Shown in pieces: positions 1 through 64,000 of a DNA stretch of 64,000 nt (within the stretch, counting starts at the first letter, position 1; each line of letters starts with the position of its first letter). The notes below the pieces were generated by a model. The model saw only the letters and a program-made list of their open reading frames with translations, had not been told where the DNA came from and did no database searches. Made by a program: the position numbers and the translations under genes. Source of the stretch: Zoogloea oleivorans (GTDB lineage: Bacteria > Pseudomonadota > Gammaproteobacteria > Burkholderiales > Rhodocyclaceae); NCBI RefSeq assembly GCF_008107625.1, contig NZ_SDKK01000007.1:90099-154098 (forward strand). Direction: 5' to 3'.

Positions 1-2
1 GC

Positions 3-56
3 GACTTCAGTCGCCCACTCCCCCAAACAAACACCGCCCCCAGGAGCCTCCCATGA
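3..56 (+). CDS. possible 3' end of fdsG (partial)
   Basis: A frame open from the left edge ends in TGA at 54-56, overlapping the ATG of fdsB (53-55) as ATGA. FdsG, the 2Fe-2S gamma subunit of NAD-linked formate dehydrogenase, normally precedes fdsB, so this may be its last 17 codons. All three forward frames are open over this short stretch and the peptide is not distinctive, so the call rests mainly on context. Confidence 0.3.
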   Translation, partial: DFSRPLPQTNTAPRSLP

Positions 57-1603
57 GCATCCGGATTTTCGTCCCCGTCGATTCCGGCGCCCTGTCGGTC
101 GGTGCCAACGACGTCGCCCAGGCCATCGTCGCCGAAGCCGTTGCCCGCGGCATCGACATCGAACTGGTGCGCAACGGCTCCCGTGGCCTCTACTGGCTTG
201 AACCCTTGGTGGAAGTCGACGCCCACGCCGGCCGCCTCGCCTACGGCCCGGTGACGGTCGAGGACGTACCGGCGCTCTTTGACGCCGGCTTTGTCGACGG
301 CGGCATGCACCGCCTTGGCCACGGCCTTACCGAACACATTCCCTTCCTGGCCGGCCAGGAACGCCTCACCTTCCAGCGCGTCGGCATCACCCGGCCCCTG
401 TCCCTCGACGACTACCTCGCCCACGGCGGCTTTGCCGGCCTCACCACGGCCATCGCGCTCGACGGTGCGGCCATCGTCAAGCAAGTCACCGACTCCGGCC
501 TGCGCGGCCGCGGCGGCGCGGCCTTCCCGACCGGCATCAAGTGGAACACCGTGCTGAATGCGGCCGGCAGCCAGAAGTACGTAGTATGCAACGCCGACGA
601 AGGTGACTCGGGCACCTTCTCCGACCGCATGCTGATGGAAGGCGACCCCTTCTGCCTGATCGAAGGCATGGCCATTGCCGGCCTGGCGGTCGGCGCAACG
701 CAGGGCTACATCTACCTGCGCTCCGAATACCCCCACGCCTTCAAGACGCTGAAGGCCGCCATCGAGCTGGCCCGCGCCGCCCGCTGGCTGGGTGCCGACG
801 TGGCCGGCTCGGGCCGCGCCTTCGAACTGGAAGTACGCCTCGGCGCCGGCGCCTACATCTGCGGCGAAGAAACCGCGATGCTCGAAAGCCTTGAAGGCAA
901 GCGTGGCATCGTGCGCTTCAAACCGCCGCTGCCGGCCATCCAGGGCCTCTTCGGCAAGCCCACGGTGATCAACAACGTGATGAGCTTCGCCGCCGTGCCG
1001 CTGATCCTGGCCAAAGGTGCCGCCTTCTACCGGGATTACGGCATGGGCCGCTCCCACGGCACCCTGCCCTTCCAGCTGGCCGGCAACCTGCGTCACCCGG
1101 GGCTGGTGGAAAAGGCCTTCGGCATCACCCTGCGCGAGCTGCTGCTGGATTACGGCGGCGGCTCGGCCAGCGGGCGGCCGATTCGCGCGGTGCAGGTGGG
1201 CGGCCCGCTCGGCGCCTTCGTGCCCGAGTCGCAATTCGACGTGCCGCTCGACTACGAAACCTACGCCGCGATGGGCGCGATGATCGGCCACGGGGGCATC
1301 GTCGCCTTCGACGACACGGCCGACATGGCGAAGCTGGCCCGCTACGCGATGGAATTCTGCGCCACCGAATCCTGCGGCAAATGTACGCCCTGCCGCATTG
1401 GCTCGACCCGCGGCGTCGAAGTCATCGACCGCATCATTGCCGGCGAGGCCCGCGAGGCCAACCTCGACCTGCTCGACTCCCTGTGCGACACCCTGCTGCA
1501 CGGCTCCCTGTGCGCCCTCGGCGGCATGGCGCCGTATCCGGTGAAGTCCGCGCTCAAGCATTTCCCTGAAGACTTCGGCGTCGAGCCGGTCACTGCCGAA
1601 TAA
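53..1603 (+). CDS. fdsB: NAD-dependent formate dehydrogenase, flavoprotein (beta) subunit FdsB
   Basis: This 516-residue protein is the FMN/NADH-binding subunit of the cytoplasmic soluble molybdenum formate dehydrogenase. It passes electrons from the FdsA iron-sulfur chain to NAD+, and is homologous to NuoF. The glycine-rich FMN/NADH motif GLRGRGGAAFPTGIKW lies near residue 150, followed by GAYICGEETAMLESLEGKRG near 270. The 4Fe-4S motif ESCGKCTPCRIGSTRG lies near 440. Roughly the first 100 residues form an N-terminal extension typical of FdsB. The ATG at 53 is preceded by AGGAG about six bases upstream. fdsA begins nine bases after the stop, so the two are co-transcribed. Family assignment is firm. 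Confidence 0.95.
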   Translation: MSIRIFVPVDSGALSVGANDVAQAIVAEAVARGIDIELVRNGSRGLYWLEPLVEVDAHAGRLAYGPVTVEDVPALFDAGFVDGGMHRLGHGLTEHIPFLAGQERLTFQRVGITRPLSLDDYLAHGGFAGLTTAIALDGAAIVKQVTDSGLRGRGGAAFPTGIKWNTVLNAAGSQKYVVCNADEGDSGTFSDRMLMEGDPFCLIEGMAIAGLAVGATQGYIYLRSEYPHAFKTLKAAIELARAARWLGADVAGSGRAFELEVRLGAGAYICGEETAMLESLEGKRGIVRFKPPLPAIQGLFGKPTVINNVMSFAAVPLILAKGAAFYRDYGMGRSHGTLPFQLAGNLRHPGLVEKAFGITLRELLLDYGGGSASGRPIRAVQVGGPLGAFVPESQFDVPLDYETYAAMGAMIGHGGIVAFDDTADMAKLARYAMEFCATESCGKCTPCRIGSTRGVEVIDRIIAGEAREANLDLLDSLCDTLLHGSLCALGGMAPYPVKSALKHFPEDFGVEPVTAE

Positions 1604-1612
1604 GGATCGATC

Positions 1613-4465
1613 ATGTCCCTGCCCCGCGAAACCGATTACGGCACCCCGGCCCGCCAGTCGGAAGCCCTCGTCACCGTCAGCATCGACGGCATGGACGTCA
1701 CCGTGCCCGCCGGCACCAGCGTGATGCGCGCCGCCCAGGATGCCGACACCGCCATCCCCAAGCTGTGCGCCACCGACAGCCTGGAGCCCTTTGGCTCCTG
1801 CCGCCTATGCCTCGTCGAGATCGAAGGCCGCAAGGGTTACCCGGCCTCGTGCACCACGCTGGTGGAGCCCGGCATGGTCGTGCACACCCAGACGCCCAGG
1901 CTCGCCGAACTGCGCCGCAACGTGATGGAGCTGTACATCTCCGACCACCCCCTCGACTGCCTCACCTGCCCCACCAACGGCAACTGCGAACTGCAGGACA
2001 TGGCCGGCGTGGTCGGCCTGCGCGAGGTGCGTTACGGCTTCAAGGGCGAGAACCACTTTTGCGAAAGCAAGAAGGACGAGTCCAACCCCTACTTCAGCTA
2101 CGACCCGGCCAAGTGCATCGTGTGCAACCGCTGCGTGCGGGCCTGCGAGGAAACCCAGGGCACCTTCGCGCTGACGATCTCCGGCCGCGGCTTCGAATCC
2201 CGCGTCTCGCCGGGGCAGGATCAGTCCTTCATGGAGTCCGAGTGTGTCTCCTGCGGCGCCTGCGTGAATGCCTGCCCAACCGCCACACTGACCGAGAAAT
2301 CGGTGATCAAGATCGGCCAGGCCGAGCGCAGCGTCACCACCACCTGCGCCTACTGCGGTGTGGGCTGTTCGTTCAAGGCCGAGGTCAAGGGCAACCAGGT
2401 GGTGCGCATGGTGCCGGCCAAGGACGGCGGCGCCAACCAGGGCCACGCCTGTGTGAAAGGCCGCTTTGCGTGGGGTTACGCCACCCACGCCGACCGCATC
2501 ACCACACCGATGATCCGCCCGAGCATCGACGCACCCTGGCAGAAGGTCAGCTGGGACGAAGCCGTGGCCTACGCCGCCGGCGAGTTCAAGCGCATCCAGG
2601 CCAAGTACGGGCGCAGCGCGGTGGGCGGCATCACCTCCAGCCGCTGCACCAACGAGGAAACCTACCTTGTCCAGAAGCTGGTGCGCACCGCCTTCGGCAA
2701 CAACAACGTGGATACCTGCGCGCGGGTCTGCCACTCGCCCACCGGCTACGGCCTCAAGCAGACGCTGGGTGAATCCGCCGGCACGCAGGATTTTGCCTCG
2801 GTAATGCAGTCCGACGTGGTGATGGTGATCGGCGCCAACCCCACCGACGGCCACCCGGTGTTCGGCTCGCTGCTCAAGCGGCGCATCCGCGAAGGCGCAA
2901 AGCTGATCGTCGTCGATCCGCGCTCCATCGATCTGGTGCGTACGCCCCACGTGGCTGCCAGCCATCACCTCAAGCTGATGCCCGGCACCAACGTGGCGAT
3001 GGTCAACGCGCTCGCCCACACCATCGTCACCGAAGGGCTGGTCGCCGAAGCCTACGTGGCAGAACGCTGCGAAGGCCCGGCCTTCGAGGCCTGGCGCGAG
3101 TTCGTTGCCCGCCCCGAGAACTCCCCCGAAGCCGCCGAAGCCATCACCGGCGTGCCGGCCAGCGAGATCCGCGCCGCCGCCCGCCTGTATGCCACGGCCG
3201 GCAACAGCGCCATCTACTACGGCCTCGGCGTCACCGAACACAGCCAGGGCTCCACCACGGTGATGGGCATCGCCAACCTGGCCATGGCCACCGGCAACGT
3301 CGGCCGGCCGGGGGTGGGCGTGAATCCGCTGCGCGGCCAGAACAACGTGCAGGGCAGCTGCGACATGGGCTCCTTCCCCCACGAACTGCCGGGCTATCGC
3401 CACGTGTCGGACGCCACCACGCGGGCGCTCTTCGAATCTGCGTGGAACGTAAGCATCGACCCCGAACCCGGCCTGCGCATCCCCAACATGTTCGAGGCGG
3501 CGCTGGACGGCAGCTTCAAGGGCATCTACATCCAGGGCGAAGACATCGTCCAGTCCGACCCCAACACCCAGCACGTCGAATCAGCCATGGCGCAGATGGA
3601 ATGCGTGGTGGTGCAGGACCTCTTCCTCAACGAAACCGCCAAGTGGGCGCATGTGTTTTTGCCGGGTTCGAGCTTCCTCGAAAAGGACGGCACCTTCACC
3701 AACGCCGAGCGGCGCATCTCGCGCGTGCGCAAGGTGATGCCACCGCTGGCCGGCAAGGCCGACTGGGAAGCCACGCTGGCCCTCGCCGCCGCGCTGGGCT
3801 ACCCGATGACGTACAGCCACCCGTCCGAGATCATGGACGAGATCGCCCGCCTGACGCCGAGCTTCCATGGGGTGAATTATGCGCTGCTGGAATCGAGGGG
3901 CAGCATCCAGTGGCCGTGCAACGAGGCCGCACCTGATGGCACGCCGACCATGCACGTGGGTGGCTTCATCCGCGGCAAGGGGCGCTTCATGCTCACGCCC
4001 TACGTGCCGACCACCGAAAAGGTGACTCGCCGCTTCCCGCTGATCCTCACCACCGGGCGCATCCTCAGCCAGTACAACGTCGGCGCGCAGACGCGGCGCA
4101 CCGACAACACCGCCTGGCACGCCGAAGACCGGCTCGAGATCCACCCCGTGGATGCCGAAGACCGGGGCATCAAGGATGGTGACTGGGTCGGCATCGCCAG
4201 CCGGGCCGGCGAAACCGTGCTGCGCGCCACCATCACCGAGCGCGTCCAGCCCGGCGTGGTGTACACCACCTTCCACTTCCCGGAATCCGGCGCCAACGTG
4301 ATCACCACCGACAACTCCGACTGGGCCACCAACTGCCCGGAATACAAGGTCACTGCCGTGCAGGTGACGCTGTGCACCCAGCCCTCCGAATGGCAACAAC
4401 GCTTCGAGCGCCGCCGCCAGCAACAGCAGGGCTTGCTGCTCCCCGCCGTCAGCCCGGCGAACTGA
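1613..4465 (+). CDS. fdsA: NAD-dependent formate dehydrogenase, molybdopterin catalytic (alpha) subunit FdsA
   Basis: This 950-residue catalytic subunit oxidises formate to CO2 at a bis-MGD molybdenum centre. The N-terminal 2Fe-2S domain has Cys52, Cys63 and Cys66. It is followed by a His/Cys 4Fe-4S site (HPLDCLTCPTNGNC, 112-125), a double ferredoxin region (CIVCNRC at 168 and CVSCGAC at 211), and CAYCGVGC at 245, which binds the cluster next to molybdenum. The molybdenum ligand is Cys373 in CARVCHSPTGYG, so this is a cysteine and not a selenocysteine enzyme. The C-terminal MGD-binding domain contains LTTGRILSQYN. It lies between fdsB and fdsD, but fdsC, which encodes the cofactor sulfuration chaperone, is absent from the usual place between fdsA and fdsD. 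Confidence 0.96.
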   Translation: MSLPRETDYGTPARQSEALVTVSIDGMDVTVPAGTSVMRAAQDADTAIPKLCATDSLEPFGSCRLCLVEIEGRKGYPASCTTLVEPGMVVHTQTPRLAELRRNVMELYISDHPLDCLTCPTNGNCELQDMAGVVGLREVRYGFKGENHFCESKKDESNPYFSYDPAKCIVCNRCVRACEETQGTFALTISGRGFESRVSPGQDQSFMESECVSCGACVNACPTATLTEKSVIKIGQAERSVTTTCAYCGVGCSFKAEVKGNQVVRMVPAKDGGANQGHACVKGRFAWGYATHADRITTPMIRPSIDAPWQKVSWDEAVAYAAGEFKRIQAKYGRSAVGGITSSRCTNEETYLVQKLVRTAFGNNNVDTCARVCHSPTGYGLKQTLGESAGTQDFASVMQSDVVMVIGANPTDGHPVFGSLLKRRIREGAKLIVVDPRSIDLVRTPHVAASHHLKLMPGTNVAMVNALAHTIVTEGLVAEAYVAERCEGPAFEAWREFVARPENSPEAAEAITGVPASEIRAAARLYATAGNSAIYYGLGVTEHSQGSTTVMGIANLAMATGNVGRPGVGVNPLRGQNNVQGSCDMGSFPHELPGYRHVSDATTRALFESAWNVSIDPEPGLRIPNMFEAALDGSFKGIYIQGEDIVQSDPNTQHVESAMAQMECVVVQDLFLNETAKWAHVFLPGSSFLEKDGTFTNAERRISRVRKVMPPLAGKADWEATLALAAALGYPMTYSHPSEIMDEIARLTPSFHGVNYALLESRGSIQWPCNEAAPDGTPTMHVGGFIRGKGRFMLTPYVPTTEKVTRRFPLILTTGRILSQYNVGAQTRRTDNTAWHAEDRLEIHPVDAEDRGIKDGDWVGIASRAGETVLRATITERVQPGVVYTTFHFPESGANVITTDNSDWATNCPEYKVTAVQVTLCTQPSEWQQRFERRRQQQQGLLLPAVSPAN

Positions 4466-4475
4466 GATAAAGAAG

Positions 4476-4703
4476 ATGGATACCGACTACATCATCCGCA
4501 TGGCCAACCAGATCGCTGACGCCCTGGGCATCAATCCGGATCAGGAGCAGGCGGTGGCCGAACTCGCCGACCACCTGACCCGCTTCTGGGAGCCGCGCAT
4601 GCGTAGCGCACTGCTGGCCGCGGCGGCCGATCCGGGTCTGCGGGCACAGCTGACACCCCTTGTCACGCTAGCCCTCGACCGGATCGCCGCCGTAACGGTT
4701 TAA
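4476..4703 (+). CDS. fdsD: formate dehydrogenase delta subunit FdsD
   Basis: This small 75-residue protein matches the FdsD family. FdsD proteins share a short start like the DTDYIIRMANQIADALG here and a conserved WEPRMR core (about residues 35-40). FdsD is found with the FdsGBA complex in Rhodobacter and Cupriavidus, where it helps assembly or stability. It starts ten bases after fdsA, with an AAAGAAG ribosome-binding site, and ends the operon. Its TAA stop (4701-4703) overlaps the TAA stop of cusA, which converges from the other strand (4700-4702), so there is no room for a terminator between the two transcripts. Confidence 0.88.
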   Translation: MDTDYIIRMANQIADALGINPDQEQAVAELADHLTRFWEPRMRSALLAAAADPGLRAQLTPLVTLALDRIAAVTV

Positions 4704-7700
4704 GCCTCCAGCCCCCGCGCCAGCCGCCACTGCTTGACCAGGGCGTAGATGGCCGGGATCACCGCCAGCGTGAGAATGGTCGACGAGATCATCCCGCCGA
4801 CCATCGGCGCGGCGATGCGGCTCATCACCTCGGAGCCGGTGCCCGTCCCCCACATGATCGGCAAGAGGCCGGCCATGATGGCGACGACGGTCATCATCTT
4901 CGGGCGCACGCGCTCGACGGCGCCTTCCATCACCGCCTCATAGAGATCACCGACGCCGGGCGCACGTCCGCCGGCTCGGCACTTCTCCTTCACCGCCTCC
5001 CAGGCGTGATCGAGATAGATCAGCATCACCACGCCGGTTTCCGCCGCCACGCCGGCCAGCGCGATAAAGCCCACCGCCACCGCCACCGACAGGTTGTAGC
5101 CAAGCAGCCACATCAGCCACACCCCGCCCACCAGCGCAAAGGGCACCGACAGCATCACGATCAGCGTCTCGGTAAGGCGCCGGAAGTTGAGATAGAGCAG
5201 CAGGAAGATGGTCAGCAGCGTTATCGGGATGACGATCTTCATCTTCTCGATGGCCCGCTCCATGTATTCGAACTGGCCGCTCCAGGTCACGTAGTAGCCG
5301 GGCGGGAACTTCACCTGTTCGGCCACCGCCTTCTTCGCATCGGCCACGTAGCCGCCAATGTCCCGCTCGCGGATGTCCACAAAAATGTAAGCCGACAGCA
5401 ACGCATTTTCGGTGCGGATACCCGGCGTGCCCTTGGCGATGAGTACCTTCGCCACCTGCCCGAGCGGGATCATCGCCCCGCCCATGGTCGGCACCAGCAC
5501 CTCGCGGGCGATCTGCTGCGGGTCGGAGCGCAACTCGCGCGGGTAGCGCACCGTGACGCCAAAACGCTCGCGGCCCTCGACCATCGTGGTCACCATCTCG
5601 CCACCCAGCGCGCTGCCGATCACGTCCTGCAGGTCGCCCACGGCCAGACCATAGCGGGCCAGTTGCTCGCGGTCCGGTTCGATGTTGAGGTAGAAGCCGC
5701 CGGTGATGCGCTCGGCAAAGGCGCTGGTGGTGCCCGGCACGGCCTTCACCACGGCTTCGATCTCCTTGGCCAGTTTTTCCATCTCGTCCAGATCCTTGCC
5801 GAAGACCTTGATGCCGATGGGCGTGCGGATGCCGGTGGACAGCATGTCGGTGCGCGCCTTGATCGGCATCGTCCACGCATTGGCCACACCGGGGAACTGC
5901 AGCGCCTTGTCCAGCTCGGCAATCAGCTTGTCGGTCGTCATGCCCGGCCGCCATTCGGCTGGCGGCTTGAGGTTGATGATGGTCTCGAACATCTCGGTCG
6001 GCGCCGGGTCGGTGGCCGTATTGGCGCGGCCGGCCTTGCCGAAGACCGATTCCACTTCCGGAAAGCTCTTGATGATCTTGTCCTGGGTCTGCATCAGCTC
6101 GGCGGCCTTGGTGATCGACATGCCGGGCAGCGAGGACGGCATGTAGAGCAGCGTGCCCTCATTGAGCGCCGGCATGAACTCGGAGCCAAGCCGCGAGGCC
6201 GGGTAGATCGACACGCCCATGGCCAGCAAGGCAATCGCAATGGTCGTCTTCTTCCAGCGCATCACCGCCGCGATGATCGGCCGGTACACCCAGATCAGCG
6301 CCCGGTTCACCGGGTTCTTCGCCTCCGGCATGATCTTGCCGCGGATGAACAGCAGCATCAGAACCGGCACCAGCGTCACCGACAGAATCGCCGCCCCGGC
6401 CATCGAGAAGGTCTTGGTGTAAGCCAGCGGCGAGAACAGCCGGCCCTCCTGCCCTTCCAGGCTGAACACCGGCAGGAAGGAGACGGTGATGATCAACAGC
6501 GAAAAGAACAGCGCCGGGCCCACTTCCTTGCAGGCCGCCAGCATCGCTTCCAGACGCTCTCCCGCCGAATGCTCCTCCGGCAAGCGTTCCAGGTGCTTGT
6601 GGGCGTTCTCGATCATCACGATGGCCGCGTCGATCATGGCGCCAATGGCAATGGCGATGCCGCCCAAGCTCATCAGGTTGGAGTTCATGCCGAGCAGCCG
6701 CATGGCGATGAAGGCCATCAGCACCCCCACCGGCAGCATCAGGATCGCCACCAGCGCGCTCCTCACATGCAGCAGGAAGACCACGCACACCAGCGCAACG
6801 ATGATGGACTCCTCGATGAGCGTGCCTTTGAGGGTTTCGATGGCCCTGTGGATCAGCTCGGAGCGGTCGTACACCGTGTGCACCGTCACGCCTTCGGGCA
6901 GGCCGGGGCCGATCTCGGCAATCTTGTCCTTCAGGTTGTGGATGACTTCCAGCGCGTTCTGGCCGTAGCGGGCCATGGCAATGCCGGACACCACCTCGCC
7001 CTCGCCGTTAAGCTCGGTCAGCCCGCGGCGCTCGTCCGGCGCCAGTTCCACGCGGGCAATGTCGCGGATCAGCACCGGCGTACCCTTGTCAGCCTTCACC
7101 ACCAGCAGCTCGATGTCGTCCCTGCCGCGCAGGTAGCCCTTGCCGCGCACCATGTATTCCGTCTCGGCCATTTCCACCACGCGGCCACCCACATCCCGGT
7201 TGGCGTCGCGGATCGCCTGGGCCACCTTCATCAAGGGAATGCCATAGGCGCGCAGCTTTACCGGATCGACGGTGACCTGGTAGGTCTGGACGAAGCCGCC
7301 TATCGAAGCAACTTCCGCCACCCCGTGAGCCTTGGCGAGCTGGTAGCGCACATACCAGTCCTGGATCGTGCGCAGCTCGGCGAGGGTCTTGTCCTTGGCC
7401 AGCAGCGCGTACTGATAGACCCAGCCGACGCCGGTCGCATCCGGCCCGATCTGCGGCGTGATGCCCTTGGGCATGCGGCCGGAGGCAAAGTTGAGGTATT
7501 CCAGCACCCGCGAGCGGGCCCAGTAGATGTCGGTGCCATCCTCGAAAATGATGTAAACGAAGGACGCCCCAAAGAACGAAAAGCCGCGCACCACCTTGGA
7601 TTTGGGCACCGACAGCATGGCCGTGGTGAGCGGATAGGTGACCTGATCCTCGACCACCTGCGGCGCCTGGCCAGGGTATTCGGTGTAGACGATGACCTGC

Positions 7701-7834
7701 ACGTCGGACAGATCGGGCAGCGCGTCGATGGGCGTGCGCAGCACCGCAAAGACGCCGGCAACAACGATGAAAAGGGTGGCGAGCAGAACCAGGAAGCGGT
7801 TCCGGCCCGACCAGTCGATGATCCTGGCCAGCAT
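4700..7834 (-). CDS. cusA: copper/silver efflux RND transporter, inner-membrane pump CusA
   Basis: This protein of about 1,044 residues is the proton-driven heavy-metal RND pump that sends Cu(I)/Ag(I) through CusB and the outer-membrane channel. It starts LARIIDWSGRNRFLVLL and has twelve membrane segments arranged as one plus five in each half. The transmembrane-4 motif GAMIDAAIVMIENAHKHLE is of the monovalent-metal CusA type and not CzcA. Methionine-rich porter motifs (FMPALNEGTLLYMPSSLPGM and TMPIKARTDMLSTG) carry the Met residues that bind Cu(I) in E. coli CusA. I chose the ATG at 7834 over a TTG sixteen codons upstream, because that TTG would overlap cusB and the ATG has an AGGAG nine bases before it. 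It is the last gene of the cus operon. Confidence 0.95.
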   Translation of the reverse strand: MLARIIDWSGRNRFLVLLATLFIVVAGVFAVLRTPIDALPDLSDVQVIVYTEYPGQAPQVVEDQVTYPLTTAMLSVPKSKVVRGFSFFGASFVYIIFEDGTDIYWARSRVLEYLNFASGRMPKGITPQIGPDATGVGWVYQYALLAKDKTLAELRTIQDWYVRYQLAKAHGVAEVASIGGFVQTYQVTVDPVKLRAYGIPLMKVAQAIRDANRDVGGRVVEMAETEYMVRGKGYLRGRDDIELLVVKADKGTPVLIRDIARVELAPDERRGLTELNGEGEVVSGIAMARYGQNALEVIHNLKDKIAEIGPGLPEGVTVHTVYDRSELIHRAIETLKGTLIEESIIVALVCVVFLLHVRSALVAILMLPVGVLMAFIAMRLLGMNSNLMSLGGIAIAIGAMIDAAIVMIENAHKHLERLPEEHSAGERLEAMLAACKEVGPALFFSLLIITVSFLPVFSLEGQEGRLFSPLAYTKTFSMAGAAILSVTLVPVLMLLFIRGKIMPEAKNPVNRALIWVYRPIIAAVMRWKKTTIAIALLAMGVSIYPASRLGSEFMPALNEGTLLYMPSSLPGMSITKAAELMQTQDKIIKSFPEVESVFGKAGRANTATDPAPTEMFETIINLKPPAEWRPGMTTDKLIAELDKALQFPGVANAWTMPIKARTDMLSTGIRTPIGIKVFGKDLDEMEKLAKEIEAVVKAVPGTTSAFAERITGGFYLNIEPDREQLARYGLAVGDLQDVIGSALGGEMVTTMVEGRERFGVTVRYPRELRSDPQQIAREVLVPTMGGAMIPLGQVAKVLIAKGTPGIRTENALLSAYIFVDIRERDIGGYVADAKKAVAEQVKFPPGYYVTWSGQFEYMERAIEKMKIVIPITLLTIFLLLYLNFRRLTETLIVMLSVPFALVGGVWLMWLLGYNLSVAVAVGFIALAGVAAETGVVMLIYLDHAWEAVKEKCRAGGRAPGVGDLYEAVMEGAVERVRPKMMTVVAIMAGLLPIMWGTGTGSEVMSRIAAPMVGGMISSTILTLAVIPAIYALVKQWRLARGLEA

Positions 7835-7847
7835 GGTGAAGCTCCTG

Positions 7848-9401
7848 TCAGTGGCCGGCGTGCGGAGTCGGGGTGGCGCCAAGGGGCTTGACGGCGGTGA
7901 TGACCCATTCGCCGGGCTGGCGCTCGACGAACTCGAAGCTCACCTTGGCACCGGGCTTCAGATCCTTCTGCAGGGCCGTGTTGGCGAGCTTGAACTGCAT
8001 GCTCATGCCGGGCCAGTTGAGGCTCGCCACCGGGCCGTGCTCGAGCATCACGGCGCCGCTCTCCACCTCGATGCTCTCGACCGTACCTTCAGCCCGGTGC
8101 CCGGCTGTTTTGGGTGCCGCAGCGCTGGAAGCCGGCTGCCCGAAACCGCCGATTGCCGCCTTCAGGTTGCTTTCCGCATCGATCAGGAAGTTGGCCGCCA
8201 CGACCACATCCTCGCCGGCCTTCACGCCGGCAGTGATTTCCACATGGCTGTCGCTGCGCGCACCGAGCTTCACCTCCCGCGGCTCGAAGCGTCCTTCACC
8301 GCGCGCCACCAGAACGATCTGGCGCGTGCCGCTGTCGATCACCGCCGACACCGGCACCGCCAGCACCGCTGCCCTGGCGCCCAGGGGCACGTCCACCTGG
8401 GCGAACATGCCGGGCTTGAGCAGCTGGCCCGGATTGGCGAGTTCCACGCGCACCGGCACCGTCCGTGTTTCGGCGTTGAGGGTCGGATAGACGTAACTGA
8501 CACGGCCTTCGAAGTGCCTGTCCGGGTAGGCGTTGATGCGCACCGTCACCGCCGTGCCGTTCTTCACCTGGCCGATGTCCTGCTCGAACACATCGGCAAG
8601 CACCCACACCGACGACAGGTCGGCCACCTGGTACAGGGCTTCGCCGGGCATGAAGCGCATGCCCTGCACGGCCTTCTTCTCGGTGACGATGCCGGACACC
8701 GGCGAGCGGAAGGTCAGCGTGCGCTTCGCGGCACCCGACTTGCTCAAGGCACGGATCTGCTCCTCGGAGATGTCCCAGTTGCGCAGGCGCGCCAGGCTCG
8801 ATTCGGCGAGCTGCTGCATGCCGCTCAGAGCTTCGCTGCCGGCGTTTTTCAGGGCTTCGACACCCTGGGCGGCGATGGCGTATTCGCGCTGGGCGGAAAC
8901 CAGTTCCGGGCTGTACACCTCGAACAGTGGCTGGCCCTTGGCCACCGGCTGGCCGGTGACGTTCACATGCAGGCGCTCCACGTAGCCTTCAAACTTCGGC
9001 GCGATGGTGAAGCTGCGGCGTTCGTCGATCTCGATACGGCCAGCGGCGCGCACGCGCTTGTCGAGGGTGCGCATTTCCGCCGCCTCGGTGCGCACGCCGA
9101 GCTTCTGCACCTTGTCGGAACTGATCTTGATGGCGTTGACAGCCGCGGGCTCGTCGTCCGCCTCGCCCTCGTAGACCGGGACATAATCCATGCCCATCTG
9201 GTCCTTCTTCGGCGTTGGCGAGGTATCCGGCAAGCCCATTGGATTGCGGTAGTACAGGAGCTTGCGTTCCTTCTTGCCCCCTTCGGTGGCGGCAACGACG
9301 CTGGCGTCAGGGCCGGCCGCCGGCCGCTGGCCCAGCCAGTAGCCTCCGCCAGCGGCGAGGGCGACCGACAGGCCGATCGCAATACCTGCGCCTGCTTTCA
9401 T
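7848..9401 (-). CDS. cusB: CusB-type periplasmic adaptor with C-terminal CusF-like copper-binding domain
   Basis: This 517-residue membrane-fusion protein links CusA to CusC. An N-terminal membrane anchor (residues 1-25) is followed by a heavy-metal-binding segment (YYRNPMGLPDTSPTPKKDQM, about 49-68), then the barrel-sandwich, alpha-hairpin and beta-barrel of the HlyD/CusB family (about 90-400). The last 80 residues hold a CusF-like domain. Its motif NWPGMSMQF, after an upstream His, reproduces the Trp and two Met ligands that bind Cu(I) in CusF. No separate cusF is present, so chaperone and adaptor appear to be fused. The start overlaps the cusC stop by four bases. Confidence 0.93.
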   Translation of the reverse strand: MKAGAGIAIGLSVALAAGGGYWLGQRPAAGPDASVVAATEGGKKERKLLYYRNPMGLPDTSPTPKKDQMGMDYVPVYEGEADDEPAAVNAIKISSDKVQKLGVRTEAAEMRTLDKRVRAAGRIEIDERRSFTIAPKFEGYVERLHVNVTGQPVAKGQPLFEVYSPELVSAQREYAIAAQGVEALKNAGSEALSGMQQLAESSLARLRNWDISEEQIRALSKSGAAKRTLTFRSPVSGIVTEKKAVQGMRFMPGEALYQVADLSSVWVLADVFEQDIGQVKNGTAVTVRINAYPDRHFEGRVSYVYPTLNAETRTVPVRVELANPGQLLKPGMFAQVDVPLGARAAVLAVPVSAVIDSGTRQIVLVARGEGRFEPREVKLGARSDSHVEITAGVKAGEDVVVAANFLIDAESNLKAAIGGFGQPASSAAAPKTAGHRAEGTVESIEVESGAVMLEHGPVASLNWPGMSMQFKLANTALQKDLKPGAKVSFEFVERQPGEWVITAVKPLGATPTPHAGH

Positions 9402-10669
9402 AGATCTTCTCCGAGAATTCGTTCGATTTCCGCAAGGCGCATCTGCGCGTCGGCCTGGGCCTTGATACGGTTTTGGCGGGCCTGGCGAATCTGCCGCTGG
9501 GCGTCGAGCAGCGTCGCAAAATCCACCTTGCCGGTTTCGTAACCGGCCAGCGCGGCCTTGAAAGTCAGTTCGGACTGCGGCAGCAGGCTTGTCGCCGTAA
9601 GGGCTTCGGTGCGCCGGGCGGCGTCGAAGCCGGACAGGTTCTCGGCCAATTCGCCCAAAACCTGGTTGGCGGTGGCGTCACGACGGGCCCGGGCGGCCGA
9701 CAGCATGGCTTCCGACTCGCGCTCCTGGGCCCGGCGCGAACCCTGCTGCAGGGGCAGGTTCAGTTCGACCATCAGCTCCCATTCCTTCACGGAACCCTGG
9801 TACTGGATTGGCGAAACGCCCAGCGTGAAGTCGGGGTAACGGTTCTTGTAGGTCAGCTCGCGGCTCTTCTCGGCCGAGCGGATACGGGCCTCTTCGGCAA
9901 AGAGCTGCGGGTTTCTCGCCCGCACACGCTCCTCAAGGGCCACCGGATCAAGTTGGGCCGGGGCCGGCAGCGTTCTCAGGCGCTCTGGCGCGGCAAGCGG
10001 GGAAGCGCTGGGCCTGGCAAGGAGGGCATTCAGCCGCGCCTGCCATTGCCGGCGCTCGTTCTCGAGGGCGACCAGCTCGCTCTTCATGCCGGTCTGCTCC
10101 ACCTGCGCACGAATCACGTCCTGCTGGGCGGCCAAGCCACCCGCGTAGCGCACCTGGGCGATCTTCTCCAGGCGTGTCATCAGGTCGAGGATTTCGCGGG
10201 TCAGTTGCTCGTTGCGATGCACGTACTGCAGCTGCGAGTAGGCTGTTTTGATGCGCGCGGCGAGTTCTGCCCAGGTGCCGCTGGCGCGCCCGTCGGCGCC
10301 ACGCGCGTCGAGTTCGGCGATTTCCCGCTTCAGGTCGCGCTTGCCGAGCCATGGCACGTCCTGCATCAGCAGGTAGCGCGTGCTGCCGACGCGGGCCGGC
10401 GCCAGCGTCGGGTTCTGCTCGCCCATGCGGGTGATGTCGCGCAGTTCGGTACGCAACTTCGGGTCCGGCAAGGCACCGGCCGGCGTGACCCGCTCGGTGG
10501 CGGCCTCGGCCTCGTGGCGCATGGCCGCGTATTCCGGGTTGCGGGAGCGGGCGTAGTCGAGCAGCGCTTCGACGTTTCCGCCAAGGGGCGCTTCCTGCGC
10601 CTGCAGCGCCAGTCCCCAGGAACCCAGCAGGGCCAGGGCCAGCACCCGGGCACAAGGCTTGAAGCGCAT
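9398..10669 (-). CDS. cusC: TolC-family outer-membrane channel of the Cus system
   Basis: This 423-residue outer-membrane factor completes the CusCBA tripartite pump. A signal peptide (residues 1-24, cleaved after ALQA) is followed by two long repeated helical/coiled-coil regions typical of OEP domains (about 35-220 and 235-415). No lipobox cysteine is seen, unlike E. coli CusC. The ATG has GAGGAG upstream. The gene lies directly downstream of a copper-box-like palindrome (10741-10758), so it is probably the first structural gene induced by CusR. Motifs alone cannot separate CusC from CzcC; the symbol follows the CusA-type pump. Confidence 0.85.
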   Translation of the reverse strand: MRFKPCARVLALALLGSWGLALQAQEAPLGGNVEALLDYARSRNPEYAAMRHEAEAATERVTPAGALPDPKLRTELRDITRMGEQNPTLAPARVGSTRYLLMQDVPWLGKRDLKREIAELDARGADGRASGTWAELAARIKTAYSQLQYVHRNEQLTREILDLMTRLEKIAQVRYAGGLAAQQDVIRAQVEQTGMKSELVALENERRQWQARLNALLARPSASPLAAPERLRTLPAPAQLDPVALEERVRARNPQLFAEEARIRSAEKSRELTYKNRYPDFTLGVSPIQYQGSVKEWELMVELNLPLQQGSRRAQERESEAMLSAARARRDATANQVLGELAENLSGFDAARRTEALTATSLLPQSELTFKAALAGYETGKVDFATLLDAQRQIRQARQNRIKAQADAQMRLAEIERILGEDL

Positions 10670-10740
10670 TTATGACGACTCCTCGGCTATTCAAGATGGC
10701 ACATTCTGGCAAGCCCACCCCGACGGGAAGCTGTCCTGAA

Positions 10741-10758
10741 GATTACATTTCTGTAATC
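10741..10758. promoter_or_regulatory. copper-box operator upstream of cusCBA
   Basis: GATTACA-TTTC-TGTAATC is a perfect 7-bp inverted repeat with a 4-bp spacer (read on the minus strand as GATTACA-GAAA-TGTAATC). Its layout matches the TTACA-N4-TGTAA boxes bound by CopR/CusR response regulators. It overlaps the end of cusS and lies 72 bases before cusC, where a cusCBA promoter should be. Function is inferred. Confidence 0.7.
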
Positions 10759-12170
10759 AAGGGTATCCACATCTCGAAGACGTTGCTGTGCTCGCCGGTC
10801 CGGACTTCGATGTCGCCGCCATGCGCCCGCAGAATCGAACGCGTGATGGCCAGCCCCAGCCCGGCGCCGTCGCCGGAATGGCGGCGCGAGGCATCGACGC
10901 GGTAAAAGCGGTCGAAGAGACGCGGCAGGTGCTCAGGGGCAATGGGCCTGCCGGTGTTTTCCACGCAAAGATGTGTCACCGGGCGGCCAGTTGTCTCCAC
11001 GACACGCACGCTCACCACGATCTCGCCCCCCTTCGGCGTATAGCGCAAGGCGTTGGACAGCAGGTTGCCCATCGCCCGGCGCAGCATCAACCGGTCTCCG
11101 CTGACCAGCCCCGAACCTGCCAGCCGCAGCACCACGCCGCTGTCCTCGGCCAGGGCGCCGTAAAAGTCGAACAGGGCCGCCACCTCATCGGCCAGATCGA
11201 AGGTCTCGTGGCCCGGCACGATCAGGCCGTTTTCAGCCTTGGCCAGAAAGAGCATGTCGGAAATCATGCGTGACAGCCGCTCGAACTCCTCCGCGTTCGA
11301 TTCCAGCACTTCCCGGTACTCGCCGGACGTGCGGGTTCTCGACAGGGCCACCTGGGTCTGGGTCATCAGGTTGCTGACCGGCGTACGCAGTTCGTGAGCC
11401 AGATCGGACGAAAAATCCGACAGGCGCCGGAACGACTCTTCCAGCCGGGCCAGCATGTCGTTGAGGGAATCGGCCAGTTCCGCCAGTTCAACCGGCACCG
11501 CCTCCACCGGCAGGCGCCGGTCGAGGCGCTGGGCGCTCACTTCGGCGGCCTGACGGCGCATCTCCCGCAGCGGCGCCAGACCGCGCCGGGCGGCGATCCA
11601 GCCGAGCAGGCCGGTGGCGACGGTTCCGCCGACGACCACCAGCCACAGCGTTTTCATGAACGAATCCATGAAACTGTTGTGATGGGAAATGTCGGTAGCC
11701 ACGGCAATCACCGCCGGTGGCCAGCCGGGGATGCCGATCGGCGCCTCGGCCACGATGCCGCGGAAAGACAAGTGTTCATCGATGCGCCAGACGTAGGGAC
11801 GGCCCGCGTCCGGCGTCCGCACCCGCTCCAGCAGCGGCTGGGGAAACGGGGCGTCGGCCGTGGCAAACAGCGTCTGCCCGTTCGCCTCCTGCACGGCAAG
11901 CACCAGGCCATGATGGCCCACCAGGGAGTCGTCCAGCTTTTGCGGCAGCGAGCGCAGATCCTGCGTGGAATGCACCTTGGCCAGGACATGGCGCATCAAT
12001 TCCAGCTTGCCGCCGAGGGTAGCCATGTCCTGCTCTTCAAAATGCTGCTCGACCGACTCGGCAACGATCAGCCCCAACACCAGCAGCACCACCGTCGACG
12101 CCGCCGCAAACAGCAGGGTCAGGCGAAAAGTGAGGGATTTGCGGCGCCCCTGGGGGCCGCCTACTCGCAC
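10743..12170 (-). CDS. cusS: heavy-metal sensor histidine kinase (CusS/CopS type)
   Basis: This 475-residue inner-membrane kinase pairs with CusR. It has a membrane segment near residues 14-36, a periplasmic sensing domain to about 160, a second membrane segment (about 163-185) and a HAMP domain. The phosphoacceptor helix contains [14 protein letters not shown] with its conserved His, followed by an HATPase domain with N and G boxes ([19 protein letters not shown]). The start is a GTG inside the last codons of cusR (GTGCGAGTAG), giving a ten-base overlap and probable translational coupling. The family is the TIGR01386-like heavy-metal sensors. Confidence 0.93.
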
Positions 12171-12844
12171 CCCTGCTCCTCGAGCACATAGCCCATGCCG
12201 CGCACGGTGCGGATCAGCTTGGGCTCAAAGCTGTCGTCAATCTTGGCCCGCAGGCGGCGCACCGCCACCTCGATCACATTGGTGTCGCTGTCGAAATTCA
12301 TGTCCCACACCTGGGAGGCGATCAACGAGCGCGGCAGCACTTCGCCGCGCCGGCGCAGCAGGAGTTCGAGGAGTGCAAACTCCTTGGCGGTCAGGTCGAT
12401 CCGCTTGCCGGCCCGCGTGACACGCCGGCGCAGCAGGTCGAGTTCCAGGTCGGCCACCTGCAGCGTATCGTCCTCCTTGTTCTTGGCCCCACGCCGCAGC
12501 AGCGTACGCACCCGGGCCAGCAACTCCGAGAACGCAAAGGGTTTGACCAGATAGTCGTCGGCACCCAGTTCGAGCCCCTTGACCCGGTCATCCACACTGT
12601 CCCTGGCCGTCAGAAACAGCACCGGCATGTCCTTGCCGGCCTTGCGCAGGGCCTGCAGCACGCGCCAGCCATCGAGCCCCGGCAACATCACGTCGAGGAC
12701 GATCAGATCCCAGCTTTCGGTCAGCCCGGCATGCAGGCCATCGGCCCCATCCCGCACCAGACCCACGTTGAAACCCGCCTCGACAAGGCCCTGCTTGAGG
12801 TAATCCCCGGTTTTCGGTTCATCCTCGACAATCAATATTTTCAT
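12161..12844 (-). CDS. cusR: heavy-metal response regulator (CusR/CopR, OmpR family)
   Basis: This 227-residue protein has a receiver domain, with acidic residues in VEDEP and phosphoacceptor Asp51 in [10 protein letters not shown], a conserved Lys in the LVKPF loop, and a C-terminal winged helix (about 125-222, with [12 protein letters not shown]). It heads the operon cusR-cusS-cusC-cusB-cusA. A palindrome resembling the box before cusC lies 67 bases upstream of its start, suggesting autoregulation. CusR, CopR and IrlR cannot be told apart by sequence; the symbol follows the neighbouring pump. Confidence 0.93.
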
Positions 12845-12910
12845 CTTCCTGACGACACTGGCGACACGACGGCGCTAGTTTGGCGCAAGCGGCCCCGCCT
12901 TGCCTCAGGT

Positions 12911-12924
12911 TTACAGAGATGTGA
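12911..12924. promoter_or_regulatory. copper-box-like site upstream of cusR
   Basis: TTACAGAGATGTGA has the same TTACA-N4-TGTnA layout as the box before cusC, with one mismatch from a perfect palindrome. It overlaps the 3' end of the DUF3429 gene and lies 67 bases upstream of cusR, so the cusRS promoter probably sits inside the upstream coding sequence. Confidence 0.5.
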
Positions 12925-13492
12925 TGCCTGAAGCAGCCTTGTGGCGAGGAAAAACCGGACACGCATCAGGCACCTCGCCCGTCGCCGTCGGCCAGGCGTG
13001 GGGGTCGGCGAGATGATGGCCACCGCCCAGGAGCAGCGGCGCCAGCAGACACAAGGTGGCAATGCTGGTCGCCACAATCCGCAGTGGCAGATACCAGCCG
13101 GGCAAGGCGTGGCGCCTGGCCGCGCGCCAGTCAAAGGCCAGATGCGCCCAGAAGCCGCTGGCCAGCAGCAGCAGATCGGCACCGGCCGGCGCCATCAGCG
13201 CAACCCATCCGAGCAGGGCCGGCACGACGCTCCAGCTCATCAACACGGTGCGGTCACGCTGGCTGGCCGTTGGATGGGTCAGCGCAACGCCCCAGTGCAA
13301 AGCCCCCACAAAAGACAGGATCACCGCCCCGTAGCCCACCAGCGGCAGATGCAGCATGGCGGCATGAGCCCCGTCCATCACCACGGAACCGATGGCGAGC
13401 CCGATGAAAGGAAGCAGCCCCGCGAGGATCAGTGCCCGGGCGGTGCCCGGTGAAATCGACACGTCAGGTGTCGAGCGGGTGGAAACAGTCAT
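12911..13492 (-). CDS. DUF3429 family membrane protein
   Basis: This 193-residue protein has five predicted hydrophobic segments and the motif VGALHWGVAL, characteristic of the DUF3429 (TMEM69-like) family of unknown function. In other proteobacteria, family members often lie near photolyase or light-responsive genes; none is visible here. It reads in the same direction as cusR and ends 66 bases before it, so read-through into cus is possible. Two TGTC...GACA palindromes lie upstream (13545-13555 and 13639-13653). Function unknown. Confidence 0.85.
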   Translation of the reverse strand: MTVSTRSTPDVSISPGTARALILAGLLPFIGLAIGSVVMDGAHAAMLHLPLVGYGAVILSFVGALHWGVALTHPTASQRDRTVLMSWSVVPALLGWVALMAPAGADLLLLASGFWAHLAFDWRAARRHALPGWYLPLRIVATSIATLCLLAPLLLGGGHHLADPHAWPTATGEVPDACPVFPRHKAASGITSL

Positions 13493-13638
13493 TACAAGTC
13501 CCCCGGAATGAAAAAGTCAGCACCCGCCTGAATGCGGCACTCACTGTCATGGACAAAAACATCCAACAAAAGATTCACACACACCGCATCAAGCTTGAAT
13601 TCGACACAAAAAGCGTCAACACAGAAAAATGTAGAAAC

Positions 13639-13653
13639 TTTGTCCAGGACAAA
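13639..13653. promoter_or_regulatory. candidate operator TTTGTCC-A-GGACAAA
   Basis: This is a perfect 15-bp palindrome. A related site, TGTCATGGACA, lies at 13545-13555, closer to the DUF3429 start. The shared core is TGTC-N3-GACA. Two similar palindromes in an A/T-rich upstream region suggest a repressor pair; the regulator is not identifiable here. Confidence 0.4.
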
Positions 13654-13722
13654 ATATCATAAGCACTCACTGCAGCGTACCTTTCCCACAGCGCTGAGGG
13701 TGTTTTTCTCTTGCTGAGAAAC

Positions 13723-13752
13723 GGCCAGCCCGATGGGCTGGCCTTCTTTTTT
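13723..13752 (+). terminator. rho-independent terminator (plus strand)
   Basis: A nine-base-pair stem, GGCCAGCCC with GGGCTGGCC around a GAT loop, is followed by CTTTTTT. The T-run is only on the plus strand, yet no plus-strand gene precedes it. It could end a small RNA starting in 13500-13700 or block antisense transcription into the convergent gene. Confidence 0.75.
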
Positions 13753-13780
13753 GTGAGTCGGACTGAAGTCCGACCTACAG
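13753..13780. repeat. REP half-element (single palindrome)
   Basis: A GTCGGACTGAAGTCCGACC palindrome, the hairpin unit repeated in the liu operon, sits directly downstream of the hypothetical gene's stop. Confidence 0.8.
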
Positions 13781-13811
13781 GGAACCTCCCACTCCCGGAA
13801 CCTCCCACTCC

Positions 13812-14246
13812 TCATTTTTCTTTACGCAACAAGTGTCCCTGCTCTGCCAACGCCTCAAGCCACTTTTCGAGAAAGGCATTGCAGTGCAGGTAGTACCGAC
13901 GATCAGCCTGACCATCCGGGCCTGAATACACGTCGTTGTACTGGTACATGTCCTGGTACGTCAGCGCCTCTGCCATTTCCCACTCACGATAAACGCCGAT
14001 TTCCATGTCAGGATCGGGGATCATGTCTCCTGAATCGTGTTTCCAGTAGTGACTCAAGGCAATGCGCCGGTAGCCCTCGGCTACCACCAACACACCCAAG
14101 TTGAGATCCCCATACCCCTCAACCCGTGACTTCCCATACTCACTGATTTCCCAGAGATCAGGGACGACGACCAGCAGCTTCTTGTAAATCCGCTTGGCCC
14201 ATGCTTGATTTGCCTCCAGCGATAACACCTTCTCGCCAGGTTTCAT
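13812..14246 (-). CDS. small hypothetical protein, possibly DUF1249/YqiB-like
   Basis: This 144-residue cytoplasmic protein has no signal peptide or membrane segment. Its C-terminal pattern (an acidic PDPDMEI strand, then a Tyr-rich stretch, then HCNAFLEKWLEALAEQG) recalls the DUF1249/YqiB family, whose members end in a similar N-FL-xWL motif; I am not certain of this. The ATG at 14246 overlaps the stop of an upstream truncated paralogue as ATGA, which favours it over a start further upstream. The function is unknown. Confidence 0.65.
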   Translation of the reverse strand: MKPGEKVLSLEANQAWAKRIYKKLLVVVPDLWEISEYGKSRVEGYGDLNLGVLVVAEGYRRIALSHYWKHDSGDMIPDPDMEIGVYREWEMAEALTYQDMYQYNDVYSGPDGQADRRYYLHCNAFLEKWLEALAEQGHLLRKEK

Positions 14247-14368
14247 GCAGTCACCCGATGCAGTTGTTCCTCGTTGAGCAGCCAATCCAAGCAGCGCTCA
14301 AGGAAGGTATTGATGGTGAAATGAAGATCCACTGGGCCGCCCTTGCAGCCTTGCCCGCGTCCGCTTAG
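14243..14368 (-). pseudogene. C-terminal remnant of a tandem paralogue of the 13812-14246 gene
   Basis: On the minus strand the frame after a TGA at 14369-14371 reads 41 codons ending in VDLHFTINTFLERCLDWLLN...VTA and a TGA that overlaps the next ATG. It aligns with the C-terminus of the downstream protein (YYLHCNAFLEKWLEAL, preceded by SGPDGQ against SGRGQG here). Only this tail is left. The 5' part is replaced by the 21-bp-periodic array that starts at 14366, so the array, or the event that made it, probably removed the gene. Confidence 0.7.
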
Positions 14369-14635
14369 TCACATCCGGCCGCGATAGCGAGTACGCACAC
14401 CGGCGTAGTCAGTAGCAGGCGGGATTTAGTGACTACGCCGGGCCGGTTAGTCACTACGCCGACCCGAATAGTCACTACGCTGGCCTGAATAGTCACTATC
14501 ACGAGCGCGATAGTGACTATGACGGGGTCGACATTGACTATCACCGTGCGCGTAGTCACTACGCTGACGGTGATAGTCACTACGCCGACGTGATAGTGAC
14601 TACGCCAGCCCGATTACTCGCTATCACGAGGGCGA
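14366..14635. repeat. 21-bp-period array with TAGTSACTA core
   Basis: Thirteen units are visible. A 9-bp core, TAGTCACTA or TAGTGACTA (quasi-palindromic), recurs at 14366, 14385, 14406, 14427, 14448, 14469, 14490, 14511, 14532, 14553, 14574, 14594 and 14615. The step is 21 bp throughout except for one of 19 and one of 20. Cores in the middle are nearly exact and the end ones are degenerate. The 12-bp spacers are GC-rich and variable, many beginning CGCYG or TCACG. It is not a CRISPR: the repeats are too short and the spacers half as long. Confidence 0.85.
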
Positions 14636-14731
14636 CACACCTTAAGCCGGCGATTTAAGGTCGAAACGGGCCGGTGAGCACGCGCTGGCGTCTGCCGATA
14701 TGCAGCGCGTGGACGACGGATGCCTCCCCGC

Positions 14732-15637
14732 TCAGCCCTTGCAGCCGCGCCGCGCCAGCGACACCTTCGATCCGCAGGGACGGCCGAGTTGTTCGCTGAT
14801 CCACAGGGCGGTGTCCACCAGCGCATCGAGGTCGATGCCGGTGTCGATGCCCAGCCCGTTGAGCATGAAGACCACGTCTTCGGTCGCCACGTTGCCCGAG
14901 GCGCCGGCGGCGTAGGGGCAGCCGCCGAGGCCGGCGATGGACGAATCGAAAGTTGCGACGCCGGCCTGCAGCGATGCGTAGATGTTGGCCAGGGCCTGGC
15001 CGTAGGTGTCGTGGTAGTGGCCGGCGAGCTTGTCCATCGGCACCTGGCGGGCCACCACGTCGAGCATGCGGCGGGTTTTGCCCGGCGTGCCGACGCCGAT
15101 GGTGTCGCCGAGGCTGACTTCGTAGCAGCCCATGGCGTAGAGGGTGGCAGCGACGCTGGCGACGGCCTCCGGTGCAATCTCGCCTTCATACGGGCAGCCG
15201 AGTACGCAGGACACGTAGCCGCGCACCCGGATGCCGGCGGCCTTGGCGGCCTCCACCACCGGCACGAAGCGGTCCAGCGATTCGGCAATCGAGCAGTTGA
15301 TGTTCTTCTGGCTGAAGGATTCCGACGCGGCGCCGAACACCGCAACCTCTTTTGCCCCCGCCGCCAGCGCGGCTTCGAAGCCCTTCAGGTTGGGTGTGAG
15401 TACCGGGTAATCGACGCCCGGCAGACGCACGATGCGGGCCATCACTTCGCTGTTGTCGCCCATCTGCGGCACCCACCTGGGCGACACGAAGGACGTGGCT
15501 TCGATGGCCTTGAGGCCGGCGGCGCCGAGGCGGGCGATCAGCTCGACCTTGGTGTCGGTGCTGACCAGTTTCTTCTCGTTCTGCAGGCCGTCGCGGGGGC
15601 CGACGTCGACGATGCGGACGCGTTGGGGCAAATTCAT
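14732..15637 (-). CDS. liuE: hydroxymethylglutaryl-CoA lyase
   Basis: This 301-residue TIM-barrel enzyme splits HMG-CoA into acetyl-CoA and acetoacetate, the last step of leucine/isovalerate breakdown. It starts with [14 protein letters not shown] (catalytic Arg and Asp), contains [14 protein letters not shown], and carries the family signature [19 protein letters not shown] with the catalytic Cys. The length is usual. I chose the ATG at 15637 over a TTG one codon upstream. It lies 13 bases after the acyl-CoA ligase stop and is the last gene of the liu operon; a weak hairpin (14641-14661) follows. Confidence 0.94.
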
Positions 15638-15650
15638 CAATGGTTCTCCA

Positions 15651-17342
15651 TCAGGCGGTGGCGGCTTCCTGCAAGCCCAGGGTCTGCTTCATTTTCTCGC
15701 GAATCTGGAACTTCTGGATCTTGCCGGTCACCGTCATCGGAAAGCTGTCCACGAAGCTGATGTAGCGCGGGATCTTGTAATGGGCGATCTGCCCCTGGCA
15801 GAAGGCGCGCACCTCGTCCTCGGTGAGGCGCTCGCCCTCGCGGACGATGATCCACGCGCACAGCTCCTCGCCGTATTTCTTGTCGGGCACGCCGACCACC
15901 TGCACGTCGAGTACCTTGGGGTGGCGGTAGAGGAATTCCTCGATCTCCCGCGGGTAGATGTTCTCGCCGCCGCGAATCACCATGTCCTTGATGCGCCCGA
16001 CGATGTTGCAGAAGCCGTCGTCGTCGAGGGTGGCGATGTCGCCGGTGTGCATCCAGCCGGCCTTGTCGATGGCTTCCGCAGTCTTCGGTGCGTCGTCCCA
16101 GTAGCCGAGCATTACCGAGTAGCCGCGGGTGCACAGTTCGCCCGGCGTGCCGCGGGGCACGATGCGGCCGTCGTTGTCGATGATCTTCACCTCGCAGTGG
16201 GGCTGGACGCGGCCGACTGTCGACACGCGGCGTTCGATGGCGTCGTCGGTGCCGCTCTGGAAGCTCACCGGCGAGGTTTCGGTCATGCCGTAGGCGATGG
16301 TCACCTCGCGCATGTTCATCTTGTCGATGACGCGCTTCATGACTTCGGTCGGGCATGGGCTGCCGGCCATGATGCCGGTGCGCAGGCTGGCAATGTCGTA
16401 GGCGGCAAAGTCCGGATGGTCGAGGATGGCGATGAACATGGTCGGCACGCCGTAGGTGGCGGTGCACTTTTCGGCGGCCAGGGTTTGCAGCACGGCCAGC
16501 GGCTCGAAGGCTTCGGCCGGATAGACCATGGTGGCGCCGTGGGTCAGGCAGCCCAGGTTGCCCATCACCATGCCGAAGCAGTGATACAGCGGCACCGGAA
16601 TGCACACCCGGTCGCCCGGCACCAAGCGGATTGCCTCGCCGACGAAGAAGCCGTTGTTGAGAATGTTGTGGTGCGACAGCGTGGCGCCCTTGGGGTTGCC
16701 GGTGGTGCCCGAGGTAAACTGGATGTTGATCGGGTCGTCGAACTGCAGGCGCTCGCCAAGCATTTCCAGCTCGTCCTGCTCGTCGCGGGTGGGCGTCACC
16801 AGCACGTCATCGAAGTTGAGCATGCCCGCCGTGTGCGCCTGCCCCATACGGATGACGATTTCCAGGCTGGGCAGCTTGTGGGCACGCAACAGGCCCGCCT
16901 CGCAGTGGGCCAGCTCCGGCGCCAGATCGGCGAGCATGGCCAGGTAGTCGCTGCTCTTGAAGGATGGCGACAGGATCAGCGCCCGGCAGGTCACCTTGTT
17001 GAGCGCGTATTCCAGCTCGCTGCGCCGGTAAGCCGGGTTGATGTTGACCAGCACCAGCCCGGCCTTGGCGGTGGCGAACTGGGTCAGCGTCCATTCCAGA
17101 TTGTTCTGCGACCAGATGCCGACCCGCTCGCCGGGCTCCAGCCCGAGGCGACGCAGCCCGCAGGCCAGCGCGTCCACCTTCAGCTTCAGCTCGGCGTAGG
17201 TCAGGCGCACGTTCTGGTGGCGCACCACCAGCGCCTCCCGCTGCCCGTGGCGGGCACAGGCGTCGTCAAAATAGCGGCCGATGGTCTGGCCGATCAGGGG
17301 TTTGTCCGATGAACCGTGGACGTAGCTGGGCTGGCTGCTCAT
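15651..17342 (-). CDS. AMP-forming acyl-CoA synthetase of the liu operon
   Basis: This 563-residue ANL-superfamily ligase has the ATP-binding motif [18 protein letters not shown], the A5 motif [11 protein letters not shown], the [12 protein letters not shown] hinge region and the C-terminal catalytic Lys in [13 protein letters not shown]. Position between liuD and liuE suggests activation of isovalerate, a related branched acid or acetoacetate; the substrate cannot be read from sequence. The ATG at 17342 has GAGGAG six bases upstream. A second, truncated copy of this ribosome-binding site and the first twenty or so codons lies upstream (17503-17561), made by a 219-bp tandem duplication. Confidence 0.9.
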
Positions 17343-17487
17343 GGGTCTCCTCACACTCGTCTTGTCTTGCGGATGCGCCATCCTGTGGGTCGGACTTCAG
17401 TCCGACTCGACCGGCTGGACGCGTGCTGTCGGACTGAAGTCCGACCCACAGGGATAGCCGGCACCGTCTGTGCGGTTTGCCGGCCGG
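17278..17487. repeat. tandem duplication, copy A (contains 5' end of the acyl-CoA ligase gene and a BIME)
   Basis: About 210 bp recur with an offset of 219 bp. Copy A holds the true start codon, the first 21 codons of the ligase and one REP pair. The copies differ at only a few positions (for example GGTCTGG here and GGGCTGG in copy B), which suggests a recent event. Confidence 0.85.
17384..17450. repeat. BIME (pair of inverted REP palindromes) 1
   Basis: GTGGGTCGGACTTCAGTCC and its inverted partner GGACTGAAGTCCGACCCAC flank a short variable centre. The whole unit can fold as one long hairpin or two small ones. Confidence 0.88.
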
Positions 17488-17496
17488 GAAGCACGA

Positions 17497-17706
17497 CCGA
17501 TGGGCTGGCCGATCAGGGGTTTGTCCGATGAACCGTGGACGTAGCTGGGCTGGCTGCTCATGGGTCTCCTCACACTCGTCTTGTCTTGCGGATGCGCCAT
17601 CCTGTGGGTCGGACTTCAGTCCGACTCGACCGACTGGACGCGTGCTGTCGGACTGAAGTCCGACCCACAGGGATGGCCGGCACCGTCTGTGCGGTTTGCC
17701 GGCCGG
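17497..17706. repeat. tandem duplication, copy B (silent ligase start plus BIME)
   Basis: This is the second copy of the 219-bp-offset duplication. On the minus strand it contains a full GAGGAG site and ATG at 17561 followed by [19 protein letters not shown], after which the frame runs into unrelated sequence. If translated it would yield a short abortive peptide upstream of the ligase. Confidence 0.85.
17603..17669. repeat. BIME 2
   Basis: Copy of BIME 1 carried in duplication copy B, 219 bp away, with a one-base change in the central spacer. Confidence 0.88.
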
Positions 17707-17716
17707 CCTCGTTGAA

Positions 17717-19720
17717 TCAGGCTGGGGTGGGCTCGAAGTCGACCAGCACTGCGCCGTCACCGACCTGATCGCCGACCGCGTAGAAGAAGCCTTTCACCGT
17801 TCCGGCGGCCGGGGCGGTGATGGTGTGCTCCATCTTCATGGCTTCGAGGATCAGGAGCGGAGCACCCTTGTCCACCGTGGCGCCTTCGGCGGCGATCAGG
17901 GCGATGACCTTGCCGGGCATCGGGGCCAGCAGGCCGCCTTCGGCACCGCCGCCTTCACCGCTGTGATGCAGCGGATCAACCGCCGCAAACTGCCAGGCAC
18001 GCCCCTGCCCGAAAACGTGACGACGCTCGCCGGCAACCACCACCGTGGCGGTGGTGCGCAGGCCGTCGAACTCGGCGCGCAGCAGCCCGCGGGGATTGAT
18101 GCTGCCGCTGACACTGCTGGCGACGCCATCCACAACGATGCGGAAGGCTTTGCCCAGGTTTTCAATGGAGAGAGTCTTCTGCTCGTCACCAAGGCGGAAG
18201 ATCAGGGTGCGGACCGCGTCCGAATTGACGCGCCAGCCATCGCGCAGATGCCACGGCGACGAAGGCTCGGGATGCCGGGCGGCGACTTGCGCGGCACGCT
18301 CCTGTTCGCGCAGCAGTTCAGCCAGCGCCACGGCCAGCCAGGCTTCGCGGGTAGCGCCGCCGTCTTCGGGGAAGAGGTAATCCTTTTCGCGCTCGATCAG
18401 GCCGGTGTCGAGATCGGCATTGGCGAAGGCCGGGCAGGCGGTGAGGCGCGACAGGAACTCGATGTTGTTGGCGACGCCAACCACCCGGTATTCAGCCAGC
18501 GCCTGCAGCATGCGCGCCAGCGCCCGGTCACGGTTCACGTCCCATACGATGAGCTTGGCGATCATCGGGTCGTAGAAGGGCGAGATTTCGTCGCCCTCCT
18601 CCACGCCGGTATCGACGCGCACATGCATGCCTTCTTCCGGCGTGGCCAGGTGCATGAGCTTGCCGGTGGATGGCAGGAAGCCCTTGGCCGGGTCTTCGGC
18701 GTAGATGCGTGCTTCGAGTGCGTGGCCGTTGATGGCCAGTTGTTCCTGGGCCAGCGGCAGCGGCTCGCCAGAGGCCACGCGGAGCTGCCACTCCACCAGG
18801 TCGAGGCCGGTGATCATCTCGGTGACCGGGTGCTCGACCTGCAGGCGGGTGTTCATCTCCATGAAGTAGAAGGTGCCGTCCTGGTTGGCGATGAACTCGA
18901 CGGTGCCGGCGCCCACATAGCCCACAGCCTTGGCCGCATCGACGGCGGCCTTGCCCATGGCGGCGCGGCGCGCGAGGGTCATGCCGGGGGCTGGCGCTTC
19001 TTCGAGCACCTTCTGGTGGCGGCGCTGCACCGAGCAGTCGCGCTCGAACAGGTACACCACATTGCCGAAGGTGTCACCAAAGACCTGGATCTCGATGTGG
19101 CGCGGGCGGGTCAGGTATTTCTCGACCAGCACGTGATCGCTGCCGAAGCTCGACGCCGCCTCGCGCTTGCACGAGGCCAGCGCGTCGAGGAAGTCCTCGC
19201 TCTTCTCGACCAGACGCATGCCCTTGCCGCCACCGCCGGCGGCGGCCTTGATGAGCACCGGGTAGCCAATGGCATCGGCCTGCACGTTGAGAAAGCCGGG
19301 CTCCTGGTGGTCGCCGTGGTAGCCGGGGGTCAGCGGCACACCGGCCTTTTCCATCAGTTTCTTGGCCTCGGACTTGGAGCCCATGGCGTGGATGGCCGAC
19401 ACCGGCGGGCCGATGAAGACGATGCCCGCTTCATCGCAGGCATGGCAGAAGTCCTCGTTCTCGGACAGGAAGCCATAGCCCGGGTGGATCGCCTGGGCGC
19501 CGGTCTGCTTCGCCGCGGCGATGATCTTGTCGATGACCAGGTAGCTTTCGCGGGCCGCCGCCGGACCGATGAACACGGCCTCGTCGGCCAGGCGCACGTG
19601 GCGCGCGCCGGCGTCGGCTTCGGAGTACACGGCGACGGTCTTGATGCCGAGGCGGCGCGCGGTCTTGATGACGCGACAGGCGATTTCGCCCCGGTTGGCA
19701 ATCAGAATCTTGTTGAACAT
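17717..19720 (-). CDS. liuD: methylcrotonyl-CoA carboxylase biotin-containing (alpha) subunit
   Basis: This 667-residue subunit carboxylates its own biotin with ATP and bicarbonate, for transfer to 3-methylcrotonyl-CoA by LiuB. It has an N-terminal biotin carboxylase domain (KILIANRGEIACRVIKTAR), the ATP-grasp loop KAAAGGGGKGMR near residue 160, MNTRLQVEHPVTE near 290, and a C-terminal biotinyl domain with the lysine in ILEAMKMEHT. I chose the ATG at 19720, with AGGGAGA before it; the open frame continues upstream only because it reads through a REP element. It sits between liuC and the ligase, with a REP pair in each gap. Confidence 0.95.
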   Translation of the reverse strand: MFNKILIANRGEIACRVIKTARRLGIKTVAVYSEADAGARHVRLADEAVFIGPAAARESYLVIDKIIAAAKQTGAQAIHPGYGFLSENEDFCHACDEAGIVFIGPPVSAIHAMGSKSEAKKLMEKAGVPLTPGYHGDHQEPGFLNVQADAIGYPVLIKAAAGGGGKGMRLVEKSEDFLDALASCKREAASSFGSDHVLVEKYLTRPRHIEIQVFGDTFGNVVYLFERDCSVQRRHQKVLEEAPAPGMTLARRAAMGKAAVDAAKAVGYVGAGTVEFIANQDGTFYFMEMNTRLQVEHPVTEMITGLDLVEWQLRVASGEPLPLAQEQLAINGHALEARIYAEDPAKGFLPSTGKLMHLATPEEGMHVRVDTGVEEGDEISPFYDPMIAKLIVWDVNRDRALARMLQALAEYRVVGVANNIEFLSRLTACPAFANADLDTGLIEREKDYLFPEDGGATREAWLAVALAELLREQERAAQVAARHPEPSSPWHLRDGWRVNSDAVRTLIFRLGDEQKTLSIENLGKAFRIVVDGVASSVSGSINPRGLLRAEFDGLRTTATVVVAGERRHVFGQGRAWQFAAVDPLHHSGEGGGAEGGLLAPMPGKVIALIAAEGATVDKGAPLLILEAMKMEHTITAPAAGTVKGFFYAVGDQVGDGAVLVDFEPTPA

Positions 19721-19772
19721 TTTGTCTCCCTCTTCTGCTTGCCGGCGCTCGCACCGCCAAGCCTTGTCATCC

Positions 19773-19839
19773 TGTGGGTCGGACTTGAGTCCGACTCGAT
19801 TCGCTGAACGCATGCTGTCGGACTGAAGTCCGACCCACA
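19773..19839. repeat. BIME 3
   Basis: Inverted REP pair in the liuC-liuD gap, with the same arms as BIME 1 except ACTTGAGT for ACTTCAGT in the left palindrome. Confidence 0.88.
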
Positions 19840-19914
19840 ACTACGTGGCCGCCACCCAGGCTGCCGGGCGCTTGTTCTGCTTGCCGGCGCTCGCACCGCC
19901 AAGCCTTGTCATCC

Positions 19915-19981
19915 TCTGGGTCGGACTTGAGTCCGACTCGATTCGCTGAACGCGTGCTGTCGGACTGAAGTCCGACCCACA
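19915..19981. repeat. BIME 4
   Basis: Copy of BIME 3 carried by the 142-bp duplication; it ends one base before the liuC stop codon. Confidence 0.88.
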
Positions 19982-19982
19982 A

Positions 19983-20774
19983 CTACATGGCCGCCACCCA
20001 GGCTGCCGGGCGCTTGTCGAGGAAGGCGGCGAGGCCTTCCTTCGCTTCCGGTGTGGCACGCAGGGTGGCGATGCGGCGGGCGGTGTCTTCGACCAGTTCG
20101 TCGCTGACCGGACGGTCGGCCACCGCGCGGATCAGCGCCTTGGCGGCGGCCTGGGATTTCGGGCCGCCTTGCAGGAGCGCGGCGACGATGTCCTGCACCC
20201 TGGCGTCGAGTTCGGCTGCTGGCACCGCTTCGTGGGCCAGGCCCAGCTCGGCGGCACGGGCAGCAGAAATCCGCTCGGCGGTCTGGAAGTAGCGGCCAGC
20301 CTGACGGGCGCCGATGGCGCGAATCACGTAAGGGCTGATGGCCGACGGGATGATGCCGAACTTGACCTCGGAGGTCGCGAACACAGCGCCCTCGCCGGCA
20401 ATGCAGATGTCGCAGGCCGAGGCCAGCCCCATCCCGCCACCCAGGGCCGCGCCATGCACACGGGCGATGGTCGGCTTGTTCATCTCGGCCAGCGTGCGCA
20501 ACATGCCGGCCAGCTTGCGGGCGTCGGCGATGTTCTCCTCCACCGACGCGTCGGCGGCGCGGCGCATCCAGTTGAGGTCGGCGCCGGCAGAGAAGCTCTT
20601 GCCACGCCCGGCAAGGATCACCGCGCGCACGCTGTCATCGGCATCCAGTGCCTGACAGGCAGCGGTCAGGTCGGCGATCAGGGCTTCGTTGAAGGCGTTG
20701 TGCACATCCGGACGGTTCATCCAGATCGTCGCCACGCTGCCCTCGCGGGCAATTTCCAGGGTTTCAAACTTCAT
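19983..20774 (-). CDS. liuC: methylglutaconyl-CoA hydratase (enoyl-CoA hydratase family)
   Basis: This 263-residue crotonase-fold enzyme is expected to hydrate 3-methylglutaconyl-CoA to HMG-CoA, between LiuB/LiuD and LiuE. The oxyanion-hole motifs are GKSFSAGADLNWM and ARVHGAALGGGMGLA, and DICIAGEGAVFATSEVKFGI continues the core. I chose the ATG at 20774 (MKFETLEIAREG); the upstream open frame is REP sequence. The extreme C-terminus (KRPAAWVAAM) lies inside a local duplication, so it may have been altered when the REP elements moved in. Confidence 0.92.
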   Translation of the reverse strand: MKFETLEIAREGSVATIWMNRPDVHNAFNEALIADLTAACQALDADDSVRAVILAGRGKSFSAGADLNWMRRAADASVEENIADARKLAGMLRTLAEMNKPTIARVHGAALGGGMGLASACDICIAGEGAVFATSEVKFGIIPSAISPYVIRAIGARQAGRYFQTAERISAARAAELGLAHEAVPAAELDARVQDIVAALLQGGPKSQAAAKALIRAVADRPVSDELVEDTARRIATLRATPEAKEGLAAFLDKRPAAWVAAM

Positions 20775-20802
20775 CTTGCAGTCTCGCTTTCCGTGCATCC
20801 CC

Positions 20803-20868
20803 GTGGGTCGGACTTGAGTCCGACTCGATTCGCTGAGCCCGCGCTGTCGGACTGAAGTCCGACCCACA
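20803..20868. repeat. BIME 5
   Basis: Inverted REP pair in the liuB-liuC gap, 29 bases upstream of the liuC start on the minus strand. Confidence 0.87.
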
Positions 20869-20928
20869 ACCAGGTGGCCGGGCGCTTGTTCTGCTTGCCG
20901 GCGCTCTCACCGCCAAGCCTTGTCGTCC

Positions 20929-20995
20929 TGTGGGTCGGACTTGAGTCCGACTCGATTCGCTGAGCCCGCGCTGTCGGACTGAAGTCCGACCCACA
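20929..20995. repeat. BIME 6
   Basis: Second REP pair of the liuB-liuC gap, 126 bp from BIME 5. The sequence between the two is a shortened copy of the one between BIMEs 3 and 4, including a fragment of the liuC 3' end. Confidence 0.87.
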
Positions 20996-21003
20996 GAGGG
21001 CAA

Positions 21004-22611
<1,608 letters not shown>

Positions 22612-22627
22612 TATCGGGGGCTCCGGA

Positions 22628-23800
22628 TCAGGCGGTCTCGGCGAACAGTTCGCGGCCGATCAGCATGCGACGGATCTCGCTGGTGCCAGCGCCGATCTCG
22701 TAGAGCTTGGCATCGCGCCACAGGCGGCCGACCGCGTATTCGTTGGTGTAGCCCACGCCGCCGAGGGTCTGGATCGCCTCGCCGGCCATCCAGGTGGCCT
22801 TTTCGGCAGAGTACAGAATGGCGCCGGCGGCGTCCTTGCGCAGCGTGCGCGAGTGGTCGGTGCGGTCACAGGCCTGGCCGACGGCATACACATAGGCACG
22901 GGTCGCCATCCAGGTGGAGTACATGTCGGCCAGCTTGCCCTGCATGAGCTGGAATTCACCGATGCTCTGACCGAACTGCTTGCGGTCGTGCAGATAGGGC
23001 ACAACTTCGTCCATGCACGCCGCCATGATGCCCAGCGGGCCGCCGCACAGCACGGCGCGCTCGTAGTCGAGGCCGCTCATCAGCACCTTGGTGCCGTTGC
23101 CGACACCGCCCAGCACGTTTTCTTCGGGCACTTCCACGTCGTCGAAGAACAGCGGGTAGGTGTTGGAGCCGCGCATCCCGAGCTTGTCGAGGTGGCTGCC
23201 GTGGGTGAAACCTGCAAAGCCCTTTTCGACGATGAAGGCGGTCATGCCCTTGGCGCCGGCCTCGAGGTCGGTCTTGGCATACACCACCAGCGTGTCGGCG
23301 TCGCCGCCGTTGGTGATCCACATCTTGGCGCCGTTCAGCACGTAACGGTCGCCCTTCTTGTCGGCGCGCAGCTTCATGCTTACCACGTCGGAGCCAGCGT
23401 TCGGCTCGCTCATGGCGAGGGCGCCGATGTGATCGCCGGAGATCAGCTTGGGCAGGTATTTCTGCTTTTGTGCTTCGGTGCCGTTCCGGCGGATCTGGTT
23501 GACGCACAGGTTGGAATGGGCGCCGTAGGACAAGCCCACCGAGGCGGAGGCGCGGGAGACTTCTTCGAGCGCGATGATGTGCGCGAGGTAACCCATGTTG
23601 GTGCCGCCGTATTCCTCGGGGGCGGTCATGCCGTGCAAACCCAGGTCGCCGAGCTTCTTCCACAGGTCGGCCGGGAATTCATTCACCCGGTCGATCTCGG
23701 CTGCGCGGGGCGTGATCTCCTTGGCAGCGAAGGCCTGGATGGTGTCGCGCAGGGCTTCGATGGTCTCGCCGAGATGAAAGTCGAGGCTGGGAATGTTCAT
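22628..23800 (-). CDS. liuA: isovaleryl-CoA dehydrogenase
   Basis: This 390-residue FAD enzyme oxidises isovaleryl-CoA to 3-methylcrotonyl-CoA and passes electrons to ETF. It carries the acyl-CoA dehydrogenase motifs [34 protein letters not shown] and WITNG, and the isovaleryl-type catalytic Glu in the helix-G segment [14 protein letters not shown], not in the C-terminal position used by medium-chain enzymes. The ATG at 23800 ([12 protein letters not shown]) has GGAGGAGA upstream. It is the first gene of the liu operon; its promoter shares a 139-bp gap with the divergent AraC-type gene. Confidence 0.95.
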
Positions 23801-23902
23801 GGGTTGGTCTCCTCCGTAGTCATGGATGGGCGGAATCTGCTGCGCTCCGCTTGAGTGCCCTGCAGCGTACGCCCGACGAGGGTGCGGCGGGCGCCATCGT
23901 GG

Positions 23903-23930
23903 TTGCAAATCGTGCCACGCGCGTTAAGAT
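23903..23930 (+). promoter_or_regulatory. candidate promoter of the AraC-type gene
   Basis: TTGCAA (23903-23908) and TAAGAT (23925-23930) are separated by 16 bp. The expected start of transcription is within a few bases of the ATG at 23940, and no Shine-Dalgarno is visible, so the message may be leaderless. Prediction only. Confidence 0.4.
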
Positions 23931-23939
23931 TCGGGACTG

Positions 23940-25004
23940 ATGAAAGCGAAGCCCTCCTCTCCCCCGCTGGCCCTTGGCGGCCGCGCTGCCACGCCCATCG
24001 CTTTCATCCGGGCGATTGTCCTGGCGTACCACCGTTACGGTGCAAACCCGGCCAGCGCATTGGCAAAATCCGGAATCACTGCAGACATGCTGGACAACCC
24101 GGACGCACGGGTGACCGCCGCACAGATGGAGATCATTTCGGGCACCGCCATGCAGGAACTCGACGACGAGGCGCTGGGCTGGTTTTCACGGCGTCTGCCG
24201 TGGGGCAGTTACGGCATGCTGTGCCGGGCTTCGCTGGGTTCGCCCAACCTGGGCATGGCGCTGAAACGCTGGTGCCGGCACCACCGCTTGCTGTGCGACG
24301 ACATCACGCTGGCGCTCGAGGTAACGAAAAGCGCCGCCACCCTGAGCATCACGCCCCATCGCCCGCTGGGCGCGATGCACGAGTTCTGCCTGGTCACGCT
24401 GCTGCGCTACGTGCTGGGCTATGCCTGCTGGGCCATCGATTCACGCATTCCGCTACAGGAAAGCACTTTCCCTTTCCCGGCCCCGCCCCACGCAGACGCC
24501 TATCCGCTGATGTTCCGCGGCCCGGTGCACTTCAACGGCGAGCGGGCCGGCATCAGCTTCGACCCGCGCTACCTCGATTTGCCGATCCGTCGCGACGAAG
24601 CCGCGCTGCAGGCCATGCTGCAGCGCGCCCTGCCCCTCACGGTGCTGCAATACAAGCGCGACCGCCTGCTCGTGCAGGGTGTGCGCCAGTTTTTGCAGGA
24701 ACCGGCCAACCGGGCCGCCACCGCCGAAATCGTCGCCGAACATCTGCACGTGTCGGTGCGCACCCTGCATCGCCAGTTGCAGGATGAAGGCTCGTCGCTC
24801 CAGCAGCTCAAGGATGAAACCCGCTTCAATCACGCCCTGGAACTGCTCAACCGCAGCCAGAAATCCATCAAGCAGATTTCGGCGCAGGTCGGCTTTGGCA
24901 ACGAGAAGAGTTTTTCGCGGGCCTTCCGCGGCTGGGCGGGCGTGTCGCCGCAGGCGTTCAGGGATCAGCAGATGTCCGCGGACGAGCACTCCATTGCGTC
25001 GTAG
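23940..25004 (+). CDS. AraC-family transcriptional regulator, likely regulator of the liu operon
   Basis: This 354-residue protein has an N-terminal ligand-binding region of the Arabinose_bd/OruR-like type (about 20-210) and a C-terminal double helix-turn-helix (about 250-345), containing EIVAEHLHVSVRTLHRQLQ and KQISAQVGFGNEKSFSRAFR. It is transcribed away from liuA across a short shared intergenic region, the classic layout for a local regulator. Known liu regulators in Proteobacteria are the MerR-type LiuR and TetR-type LiuQ, so an AraC-type protein here would be a replacement. The function is inferred from position only. Confidence 0.88.
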   Translation: MKAKPSSPPLALGGRAATPIAFIRAIVLAYHRYGANPASALAKSGITADMLDNPDARVTAAQMEIISGTAMQELDDEALGWFSRRLPWGSYGMLCRASLGSPNLGMALKRWCRHHRLLCDDITLALEVTKSAATLSITPHRPLGAMHEFCLVTLLRYVLGYACWAIDSRIPLQESTFPFPAPPHADAYPLMFRGPVHFNGERAGISFDPRYLDLPIRRDEAALQAMLQRALPLTVLQYKRDRLLVQGVRQFLQEPANRAATAEIVAEHLHVSVRTLHRQLQDEGSSLQQLKDETRFNHALELLNRSQKSIKQISAQVGFGNEKSFSRAFRGWAGVSPQAFRDQQMSADEHSIAS

Positions 25005-25014
25005 CCCGCTTTCG

Positions 25015-25671
25015 GTGCGCTGCCGCCCGCTGCTGCTCCTGATGTTCCTCGCCGGCCCCTGCTGGGCAGACCCCTGCGAGCAGCTCGCCAAGCCATCGGT
25101 GAGGGTGAAGCTGCTGGATGAGCCCGTGAGTGTCGACAGCCAGTACGGCTTCAAAACGCTCACCATCATGGGCGGAAAAATCACGCGGCCGGGCAATACG
25201 GTACTGGGGCTCACCCGCGGCACCGCCATCGTCAAGTTCGAAACGCACTTCACGACCATCGTTGAACGCTCGGGCCAATGGGAATGTACCAGCCCCCAGC
25301 TCACCATGAGCTATGGCTTCAGTCCGATGAACGTCCATGTGGCCCGGGAATTCACCGAAGGCAGTTGTGCTTACAAGGAGATCTATCAGCACGAACTGCG
25401 CCACGTGAAAACCTACCAGACCCACCTGGCCGGTATCGAGAAAGACCTCACCGACACCCTGAACGCCCGCTTCGCCACCGGCGGTCCGTGGCGCGGCCCG
25501 GTGGGTCAGTCACGCGCCAGGATTCAACAAGAACTGACCGAGCGCTGGGTGCCGTTCATCAAGCGGGAAATGAACAGGGTGGATGCCGCCCAGGCGCTGG
25601 TCGACAGCCCCGAGGAATACGCCCGCGTGGCCAACAGTTGCAACGGTGATATCCGGAAGCTCATCCGTTAG
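25015..25671 (+). CDS. secreted protein with HExxH motif (putative zinc metallopeptidase)
   Basis: This protein of about 218 residues has a signal peptide (RCRPLLLLMFLAGPCWA) and a HELRH motif at residues 126-130 (IYQHELRHVKTY), the zinc-binding signature of many metallopeptidases. Several cysteines in the mature part suggest disulfides in the periplasm. I chose GTG at 25015; a TTG at 24994 that overlaps the regulator's stop would give a slightly longer signal peptide. No family is recognised with confidence, and a third zinc ligand is not obvious. It follows the AraC-type gene in the same direction and converges on the rhodanese gene. Confidence 0.7.
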   Translation: MRCRPLLLLMFLAGPCWADPCEQLAKPSVRVKLLDEPVSVDSQYGFKTLTIMGGKITRPGNTVLGLTRGTAIVKFETHFTTIVERSGQWECTSPQLTMSYGFSPMNVHVAREFTEGSCAYKEIYQHELRHVKTYQTHLAGIEKDLTDTLNARFATGGPWRGPVGQSRARIQQELTERWVPFIKREMNRVDAAQALVDSPEEYARVANSCNGDIRKLIR

Positions 25672-25694
25672 CGGCGGCAGATACCCGGTTTCGA

Positions 25695-26075
25695 TTACTC
25701 GAAATCGGGCAAGGCGGGCTTCATCACCGGCTTGCCGGCCGCTTCCCAGGCGTCGAAGCCTCCGGCAATCGATCTGACCTGCATGTAGCCCATCTCGTGC
25801 AGCGTGCTGGCGGCCAGCGCTGCGCGGCCTCCGGTCTTGCAATACAGCACGATATTCAGGTCACGGTTGTCGAGTTCGGGCGTGCTGCTCAGCTTGAACT
25901 CCAGCAAGCCCCGCGCGACATGGACGGCACCGGGCAGGTGGCCGGCGGCGTATTCGGCGGCTTCCCGCACGTCCAGCAGGACATCCGCTGCGCGGATCGC
26001 CGCATCGGTTTCCGCCAGCGAGACTTCCTGGATGCGCGTTTTGGCGGCGGCGACAAGATCGTGGGCAGTTTTCAT
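25695..26075 (-). CDS. single-domain rhodanese-like sulfurtransferase
   Basis: This 126-residue cytoplasmic protein has one rhodanese domain. It shows the motif LLDVREAAEYAAGHLPGAVH and the active-site loop YCKTGGRA with Cys79, followed by GGFDAWEAAGKPV. Such proteins carry persulfide sulfur in sulfide or thiosulfate metabolism. It follows an AhpD-like gene by 30 bases on the same strand, and that pair shares a promoter region containing an AT-rich palindrome with the divergent ahpC. The sulfur donor and acceptor are unknown. Confidence 0.9.
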   Translation of the reverse strand: MKTAHDLVAAAKTRIQEVSLAETDAAIRAADVLLDVREAAEYAAGHLPGAVHVARGLLEFKLSSTPELDNRDLNIVLYCKTGGRAALAASTLHEMGYMQVRSIAGGFDAWEAAGKPVMKPALPDFE

Positions 26076-26105
26076 GTTTTCTCTTCAGATATGGAATGCA
26101 GTCGT

Positions 26106-26471
26106 TCAGGCCGGACGGGGTGTCCGGGCTGCGGTGAACTCGTCGTAGGCACGTACCGCTTCGGCCGCATACATCAGGCTCGGACCACCGCCCATGTAGG
26201 TGCAGATGCCGAGGGTTTCCATCAGCTGTTCGCGGGTTACGCCCAGACGCACCAGCGCCTTGACGTGAAAACCGATGCATCCGTCGCAACGGGCCGAAAC
26301 ACCACAGGCCAGGGCAATGAGTTCCTTGTCGAGCGCACTCAGGACGCCCTCCTTCATCGCTTCCCTGGCCAGGCTGTTGAAGCCTTTCATGGTTTCAGGA
26401 ATTTCGTTGCGCAGGGCTTCCATGCCCCTGGAAAGGTCTGTGGTTATCTGGACGAAAGACTTGCTGCTCAT
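26106..26471 (-). CDS. AhpD-like carboxymuconolactone decarboxylase family protein
   Basis: This 121-residue all-helical protein has the AhpD-type redox motif ARCDGCIGFHVK, with Cys62, Cys65 and His69, preceded by the conserved Glu of LDKELIALACG. Members with CxxC act as thiol reductants or peroxidases rather than lactone decarboxylases. It is divergent from ahpC and upstream of a rhodanese gene, which points to peroxide or persulfide handling. The ATG has AAGGAG upstream. The exact substrate is unknown. Confidence 0.88.
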   Translation of the reverse strand: MSSKSFVQITTDLSRGMEALRNEIPETMKGFNSLAREAMKEGVLSALDKELIALACGVSARCDGCIGFHVKALVRLGVTREQLMETLGICTYMGGGPSLMYAAEAVRAYDEFTAARTPRPA

Positions 26472-26482
26472 GATCGACTCCT

Positions 26483-26504
26483 TATATTAACAATATCTAA
26501 TATA
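26483..26504. promoter_or_regulatory. operator-like palindrome TATATTA-N8-TAATATA
   Basis: A perfect 7-bp AT inverted repeat with an 8-bp spacer lies 12 bases upstream of the AhpD-like start, overlapping where its -10 box should be. AT-rich palindromes of this form are bound by ArsR-family sulfide/persulfide sensors (BigR, SqrR, YgaV), which often control rhodanese genes. No such regulator is in the window. Confidence 0.5.
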
Positions 26505-26651
26505 CCAGACTAAGCCGATCACGTCAGGCATGCCTTTCAGGCTTCATAGCTTTTTCAAATCTACTTTATGGCAGCAATGAATTGGATCAATTTCGGCACG
26601 ATCTCTAGAATCCATTTCGTCGTCTCATGCAAACAAACAGGAGCAAACCTC

Positions 26652-27215
26652 ATGGCAATCATCAACAGCAAAGTCAAACCCTTCGCCGCCCAGGCCTACC
26701 TGAACGGCAAGTTCGTCCCGGTGACCGACGCCGACCTGAAGGGCAAGTGGTCGATCTTCTTCTTCTACCCGGCCGACTTCACCTTTGTGTGCCCGACCGA
26801 GCTGGGCGACATGGCCGATGTGTACCCGGAATTCCAGAAGATGGGTGTCGAGGTGTATTCGGTTTCCACCGACACCCACTTCACCCACAAGGCCTGGCAT
26901 GACGCTTCCGACACGATCAAGAAGATCAACTACCCGATGATCGGCGACCCGACCGGCGCCATCACCCGCGCTTTCGACGTGATGATCGAAGAAGAGGGCC
27001 TGGCGCTGCGCGGCACCTTCGTGGTCAATCCGGAAGGCGAGATCAAGATTGCCGAGATCCACGACCTGGGCATCGGCCGGGACGCTACCGAGCTGCTGCG
27101 CAAGGTCAAGGCGGCCCAGTACATCGCCGCCCACCCGGGTGAAGTGTGCCCCGCCAAGTGGCAGGAAGGCGGCGAAACCCTGAAGCCGTCCCTCGACCTG
27201 GTCGGCAAGATCTGA
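26652..27215 (+). CDS. ahpC: alkyl hydroperoxide reductase subunit C (2-Cys peroxiredoxin)
   Basis: This 187-residue peroxiredoxin reduces hydrogen peroxide and organic peroxides. It has peroxidatic Cys47 in the motif DFTFVCPTE and resolving Cys166 in EVCPAKW, with the length and spacing of E. coli AhpC. The start [11 protein letters not shown] is conserved and has AGGAG upstream; a longer frame from 26568 has no support. It is followed by ahpF after a 126-base gap with two strong hairpins, and AhpF is its electron donor. Confidence 0.97.
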
Positions 27216-27230
27216 GTCTTTAGCCGTTTC

Positions 27231-27296
27231 GCCGGGCGCGCCATCGCCCGGCGTGGATTTCAGCGTCAAGCGCTGCCCGCCCGGGAGCGCTTGACG
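27231..27296. other. two intercistronic hairpins between ahpC and ahpF
   Basis: GCCGGGCG/CGCCCGGC (27231-27252) and an 11-bp perfect stem CGTCAAGCGCT/AGCGCTTGACG (27264-27296) have no T-run. They may stabilise the ahpC message or partly end transcription so that AhpC exceeds AhpF. Confidence 0.6.
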
Positions 27297-27341
27297 ATGC
27301 GATTCACTCCGAATTCACTTCGTACAGAAAAGGACACGACC

Positions 27342-28895
27342 ATGCTGGACGCCAACATCAAGACCCAACTCAAGGCCTACCTCGAGAAGCTCCAACGCCC
27401 GATCGAGCTGGTCGCCTCTCTGGACGACAGCGCCAAGGCCCAGGAGCTGCGCGGCCTGCTCGTCGACATCGCCGAACTCTCCAACAAGGTCACCTTGCGC
27501 GAGGACGGCCAGCACACGCTGCGTCCCTCCTTCGGTGTTGCCGAGCCGGGTCAGAGCCCGCGCATCCATTTCGCCGGCATCCCGATGGGCCACGAGTTCA
27601 CCTCGCTGATCCTCGCCCTGCTCCAGACCGGCGGCCATCCGCCGAAGGTGGATCAGGCCGTCATCGACCAGATCAAGGCGCTCCCCGGCCAGTTCGCATT
27701 CGAGACCTTCATCTCCCTGTCGTGCCACAACTGCCCGGATGTGGTGCAGGCCCTCAACCTGATGGCGGTGCTCAATCCCGGCGTCACCAGCACCATGATC
27801 GACGGCGCGATGTTCCAGGATCTGGTCAACGAGCGCCGCATCATGGCCGTGCCGACCGTCTTCCTGAACGGCGCCGAATTCGGTCAGGGCCGCATGACCA
27901 TCGAGGAGATCGTGGCCAGGCTCGATAGCGGCTCTGCCGCCCGTGCCGCCGAGGCGATCGCCGCCAAGGAGACGTTCGACGTGCTCGTCGTCGGTGGCGG
28001 CCCGGCCGGCTCGGCGGCGGCGGTCTATGCCGCCCGCAAGGGCATCCGCACCGGCGTGGTGGCCGAGCGCTTTGGTGGCCAGGTGATGGACACCATGGGT
28101 ATCGAAAACTTCATCTCGGTGAAGGAAACCGAAGGCCCCAAGCTGGTTGCCGCCCTGGAGCAGCACGTCAAGCAGTACGAGGTGGACGTGATGAACCTGC
28201 AGCGTGCCGCCAAACTGATCCCGGGTGAGCTGATCGAGATCCAGCTCGAGAACGGCGCGGTGCTCAAAAGCAAGTCGGTGATCCTGTCCACCGGTGCCCG
28301 CTGGCGCGAAATGAACGTCCCCGGCGAGAAGGAGTACAAGGCCAAGGGCGTGTGCTTCTGCCCGCACTGTGACGGCCCGCTGTTCAAGGGCAAGCGCGTG
28401 GCGGTGATCGGCGGCGGCAACTCCGGCGTCGAGGCGGCCATCGACCTGGCCGGCATCGTTTCCCACGTGACGCTGCTCGAGTTTGCCGACACCCTGCGTG
28501 CCGATGCGGTGCTGCAGAGCAAGCTCAACAGCCTGCCCAACGTCACGGTGATCAAGTCCGCCCTGACCACCGAAGTGACCGGCGACGGCCAGAAGGTGAC
28601 CGGCATCCGCTACAAGGATCGGGTCAGCGGCGACGAGAAGCTCGTCGAGCTCGAAGGCATCTTCGTGCAGATCGGCTTGCTGCCCAACACCGACTGGCTG
28701 AAGGGCACCGTCGAGCTGTCCGAGCGGGGTGAGATCATCATCGATGCCAAGGGCCAGACTTCGGTGAAGGGCGTGTTTGCCGCCGGTGACTGCACCACCG
28801 TGCCCTACAAACAGATCATCATCGCCATGGGCGCCGGCGCCACCGCCTCCCTGGGAGCGTTCGACCACCTGATCCGCAGCTCCGTGCCGGCCTGA
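27342..28895 (+). CDS. ahpF: alkyl hydroperoxide reductase subunit F
   Basis: This 517-residue flavoprotein moves electrons from NADH to AhpC. It has a tandem thioredoxin-fold N-terminal domain with redox motif SCHNC near residue 130, a linker, and a thioredoxin-reductase-like part with FAD motif [18 protein letters not shown], a CPHC active-site disulfide in [10 protein letters not shown], and NAD motif [12 protein letters not shown]. The C-terminal FAD motif is VFAAGDCT. The ATG at 27342 has AGGA upstream. A strong terminator follows the gene. Confidence 0.97.
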
Positions 28896-28925
28896 TAGCG
28901 CCCGCCTCACCTTCACCTGCATTTG

Positions 28926-28974
28926 CCGGCCCGGCCGTGACAGTCTCATCGACTGGCACGGCCGGGCCGGTTTT
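28926..28974 (+). terminator. rho-independent terminator after ahpF
   Basis: A 14-bp perfect stem (CCGGCCCGGCCGTG with its complement) is extended by CAGTC/GACTG in the loop, and is followed by TTTT. It separates ahpCF from the recC operon. Confidence 0.85.
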
Positions 28975-29085
28975 CTCGTCGCAAGGCTGATCATCACGAC
29001 TGAAGCGACATCCTCTGACGTACTTTCATGTTCAAATCCGGCTGACCTTTTTTATTGACCGATTTCTCCGCCTCAGGAGCCTGTC

Positions 29086-32000
29086 TTGACCTCATCGACC
29101 CTGCCCCCCGGCCTGATGCTTGTGCACGGCAACCATCCGGAAGCCCTGCGCGACCTGCTGGTTGCGTGGATCCGGCGCTATCCGCTGGCACCGCTGGAAA
29201 CCGAGACTCTGCTGGTGCATAGCAACGGCGTGGCCCAATGGCTGCGCCTGGCGCTGGCCGAGGACGGGAACGACGAGGCGGGCGGTGGCTGCGGCATCGC
29301 GGCCGGGCTGGACATGTCGCTGCCCTCACGCTTCTTGTGGCAGGTGTATCGGGCCGTACTGGGGCGTGACGGGGTTCCCGAAACCTCGCCCTTCGACAAG
29401 CCCCTGCTGCTGTGGCGCCTGATGCGCCTGCTGCCGGACGTGATGGGGCAGCCGGCATATGCGCCGCTGCACCGTTTTCTGGCACTGGATGCCGACCAGC
29501 GCAAGCGTTTCCAGCTGGCCGAGCGGCTGGCCGACCTGTTCGACCAGTACCAGGTGTACCGCGCTGACTGGCTGGCCGCATGGGCGGCGGGCGATGACGT
29601 GCTGATCCAGGCGAATGGAGAACGTCGCCCCCTGTCCGATGAACAGGGCTGGCAGGCCTGTCTGTGGCGGGCGCTGCTGGCCGATGTGGCGGCAGCGGGC
29701 GGCAGTGCGCTGGCCGGTCAGGGCCGGGCGGCGGTGCATGAGGCCTTCCTGCGCCAGGTCGAGGCGTGGCCCGAAAGCGGTGCGGACAGCGAACGGCCCG
29801 CCGGCTTGCCGCGTCGGGTGATGGTTTTCGGCATCTCGGCGCTGCCGCGCCAGTCGCTGGAAGTGCTGGCCGCCCTGGCACGCTGGACCCAGGTGCTGAT
29901 GTGCGTGCACAACCCCTGCGAGCATTACTGGGCCGACATCGTCGCCGACAAGGATCTGCTGCGGGCCACCCATTCGCGCCAGCAGCGCCGGGCCGGCACG
30001 ACCACTGAAATTTCCGAGGAAAACCTGCACCTCTTCGCCCACCCGCTGCTGGCCGCCTGGGGCAAACAGGGGCGCGACTTCATCGGCCTGCTCGACGAGC
30101 ACGACAGCGACACGGCCCGCGCCGGCTATCTGCAGCATTTCGTGGATATCCGCCAGCGTATCGACCTGTTCTCGCCCCACGGTGGCGACACCCTGCTCAA
30201 CCAGTTGCAGGACGACATCCGCGACCTGCGGCCACTCAGCCAGACGCGGGAAGAATGGCCGGCGGTCGATTCAGGCGATGACTCGATCCGCTTCCACATC
30301 GCCCACAGCGCCCAGCGCGAAGTCGAGGTGCTGCACGACCAGCTCCTCGCCGCCTTCAATGCCGACACTAGCCTGCGTCCGCGCGACGTGATCGTCATGG
30401 TGCCGGACATCGACGCCTACGCGCCGCACATCCAGGCAGTATTCGGCCTCATCGACAGCCGCGACCCGCGCTTCATCCCGTTCAGCATCGCCGACCAGGG
30501 GCTGCGCCATCACGATCCGCTGGTCAATGCCCTCGGCAAGCTGCTCGACCTGCCCAACGGGCGTGTCGCCGTGAGCGATGTACTCGACCTGCTCGAAGTA
30601 CCGGCCCTGCGCAGCCGCTTCGGCATCGTCGAAGACGCGCTACCGCTCCTGCAACGCTGGATCCACGGCGCCAAAATCCGCTGGGGCCTGCACGCCGAAC
30701 ACCGCAAAAGCCTCGGCCTGCCCGACGCCCCCGAAGGCAACACCTGGCTGTTCGGCCTGCGCCGGATGCTCCTCGGCTACGCGGTCGGAGCCACCGGCGG
30801 CGCCTGGCACGACATCGAGCCCTTCGATGAAATCGGCGGCCTCGACGCCGCGCTGCTCGGCCCCCTGGTGCAACTGCTCGAACGGCTCGACACCACCTGG
30901 CGGACCTTCTCCAGCGACGCCGCACCGGCCGAATGGAGCGCCCGCCTACGTCAATTGATGGCCGATTTCTTCGCCCCCGAAGAGAGCACCGACGCCTTCA
31001 CGCTGCAGCGCCTCGACCTGGCCCTGGTGCGCTGGCAGGAAGCCTGCGCCACGGCCCGCCTCGACAGCCCGCTGCCGCTGGCAGTGGTGGGCGAACACTG
31101 GCTGGCCCAGCTCGACGACAGCGGCCTGTCGCAACGCTTCTTTGCCGGCACGGTGACCTTCGCGACCCTCATGCCGATGCGCGCCATTCCCTTCCGCCAG
31201 GTGTGCCTGCTCGGCCTCAACGACGGAGACTACCCGCGCACCCGGGTGCCGATGGATTTCGATCTGATGGGCCGCGACTACCGCCCCGGCGACCGTTCGC
31301 GTCGCGAGGATGACCGCTACCTGTTCCTTGAGGCCCTGCTGTCGGCCCGCGAAAAACTGCTGATTTCGTGGGTCGGGCGCAGCATCAACGACAACACCGT
31401 ACGGCCCCCCTCGGTGCTGGTCGGCCAGTTGTGTGACCACCTGGCCGCCGGCTGGCAACTGGCCGGGCACCCCGCCGAGGAAGGCGCCCTGCTCCGCGCG
31501 CTGACCATCGAGCATCGCCTGCAGCCCTTCAATCCCGACTATTTTCCAGCCAATGCGGCAGCCAGCCCACTGTTCACCTACGCCCACGAATGGCGCATGG
31601 CAGACGACCGGCCCGCCAGCGGCGCGCACCGACTGGACCCGGTAGGTCGGGGCGAGCCCCTGCGTATCGCCGAACTGGCCGCCTTTCTGCGCGACCCGGT
31701 CAAGGCCTTCTTCCGCCAGCGCCTGCGCGTCGATTTCGACATCGACAACCCGGCCAGCGAAGACCAGGAACCCTTCGACCTCGACGGCCTGCAGAAATGG
31801 AGTCTGTGGAACGAACTCATCGCCCGCCAGGCCGAAGCACTGCACGCCGGCCAGCCGCGGGAGGACGCCCTCGCAGCCACCCTTGAGCGTATCCAGCGCC
31901 GGGGCGAGCTGGCCGCCAAGGCTTTTGCCAGCGTAATGGTCGACGATCTGGCCGCACCGATGGCGGACATGTTCGCGCGTTACGAAAAGGGCCTCGCCGA

Positions 32001-32607
32001 ATGGCCGCACGAGGCGCCCCACGACGAACTGGTGAGCCACCCGCACCCGGCCACCAGCCTGCGTATCGAGGACTGGCTGCGGGACCTGCGCCTGAACGAA
32101 GACGAACAGCGCGGACGCGTGGTGCTGGAACCCAGCGATGCCGTGAAGAAAGGCAAATACCAGCGCCACAACCTCATCAAACACTGGCTGGTGCACCTGG
32201 CCGGCCACCTGGGAGGCCAGCCGCTGACCACACTGATCGTCAGCAAGGCCGGCAACGTGCGCTTCGCGCCCCTTGAGCCCGACGATGCGCGGGCCCAGAT
32301 CGACTCGCTGCTGGCCACCTGGCAGGACGGCATGGGCCGTCCGCTGCCGCTGGCAATCAAGACCGCCTTTGCGTGGCTCGATGGCTCGACCAGCGCCAAG
32401 TCCGTCTACGAGGGCGGCTACATGCTCACCGGCGAGGTCGAGTCCAGCCCCTACTTGCGGCGCGCCTGGCCCGACTTTGAAACGCTGACCGGGGATGGCG
32501 AGTTCGCCCGCCTGGCCGACAGCCTGCTGCGCCCGCTCTTTACCGCCACGTTTGTCGAATCCCCCCGCACGCGCAAAGCCGCGGCCACCGCCGGAGAGCA
32601 GGCATGA
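29086..32607 (+). CDS. recC: exodeoxyribonuclease V gamma subunit RecC
   Basis: This 1,173-residue subunit of RecBCD recognises Chi and holds the split DNA strands. The N-terminus (MLVHGNHPEALRDLLVAWI) and the helicase-like core without a Walker A are typical; it contains RAIPFRQVCLLGLNDGDYPR near residue 700 and GDRSRREDDRYLFLEALLSA. The start is TTG at 29086, with AGGAG seven bases upstream; an internal ATG is possible but lacks such a site. recB overlaps its stop by four bases. The order recC-recB-recD without ptrA is usual in Betaproteobacteria. Confidence 0.94.
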   Translation: MTSSTLPPGLMLVHGNHPEALRDLLVAWIRRYPLAPLETETLLVHSNGVAQWLRLALAEDGNDEAGGGCGIAAGLDMSLPSRFLWQVYRAVLGRDGVPETSPFDKPLLLWRLMRLLPDVMGQPAYAPLHRFLALDADQRKRFQLAERLADLFDQYQVYRADWLAAWAAGDDVLIQANGERRPLSDEQGWQACLWRALLADVAAAGGSALAGQGRAAVHEAFLRQVEAWPESGADSERPAGLPRRVMVFGISALPRQSLEVLAALARWTQVLMCVHNPCEHYWADIVADKDLLRATHSRQQRRAGTTTEISEENLHLFAHPLLAAWGKQGRDFIGLLDEHDSDTARAGYLQHFVDIRQRIDLFSPHGGDTLLNQLQDDIRDLRPLSQTREEWPAVDSGDDSIRFHIAHSAQREVEVLHDQLLAAFNADTSLRPRDVIVMVPDIDAYAPHIQAVFGLIDSRDPRFIPFSIADQGLRHHDPLVNALGKLLDLPNGRVAVSDVLDLLEVPALRSRFGIVEDALPLLQRWIHGAKIRWGLHAEHRKSLGLPDAPEGNTWLFGLRRMLLGYAVGATGGAWHDIEPFDEIGGLDAALLGPLVQLLERLDTTWRTFSSDAAPAEWSARLRQLMADFFAPEESTDAFTLQRLDLALVRWQEACATARLDSPLPLAVVGEHWLAQLDDSGLSQRFFAGTVTFATLMPMRAIPFRQVCLLGLNDGDYPRTRVPMDFDLMGRDYRPGDRSRREDDRYLFLEALLSAREKLLISWVGRSINDNTVRPPSVLVGQLCDHLAAGWQLAGHPAEEGALLRALTIEHRLQPFNPDYFPANAAASPLFTYAHEWRMADDRPASGAHRLDPVGRGEPLRIAELAAFLRDPVKAFFRQRLRVDFDIDNPASEDQEPFDLDGLQKWSLWNELIARQAEALHAGQPREDALAATLERIQRRGELAAKAFASVMVDDLAAPMADMFARYEKGLAEWPHEAPHDELVSHPHPATSLRIEDWLRDLRLNEDEQRGRVVLEPSDAVKKGKYQRHNLIKHWLVHLAGHLGGQPLTTLIVSKAGNVRFAPLEPDDARAQIDSLLATWQDGMGRPLPLAIKTAFAWLDGSTSAKSVYEGGYMLTGEVESSPYLRRAWPDFETLTGDGEFARLADSLLRPLFTATFVESPRTRKAAATAGEQA

Positions 32608-35600
32608 CCCCGACCGCCCCAACCGCCCCGACCGCCCTTCAGCCGCTGCGTTTCCCGCTGCGCGGCAGCCGTCTCATCGAGGCCAGCGCCGGTACCGGCA
32701 AGACCTTCACGATTGCCGCCCTCTACCTGCGCCTGGTCCTGGGCCACGGCGACCACGAGGCAGCCTTCCCCAAAGCCCTGACGCCACCGGAAATCCTGGT
32801 TGTCACGTTCACCGACGCCGCCACCAAGGAGTTGCGCGACCGCATTCGCGCCCGGCTCGCCCAGGCCGCCACCTACTTCCGCGCCGACCCGTCCGGGCCC
32901 GCCGCCGACGCACTGCTCCAGCAACTGCGCGCCGAGTATCCGCCGGAAAGCTGGGGAGCCTGCGCCCGCAAGCTCCAGCTGGCCGCCGAATGGATGGACG
33001 AAGCCGCCGTGTCCACCATCCACAGCTGGTGCAACCGCATGCTGCGCGAGCACGCCTTCGACAGCGACAGCCTGTTCACCCAGCGCCTCGAAACCGACCA
33101 GGAAGACCTGCTCGCCGAGGTCGTGCGCGACTACTGGCGCAGCTTCATGTATCCGCTGCACGCCGACGGCGCCCGCCAGGTGCGCGGCTGGTGGGGCTCG
33201 CCGGAGGCCTTGCAGAAGGACCTCAAGGGTCTGCGCGATCACGCCGATCTGCTGGCGGCCAGCGCCGACCCGACGGCGGCCATCGGCACCGCAAGACAGG
33301 CGCAGCAACGCACGCTGGCGGCGCTCAAGGCGCCCTGGGCCCAGTGGGCGGACGCGCTGCAGACCTTGCTGGACACCGCCCGCGACAACAAGGATTTCAA
33401 CGGCACCAGGCTCAAGAAGAACAATTACGACACCTGGCTGCAGGCGCTGAGTGCCTGGCGCGACGACCCGGACCTGGTCTGGCCAGCCCTCACCGACGCC
33501 GCCTGGACGCGGCTCACCCCGACGGGGCTGGCCGACGTCTGGAAACCCGGGCTCCCCGTGCCGCAGCACCCTGGACTGGATGCCATCGCAGCGATGCCCG
33601 CCACCCTCGGCGCACTCCCCGACGCCCGTCTCGACATCCTGCGTCACGCGACCCACTGGGTCGCCACCCGCTTTGCCGAAGAACAGGCACGTCGCGCCCA
33701 GATGGGCTTCAACGACCTGCTCACCCGCCTCGACCAAGCGCTGGCCGGCCCCAACGGCGCGCGCCTGGCCGAGGTGATCCGGACCCAGTTTCCGGTGGCG
33801 CTGATCGACGAATTCCAGGACACCGACGCGATCCAGTACCGCATCTTCGACGCCATCTATCGGGTCGAAACCAACGATGAAGCGACCGCGCTGGTGCTCA
33901 TCGGCGACCCCAAGCAGGCCATCTATGCTTTCCGCGGCGCCGATATCTACACCTACCTGGCCGCCCGCGCCGCCACCGCCGGCCGGCTGTACACCCTGAG
34001 CCGCAACTTCCGCTCGACCCACGCCATGGTCAGGGCCACCAACCGCTGCTTCCAGCTTGCCGAAGACCTGGAAGGAAGCCAGGGCGCCTTCCTGTTCCGC
34101 ACCGCGGCGGGCAACCCGGTCCCGTTCTTTCCCGCCGATGCCAACGGGCGCAAGGATCAGCTCCAGGCTGACGGCCAGCCGCTGCCGGCCCTGAACATCT
34201 GGCGCCTGGCGCCGCCCGACAACGGCAAACCCCTGTCCAAGAGCGCCTACCTTGAGGCCATGGCCGAAGTCTGCGCCAGCGAGATGGTGCGCCTCCTCAA
34301 CCTGGGCCAGCTCGGCCAAGCCGGCTTTGCCGGCGAGGGCGGCCTGCTGGCCCTGCGGCAGGCCGATCTGGCCGTGCTGGTGAATAACCGCAACGAGGCC
34401 GACGCCATCCGGGGCGCCCTGTCGCGCCGGGGCGTGCGCAGTGTCTATCTGTCGGAAAAGGATTCGGTCTTCCAGCGCCCCGAGGCCTTCGAGCTGCAGT
34501 TGTGGCTCACCGCCTGTGCCGAGCCGGACGATGGCCGTGCGCTGCGCGCCGCGCTGGCCACGCAAACCCTCGGCCTCGACTGGGCCAGCCTCGATTGCCT
34601 CAACCACGACGAAATCGCCTGGGACGACTACATACTGCAATTCCGCGCCTACCGGGAATGCTGGCGCCGTCAGGGCGTGCTGCCGATGCTGCGCCGCCTG
34701 CTCAACGACTTCCGCGTTCCGGCCCGGCTGCTGGCAGCCGGAGGCAGCGGCGAGCGCAGCCTGACCGACGTGCTGCATCTGGCCGAACTGCTCCAGCAGG
34801 CCAGCAGCCTGCTCGACGGCGAACACGCCCTGATCCGCCATCTGGCCGAACAGCGCCGTGACGAAAAAAGCGGCAGCGAAGCCCGCCAGGTGCGCCTTGA
34901 AAGCGACGCCGACCTGGTGCAGGTCGTCACCATCCACAAATCCAAGGGCCTCGAATACCCGCTGGTCTTCCTGCCTTTCGCCTGTGCCTTCCGTGCCACC
35001 GAGAGCACCGACCGGCCCCTCAAGTGGCACGACGAGCACGGCCAGCTGCATCTGGCCCTGACCGCCGATGACGTACTGCTGGGTCGGGTCGACCACGAGC
35101 GCCTGGGCGAAGACCTGCGCAAACTCTACGTCGCCCTGACCCGCGCCCGCTACGCCACCTGGATCGGCGCCGCCCCCGTCAAGGAACTGGAAAACAGCGC
35201 CTTTGGCTACCTGATCGGCCACAAGCTGCACACCGGCATCGACGCCCTGGCTGCGGGCTGCCCCGACATCGCCGTCATCGACACGCCGGCAAGCAGCCCG
35301 GACACCTACGCCGCCCACGCGCAGCACCTGATCGAAGGCCCCGCCCGCAGCGCAAGGCGCGCCGTCCGCGAACACTGGTGGATTGCCAGCTACTCGGCGC
35401 TGCACACCGCAGCAGCGGAAGGCAGCGCCGAAACGCCCGGCGAAGACATCTTCCGCGAAGCCGCCACCGCCGAACGGCTCACCCAGCTCGCCGCCCCGCT
35501 GGTGCCCGACGTGCCACCGAGCGACGCCGGCAGGGCCTCCGTCGGACTGCTGCATGACTTTCCCCGCGGTGCAGCAGTCGGCACCTTTCTCCATGAGATC

Positions 35601-36287
35601 CTCGAATGGGCCGGCGGCCAGGGTTTTGGCCGCCTCGCCGACGCACCGGCCCTGCTGCGGGACGCTATCGCCCGGCGTTGCGCAGTGCGCGGCTGGGAAC
35701 GCTGGATCGACCCGCTGTGCGCGTGGCTGCAGGACTTCCTCCGGCAAGCGCTGGGCGCAGCGCATGAGCCGGGCTTTGCCCTCGCCGATCTCGACACCTG
35801 GGTTGCCGAAATGGAATTCTGGGTCGCGGTGCATGACGTGGACCTGGCCGCCCTCGATGCCCTCGTGTGTCGCCACACCCTCGGCGGCGCCGAACGCCCG
35901 CCGCTCCAGGCGGGCCAGCTCAACGGGATGCTCAAGGGCTTCATCGACCTGGTCGTCGAACACAAGGGGCGTTATTACGTCATCGACTACAAGTCCAACT
36001 GGCTCGGCCCGGACGATGCGGCCTACACGGCCACGGCCATGGCGCAGGAAATCCTGGCCAAGCGCTACGAGCTGCAATATGTGCTGTATCTGCTGGCCCT
36101 CCACCGCCTGCTCAAGCTGCGCCTGCCGGATTACGACTACGAACAGCACATGGGCGGTGCCCTGTACCTGTTCCTGCGCGGCAGCCAGTCGCCCACCCGG
36201 GGCATTCACGCCGAGCGTCCGCCGCGGGAGCTGATCGAATCCCTCGACCGTCTGTTCGCCCGCCGCACCGCCAAGGAGGCCGCATGA
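32604..36287 (+). CDS. recB: exodeoxyribonuclease V beta subunit RecB
   Basis: This 1,227-residue protein is a UvrD-type 3'-5' helicase with a C-terminal nuclease. Walker A is [17 protein letters not shown] (27 onward), Walker B is [15 protein letters not shown] near 400, later helicase motifs include [17 protein letters not shown] near 775 and [14 protein letters not shown], and the nuclease motif [10 protein letters not shown] lies near 1130 with its Asp and Lys intact. RecB should therefore be active in both unwinding and cutting. Start and stop overlap recC and recD (ATGA junctions). Confidence 0.96.
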
Positions 36288-38320
36288 ACCCCGCCTTTTT
36301 CGTCGACAACACCGCCATGCTGGCCCTGCTCGAGCGCTGGTCCCAACACGGCTGGCTGCGTGCCCTTGATGCGGCCTTTGCGGCCTTCCTGGTGCGTGAA
36401 GTGAGCGATGCCCCGCCGCTGCTGATCCTCGCCGCCGCGCTGGCCAGCCATCAACTGGGCCGCGGCCATGCCTGTCTCGACCTGGCTCATACCCTGCAGG
36501 ACCCCGGTTTCGCCCTGTCCCTTCCCCCCGAAGGCGCGGACAGCACCGCCGAACCGCTGCCCCTGCCGGCCGCCGTGCTCGACGGCGTCAGCCTGGCCGA
36601 CTGGCAACTCGCGCTGGCGCATCCGCAACTGGTCAGCACCGGAGACGGGGAAACGCCGCTGGTCCGCGTTGGCAACCGGCTCTATCTGCGCCGCTACTGG
36701 CAGTATGAACAATCGGTACGGGCCGGCATCGACGCCCGTCTGGCGGCACCGCCCGCCTTGCCTGAAACAGCCCTCTGTAGCGTCCTCGGGATGCTCTTTC
36801 CCCCCGCTACAGGGACGCCCACCCCAGACTGGCAGAAACTCGCCTGCGCACTGGCCGCGCGGAGCGCCTTCGCCATCGTGACCGGCGGCCCCGGCACCGG
36901 CAAGACCACCACCGTGGTGCGCCTGCTCGCAGTGCTGCAGGCCCTGGCCATCGCCAACACGGAGGCACGCCCCCTGCGCATCCGCCTGGCCGCGCCCACC
37001 GGCAAGGCCGCAGCGCGTCTCAACGAATCCATCGCCGGCGCCGTTGCCAGGCTCGAACTGGGCGGCCTGCCCGACGGCGAGGCCGTTCGCGCGGCCATTC
37101 CCGTCGAGGTGACGACCCTCCACCGCCTGCTCGGCAGCCGCCCTGACACCCGTCACTTCCGCCACCATGCCGGCAACCCGCTGCCGGTGGACGTGCTGGT
37201 GGTGGACGAAGCCTCGATGGTCGATCTGGAGATGATGGCCGCCGTACTGGCCGCACTGCCGCCCGGCGCCCGTCTCGTCTTGCTCGGCGACAAGGATCAG
37301 CTCGCCTCGGTCGAGGCCGGGGCGGTGCTGGGCGAGCTGTGCCGGCGGGCCCAGGAAGGCCACTACACCACCAACACCGTCGCCTGGCTGGCCGAAGTCA
37401 CCGGCGCACAGGTTGGCGCAGAACTGATCGACCCGGCCGGACTGCCCATTGACCAGGCGGTGACGATGCTGCGCCACAGTTACCGCTTCAGCGGCGACAG
37501 CGGCATCGGGCAACTCGCCACGGCGGTCAATGCCGGCAGCGTCGAAGGCGTGCGCCGGACGCTGGCTCATGGTCATGCCGACCTGACCCGCCTGGCGCTG
37601 ACCCGTGAAGGCGAAGACGCCCTGCGGCGTCTCGTCATCGACGGCGCGCCCCACGCAACACCGCACAAGGACGGCCCGGTGGGCTATCGCCATTACCTGG
37701 AGGCCGTGCGCAAGCAACGTCCGCCCGCCGGCACCGGCCAGGCCGGGATCGATGACTGGGCCCGCCAGGTGCTCGCCGCCCACGGCCAGTTCCAGCTTCT
37801 GTGCGCCCTGCGTCGCGGACAATGGGGTGTCGAGGGCCTCAACCGGCGCATCGCCGGCTGGCTGCGCGAGGCCGGCCTGATTGGCGCCGCCGAAGGCTGG
37901 TACCCCGGCCGGCCGGTGCTCGTCACCCGTAACGACTATGGGCTCGGGCTGATGAACGGCGACATCGGCATCACCCTGGCACTACCGGCCCCCGATGGCG
38001 ACGGCCCGCTGCGGGTCGCCTTTCCGGCCGGCGATGGCAGCAGCGGCATCAAGTGGGTCCAGCCCAGCCGCCTGCAGGCCATCGAAACGGTTTATGCGCT
38101 GACGGTGCACAAATCCCAGGGCTCTGAATTTGCCCATACCGCCATGGTCCTGCCCGAGCGCCTCAATCCCATCTTGACCCGCGAACTGGTTTACACGGGC
38201 ATCACCCGCGCCAAACGCTGGTTCAGCCTGGTCGAAGGCGGCAGCCCCGCGGTGCTGGAGCAATCGGTACAGCGCCGTGTGCTGCGCCTGAGCGGACTGA
38301 TGCAACGAGGAGACAACTGA
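36284..38320 (+). CDS. recD: exodeoxyribonuclease V alpha subunit RecD
   Basis: This 678-residue SF1B 5'-3' helicase of RecBCD has Walker A GGPGTGKTTTVVRLLAV near residue 200, a DEASMVDLEMM Walker B near 310, GDKDQLASVEAGAVLGEL, and the C-terminal motif TVHKSQGSEF followed by GITRAK. The N-terminal domain (about 1-150) contacts RecC in the known structure. It overlaps the recB stop by four bases. sbcD begins two bases after its stop, so the two repair complexes share a transcript. Confidence 0.95.
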   Translation: MNPAFFVDNTAMLALLERWSQHGWLRALDAAFAAFLVREVSDAPPLLILAAALASHQLGRGHACLDLAHTLQDPGFALSLPPEGADSTAEPLPLPAAVLDGVSLADWQLALAHPQLVSTGDGETPLVRVGNRLYLRRYWQYEQSVRAGIDARLAAPPALPETALCSVLGMLFPPATGTPTPDWQKLACALAARSAFAIVTGGPGTGKTTTVVRLLAVLQALAIANTEARPLRIRLAAPTGKAAARLNESIAGAVARLELGGLPDGEAVRAAIPVEVTTLHRLLGSRPDTRHFRHHAGNPLPVDVLVVDEASMVDLEMMAAVLAALPPGARLVLLGDKDQLASVEAGAVLGELCRRAQEGHYTTNTVAWLAEVTGAQVGAELIDPAGLPIDQAVTMLRHSYRFSGDSGIGQLATAVNAGSVEGVRRTLAHGHADLTRLALTREGEDALRRLVIDGAPHATPHKDGPVGYRHYLEAVRKQRPPAGTGQAGIDDWARQVLAAHGQFQLLCALRRGQWGVEGLNRRIAGWLREAGLIGAAEGWYPGRPVLVTRNDYGLGLMNGDIGITLALPAPDGDGPLRVAFPAGDGSSGIKWVQPSRLQAIETVYALTVHKSQGSEFAHTAMVLPERLNPILTRELVYTGITRAKRWFSLVEGGSPAVLEQSVQRRVLRLSGLMQRGDN

Positions 38321-38322
38321 AC

Positions 38323-39555
38323 GTGCGCATTCTTCACACTTCCGACTGGCACCTGGGCCAGCATTTCATGGGCAAGAGCCGCCAGGCTGAACATCAGGCG
38401 CTGATCGACTGGCTGCTCACGCAGGTCGTGGAACACACGGTGGATGCGGTGCTGATCTCCGGCGACATTTTCGACACCGGCGCGCCACCCAGCTATGCCC
38501 GCGAGCTGTACAACGATCTGGTGGTCCGGCTGCAAAGCGCGGGAGTGGCGCTGTTGCTGCTCGGCGGCAATCACGACTCGGTGGCCGTACTGGGCGAAAG
38601 CCGCAGCCTGCTGGCCTGCCTCGGGACGACCGTGGTGCCGGCCGCCGACAACCCGGCCGCCCAGGTCTGCGTGCTGCCCCGACAGGACGGGGAAGCCGGC
38701 TGCGTGGTCTGCGCGATCCCCTTCATCCGCCCCCGCGACGTGCTCCACAGCCAGGCCGGACAAAGTGCCGAAGACAAGCAGCTGTCGCTGCAGGTCGCCA
38801 TCCAGGCTCATTACCAGGCGGTCTTCGACGCAGCCAGCGCCCGTCGCGACAGCCTGGCCAGCGAACTGGGCCGGACACTACCGCTGATCGCCACCGGCCA
38901 CCTGACCACGGTCGGCGCCAGCACCAGCGAATCGGTACGCGAGATCTACGTCGGTGCCCTCGAGGCCTTTCCGACCAGCGCCTTTCCGCCGGTCGACTAC
39001 ATCGCCCTCGGCCACATCCATCGCCCCCAGCAGGTCGGCGGACTGGCACACATCCGCTACAGCGGCTCGCCGATCCCCCTGAGCTTCGACGAAGCCCGTC
39101 AGCAAAAGGAAGTGCTGCTGGTGGATGTAGACGACTCCGGCCTGCAGCACGTCACCCCCTTGTCGGTGCCACGCTTCCAGACCCTGATCAGCGTCGGCGG
39201 CACCCTGTCGGCGCTCAAAGTGGCCATTGCCGAGGCAGCCGCCGAAGGCTGCAGCGCACAACCCGTGTGGCTGGAAGTGACCGTCAAGGAAGACGACTAC
39301 CTGGCCGACCTGCCCGCCCACATCGAAGCCCTGACCAAAGGCCTGCCGGTCGAAGTGCTGCGCATCCGCCGCGACCGGGGCAACACCGCGGCCCGGCTGG
39401 AAGCCCTGAGCAGTGAAACCCTCGACGAACTGAGCCCCACCGACGTTTTCGCCCGTCGCCTGGCCCAGGAAACCCTCGATACCGATCTCCAGGCCGCCCT
39501 CAGCCAGCGCTACCAGGCCATCGTGGCCAGCCTCCAGGACGTCGCCGCCCCATGA
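38323..39555 (+). CDS. sbcD: SbcD nuclease subunit (Mre11-like)
   Basis: This 410-residue metallophosphoesterase cuts hairpins and protein-blocked DNA ends with SbcC. Metal-binding motifs are in order: [28 protein letters not shown] and ALGHIHRPQ, with a TGHLTTVG loop. The start is GTG at 38323, with GAGGAG twelve bases upstream; no ATG fits. It overlaps sbcC by four bases. Confidence 0.95.
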
Positions 39556-42500
39556 AAATCCTCCGCCTGCGCCTCAAGAACCTCAACTCCCTCAAGGGCG
39601 AGTGGACCATCGACTTCACCCGCACGCCCTTCGCGGACAACGGCCTGTTTGCCATTACCGGCCCTACCGGCGCCGGCAAGTCGACGCTGCTCGACGCCAT
39701 CTGCCTGGCGCTCTACCACGAGACGCCCCGCCTCAAGAACATCTCCGCCACCTCCAACGACATCATGACCCGCCACACCGCCGACTGCCTGGCCGAGGTG
39801 GAGTTCGAGGTGAAGGGCGAAGTCAATGGAAAGGAAGCGCAGGAGGTGTACCGTGCCTTCTGGAGCCAGCGCCGGGCCCGCGACAAACCCGAGGGCGCCC
39901 TCCAGCAACCCAAGGTGGAACTGGCAAAAGTGGACCCGGCTAGCGGTCAGGGCATCATTCTGAGCAGCCAGATCAACCACAAGCTGAAGCAGATCGCCGA
40001 GATCACCGGCCTCGACTTTCCGCGTTTCACCAAGTCGATGCTGCTGGCCCAGGGCGGCTTTGCGGCCTTCCTCAACGCCAGCGCCAACGAACGCGCCGAA
40101 CTTCTTGAAGAGCTCACCGGCACCGACATCTACGGTCTCATCTCCCAGCGGGTCTATGAGCAAGCCCGCGACACCCGGGAACAACTCAACACCCTCAGGG
40201 CGCGGGCCGACGGCATGGAATTGCTCAGCGCCGAAGCTCGCGCCGAGAAGGAACAGGCCGTCACCGATCTGGCCACCGCCCAGGCCGACATTCAGCGCCA
40301 GCAACACGCCACCCGGCTCCAGCATCAATGGCGCGTAGATCTGGCGCATGCCGACAAGGACAGCCAGGACGCCGCAGCCACCCTCCAGCAGGCCGACAAA
40401 ACCCTCGCCGACGCGGCGCCGCGCCTGCTCCGCCTGGCCGCCAGCGCACCCGCCGAAGCGCTCAAGCCGGTGCATGAGCGCTGGCAGCAGGCCAACGCCG
40501 CCGTCAACCACAGCAAGGCCGCGCTGCGGGCCCTCGACACCGAGGGCGCCGCGCTGGAGCAGGAACAGCAGCGCCAGCACGCCATCGCCAGCGCCCTGTC
40601 CCGTCACATCGCCGATGGCGCCGACCTGCTGTGGCAGCAACTGCAGGACGAGAACCGCCAACTCGACGCCTTCAGCGCCGCCCACCTCCAGCGCGCCCGG
40701 CTGGGTGAAAGCCTGGCCGCCTGGCGCCAGCAGTTCGAGCAGCGCCAGATACTGCACAAGGACATCGCCGCCCGCCGACAGGCCCTGGAAACCCTGGCCC
40801 GGGAACTGGTTGAACAGGAAACCCGGCTCGGCACGCAAAACCATACCGTCACCCGCGCCGAACAAGCCCTGACGGTCGCCAGGCAAACGCAGCAAGACAC
40901 CCAGGCCCAGCAGACCCAGCGCCTCGCCGGCCGCAGCCTGGCCGACCTGCGCCAGACCTGGACGGACAGCCAGGCGGGCCTCGCCCGCTGGCAGCAGCTG
41001 GACACCCTCGCCCGCCAGCGCCGCGAGCTGACCGCCCGCCACGCTACCCAGGCCATTCAGCTGCAGCAGGAACAAGCCGGCATCGAAGCTCGGGACAAGG
41101 CCGTCAGCACCCTGCGGGAACGCTGCAGGGAACTCAAGACCCAGGTCGCCGACAAGCAGAAACTGCTGGAACAGGAACGCCGCATCCAGAGCCTGGAAGC
41201 CCACCGCCAGCACCTCCGCCCCGACGAGGCCTGCCCCCTGTGCGGCGCCACCGAGCACCCGGCGATTGCCGCCTACCAGGCCCTCGATGTATCGATCACC
41301 GAAGCCGCCCTGAAAGAAAGGCAAAGCGCCCTCGACACCCTCATCGAACAGGGCCAGCAAGCCGCCAAAGACCTGACCGCCAGCCAGACCCGCCGGGACG
41401 GTCTGCAAGCCCAGCAAGCCCGCACCAGCGAAGACCTGGAGCGCCTCGCCACTGCCTGGAACACGCTCCTTGCCCCGCTGGCAAACAACCTCGGCAGCGC
41501 TGCCTGGGCACACCCCGAACAGTTGCAGGCCGGGCAAATGCTGGCAGAACAGGCCCATGCCCGCCTCAGTGACGACCTGAAAGCCGCCGAGCAGGGAGAC
41601 GCCGCACTCCAGAAGGCCAGCCTGCTCGCCAGCGAACATGGCCAGGCCGTTCAAACCGCCCTCAACCAACGCGCCCTGATCCAGAAAGACCTCGAAACCC
41701 TGCGCGCACGCCAGGCCGACAGCCACACCCAACTCGATATCCGCCACCAGGAACTCACCGGCCTGGACAGCCGCCTCGAGGCCAGTCTGGCCGACGCCGG
41801 CTTCAGCCTGCCCATCGAGGCCACGCCCTGGCTGCACGAACGGGAAGTCGAATGGCGTGAATGGCAGCGCGTGCAGCAACGCCGTCAGCAACTCGGCGAA
41901 GAACTGATCCGCCAGCAGGCTCGCCGCGATGGCACCGCCGCCGAAGCACAAGACTGGGCCGCCCGCCGGGAAGCCCTCGACCCGCACGCGGCAGCCCTCA
42001 CCGAGATCACACTTCCCGTTGATCCGGTCGCCGCGCTGGCCCGGTGCGCAGAGCAAATCGCCCAGCTCACCCGGCAACTGAGCAGCCTGGATGGCCGCCG
42101 CCAGCAACTGAACAGCAGCCTCGCCGAACAGCACATCGCCCTGCGCAGCGCCGCCGGAGCCTGGCAAAACGCCCTCGCCACCAGCCCCTTCGCCGACCAG
42201 GAAGCCTTTCTGGCCGCCCTGCTGCCAACCGACGAACGCCAACATCTGCAGCAATTGAAGGAGACCGGCGAACAGGCCCGCCTGCAGGCCACCACCCTGC
42301 TGAAGTCTGCCCGGGACAAGCTTTCCGCTCTGCAAGCGCAAGCCCTGACCGAGCATCCGCTACTCGAACTGGAGCGCCAGCTAGCCGACCTGGAAACCCG
42401 CCTGCAGCACATCAGCGAACAGTTGGGCGGCGAACGCAAGCGACTCGAAGACGACAGCCAGCGCCGCAGCAGTCAGCAGGCCCTGTTCGTCCAGATCGAC

Positions 42501-43019
42501 GAGCAGGCCACCGAAACGGACATCTGGCAACGCCTCGACGGCCTGATCGGCTCGGCCAGGGGCGACAAGTTCCGCAAGTTCGCCCAGGGCCTGACCCTCG
42601 ACCACCTGCTCCATCTGGCCAACCGCCACCTCGCCCGCCTGCACGGCCGCTACCTGTTGCGTCGCAAGGGCAGCGGCGAGCTGGAGCTGGACATCATCGA
42701 CAGCTGGCAGGGCGAAGCCGCCCGGGATACCCGCACCCTGTCCGGCGGCGAGAGTTTTCTCGTCAGCCTGGCCCTGGCGCTGGCGTTGTCCGACCTCGTC
42801 AGCCGCAAGACCTCCATCGACTCCCTGTTCCTCGACGAAGGATTCGGCACGCTGGATGGCGACACCCTGGACATCGCCCTGGATGCCCTCGACACCCTCA
42901 ACGCCAGCGGCAAGATGATCGGCATCATCAGTCACGTGGAAGGCCTGAAGGAGCGCATTCCGGCCCAGATCAGGGTAGACAAGGGCGGCGGCATCGGACA
43001 TTCACGCCTCTCCTGGTAG
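39552..43019 (+). CDS. sbcC: SbcC ATPase subunit (Rad50-like SMC protein)
   Basis: This 1,155-residue protein has split ABC ATPase halves joined by long coiled coils. Walker A is [19 protein letters not shown] (about 34-52), and the Q-loop lies in [14 protein letters not shown]. The zinc hook [10 protein letters not shown] sits near the centre (about 558) between Gln/Ala-rich coiled coils. The signature motif [20 protein letters not shown] and Walker [13 protein letters not shown] close the C-terminal head. It matches the E. coli protein in layout at slightly greater length. It is the catalytic partner of SbcD and lies six bases before an MFS gene. Confidence 0.95.
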
Positions 43020-43025
43020 CGCCCC

Positions 43026-44228
43026 ATGATCGATCGAAGCATCCTCCGGAACATCTGGCTCCTCGCCGCCTGCCAGGGCATGCTGCTTTGCAACGCAGTC
43101 ACCCTCATCGCGGTGAATGGCCTGGTCGGACGCGCCCTGGCGCCCTCCCCCGCACTGGCCACCCTGACGATTACCGGCTATGTGGTCGGCACGGCATTGC
43201 TGACTGTGCCGGCCTCCTTTTTCATGCGGCGCTTCGGGCGGCGGGCGGGCTTCATGTTCGGCGCAGTACTGGGGGTCGCAGGAGGTCTGTTGAGCGCATT
43301 TGCCGTGCACACCGGAAGCTTCTGGCTGCTGTGCCTCGGCACCCTGGTTGCCGGCAGCTACAACGCCTTCGGCCTGCAATACCGTTTTGCCGCAGCAGAC
43401 ATTGCGCCTGCCGACTGGAAGTCAAAGGCCATTTCCTTCACCCTCGCCGGCGGCATCCTGGGTGGCTTCGTCGGGCCGGCTGTCGGCAACCTGACCCGCA
43501 ACGCCTGGGGCGTGGAGTTTTTGGGCACGTATGCTTCCCTGGCCGGATTTGCGCTGATCGCACTGCTGATCGCCAGCCGCTTGAAGATCGTTGATTCGGC
43601 AAGCGCATCGCCCCGGGGCGAGCCCCCACGGCCCCTGTCGGAAATTGCCCGGCAACCCGCTTTTGTCGTTGCGGTACTGGCGGCATCCATCGGCTACGGC
43701 ACGATGAATCTTTTGATGGCAGCCACGCCCCTGGCCATGGACGTGTGCGGCTTTGCCTTTGCCGATGTCGCGTTTGTCCTCCAGTGGCACGTGATCGGCA
43801 TGTACGCGCCCTCCTTCTTCACCGGTAGTCTGATCCGGCGGGTCGGCGTGATGTCGGTGCTGCTCGCCGGGGCCGTGCTGATGCTGGCCTGCATCGGGCT
43901 GGCCATGTCGGGGGTATCGCTGATGCACTTCTGGTGGGCTCTGCTGCTGCTCGGGATTGGCTGGAATTTCCTCTACATCAGCGGCACGACCCTGCTCACC
44001 GAAACCTATCGGCCGACAGAGCGTGCCAAAGTGCAGGGCAGCAACGACTTGATGGTCTTCGGGGTGCAGGCGGTGTCATCGATTTCAGCCGGCGCCCTGG
44101 TGCTTGGCCAGGGCTGGGCAACGCTGAATCTCTACGCCCTGCCGGCGGTAGTCACGATTGCACTGATTACGCTGGTCATGATTTTCCGTCGCCGGATGGC
44201 CATCCCCATCGCCAACCGAGCGCGATAA
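43026..44228 (+). CDS. MFS transporter of unknown substrate
   Basis: This 400-residue protein has about twelve hydrophobic segments and a motif-A-like loop, FFMRRFGRRAGFMFG, between segments 2 and 3. The family resembles sugar-phosphate/drug MFS carriers of the YfcJ/NreB sort, but the substrate cannot be assigned. It follows sbcC by six bases and so is likely co-transcribed with the DNA-repair genes by read-through. It converges on the cyd operon with only a few bases between stops. Confidence 0.85.
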   Translation: MIDRSILRNIWLLAACQGMLLCNAVTLIAVNGLVGRALAPSPALATLTITGYVVGTALLTVPASFFMRRFGRRAGFMFGAVLGVAGGLLSAFAVHTGSFWLLCLGTLVAGSYNAFGLQYRFAAADIAPADWKSKAISFTLAGGILGGFVGPAVGNLTRNAWGVEFLGTYASLAGFALIALLIASRLKIVDSASASPRGEPPRPLSEIARQPAFVVAVLAASIGYGTMNLLMAATPLAMDVCGFAFADVAFVLQWHVIGMYAPSFFTGSLIRRVGVMSVLLAGAVLMLACIGLAMSGVSLMHFWWALLLLGIGWNFLYISGTTLLTETYRPTERAKVQGSNDLMVFGVQAVSSISAGALVLGQGWATLNLYALPAVVTIALITLVMIFRRRMAIPIANRAR

Positions 44229-44231
44229 AAA

Positions 44232-44723
44232 CTACTTGATGCCCATGGCCTGCCTGAGCTGGCCGGCATCGCGTGCATATTCCACGCTGACCAGCTTTCC
44301 GTCAGCCATCCGCAGGAGCGTCACCGCGCCTTTCTGACGCGGCAGGTCGGCAAGCTGGCTCGCCTCGCGACCGAGCCCGACGGCAAAAGGCAGCTCACGC
44401 AAAGCCGGCAGGGCAAACATCCGCGTGATCAGTGCCGGCATGGCGCTGATGTCCGCAAAGTAAACGGCATTCAGGCGATCCAGCACGCCAGCCGACTGGG
44501 CGGCCAGGGTTTCGTTGACGAAATCGCTGGCCGCCTTGTCGGCGGCGAACAGCACAATGCGCGTACCCGCTTCGATGGAAACCTTTTTGCCGTGCTGGTC
44601 CTCAAGCACCAGCGCCGGCACGGACGCCCCCGTCACGAGCGGTGCAGAAATTGCCGCAAAAGGCAGCGCCAGGGCAAACATGCCTGCCAGGAGTCGCGAC
44701 ACGATGGATTTGGTGAATGTCAT
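44232..44723 (-). CDS. periplasmic thioredoxin-fold-like protein downstream of cyd genes
   Basis: This 163-residue protein has a signal peptide (cleaved after FAAISA) and a pattern reminiscent of the peroxiredoxin/thioredoxin fold (VPALVLEDQHGKKVSI, RIVLFAADKAASDF). It lacks any CxxC or other cysteine, so it is unlikely to be a redox enzyme. It may relate to the YtfJ family. It is the last gene after the cyd cluster on this strand, 14 bases past ybgE, and may be part of that operon. The function is unknown. Confidence 0.6.
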   Translation of the reverse strand: MTFTKSIVSRLLAGMFALALPFAAISAPLVTGASVPALVLEDQHGKKVSIEAGTRIVLFAADKAASDFVNETLAAQSAGVLDRLNAVYFADISAMPALITRMFALPALRELPFAVGLGREASQLADLPRQKGAVTLLRMADGKLVSVEYARDAGQLRQAMGIK

Positions 44724-44737
44724 TTTTTCGAGCCAGT

Positions 44738-44986
44738 TTAGTGGAGGCGCTTCAAAACGATCGCCAGAACGAGCGAGAGTGTGCAGGCCCAGCCTGAAAA
44801 GAGCCACCGCCAGACGCGTGCGACAGGAACAAAACCGACGCCACGAACAAAACCCGCCGTCATGGCCGCCAACAGCGCCATCGCGAACCCATGGTCGGCC
44901 TGCCCCCCGGAGTCCGCCATCAGCAGTGGATACAAGGTGCCCACAAACATGATGAGCAGGGCAACTAACAGGCTGGGCAGGTGCAT
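44738..44986 (-). CDS. ybgE: cyd operon protein YbgE
   Basis: This 82-residue protein with three hydrophobic segments (about 5-22, 33-52 and 62-78) matches YbgE in size, hydropathy, the GFVRGVGFVP loop and position after cydX. It is a small inner-membrane protein of unknown exact role at cytochrome bd operons. It begins 21 bases after the cydX stop. Confidence 0.8.
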   Translation of the reverse strand: MHLPSLLVALLIMFVGTLYPLLMADSGGQADHGFAMALLAAMTAGFVRGVGFVPVARVWRWLFSGWACTLSLVLAIVLKRLH

Positions 44987-45007
44987 CGAATCAGGACAAG
45001 CTGCCGT

Positions 45008-45139
45008 TTACAGGGATTTGTCGGCATCGCGCGCTCCAGGAGTGGATTGGCGGCTTGCCTCGTGCTCGGCCCACAGGGCATTGAGGATGGCCAGAAAGAC
45101 GGCGAAACCGATGCCCAGAATCCAGGTGAAGTACCACAT
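45008..45139 (-). CDS. cydX: cytochrome bd oxidase small subunit CydX
   Basis: This 43-residue protein starts MWYFTWILGIGFAVFLAI, the conserved CydX signature, with one membrane helix and then NALWAEHEASR. It stabilises haem b595/d in CydAB. It begins 12 bases after the cydB stop, with GGAGG upstream. It is too short for ordinary gene-length cut-offs and easily missed. Confidence 0.92.
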   Translation of the reverse strand: MWYFTWILGIGFAVFLAILNALWAEHEASRQSTPGARDADKSL

Positions 45140-45151
45140 GTTATTGCCTCC

Positions 45152-46291
45152 TCAGTAAGCCGAATGGCTGTTTTCGCGCACGTAGGCGGCGGTGACCTTG
45201 CCGCCCATGACCCGGTAGGCCCAGCTGGTGTAAAGGATGATCAGCGGCATGAAGATCAGCGTGGCCCACAGCATGATGGTCAGCGTCATGCGGCTCGACA
45301 CGCTGTCCCACACGGTCAGACTGGAATTCGGATCAAGGGAGGACGGCATGATGAAGGGGAACAACGCCGCCCCCGCCGTACCGATGACCCCGACAATGGC
45401 CAGGGCCGAGGCCCAGAAGGCCGCCATCGTGCGCCCGGTGCGGGCCAGCACCTGGGCGGCCAGCACACCGGCAAAACCGAGCACCGGCAGAGCCAGCGTC
45501 GCCGGGTAGCGACGATAGTTGGCAAACCACGCACCGGCCTCGCGTACCACCGTCTTGGCCAGCGGATCGGGCTGCGCAGCGCCGTCCACGACCGACTGGA
45601 TCACGTAGCCCGGCACCGCCATCCACAGCCACAGGCCGGCGCTGGCAAAGGCCAGCAGCAACAGCCCGCCAAAGAAGCCCGCCGCCCGCAGCGCCCGCCA
45701 CTGGATCTCGCCGACAGTGCGGTGCGCCAGGTAGATGGCGCCGTGGAAGGTGATCATCGCCGTCGACACCACCCCGGCCAGCAGCGCAAAGGGGTTGAGC
45801 AGCGCCCAGAAGGAGCCGCTGTAGGTGGACACCAGGTGATCGTCGAAACTGAACGGCACGCCCTGGAACAGGTTGCCGAAGGCCACACCGAAGATCAGCG
45901 GCGGCAGCGCACCACCGACGAACAGCCCCCAGTCCCAGACGCCTCTCCACGTCGGGTTGTTGATCTTGCTGCGGTAGTCGAAACCCACCGGACGGAAGAA
46001 CAGCGCCCACAGCACCGCCAGCATGGCCCAGTAAAAGCCCGAGAAGGCCGTGGCATAGACCAGCGGCCAGGCCGCAAAGATGGCCCCGCCGGCGGTGATG
46101 AACCACACCTGGTTGCCGTCCCAGTGGGGGCCGACGGTGTTGATGACGACACGACGCTCCACGTCGTTCTTGCCGACGAAGGGCAGCAGCGTACCGACGC
46201 CCATGTCGTGGCCATCCATGATGGCAAAGCCCACCAGCAGCACACCGACGAGCAGCCACCAGATCAGTTTGAGGGTTTCGTAATCAAGCAT
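45152..46291 (-). CDS. cydB: cytochrome bd ubiquinol oxidase subunit II
   Basis: This 379-residue membrane protein has about eight to nine helices. Family motifs include IWWLLVGVLLVGFAIMDGHD at the start with GVGTLLPF, then GPHWDGNQVWFITAGGAIFA and WPLVYATAFSGFY. It pairs with CydA in the quinol oxidase. The ATG at 46291 has GAGGAG upstream; a longer open frame upstream lies inside cydA. The gap to cydA is eleven bases. Confidence 0.96.
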   Translation of the reverse strand: MLDYETLKLIWWLLVGVLLVGFAIMDGHDMGVGTLLPFVGKNDVERRVVINTVGPHWDGNQVWFITAGGAIFAAWPLVYATAFSGFYWAMLAVLWALFFRPVGFDYRSKINNPTWRGVWDWGLFVGGALPPLIFGVAFGNLFQGVPFSFDDHLVSTYSGSFWALLNPFALLAGVVSTAMITFHGAIYLAHRTVGEIQWRALRAAGFFGGLLLLAFASAGLWLWMAVPGYVIQSVVDGAAQPDPLAKTVVREAGAWFANYRRYPATLALPVLGFAGVLAAQVLARTGRTMAAFWASALAIVGVIGTAGAALFPFIMPSSLDPNSSLTVWDSVSSRMTLTIMLWATLIFMPLIILYTSWAYRVMGGKVTAAYVRENSHSAY

Positions 46292-46302
46292 TTCAGTTCT
46301 CC

Positions 46303-47856
46303 TCAGGCGTGGGCTTCGTTGGCATAGCGGCCGGTACCGAGGCTGCCCGGGCCTTGTTTGGCAAACTTGACCATCAGATACATCTCGACGATCAGCAGCG
46401 CCGTGTAGAAGCCGACGAAACCGGCCAGCGAGCCGTACAGGTTGTCGACGCTGAGGGTGGACACGGACAGATGGGTCGGCAATACGCCGTAGATCGTCCA
46501 TGGCTGGCGGCCGTATTCGGCCACGAACCAGCCTACCTCACAGGCAATCCACGGCATCGGCAGCGACAACAACGCCCAGCGCAGCAGCCAGCGCTTGTCG
46601 GCAAAATCGCCCTTCACCGAGTGCCACAGGGCCAGGCCAAACAGCAGCAGCATCGCAAAGCCGAGGGCCACCATCAGGCGAAAGCTCCAGAACATCGGGG
46701 CGACGCGGGGCACGGTGTCGTTCATCGCCTTGTCGATGATGGCCGGCGTGACCTGGCTGAAGTCACTGACGTACTTCTTGAGCAGCAGGCCGAAGCCCAG
46801 GTCGGTTTTGTGTGCCTCGAACTTCAGGCGGGCGGCCTCGTCGTTCTGGTTGCGACGCAGGGCATCAAGGGCCGTCACGGCCTCGATGCCGGAGACGATG
46901 CGTTCCCGGTTCTTGAGCTTGATCTCCTTGATGCCGGGAATCTGCTTGTCCAGCGAACGGGTGCCAATGAGGCCCATCACCCAGGGAATTTCGATAGCGA
47001 AGTCGTTCTTCATCTCCGCCTCGTTGGGAATGGCGACGAGGTTGAACGAGGCCGGGGCCGGCTCGGTTTCCCACATGGCTTCCATGGCCGCCAGCTTGGT
47101 CTGCTGGGCTTCGCCCACCGTGTAACCGGACTCGTCGCCCAGCACGATCACCGAGCACACCGACGCAAAGCCGAAGGCCGCGGCAATGCCGAAGCTGCGC
47201 CTGGCGAACTCCACGTCGCGGCCCTTGAGCAGGTACCAGGACGAGATCGACAGCACGAACATCGCTCCGGTCACGTAGCCCGCCGACACGGTATGCACGA
47301 ACTTGGCCTGGGCATCCGGATTGAACACCACCGCCCAGAAGTCGGTCATCTCCATGCGCATCGTCACGTAGCTGAACTCGGCACCCACCGGGTTCTGCAT
47401 CCAGCCGTTGGCGATCAAAATCCACAGCGCCGACAGGTTGGTGCCGACCGCCATCAGGATGGTCACCAGCAAATGCTGCTTGCGTGCCAGGCGATCCCAG
47501 CCAAAGAAGAACAGGCCGATCATTGTCGACTCGAGAAAGAAGGCCATAAGCCCCTCAATGGCCAGCGGGGCGCCGAAGATGTCGCCGACGTAGTGCGAGT
47601 AATAGGCCCAGTTGGTGCCGAACTGGAATTCGAGGGTGATGCCGGTGGTCACCCCCAGCGCGAAGTTGATGCCGAAGAGCTTGCCCCAGAAGCGGGTCAT
47701 GTCCTTGTAGAGGGGCTTGCCGGTCATCACGTACACCGACTCCATGATGACCAGCATCCACACCATGCCGATGGTCAGCGGCACAAACAGAAAGTGGTAC
47801 AGGGCAGTGGCGGCAAACTGCAGCCGCGAGAGGTCGACCAGTTGTTCACTGACCAT
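46303..47856 (-). CDS. cydA: cytochrome bd ubiquinol oxidase subunit I
   Basis: This 517-residue subunit carries the three haems and the quinol site. The N-terminal [20 protein letters not shown] holds the haem b595 His. The Q-loop is long, of the proteobacterial L type, and the [20 protein letters not shown] signature follows. This high-affinity, cyanide-tolerant oxidase reduces oxygen without pumping protons and helps against peroxide and nitric oxide. The ATG at 47856 has AGGAGC before it and lies within the 3' end of cydP. Confidence 0.97.
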
Positions 47857-48028
47857 GAGGTGCTCCTTGAACGATGGGATTGGGGGCGAACTGCCTCGAT
47901 AGCGCGGCCGGATCGATGCGCACCCCTGCATCACGAACAAATAAGCACCACAGGGCAAAGAGCGCGATCAACTTGATGGCGACAATCCAGCCAAGATGAC
48001 GTTGAAGGGGCGAATCGGAGGGCTTCAC
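47846..48028 (-). CDS. cydP: cytochrome bd oxidase small subunit CydP
   Basis: This 60-residue protein has one membrane helix ([18 protein letters not shown]) preceded by a basic/polar start, matching the small CydP protein found upstream of cydA in Betaproteobacteria and Xanthomonads. The start is uncertain: GTG at 48028 is preferred, and a TTG ten codons upstream is possible. It overlaps cydA by eleven bases and is the first gene of the operon. Confidence 0.75.
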
Positions 48029-50677
<2,649 letters not shown>

Positions 50678-50699
50678 TCGCGGATTTTCTGCCGGCAAT

Positions 50700-50741
50700 A
50701 ACCCCGTTCCACGACCTATCCATCGTGGCGCGGGGTTTTTT
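50700..50741 (+). terminator. rho-independent terminator after katG
   Basis: AACCCCG...CGGGGTT forms the outer stem and CCACGA/TCGTGG the inner stem, followed by TTTTTT. It lies between katG and the convergent chemoreceptor gene and may act on both. Confidence 0.8.
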
Positions 50742-50752
50742 ACATTGACTGC

Positions 50753-52783
50753 TCAGATCTTGAACTGCTTTACCTGGGTAGAAATGGCGGTACCGAGCGC
50801 TTCCAGACGTTCGGCGGAGCGGTTGGCCTGGATCGAGGCCACGTTGTTTTCCTCCGCCACCCGGGCGACGTGCTCTGTCTGGACTGCAACCTGCTGGCTG
50901 GCGATGTTCTGCTCGGTCATCGCCAGGGTAATTTCCTGGACCAGTTCGATGACCTGGTCGGCGTTTTCCTGGATTTCGGTGATCGTGGCGGTCGCCTCCC
51001 GAGCCAGGGCCGAACCGTGCTCCGCCTGCCCCACCGACTGCCCCATGATGTCATTGACCTGAATCGAAAGGGACTGGACCGCTTCCACCATGGCGGAAAT
51101 CTCCCTGGTCGACACCGACGTGCGTTCGGCCAGCTTGCGCACCTCGTCGGCCACCACGGCAAAGCCTCGACCACTCTCGCCGGCCCGCGCGGCCTCGATG
51201 GCGGCATTGAGCGCCAGCAGGTTGGTCTGCTCCGCCACCTCTCGAATGACACTGACGATGCTCGAAATGCGGCTGGCTTCCTGGGTCAGATCGTTGATCA
51301 CCAGGGAGGCCCGCTGCACCTCATCCGAAATGGTGGTCATTTCCTGCGTGGCGCCGAGGATGGTCTCGCAGCCTTCGCGGGAACGCGTGCCCGCCCGCTG
51401 GGCCAGATTCATGGCAACCCCTGCACTCTCGGTAATGTGGCTGATGCTCACCGTCATTTCCTCGATGGCAGCAGCCATTGCCGAAGCCGAATCACTGGCC
51501 ACATGGGATTGCCGGGAGGCATTGACCGACGCTTCCGACATTTCCTGGGCCGCCTGATCCACTTTGGATACGGTGTCCAGCAGCTCGGTGAATGTCTGGC
51601 GGAGGGTTTCCAGCAGACTGACGATCGCCCGTCCGGTCTGACCGACCTCGTCATTGCCCATGCGGGGCGCCGGCAGGGTGAAATCGTGGGTCTTCTCGAC
51701 GCGCTGGCAAAAGTCCTGCAGTTCCCCCAGCGGCACGGAGACGATCTTGCGGATGACAACGGAGATCAGGATGGGCAACACGACGACCAGAGCAAGACCG
51801 ATGCAGCCCGCCAGGTAAATAATGGCGTTCATGCTGCGGCCCAGATCCTCCATGTTCGCCCCCGAGGCGATCACCCAGGAGAGTCGCTCATTGTGGCCGT
51901 AGGCGGCAATCTTGCCCTTGCCCGAGGCGCCACCCGCATCCCGGGCGGTATAGCTGATGATGCCTTTCTTCTTTTCGAGCATTTCCTTCACGATGAAACG
52001 GCCATCTGAATCGGTGATCTCCAGCGCGCTCTTCCCTTCCATTTCGGGGTGAGTGACGAAGTTGCCGAAGGCCGGGCCGGCCTTGGCATTCAGCACAAAG
52101 ACGTAGCCCGTCTCGCCGATATGGGTGGCCTTGAGGCGCGCAGTCAGGGCTTTCAGTTCGTCGGTGAAATCCACGCCGATGAAGAGGATGCCGACAACCT
52201 GGCCATTTTCCTGGATGGGCACGTATTTGGTGTAGTAGTCACGACCGAAGAGGCGGGCCGGACCGCGGTAGAACTCCCCTTTCAGGATATTCGCATAGGC
52301 CGGGTGGGCACGGTCGAGCAGCGTTCCCACGGCGCGAGAGCCGTCCTCCTTCTTCAGCGACGTGGTGATGCGCACGAAGTCATCGCCATCCCGGGCAAAG
52401 ATGGTCGCAACGCCGCCGGTCTCTCTGGTGAACATGTCCACCAGTCCGAAATCCAGGTTGAGGGGCTTGCCAGCCAGCCGCAGCACTGGCGCGGCACGCT
52501 CGCCAATCTTCAAGGTACTCGACGCGTCCAGATGAAGGGGCTCGTGAATGCTGAACTGCAGGGCGGTCATCAAACGGTCGGCGCCCTTTTCCAACTGCAC
52601 GGCAAAGACATCCACCATGTCCAGCACGGTGGCATTCACGGTTTCCACAGAGGTAGTGGCCGCTTCCGTTACGAGCCGGTCCGAGAAACGGCTGAGCACG
52701 ACGGAGCCCACTGCGAAGGCCAGAAGCAGGACGGCGACGATAACCGCCGTCAGCTTTTGCCCGAGGCTGCTATTGCGAAACAT
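50753..52783 (-). CDS. methyl-accepting chemotaxis protein with periplasmic Cache domain
   Basis: This 676-residue receptor has membrane segments near 10-30 and about 330-352. Between them lies a periplasmic Cache_3-Cache_2-type double PAS-like sensor, with [19 protein letters not shown] and the [11 protein letters not shown] motif. A HAMP domain follows (about 355-405), and then a long coiled-coil signalling domain with the conserved hairpin tip [20 protein letters not shown]. No C-terminal CheR-docking pentapeptide is seen. The ligand is unknown; Cache receptors of this type bind small organic acids or amines. Confidence 0.93.
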
Positions 52784-52915
52784 GTATTTTTCTCTCCGAT
52801 CAATGGGGCACTTGCGGGGTCAAGCCTCGGCATCGGCATCGGCAGCGGGAACTGAAGGTCCGGCATGCCATGCAGAAGCACTCCGTTGATCTGGATCAAA
52901 TAAGTATCGCACCTG

Positions 52916-52949
52916 AAAAAACAAAAACCGACCCCTTTGCGGGGGCCGG
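52916..52949 (-). terminator. rho-independent terminator after the TorF-family gene
   Basis: Read on the minus strand, a CCGGCCCC/GGGGTCGG stem (52928-52949) is followed by a T-rich tail (52916-52927). It lies 33 bases past the stop. Confidence 0.8.
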
Positions 52950-52981
52950 TTGTCGTGGCCAATACGCTGCGCCTGGGTGTC

Positions 52982-53845
52982 TCAGAAGGTCCGGTTTACC
53001 GAGGCGATCCAGGTTCCTGCGTTCATGTCCTTGGTGGTTCCGTTGCCGGCGACACTGGGGTAGTTCTTCCAGTAGTCGGCGCCCGCCGTCGTGGTGTAGG
53101 CCAGGCCCAGGGTCCAGCTACCGGGCAGAACCTTGCTGACGCCAACCTTGTAATCGGAATAGTCGAGCCCCTTCGCGTGGGTGATGGTCTGGCGCCCGGC
53201 GTGGAGGCTGGCCGTCCAGGTGGGCAGGAATTCGTAGGCCACATTGGCCTCGATGTACCAGGAGCCGGTGGTATCGCCGCCACTGACGCCGGCCGACGGG
53301 TTGCCCGGGAAGGCACCGACACCGGCGTTGTTGCTGGTGAAGCCGAAGTAGCCCACGTCGGTCATGGCGCGGGAATACTTCACGTTGAGCCACTGCCAGG
53401 TGCCGGAGAGGTAGAACTCGGTGGAGTTGTAGCTCTTCTTGGCGTAGCTGCCGGCCGGGGTGATCTTGTCATAGTTGGCCCCCGGGAAGAGGAACTGCAG
53501 CAGGCCCACGTCGTAGGTGAAATCCCCCACCGCGCCCCGATAGCCACCGTAGAGGTCAATCTCGATGGTGGCGTTGGCATACAGGTTGGCACTGGTATTG
53601 GACATCCAGGCGCCGGCATAGAAACCCGAGGCGTGGGCGTAGTCGAAGCCGCCCTGCACCGCCGGGTTGCCCCAGGTCTGGCGGATGCCGCGGAAGACGT
53701 ATTCCGAGACCACGCCGATGTTGCTGGTCAGTTCCGGGACGGGCGCCGGTGCGTCCTCGGCGAAGGCCGGAGACGCCAGGGCAGGCAGGCCCAGAAGCAG
53801 CCCGGAGCCGTATTTGCGAACTGCATTCCGAAGTGCGGTTTTCAT
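52982..53845 (-). CDS. TorF-family putative outer-membrane porin
   Basis: This 287-residue protein has a signal peptide (cleaved after SPAFA), the family start SNIGVVSEYVFRGI, alternating beta strands with many Tyr/Trp/Gly, and a C-terminal Phe (VNRTF), as in outer-membrane barrels. TorF/Gcw_chp proteins are putative porins of unknown substrate. It is divergent from the amine-demethylation cluster, so it may admit that pathway's substrate, but this is inference from position. I chose the ATG at 53845, which gives a clean signal peptide. Confidence 0.85.
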   Translation of the reverse strand: MKTALRNAVRKYGSGLLLGLPALASPAFAEDAPAPVPELTSNIGVVSEYVFRGIRQTWGNPAVQGGFDYAHASGFYAGAWMSNTSANLYANATIEIDLYGGYRGAVGDFTYDVGLLQFLFPGANYDKITPAGSYAKKSYNSTEFYLSGTWQWLNVKYSRAMTDVGYFGFTSNNAGVGAFPGNPSAGVSGGDTTGSWYIEANVAYEFLPTWTASLHAGRQTITHAKGLDYSDYKVGVSKVLPGSWTLGLAYTTTAGADYWKNYPSVAGNGTTKDMNAGTWIASVNRTF

Positions 53846-54018
53846 CGTAGAGCCTCTGTCGGTGTTGGGATGGTGCCATTTCACGCCTGTGCGCGTACTC
53901 CCTCAATTCCCCCTCCGACCTACTCCCAAAGTCGAATTGTTCGCTGCAGCAACCGGGCGGACAGTGCAGTCCATATCGCAGTCAGCGGTGTGGTTTTTCG
54001 ACCTTGAGGAGAACGCAG

Positions 54019-55713
54019 ATGAACACGACGACAGTGGATGCCGTAACAAGCGGCATCGGGAGCGGCGGCGCCAGCGCGACGCTCCATCGCAAGATTGGTT
54101 GGGCAGGCGCCTTCTGGGTGGCCAGTGGCGTACCGGCCCTGGTGCTCTTTTCCATTGGCTCCATCGCCGCCACGGTGGGCAAACCGTCATGGGCGGTATG
54201 GATCATTTCGATCGCCTTCGGGTTCCTGCAATCCTTTGCCTACGCAGAGATCGCCGGCCTCTTCCCCCACAAGTCCGGCGGTGCGTCGGTGTATGGGGCG
54301 GTGGCCTGGGTGCGCTACAGCAAGATGCTGGCGCCCCTGTCGGTGTGGTGTAACTGGCTGGCCTGGTCGCCGGTGCTGGCCATCGGCTCGGGGCTGGCAG
54401 CAGGCTACATCCTGTCCATCCTGTTTGCGCCGGACGCCGCCATCAACACCTGGCAGATCACCCTGCTCGACCTGAGTGGCGTGAAAGCCGGCCTGGCCCT
54501 GCGCATCAACGCCACCTTCGTGCTCGGCGCCGCCGTGCTGCTGGGCGCCTTCGCCATCCAGCACCGCGGCATCCTGCAGGCCGCCCGCATGCAGATGATC
54601 CTGGGCATCGCGGCGCTGGCCCCGCTGATGCTGATCGGCCTGTGGCCGCTGCTCTCCGGTGACATCCCCACCGCCAACCTGACGCCGCTCTACCCGCTGG
54701 CCAAGGACGCCAGCGGTGCAGTGATCGACGGCAACTGGGACATGGCCGGCATCACGCTGATTGCCGGCGGCCTGTTCATGGCGGCGTGGTCTACCTACGG
54801 CTTCGAGACGGCGGTCTGCTACACCCGCGAGTTCCGCAACCCGCGCACCGACACCTTCAAGGCCATCCTGTACTCGGGCCTGCTGTGCATCTTCGTATTC
54901 ACCGTCGTCCCGCTGGCCTTCCAGGGCTCCATCGGCCTCGGCCAGCTGGTCACGCCGGCAGTGCTCGACGCAGCCGGCAACGTGATCACCCCGGCGGTGT
55001 ACGACGGCATCCTGTCGCCGGACATCTACAGCGGCATGGGCGTGGCCCACGCCATGGCCCACATGCTGGGCGGCGGCACGCTGGTCGAACACGTGCTGAT
55101 GGCCATGCTGGTGCTGGCCCTGGTGCTGTCGATCATGACCTCGATGGCCGGTTCGTCGCGCACCCTCTACCAGGCCTCGGTGGATGGCTGGCTGCCCAAG
55201 TACCTGTCCAACGTGAATGGCAACGGCGCCCCCACCGCCGCGATGTGGACCGACCTGGGCTTCAACCTGCTCCTGCTGCTGATGTCCGACTACGTCTTCG
55301 TGCTGGCCATCTCCAACGTCTGCTACATCCTCTTCAACTTCCTCAATCTCAACGCCGCCTGGATCCACCGCATCGACCGTCCGCGCTGGCCGCGTCCCTT
55401 CAAGGCCGCCACCTGGCTGCTCGCAACAGGCACCGTCCTGGCCTTTGCCAACCTGGCACTGATGGGCATGGGCGCCGACATCTGGGGAGCCGGCACCCTG
55501 GCCACCGGCCTGCTGGCGGCCGCGCTGATCCTGCCGGTGTTCTTCTACCGCCACTACATCGTCGACAAGGGCCAGTTCCCCGCCGCGATGCAGGAAGACA
55601 TGCACCTGGGCAGCGAAGAAGGCGTCGGCACCCGCGCCGGCATCCTGCCCTACCTGACCCTGGCCGGCGGCGCGGCGGTAATCGCCATCGCCCACGCCGT
55701 GGCCGTCGTCTGA
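54019..55713 (+). CDS. APC-family amino acid/amine permease
   Basis: This 564-residue membrane protein has about twelve helices. It carries the APC motifs IGSIAATVGKPSWAVWIIS, AYAEIAGLFPHKSGGASVYG and AAWSTYGFETAVCYTREFRN. It is the first gene of the seven-gene cluster. The ATG at 54019 has GAGGAG upstream. Amino acid/polyamine/organocation carriers import amino acids or amines, so this is the likely importer of the N-methylated substrate of the enzymes that follow; the substrate itself is not known. It is followed after eleven bases by the DmmA-like gene. Confidence 0.9.
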   Translation: MNTTTVDAVTSGIGSGGASATLHRKIGWAGAFWVASGVPALVLFSIGSIAATVGKPSWAVWIISIAFGFLQSFAYAEIAGLFPHKSGGASVYGAVAWVRYSKMLAPLSVWCNWLAWSPVLAIGSGLAAGYILSILFAPDAAINTWQITLLDLSGVKAGLALRINATFVLGAAVLLGAFAIQHRGILQAARMQMILGIAALAPLMLIGLWPLLSGDIPTANLTPLYPLAKDASGAVIDGNWDMAGITLIAGGLFMAAWSTYGFETAVCYTREFRNPRTDTFKAILYSGLLCIFVFTVVPLAFQGSIGLGQLVTPAVLDAAGNVITPAVYDGILSPDIYSGMGVAHAMAHMLGGGTLVEHVLMAMLVLALVLSIMTSMAGSSRTLYQASVDGWLPKYLSNVNGNGAPTAAMWTDLGFNLLLLLMSDYVFVLAISNVCYILFNFLNLNAAWIHRIDRPRWPRPFKAATWLLATGTVLAFANLALMGMGADIWGAGTLATGLLAAALILPVFFYRHYIVDKGQFPAAMQEDMHLGSEEGVGTRAGILPYLTLAGGAAVIAIAHAVAVV

Positions 55714-55724
55714 GGAGCCCCGCC

Positions 55725-56306
55725 ATGATGCACTCCGACATCACGAGCCGCCCGACCTACCGGGCCCTGGAACCCGACCTGGCCGGCAGCAAGCACCTGC
55801 TGGTGATCGAGGGCGAAACCCTCCTGACCGGCCGCCTCGAAGCCCTCACCGACACCTTCGCCCCGGTAAATGACAAGCTCCACACCTGGCTGGTGGGGGC
55901 ACCGACAGCAAGCAGCGGGCCGGGCAAGGTGTGGCACCTGGAGAAGCTGGTCGACGTGCTGGACCTCTTCGCCTGTGCCACCCGCGACTACGGGATGGGT
56001 GACCGCCTCTACGTACAGGGCACCGAGCCCTTCCTGTGGTCGGTCACCACCGCCGCCTCGATCATCGGCTTCGGCCCGAACCAGGTGCAGCTTCATCACG
56101 CCGGCAGCCTGCGCCGCCGGGTGTGGTGCACCCACTGTCACACGCTCACCGAAAACGTCACCGCCAGCATCGTTCCCTGCGCCGGCTGCGGCCGCCACCT
56201 GCTGGTGCGCGACCACTTCTCCCGCCGCCTGGGCGCCTTCATGGGCGTCATGATCGACGCCGAAGCACCGGGCGCCATCCCGGCCATCGAGGAGGCCTTC
56301 GCATGA
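55725..56306 (+). CDS. DmmA-like subunit of a heme-dependent N-demethylase
   Basis: This 193-residue protein ends in the DmmA-like zinc-ribbon domain: CTHC (about 143) and CAGC (about 160), then RHLLVRDHFSRRLGAFMGV. Together with the next two genes it makes the three-component dimethylamine monooxygenase/oxidative N-demethylase set. In that system it is a non-catalytic subunit that probably joins the reductase to the haem subunit. The start at 55725 has GAGGAG upstream; a second Met follows at once. Its stop overlaps the reductase start as ATGA. Confidence 0.85.
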   Translation: MMHSDITSRPTYRALEPDLAGSKHLLVIEGETLLTGRLEALTDTFAPVNDKLHTWLVGAPTASSGPGKVWHLEKLVDVLDLFACATRDYGMGDRLYVQGTEPFLWSVTTAASIIGFGPNQVQLHHAGSLRRRVWCTHCHTLTENVTASIVPCAGCGRHLLVRDHFSRRLGAFMGVMIDAEAPGAIPAIEEAFA

Positions 56307-57253
56307 TCGGCGAAACCCTCCTACTCAAGGTGAGCACCGTCACCGACATCGCGCCCAGCCTGCGCCATGTGCGTCTGGTGGCGGCCACCGGAAGCAAGCT
56401 GCCCCCGGCGGCGGCCGGCGCCCACATCCAGCTGACCCTGGCCGGCGAAACGCGGACCTTCCGCAACGCCTACTCCCTGGTCAGCCGGCCGGGAACCCGC
56501 GACGCCTGGGAAATCATCGTGCGCCGGGTGCCCACCTCGCGCGGCGGCTCGGCCTTCATCCATGAAGAACTGCAAGTGGGCGACACCATCGAGGCCAGCT
56601 GGCCGGGCAACCTGTTTCCGCCGGTACGCACCGCCCGGCGTCACCTGATGATTGCCGGCGGCATCGGCATCACGCCCTTCCTGTCCTACCTGGCCGAATT
56701 CGCCTTCAGCGGCGCGAACTACGCCCTCCACGTGTGCTGCCGCGAAGAAGAGCAGAACGTCTTCGCCCCGTGGATCGCCGGACAAACGGGCGTGGCCTTT
56801 CACTGGGACGCCGATGGCCAGCGCCTCGACATCCCGGCCCTGCTGGCCACCCAGCCCGTCGGCACCCACCTCTACGTATGCGGCCCGGCCGCCATGAACG
56901 ACGAGGTGATCGCTGCCGCCGCGGCGGCCGGCTGGCCCGCCAACCACGTGCATTGCGAGCACTTCGGCTCGGCCCTGTCCGGCGGCGAGGCCTTCCGCGC
57001 CTTCCTGGCCCAGTCCGGCATCGAGGTGGAGGTGGGCGAGGACGAAAGTCTGCTCGAGGCCATCGAGCGCGCTGGCGTCAAGGCGCCCTGCCTGTGCCGG
57101 GGCGGCGCCTGCGGCGTCTGCATGACCCCGCTGCTGGAAGGCGAGGCCGAACACCGCGACCACGTCCTGTCCCCCGCCGAGCGCGAATCCGGCCGCCTGA
57201 TCATGCCCTGCGTATCGCGGGCCAAGAGCGGCCTGCTCGTACTCGATCTGTGA
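56303..57253 (+). CDS. PDR/VanB-type oxidoreductase (reductase component)
   Basis: This 316-residue electron-transfer protein has an FMN domain (RNAYSLVSRPG near 52), an NAD(P)H domain (IAGGIGITPFLSYLAEF, and VCGPAAMND), and a C-terminal plant-type 2Fe-2S domain with CRGGACGVC and a final Cys in MPCVSRA. It would feed electrons from NAD(P)H to the haem subunit encoded next. The overlap with the DmmA-like gene and the 22-base gap to the haem gene support one complex. In Methylocella/Roseobacter dmm clusters the equivalent component is a reductase of the same architecture. Confidence 0.9.
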   Translation: MIGETLLLKVSTVTDIAPSLRHVRLVAATGSKLPPAAAGAHIQLTLAGETRTFRNAYSLVSRPGTRDAWEIIVRRVPTSRGGSAFIHEELQVGDTIEASWPGNLFPPVRTARRHLMIAGGIGITPFLSYLAEFAFSGANYALHVCCREEEQNVFAPWIAGQTGVAFHWDADGQRLDIPALLATQPVGTHLYVCGPAAMNDEVIAAAAAAGWPANHVHCEHFGSALSGGEAFRAFLAQSGIEVEVGEDESLLEAIERAGVKAPCLCRGGACGVCMTPLLEGEAEHRDHVLSPAERESGRLIMPCVSRAKSGLLVLDL

Positions 57254-57275
57254 AACCCACATCAAGGAGCGCGTC

Positions 57276-58361
57276 ATGACCATCGCCTTCAAGCCCGAAG
57301 AAACCTTCCGCGGCGACTACAGCTACCGCAACAGCGACGCCGCCATCCTGCGCTTCCCCTTCCCCTTCCCGGAAGACAAGTACATGTACAGCGTCAACAT
57401 CGAGCCGCACACCCGCAGCGGCCCGAGTGACATCTTCCTGCGCCCCTTCGACGTCGATGAGCACTACATCGCCGAATGCCGCGACCGGGCCATCACCCTC
57501 GAGCGCGACCCCGGCCGCTATCAGGCCCTGCCGCACATGATGCTGGCCCAGTGGGACACCCTCGAACTGCTGATGGAGAACCTGTCGGCCGACTACCCGG
57601 CACTGTTCTCCCTCACCAAGGAAGGCGACGACTTCGGCAGCCGCTGGACCTGGATCAACCGCCCGCTGGGCATCGAGCAGAGCTTCATCTTCGGCGACGC
57701 CGACACCCTGCCCTGCGAGCCCTTTGAATACATCACCCGTCAGGCCCAGGGCGACTTCGCGATTTGCGATCAGCGCGACGACAACCTCTACATGGACGCC
57801 GGCATGGTCACCGCCCAGGCCGACTGGTCGCTGGAATTCGACGTCGGCATGAGCTTCATGGAATGGCACGGCCCGGTGCCGCTGGCGCATCAGGCCGGCG
57901 TCTTCGAGCGCGCCCTCAAGTACCTGCTGATGCTGCGCCTTGGCCAGCCGGTGCGCCGCCTCAACTGGACCATGAGCATCAACCCGCGCCTCGACACCTC
58001 GCCCGAAACCTACCCCGAGTGGGGCCCCGACCGCGCCAGCGTGACCCCCGACAACGCCGGCGACAAGGTGCACCTGCGCGTCGAGCTGCAAACCCTGTGG
58101 CGCCTGCCGCGCAGCAACGCAATCCTCTTCCCGATCCGCTGCTACCTGGCGTCGCTGGACGATCTGGCCCGCGTGCCCAAGTGGGGCAAGCGCCTCAACC
58201 GGGTGTTGTCCACCCTGCCGCCGCAACTCGTCGAATACAAGGGCCTGACCCGCTACCTGCCGGCCGCGCTGGAATGGCTGGCCAAACATGACGACGGCGC
58301 CGAATTGCCGGTGGGCACCGAAGCAGGTGTCACCACGCTGACGCCACGGGTGTCGGACTGA
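57276..58361 (+). CDS. heme-dependent oxidative N-demethylase catalytic subunit (DUF3445)
   Basis: This 361-residue protein matches DUF3445, the PAS-fold haem subunit of HODM and DMA monooxygenase, which oxidises secondary amines such as dimethylamine to a primary amine plus formaldehyde. Family features include RWTWINRPLGIEQSFIFGD near 125, FMEWHGPVP near 195 and VHLRVELQTLWRLPRSNAIL near 270. The start has AAGGAG. The last codons (RVSD, stop) come from a REP palindrome that overlaps the stop, so the native C-terminus has been replaced. Substrate range (dimethylamine or other N-methyl amine) is open. Confidence 0.9.
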   Translation: MTIAFKPEETFRGDYSYRNSDAAILRFPFPFPEDKYMYSVNIEPHTRSGPSDIFLRPFDVDEHYIAECRDRAITLERDPGRYQALPHMMLAQWDTLELLMENLSADYPALFSLTKEGDDFGSRWTWINRPLGIEQSFIFGDADTLPCEPFEYITRQAQGDFAICDQRDDNLYMDAGMVTAQADWSLEFDVGMSFMEWHGPVPLAHQAGVFERALKYLLMLRLGQPVRRLNWTMSINPRLDTSPETYPEWGPDRASVTPDNAGDKVHLRVELQTLWRLPRSNAILFPIRCYLASLDDLARVPKWGKRLNRVLSTLPPQLVEYKGLTRYLPAALEWLAKHDDGAELPVGTEAGVTTLTPRVSD

Positions 58362-58373
58362 AGTCCGACCCAC
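58352..58373. repeat. REP half-element overlapping the stop of the N-demethylase gene
   Basis: GTCGGACTGAAGTCCGACCC with a further AC matches the REP palindrome of the liu operon. It supplies the TGA stop of the upstream gene and lies in the gap before the next one. Confidence 0.88.
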
Positions 58374-58415
58374 AAGAACACACCCCAACACTCAAACCCA
58401 CAAAGGAAATCTGCC

Positions 58416-59798
58416 ATGAACGCACTCACCCACCTCCCCCCCGCAGGCATCGGCGCCGAATGGAGCCCGCACTGGCTGTTGTCCCCCGAGCAAAAGGCCC
58501 TGCAGACCGAGCTGATTGCCCTGTGCGACACCACCCTGCGCCCCAACGCCATCGAGAGCGACAAGGGTTACGTGTATCCGCGCAAGAACTTCGAAGCCCT
58601 GGCCGCCATGGGCCTGATGAGCCTGACCATCCCGAAGGAACTCGGTGGCCGCGGTGAAAGCCACCTGTGCGCCGCCATGGTCGTCGAGACCATCGCCCGC
58701 TACGGCTGCCCCTCCACCGCCATGTGCTACACCATGCACCTCGGCGCGTGTGCCGCCGCGCTGCTGCGCCACCACGACAACGAACGCCTCAAGGACATCC
58801 TGCGCCGCGTCGACAAGGACGTGCTGATCGGCACCCTGTCCTACTCCGATCCGGAAACCGGCTCCCACTTCTGGTACCCCATGTCGTCCCGCGCCGAACG
58901 CACCGACACGGGCTGGAAAGTCTTCAAGAAAGCCTCCTGGACCACCTCCGGCGGCTTTGCCGACTGGTACATCATCCAGACCACCTCGCCCGATTTTGGC
59001 GGTGACTACTCCAACCTGTCGTGCTTCCTGGTCACCAAGGACCAGATCAAGGCCGACCCCGCCAACTGGGACGGCCTCGGCATGCGCGGCAACCAGTCCG
59101 GCCCGATCTCGGTGGATGGCGTAGAGATTGCCCCCGACGCGCTGGTCGGCCCGGTGGGTGACGGCGCCAAGTCGAACGACGAAGTGGTCGATCCCTTCTT
59201 CCTGGTGTGCTCTTCCGCCTGCTGGAACGGCATCAGCCTGGCCGCCATGGACATCACCAAGAACCACACCACCCGCAAGGTGCACAACGACGTGGGCATG
59301 CGCGTGGCCGACTACCCGACCATCCAGGACTACGTCGGCGAATGCCTGATCGACACCAACGCCAGCCGCAGCTACGTCTACCTGGCCGCCAAGGCGCTGG
59401 ATGACCAGACCAACAACTGCGACTGGTCGGCCCACGCCGAAGTTGGCCACCTGCCGCGCACCGCGCTGCTCAACTGGCTGTGGCAGGTCAAGTTCTTCTC
59501 CTCCAAGAACGTCACCTACGTCGTCGACAAGATGCTCCACGCCTGCGGCGGCACCGGCTACAAGCCGGCCCTCGGCATCGAACGCCTGCTGCGTGACGGC
59601 AAGGCCGGCTGGGTGATGGGCCCCACCAACGAAGTGCTGCGCCAGTTCGTCGGCAAGGCCGCGCTGCTCGGCTTTGAAGTGCTCGACTACTGGAACCAGT
59701 CGGTCAACCAGCGCGTGCTGTCGAATGAGCTGAAGAAGATGAGCAAGGACGAGAAGGCCGCCTTCGCCACCAAGCTCCTCGCCGAAGCCCAAGCCTAA
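58416..59798 (+). CDS. acyl-CoA dehydrogenase-like protein, probable flavin-dependent monooxygenase
   Basis: This 460-residue protein has the acyl-CoA dehydrogenase fold: FEALAAMGLMSLTIPKELGG, GTLSYSDPETGS, KKASWTTSGGFADWYI and, near the end, ERLLRDGKAGWVMGPTNEVL. The C-terminal Glu of medium-chain dehydrogenases is Gly402 here, and the isovaleryl-type helix-G Glu is also missing. Such active-site loss is seen in the DszC/SfnB-like class D flavin monooxygenases, which use free FMNH2. A flavin reductase gene lies 92 bases downstream. The likely substrate is a pathway amine; this is inference. Confidence 0.75.
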   Translation: MNALTHLPPAGIGAEWSPHWLLSPEQKALQTELIALCDTTLRPNAIESDKGYVYPRKNFEALAAMGLMSLTIPKELGGRGESHLCAAMVVETIARYGCPSTAMCYTMHLGACAAALLRHHDNERLKDILRRVDKDVLIGTLSYSDPETGSHFWYPMSSRAERTDTGWKVFKKASWTTSGGFADWYIIQTTSPDFGGDYSNLSCFLVTKDQIKADPANWDGLGMRGNQSGPISVDGVEIAPDALVGPVGDGAKSNDEVVDPFFLVCSSACWNGISLAAMDITKNHTTRKVHNDVGMRVADYPTIQDYVGECLIDTNASRSYVYLAAKALDDQTNNCDWSAHAEVGHLPRTALLNWLWQVKFFSSKNVTYVVDKMLHACGGTGYKPALGIERLLRDGKAGWVMGPTNEVLRQFVGKAALLGFEVLDYWNQSVNQRVLSNELKKMSKDEKAAFATKLLAEAQA

Positions 59799-59890
59799 GG
59801 ACCCGCTTGCGATCAGGCCTGCCGCGCGTCGCGACCCCGGTCCGACGCGCGTCACGGCTTCCTCGCAGGCGCAAACACTCCGGAGATCCC

Positions 59891-60406
59891 ATGCCCACGC
59901 CCAATTGCCACTCCGCCCCCTTCGACGGACGCCTGTTCCGCCGGGTCCTCGGCCTGTTTCCCACCGGCGTCACCATCGTCACCACCTGGGACGCGGACGG
60001 ACGGCCAGTGGGGGCCACCGTCAGTTCCTTCAACACCGTGTCCCTCGACCCCCCGCTGGTGCTCTTCAGCCTGGCCAAGAACATGGCCTGTTGCGAAGCC
60101 TTCGCGGCCGGCGGCCCGCTGGCCATTCATGTGCTGGGAGACACGCAGGAAGACCTCTCCAACCGCTTCGCCCGGGGTGGCGGCGACAAGTGGGCCGATC
60201 TCGCCTACGCTGCCGGCCAGCATGGCGCGCCGCTGATCGAAGGCACCCTCGCCACCTTCGAATGCCGGCCCTACGCCCAATACCCGGGCGGTGACCACAC
60301 CATCTTCGTCGCCGAAGTCAGCCAATTGCGCTTTCGCGACGGCGAACCGCTGGTGTTTTGTGCCGGCGGCTACCGCCAACTGGCAGAACGGGAGGTCTGC
60401 GCATGA
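59891..60406 (+). CDS. HpaC/flavin reductase-like protein
   Basis: This 171-residue FMN-binding split-barrel protein starts with FRRVLGLFPTGVTIVTT and GATVSSFNTVSLDPPLVLFS, the classic flavin-reductase-domain motif. It would supply reduced FMN to the monooxygenase encoded before it. The ATG has GGAGAT upstream; an upstream frame to 59807 is not supported. Its stop overlaps the next start (ATGA), so it is translationally coupled to the DUF1989-GcvT gene. Confidence 0.9.
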   Translation: MPTPNCHSAPFDGRLFRRVLGLFPTGVTIVTTWDADGRPVGATVSSFNTVSLDPPLVLFSLAKNMACCEAFAAGGPLAIHVLGDTQEDLSNRFARGGGDKWADLAYAAGQHGAPLIEGTLATFECRPYAQYPGGDHTIFVAEVSQLRFRDGEPLVFCAGGYRQLAEREVCA

Positions 60407-62295
60407 ACGACATCGTCCCCCCGGGCCTTGCCGAGCCGGAGGGCGACCCCTTCCTGCTCGCCGCCGCCGCACCGCCGCCGGCACCACAGGCTTTTCCCGA
60501 ACCGCTGGCCGTGATCCGCATCACCGCCGCCAGTGCGCGCGCCTTCACCCTCAAGGCCGGCCAGTTTTTGCAGGTTATCGACGTGGAAGGCCGCCAGTGT
60601 TCTGACCTGCTGGCCTTCGACGCCGCCGCGCTGGCCACTGGCGAAGAATGGGGCCTCGACCCCACCGTGACGCGCACCCTTGCCGGCGCCGCCTACCCGC
60701 AGCCGGGCCTGCACGCCAAGTACTTCGACGCGCGCATGCAGCCGCTGCTCGAAACCGTGCAGGACACCGTCGGCCGCCACGACGCCTTCGCACTGGCGTG
60801 CACCGCCAAGTATTACGAAGACGCCGGCTTTCCCGGCCACGCCAATTGCAGCGACAACTTCAACGCCGTGCTGGCGCCCCTCGGCATTCGTCCGCGGGCC
60901 GGCTGGCCGGCCATCAACTTCTTCTACAACACCTTCATCCAGCCCTGCGGCACCCTCGGCTTTGCCGAACCCTGGTCGAAACCCGGCGACTACGTGCTGC
61001 TCAAGGCCATGAAGGATCTGGTGGTGGCCGTATCGTCCTGCGCCGACGACATCGACCCCGCCAACGCCTGGCAGCCCACCGACATCGAGGCGCGCATCTA
61101 TGACGCCGCCCATTCCTTCCCCCGCGCGATGGCCCACCGCATGACGCCCGACTCCCCTGCCCGCCTGACCCGCCCGACCGCCTTCGCCCCGGTCACCGAA
61201 ACCCTCACCCGCGACTTCATCGACTACAAAGGCTTCTGGCTGCCACGCAGTTTCGTCGGCCACGGCACCCTGGCCGAATACTGGGCCTGCCGCGAGAAAG
61301 TGGCGGTCATGGATCTGTCGGCCCTGCGCAAATTCGATGTGTCCGGGCCTGATGCCGAAGCCCTGCTGCAAAAAGTGCAGACCCGCGACCTGCGCAAACT
61401 TGCCGTCGGGCAGATCGTCTACACCGCCGTATGCCACGCCCACGGCGGCATGATGGACGACGGCACCGTCTTTCGCATGAGCCGCGACGTCTTCCGCTTC
61501 GTCTGCGGCGAAGACACCACCGGCCTGTGGCTCAAGGAACAAGCCGCCGCCGGCAACTTCGACGTGCATATCCGCGACACCACCGACGCCCTGCACAACC
61601 TGGCCGTGCAAGGCCCCAAGAGCCGCGAACTGCTGAACAAGATCCTGTGGACCGCCCCGGTTCAGCCAACAATCAGCGAACTCGGCTGGTTCCGCTTCAC
61701 CGCCGCACGCCTCGGCGGCCCCACCGGCATCCCGCTCGTCGTATCACGCACCGGCTACACCGGCGAACTGGGCTATGAACTGTGGTGCGCCCCCAAGGAC
61801 GGCCCGGCCGTATGGACGGCGGTGATGGAAGCCGGCGCCACCCCGCTCGGCTTCGACGCCCTCGACATGCTGCGCATCGAAGCCGGCCTGGCCTTTGCCG
61901 GCCACGAGTTTTGCGACCAGACCGACCCCTTCGAAGCCGGCATCGGCTTCACCGTCGCCCTCTCCAAGCCCGAAGACTTCATCGGCAAAGCCGCCCTCGA
62001 AGAACGCAAGGCCCACCCCCGCCGCAAACTCGTCGGCCTCGCCATCGCCAGCAACGAACCGGCCAGCCACGGCGACGGCATCTACCTCGGCCGCGCCAAA
62101 GTCGGAGAAATCACCAGCACAGTGCGCTCACCGGTCCTCGGCACCCAGATCGCCCTGGCGCGGGTCGATGTCGCCTACTCCCCCCTCGACACCGCCCTGC
62201 AGATCGGCCAACTCGACGGCCACCGCAAACGCCTGGACGCCAAAGTGGTGGCGTTTCCGCACTACGACCCGACCAAGGCGCGCGTGAGGGCTTAA
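60403..62295 (+). CDS. DUF1989-GcvT fusion, TMAO-demethylase-like, THF-dependent
   Basis: This 630-residue protein joins an N-terminal DUF1989 domain (about 30-225, with GRQCSDLLAFD, CSDNFN and SSCADDIDPANAWQPTDIE) to a C-terminal aminomethyltransferase domain (about 265-625, with AVMDLSALRKFDVSGPDA and VSRTGYTGELGYEL). The same pairing occurs in Tdm, which splits trimethylamine N-oxide to dimethylamine and formaldehyde and passes the formaldehyde to tetrahydrofolate. This protein may do likewise, or may catch formaldehyde made by the haem N-demethylase. It ends the cluster; the repeat array starts 18 bases later. Confidence 0.85.
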   Translation: MNDIVPPGLAEPEGDPFLLAAAAPPPAPQAFPEPLAVIRITAASARAFTLKAGQFLQVIDVEGRQCSDLLAFDAAALATGEEWGLDPTVTRTLAGAAYPQPGLHAKYFDARMQPLLETVQDTVGRHDAFALACTAKYYEDAGFPGHANCSDNFNAVLAPLGIRPRAGWPAINFFYNTFIQPCGTLGFAEPWSKPGDYVLLKAMKDLVVAVSSCADDIDPANAWQPTDIEARIYDAAHSFPRAMAHRMTPDSPARLTRPTAFAPVTETLTRDFIDYKGFWLPRSFVGHGTLAEYWACREKVAVMDLSALRKFDVSGPDAEALLQKVQTRDLRKLAVGQIVYTAVCHAHGGMMDDGTVFRMSRDVFRFVCGEDTTGLWLKEQAAAGNFDVHIRDTTDALHNLAVQGPKSRELLNKILWTAPVQPTISELGWFRFTAARLGGPTGIPLVVSRTGYTGELGYELWCAPKDGPAVWTAVMEAGATPLGFDALDMLRIEAGLAFAGHEFCDQTDPFEAGIGFTVALSKPEDFIGKAALEERKAHPRRKLVGLAIASNEPASHGDGIYLGRAKVGEITSTVRSPVLGTQIALARVDVAYSPLDTALQIGQLDGHRKRLDAKVVAFPHYDPTKARVRA

Positions 62296-62313
62296 CTACA
62301 CCCTGCGAAGTCC

Positions 62314-62607
62314 ATGTTGGGCGGTGAACATTCAATGTTGCGGCATGCGCATTGAATGTTCACCGCCCAATGTTCTTTGTTGGCGCGTGCGAGAAGGATG
62401 TTGACGGCTGCATGAAGCAATCTGACCCGGCAATGAAGCATGTTGACGGGTCAACATATCAATCCGATGCGTCGGAACATCAATCCGATAGTCCCGAACG
62501 TTAATCTGATCGATCAGATTGATGTTCGGGACTATCGGAATCCTTCAAAGACGGCGCAATGTTCAATGTTGGGGCCTCAACATTGAATAAAGAGCGGGCA
62601 GATTCCT
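62314..62607. repeat. second 21-bp-period array (AATGTTG/AATCYGA core)
   Basis: Units begin at 62314, 62335, 62356, 62377, 62398, 62419, 62440, 62461, 62482, 62503, 62524, 62545, 62566 and 62587: an exact 21-bp step for at least fourteen units. Cores read ATGTTG, AATCTGA or AATCCGA; spacers are GC-rich and vary. Larger palindromes lie on this grid: a 21-bp perfect stem (62317-62337 with 62350-62370, a 12-base loop) and a two-part stem (62485-62499 with 62524-62538, inner 62503-62511 with 62512-62520). The right end meets an insertion sequence. Confidence 0.85.
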
Positions 62608-64000
62608 GAATCCGTGGCCGCCACTTTCGCGCCTGGCAGGCTGTCCGCATAGCGCCGTGAAATGGGTTTTGAATTGAAACTTGAGCCCGTATTTCGCATG
62701 AAACCGCATCGCCAGACAAAATTGACGCGTGTTTGCACGGCCAAATCCGGGCTTGCGCCGGCTTTCGCTATGGACGGACGAGCGTTCACCTGCCTGGCGG
62801 CATCGAATGGCGACCCACGGGGAAGTGCCTCAGCCGGAGAACTGGAGCAGGGTCTGGTAGTGACGCTCGAACACGGTGAAGGCGGCGCAGCGCTGGCCAA
62901 GGCCCAAGGTCAGACGCCGGGCATGCGTGATGACGCGGGCGGCGACGCCGATGATTTCCTGCATCACGGTCTTCAGGCGCCGCCGCTTGGCGGGGTGGCG
63001 AACCGGGCTGTCGGGCTCGATCAGGGTCGCCTGGCCGATGGCGCGCAGAATGTTGAAGGCCAGCACGGCCAGGGACAGCACCAGATCGTTGGTGGCGAAT
63101 TTGCCCGAAGGCAGGCGCTCCAGGTCCAGATCGGTCTTGAACTCGGAGTGAAACTGCTCATGGGTGCCGTGTGCCTGGTACAGCGCGACGATCTCGGCGA
63201 CGGGCAGTTCAAGGCTGGTGAGCCAGCCTTCGATCTCGAGATCGGGCATCAGTAGGATCTGGCCGTCGCGATCGATCGTGCGCTCAATCAGATGCATCAC
63301 CCGGTGCATCGTGACTTTGGTCCCGGCGAATTTGCGGGTGAGGGGTTCGACAACGTACGTTTCGCGCTTGCCCGCGCGCGGATGCGACCAGACGGTGGCA
63401 GGGTCCGCGGCGAGGCGCTCGTGGAGGGTGGCCACCTTGAAACGGCGCGGGTTCCACTTGACCAGCCAGTCCACCGGCCCCGCTTCGCGCGCGGCGGCCA
63501 GAGCCACGAAGATCGCGGCGCCATCGAAGCCCGAGTCGGCGCGCACCAGGAGCGGCAGCGCCGTCACCGCCCGCGCGCGCGGCAGCAGGCGGCGCAGGAA
63601 ATCCGGCGTCTCCGAGGCCGAATGCTGGGTGCCGGGGCGCAGTTCGAGCCCGAGGCAGTAGCCTTCCTCGGCCAGATAGCCGGCAATCGGCGCATAGCCG
63701 TCGAAGCCCATGTAGGTGCGCCCCACGCCTTCCTTCTTCGTGCCGCTGTTGTCGAGGGTGAAGACATCGAAGTCCAGCGCCAGATGGCCGGTGGAGAGCG
63801 GCGTGAGGGTCGGTTTGGCGCGCGCCAGGAGGCGCTCGTTGGCCTCGTCCAGCGCCCTCAGTGCGCTGTCGCCGGCCTCGCCCAGGGCGTCCATGCGTTG
63901 GCGCAGCGTCGGCGAGGACGGTACCGTCGAGAGGTCCAGCGCATCGCGGAAGAAGGCGTCGCCGCGCAAGGATTCGATGGCGTCAAAGTCGGACTTCCCG
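62605..64000 (-). mobile_element. IS1380-family insertion sequence (partial, runs off window)
   Basis: The element contains the transposase gene and, to its left, about 220 bases without a gene. The outer end is probably near 62605, where a CCTGAATCCG-type terminus would fit the CC-starting inverted repeats of the family; the partner repeat lies beyond 64000, so this boundary is not proven. It abuts the second repeat array, which it may have entered. Confidence 0.7.
62830..64000 (-). CDS. IS1380-family transposase (5' end outside window)
   Basis: The frame is open to the window edge (GKSDFDAIESLRGDAFFRD at the right), so the start codon lies beyond 64000. It shows the DDE-type features of the family: LALDFDVFTLDNSGTKKEGV (first Asp region) and GYDG-like MGFDGYAPI, then LVRADSGFDGAAIF (second Asp), and the later HGTHEQFHSEFKTDL segment with the catalytic Glu region. 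At least 390 residues are visible and no frameshift is seen, so the gene may be intact. Confidence 0.85.
   Translation of the reverse strand, partial: GKSDFDAIESLRGDAFFRDALDLSTVPSSPTLRQRMDALGEAGDSALRALDEANERLLARAKPTLTPLSTGHLALDFDVFTLDNSGTKKEGVGRTYMGFDGYAPIAGYLAEEGYCLGLELRPGTQHSASETPDFLRRLLPRARAVTALPLLVRADSGFDGAAIFVALAAAREAGPVDWLVKWNPRRFKVATLHERLAADPATVWSHPRAGKRETYVVEPLTRKFAGTKVTMHRVMHLIERTIDRDGQILLMPDLEIEGWLTSLELPVAEIVALYQAHGTHEQFHSEFKTDLDLERLPSGKFATNDLVLSLAVLAFNILRAIGQATLIEPDSPVRHPAKRRRLKTVMQEIIGVAARVITHARRLTLGLGQRCAAFTVFERHYQTLLQFSG

Follow-up and report, generated by a model that had tools for sequence, protein, structure and literature searches.

What do an acyl-CoA dehydrogenase-like protein and a flavin reductase contribute to a gene cluster for N-demethylation? 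The question is posed by seven co-directional genes on the + strand of Zoogloea oleivorans contig NZ_SDKK01000007.1, spanning positions 54019-62295 of the 64,000-nucleotide stretch analysed here (the window; positions are counted along it). An earlier note, made from the sequence alone, had described seven genes running in one direction, and this layout was confirmed, with ATGA overlaps between the second and third and between the sixth and seventh genes and remaining gaps of 11, 22, 54 and 92 bases. Pfam and NCBIfam profiles backed the proposed gene identities and supported the reading of the locus as an N-demethylation cluster.

The first gene (54019..55713) encodes an APC superfamily permease (PF13520) that passed the cut-off of the TMAO permease equivalog NF053774 (840.5 bits against 690). 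It is followed by a contiguous DmmABC set, comprising a DmmA-like subunit of dimethylamine monooxygenase (55725..56306; PF22289, 80.3 bits; PF22290, 46.4 bits; NF041259, 105.1 against 60), an overlapping DmmB-like FAD/2Fe-2S reductase subunit (56303..57253; PF00111, PF00970 and PF22290) and a haem-dependent oxidative N-demethylase of the HODM alpha/DmmC type (57276..58361; PF11927, 226.9 bits against 25). The DUF3445 label given to the last of these presumably corresponds to the present-day PF11927, HODM_asu-like. Residues 1-341 of this protein matched PDB 5lte, a haem-dependent oxidative N-demethylase (E=1.1e-146), in keeping with the earlier assignment of the haem enzyme as a secondary-amine demethylase. 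The seventh gene (60403..62295) encodes a DUF1989-GcvT protein of the TMAO demethylase (Tdm) type. Judged by these profiles, five of the seven genes belong to the known trimethylamine (TMA) route, namely those for a TMAO permease, DmmABC and a Tdm variant. The possibility that the permease and the fusion are novel additions was rejected, both being known TMAO-pathway parts. The permease, previously regarded as an extra, scores as a TMAO permease, and a passage of PMC4543880 places a gene for such a permease, tmoP, among those of methylotrophy islands.

The Tdm-type protein carries PF09347, PF01571 and PF08669 (DUF1989, GCV_T and GCV_T_C) in a single chain. It matched profile positions 155-763 of 763 in NF053776 and scored 1052.5 bits, below the cut-off of 1100 because the N-terminal domain is missing and positions 1-154 are unmatched. 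It also matched PDB 9q59, the Methylocella silvestris TMAO demethylase (E=3.6e-238), with which it shares a DUF1989 and GCV_T core and the residues at the metal-site positions tested; the M. silvestris enzyme differs in possessing the N-terminal DUF1989-like domain. The zinc cysteines and iron-site histidine and aspartates named in a section of PMC12560246 (C263, C279, C343, H276, D198 and D346) are converted to the numbering of the window's protein by subtracting 130. D68, C133, H146, C149 and C213 were identical in the window protein and in all 75 Tdms aligned to it, while D215 and D216 were each kept in 74 of the 75. Comparison of 55 ACAD-linked Tdms (see below) with 20 from genomes without the ACAD protein, the latter including one (L128, from genome G464) that also lacks Tmm, the FMO-type TMA monooxygenase, revealed the same metal residues and no group-specific column, so the ACAD-linked proteins were rejected as a separate functional group. 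The N-terminal domain, termed ubiquitous in Tdm homologues in the same part of PMC12560246, is also missing from cyanobacterial and several Zoogloea and Azoarcus Tdms, as judged by open-frame length. A shortened Tdm is not universal in ACAD-type clusters, since Xanthobacter, Caballeronia, Labrys and others have long-enough open frames. With its score below the cut-off, the window protein is best described as a variant rather than a full member of NF053776, and one that should work like Tdm.

The two remaining genes encode a protein of the acyl-CoA dehydrogenase (ACAD) fold (58416..59798), assessed by alignments, an AlphaFold model and Foldseek, and a short-chain flavin reductase (FR; 59891..60406; PF01613, 141.4 bits). 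In alignments, G402 of the ACAD protein lies opposite a glutamate of 3pfd and F261 opposite a glutamate of 4o5m, which we take to be the catalytic glutamates of those enzymes. F261 and G402 are invariant in all 68 aligned ACADs; both catalytic-glutamate positions of acyl-CoA dehydrogenases are therefore replaced, and neither an MCAD-type nor an IVD-type catalytic glutamate is present. A role as a fatty-acid enzyme was rejected on the absence of this residue and the linkage to Tdm. The 67 other aligned family members are 58-96% identical to the window protein and form a separate family. Identities to the listed Foldseek matches were 17-24%, and a plasmid search at E<=1e-40 returned four records, all distant (30-32% identity).

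The solved relatives of the ACAD protein include DszC and DnmZ, and the entries 3m9v and 4kcf in the structure lists are presumably KijD3. These belong to the group D monooxygenases (DszC, HsaA, HPAH oxygenase, DnmZ, KijD3 and ACIAD0428), which have in common the ACAD fold, a separate flavin reductase and heteroatom oxygenation; the window protein would differ from them in acting on a small aliphatic amine. The pairing of an ACAD fold with a separate reductase is found here, FR adjoining the ACAD gene. By fold and by sequence, the best matches were dehydrogenases rather than characterised group D enzymes: in Foldseek, acyl-CoA dehydrogenases ranked first, the monooxygenase 5z8t 11th and DszC 33rd, and the NCBIfam models for DszC, HsaA and HPAH matched weakly, far under cut-off. 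The nearest NCBIfam models of FR were HPAH reductase, FerA, HsaB and StyB, all under their cut-offs, which likens it to the reductases of characterised two-component oxygenases; its 22 structure matches include PDB 5zc2 and 1rz0. A precedent for oxygenation on this fold is the group D enzyme ACIAD0428 of A. baylyi, which, according to an excerpt of PMC13352529, converted DMSO to DMSO2 in preliminary assays.

We next considered how the pair is placed in other genomes, counting the seven query genes alone, so that other genes may intervene. The full seven-gene order, on one strand, recurs in 13 of 80 ACAD loci and is not due to chance. These loci (one of which, L011, ends inside Tdm) are titled Zoogloea, Azoarcus, Parazoarcus or plain Proteobacteria MAGs with an ACAD 94% identical. 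The order ACAD-FR-Tdm occurs in 25 of the 80. The earlier note had held that absence of the pair from all related clusters would count against it; this is not what was seen, FR being the same-strand query gene that lies closest to ACAD in 34 of 80 loci. Of the 44 loci with 9 kb available on both sides, 38 had Tdm no farther than 10 kb from ACAD. Thinning at 85% identity, which began not from all 80 loci but from 66 (alignment A2, of 68 rows, minus the window and L054), left 12 loci, and 10 of these showed the same linkage. FR was near ACAD in 28 of the 44 and absent nearby in 16; none was found near ACAD in the cyanobacterial loci.

The window's genome gave no match to Tmm at E<=1e-60, and the ACAD protein itself does not match the Tmm profile NF058570 and has a different fold. 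Two whole-genome samples were examined, each centred on a genome chosen for bearing ACAD and the sole ACAD genome within its sample (ACAD threshold 1e-30 for Pseudomonadota and 1e-100 for the cyanobacterial phylum). Tdm was present in 27 of 398 Pseudomonadota genomes, the window's included; ACAD accompanied it in one of the 27, the window's own, and Tmm in 25. In the cyanobacterial sample, 3 of 339 genomes had Tdm: the central genome (G801) with ACAD and no Tmm, and two others with Tmm. Leaving the two centres out of these 30 Tdm genomes, 27 of 28 carried Tmm, none ACAD and one neither (shared ancestry being ignored). With the centres included, 29 of the 30 had one of the two oxygenases, and none of them carried both. 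Genome G464 has Tdm beside transporter-like genes, with neither Tmm nor ACAD.

From the 80 loci, 50 ACAD genomes were thinned by hand before the Tmm search, close relatives being dropped. Tdm was found in 48 of them (E<=1e-80), in one case (G779) as two pieces on two contigs, and Tmm in 4 (E<=1e-60), shared ancestry again being ignored; no Tdm was found in the other two at the same threshold. Replacement of Tmm by ACAD is thus not strict, as these four genomes carry both and, in two of them (L032 and L046, already known as Tmm loci at thinning and kept), Tmm lies between ACAD and Tdm. A further ACAD genome (G393; loci L003, L054 and L084), which is 64% complete, gave no Tmm match at E<=1e-40. 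With the exception of the two centres and G393, all ACAD genomes were identified by way of ACAD itself. Cyanobacterial Tmm genomes (L169 and L170) and ACAD genomes have PhyH, SBP, c9 and a glutamine-synthetase-family neighbour in common.

Taken together, these observations point, with good confidence for a prediction from sequence, to ACAD and FR as a two-component, ACAD-fold (group D) TMA monooxygenase and a recurrent non-homologous replacement of Tmm. The earlier proposal that the pair uses reduced flavin to oxygenate a tertiary amine is supported by context. Three observations allow this substrate to be narrowed down to trimethylamine: the permease passes the TMAO permease cut-off, the fusion keeps the Tdm metal residues and bridges the pair and the haem enzyme, and the pair occupies the place held by Tmm in other Tdm genomes. 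In the proposed scheme, the permease would bring in external TMAO, and the ACAD protein, given reduced flavin by FR, would form a C4a-peroxyflavin that N-oxygenates TMA to TMAO, performing the task of Tmm on an unrelated fold. By homology and context, Tdm would then convert TMAO to dimethylamine and formaldehyde, and DmmABC would convert dimethylamine to methylamine and formaldehyde. Methylamine may be taken onward by homologues of GMAS, over its cut-off, and of MgsABC, which lie beside one another on the same contig 30-34 kb downstream. What had been called a Tdm-like fusion would supply the middle step; the transfer of formaldehyde to tetrahydrofolate had been suggested, and part of PMC12560246 argues that the M. 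silvestris Tdm is unable to coordinate tetrahydrofolate.

The arrangement resembles the tdm-tmm-dmmDABC clusters of Aminobacter NyZ550 and the corresponding genes of Methylocella silvestris and Ruegeria pomeroyi in uniting Tdm with DmmABC, in the sequence TMAO to DMA to MMA and in having GMAS and Mgs elsewhere; a TMAO permease is also known in M. silvestris. It differs in possessing ACAD and FR instead of Tmm and a Tdm without the N-terminal domain, and in that none of the seven is a separate dmmD-like GcvT gene, GcvT-like sequences lying elsewhere on the contig. Tmm, a class B flavoprotein monooxygenase, converts TMA to TMAO and stands before Tdm, the same place as is proposed for ACAD; the two differ in fold and mechanism class, the ACAD fold having a separate reductase.

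Could the pair be a group D monooxygenase whose substrate is not TMA but, for example, a different N-methyl tertiary amine or dimethyl sulfide, merely combined with TMAO breakdown? Excerpts of PMC13352529 report that Tmm itself also oxidises DMS and describe the two-component monooxygenases of A. baylyi as promiscuous, and Tmm would be redundant in the four ACAD genomes that have it if both made TMAO. We nevertheless consider this unlikely, given that 46 of the 50 ACAD genomes lack Tmm at E<=1e-60 while 48 carry Tdm, and that the two oxygenases never coincide among the 29 Tdm genomes of the two samples that have either.

The ACAD protein might instead be a flavin dehydrogenase, demethylating TMA or a different amine directly by hydride abstraction and passing electrons to a carrier, with FR serving something else. 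This would suit the acyl-CoA dehydrogenases that are its closest solved structures in fold and sequence, and the finding that FR lies near ACAD in only 28 of 44 loci, none of them cyanobacterial. Tdm would have no part in such a route from TMA, yet 48 of the 50 ACAD genomes carry it; with both catalytic bases lost and FR the closest query gene in 34 of the 80 loci, such an enzyme appears highly improbable. It is just as doubtful that the pair is an accessory to the pathway, for instance in a second oxidation of dimethylamine or methylamine, TMA never being a substrate and imported TMAO the sole source, perhaps as in G464. The permease in the cluster and the example of G464, with Tdm and no known TMA oxidiser, would fit, but the window already encodes Dmm, and both the anticorrelation of ACAD specifically with Tmm and the similar ACAD and Tmm neighbourhoods in cyanobacteria would be left unexplained.

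No title or abstract found in searches of open-licence papers described an ACAD-type TMA monooxygenase, including those on growth of Xanthobacter or Zoogloea on TMA, on DUF1989 with TMA and on cyanobacterial TMA monooxygenases. Starkeya novella is listed as TMA-negative, which has no bearing on the reading of ACAD. Returning to ACAD and FR as a TMA monooxygenase, it seems likely, if a little less assured than the assignment in itself, that they represent a second, structurally unrelated bacterial class, ACAD-fold and two-component, coupled to Tdm mostly where Tmm is absent. This class would extend over Pseudomonadota, cyanobacteria and MAGs labelled Acidobacteria, Gemmatimonadota, Latescibacterota and Armatimonadetes, and a TMA sink with cyanobacteria among its members would escape surveys based on tmm. 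The gene tmm was proposed as a functional marker in the title of a 2012 paper, cited in a portion of PMC4543880; with similar arrangements in several bacterial phyla, surveys using this marker may overlook ACAD-type organisms. Should the ACAD family make TMAO, a TMA sink lies concealed behind genes annotated as acyl-CoA dehydrogenases, and the capacity to form TMAO has arisen on two flavoprotein folds. Tdm, supplied by either of two unrelated enzymes, would then constitute a natural swap experiment.

The earlier note had described seven genes at 54019-62295 running in one direction, and this layout was confirmed, all seven lying on the + strand. ATGA overlaps join DmmA to DmmB and the flavin reductase (FR, 59891-60406) to the trimethylamine N-oxide (TMAO) demethylase Tdm (60403-62295); the remaining intergenic gaps measure 11 to 92 bases. 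From this gene spacing we infer a single transcription unit. Scanning 53850-62800 returned 0 sigma-70-like promoter matches (0.6 expected) and 9 terminator-like sites against 5.1 expected, the latter not being informative. Nested palindromes and imperfect repeats form an array at 62310-62590, in the interval separating the end of Tdm from an IS1380-type transposase identified by family searches (62830-63969, minus strand); the repeat spacings are 21, 42 and 189 bases and 21 and 21 bases. The array resembles a multi-repeat transposon end.

The acyl-CoA-dehydrogenase-fold protein of the cluster (ACAD, 58416-59798) probably acts with FR as a two-component trimethylamine (TMA) monooxygenase in place of the known enzyme, Tmm. 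The claim that ACAD works like Tmm is founded on genome context. The window's genome gave no match to Tmm (NF058570) at E<=1e-60. In a Pseudomonadota sample, Tdm was present in 27 of 398 genomes; 25 of these 27 encode Tmm and one, the window's own, encodes ACAD. The only other Tdm genome without Tmm (G464) has neither oxygenase, and its divergent Tdm (L171, 47% identical) adjoins frames that, judged by eye, resemble parts of a binding-protein transporter; this organism is perhaps a TMAO-only importer and user. A cyanobacterial phylum sample contained Tdm in 3 of 339 genomes: ACAD occurs only in G801, without Tmm, and in G824 and G934 Tmm adjoins Tdm. Pooling the Tdm genomes of both samples gave Tmm only in 27, ACAD only in 2, neither in 1 and both in 0. 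Both ACAD genomes are the sample centres, so the unselected part comprises 28 genomes (Tmm 27, ACAD 0, neither 1).

A third set consisted of 50 ACAD genomes chosen from 80 loci with close relatives thinned. Tdm was found in 48 of the 50 (E<=1e-80) and Tmm in 4 (those of L032, L042, L046 and L049). At L032 and L046, Tmm has ACAD on one side and Tdm on the other, and the co-occurrence there is either transitional, redundant or a hint of another substrate. The two genomes without Tdm at this threshold are those of L044, a metagenome-assembled genome (MAG), and L053 (Leptolyngbya sp. BC1307; L053:13452-14047), where ACAD is kept and the adjoining Tdm was found as just two pieces.

Cyanobacterial neighbourhoods provide the cleanest argument for the equivalence of ACAD and Tmm. 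In the Tmm-bearing cyanobacteria L169 and L170, a PhyH-family protein, SBP, c9 and a GlnT-family protein surround Tdm and Tmm; the same four flank ACAD and Tdm in many of the cyanobacteria that have ACAD, though not in every one. The neighbourhood is thus retained with the oxygenase swapped, which argues that the two do the same job. Additionally, cyanobacteria often encode a PhyH-family oxygenase and a primary-amine oxidase near ACAD and Tdm and, following Tdm, a roughly 170-residue orphan protein with no Pfam match at E<=0.001 (examples at L075:2914-3807, L052:3042-4982 and L078:14357-14863). Of 18 cyanobacteria with ACAD or Tdm (excluding the Obscuribacterales MAG of L048), 13 gave no match to the haem demethylase HODM (PF11927), and the PhyH protein is a candidate for the dimethylamine step in HODM-less members.

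The ACAD family is rare: at E<=1e-100 it was present in 2 of 399 genomes of the order to which the window belongs. The best 80 of 100 relatives from one scan of the genome collection came from Zoogloea, Azoarcus, Caballeronia, Xanthobacter (including X. aminoxidans), Labrys and several Rhodospirillales, from many cyanobacteria, and from MAGs labelled Acidobacteria, Gemmatimonadota, Latescibacterota, Armatimonadetes and others. MAG labels may be wrong for individual contigs; one labelled Thiobacillus (L004) carries an ACAD 100% identical to that of the window. Of the 44 ACAD loci with 9 kb on each side, 38 have Tdm and 28 have FR no more than 10 kb from ACAD, followed by DmmC (22), the permease (18), a GlnT-family protein (11), MgsC (7) and Tmm (2). 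After thinning at 85% identity, Tdm was near ACAD in 10 of 12 loci and FR in 6 of 12; an arithmetic estimate puts the chance of Tdm lying 10 kb or less from any one gene of a 5 Mb genome at about 0.4%. Seven loci (L030 and six others) also carry a small conserved protein (L030:9439-9939, a 167-residue frame), upstream of ACAD or adjoining MgsC where placed, with no NCBIfam match at E<=1e-10 and no Pfam match at E<=0.001.

The ACAD model (pLDDT 83.2, pTM 0.84) adopts an acyl-CoA dehydrogenase fold by Foldseek, which ranked dehydrogenases first, the monooxygenase 5z8t 11th and DszC 33rd; this search on a predicted structure does not discriminate a dehydrogenase from an oxygenase. In alignments, G402 and F261, invariant among 68 homologues, stand opposite a Glu of 3pfd and a Glu of isovaleryl-CoA dehydrogenase 4o5m, respectively, sites that we take to be where dehydrogenases carry their base. 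Further invariant aromatics (F152, W153, Y154, W270 and W399) could, speculatively, line a small-amine pocket together with F261. FR resembles the reductases of HPAH, FerA, HsaB and StyB, scoring below the NCBIfam cut-off of each. ACAD thus has the fold and partner of a group D monooxygenase and ranks closer to dehydrogenases in similarity; its activity is putative. According to PMC13352529, the Acinetobacter baylyi group D two-component enzyme ACIAD0428 converted DMSO into DMSO2 in preliminary assays, so the ACAD fold can act as an oxygenase on a small compound with a methylated heteroatom. The same text describes several A. baylyi oxygenases served by one reductase; by analogy, the 16 of 44 ACAD loci with no FR nearby would have to draw reduced flavin from elsewhere. 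In the proposed mechanism, FR would reduce free flavin with NAD(P)H, ACAD would bind the reduced flavin and add O2 to form C4a-hydroperoxyflavin, and one oxygen would then pass to the TMA nitrogen. We found no description of an ACAD-type TMA monooxygenase in the open-licence papers searched; a prior subscription publication is possible.

The permease (54019-55713, + strand) matched the TMAO permease family NF053774 of NCBIfam with 840.5 bits against a cut-off of 690. The DUF1989-GcvT protein matched Tdm in the PDB (9q59, E=3.6e-238; 9q5a, 7.2e-236) and scored 1052.5 bits against NF053776, slightly below the cut-off of 1100. Profile positions 1-154 were without a match, so the window's Tdm lacks the N-terminal DUF1989-like domain, whereas PMC12560246 calls the N-terminal domain ubiquitous among Tdm homologues. 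Judged from open-frame length, it is also missing from the cyanobacterial Tdms compared (L052-L078) and from several Zoogloea/Azoarcus loci, L008-L010, L013 and L014 among them; by length only, frames are longer in other Zoogloea/Azoarcus loci, and in most other ACAD-linked lineages there is room for the domain. Across an alignment of 55 ACAD-linked Tdms and 20 from genomes without ACAD, the metal-site residues named in PMC12560246 are conserved, with single exceptions at D215 and at D216, and no column split the groups at 85%.

The haem enzyme matched the solved haem-dependent oxidative N-demethylase 5lte (E=1.1e-146) and is adjoined by DmmA and DmmB. As PMC5520151 reports, dmmABC converts dimethylamine to methylamine in R. 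pomeroyi, and the M. silvestris dmmABC genes are Msil_3607-3609. In Zoogloea dura, another dmm set lies upstream of the seven-gene cluster at a distance of about 4 kb (L012:3-1420, minus strand); this second set is divergent (identity 64% for DmmB and 53% for DmmA), and the genome has two PF11927 genes.

Elsewhere in the window's genome, about 30-34 kb beyond Tdm, a protein scored above the cut-off for the type III glutamate-ammonia ligase family (contig C69:182488-183789), which we take to be the family holding GMAS. It is adjoined by MgsA, MgsB and MgsC homologues, named by gene order and by the glutamine amidotransferase, GXGXG and glutamate synthase domains of cluster representatives. Immediately before these lies a 970-residue open frame with a GcvT-like C-terminal part, at a guess Mgd or a sarcosine-oxidase subunit. 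Homology and context support a route in which TMAO would be taken up and cleaved to dimethylamine and formaldehyde, dimethylamine would yield methylamine and formaldehyde, and methylamine would enter glutamate-linked intermediates. Thus, the GMAS-family and MgsABC homologues, together with the cluster genes, provide a candidate for every step from TMAO to beyond methylamine.
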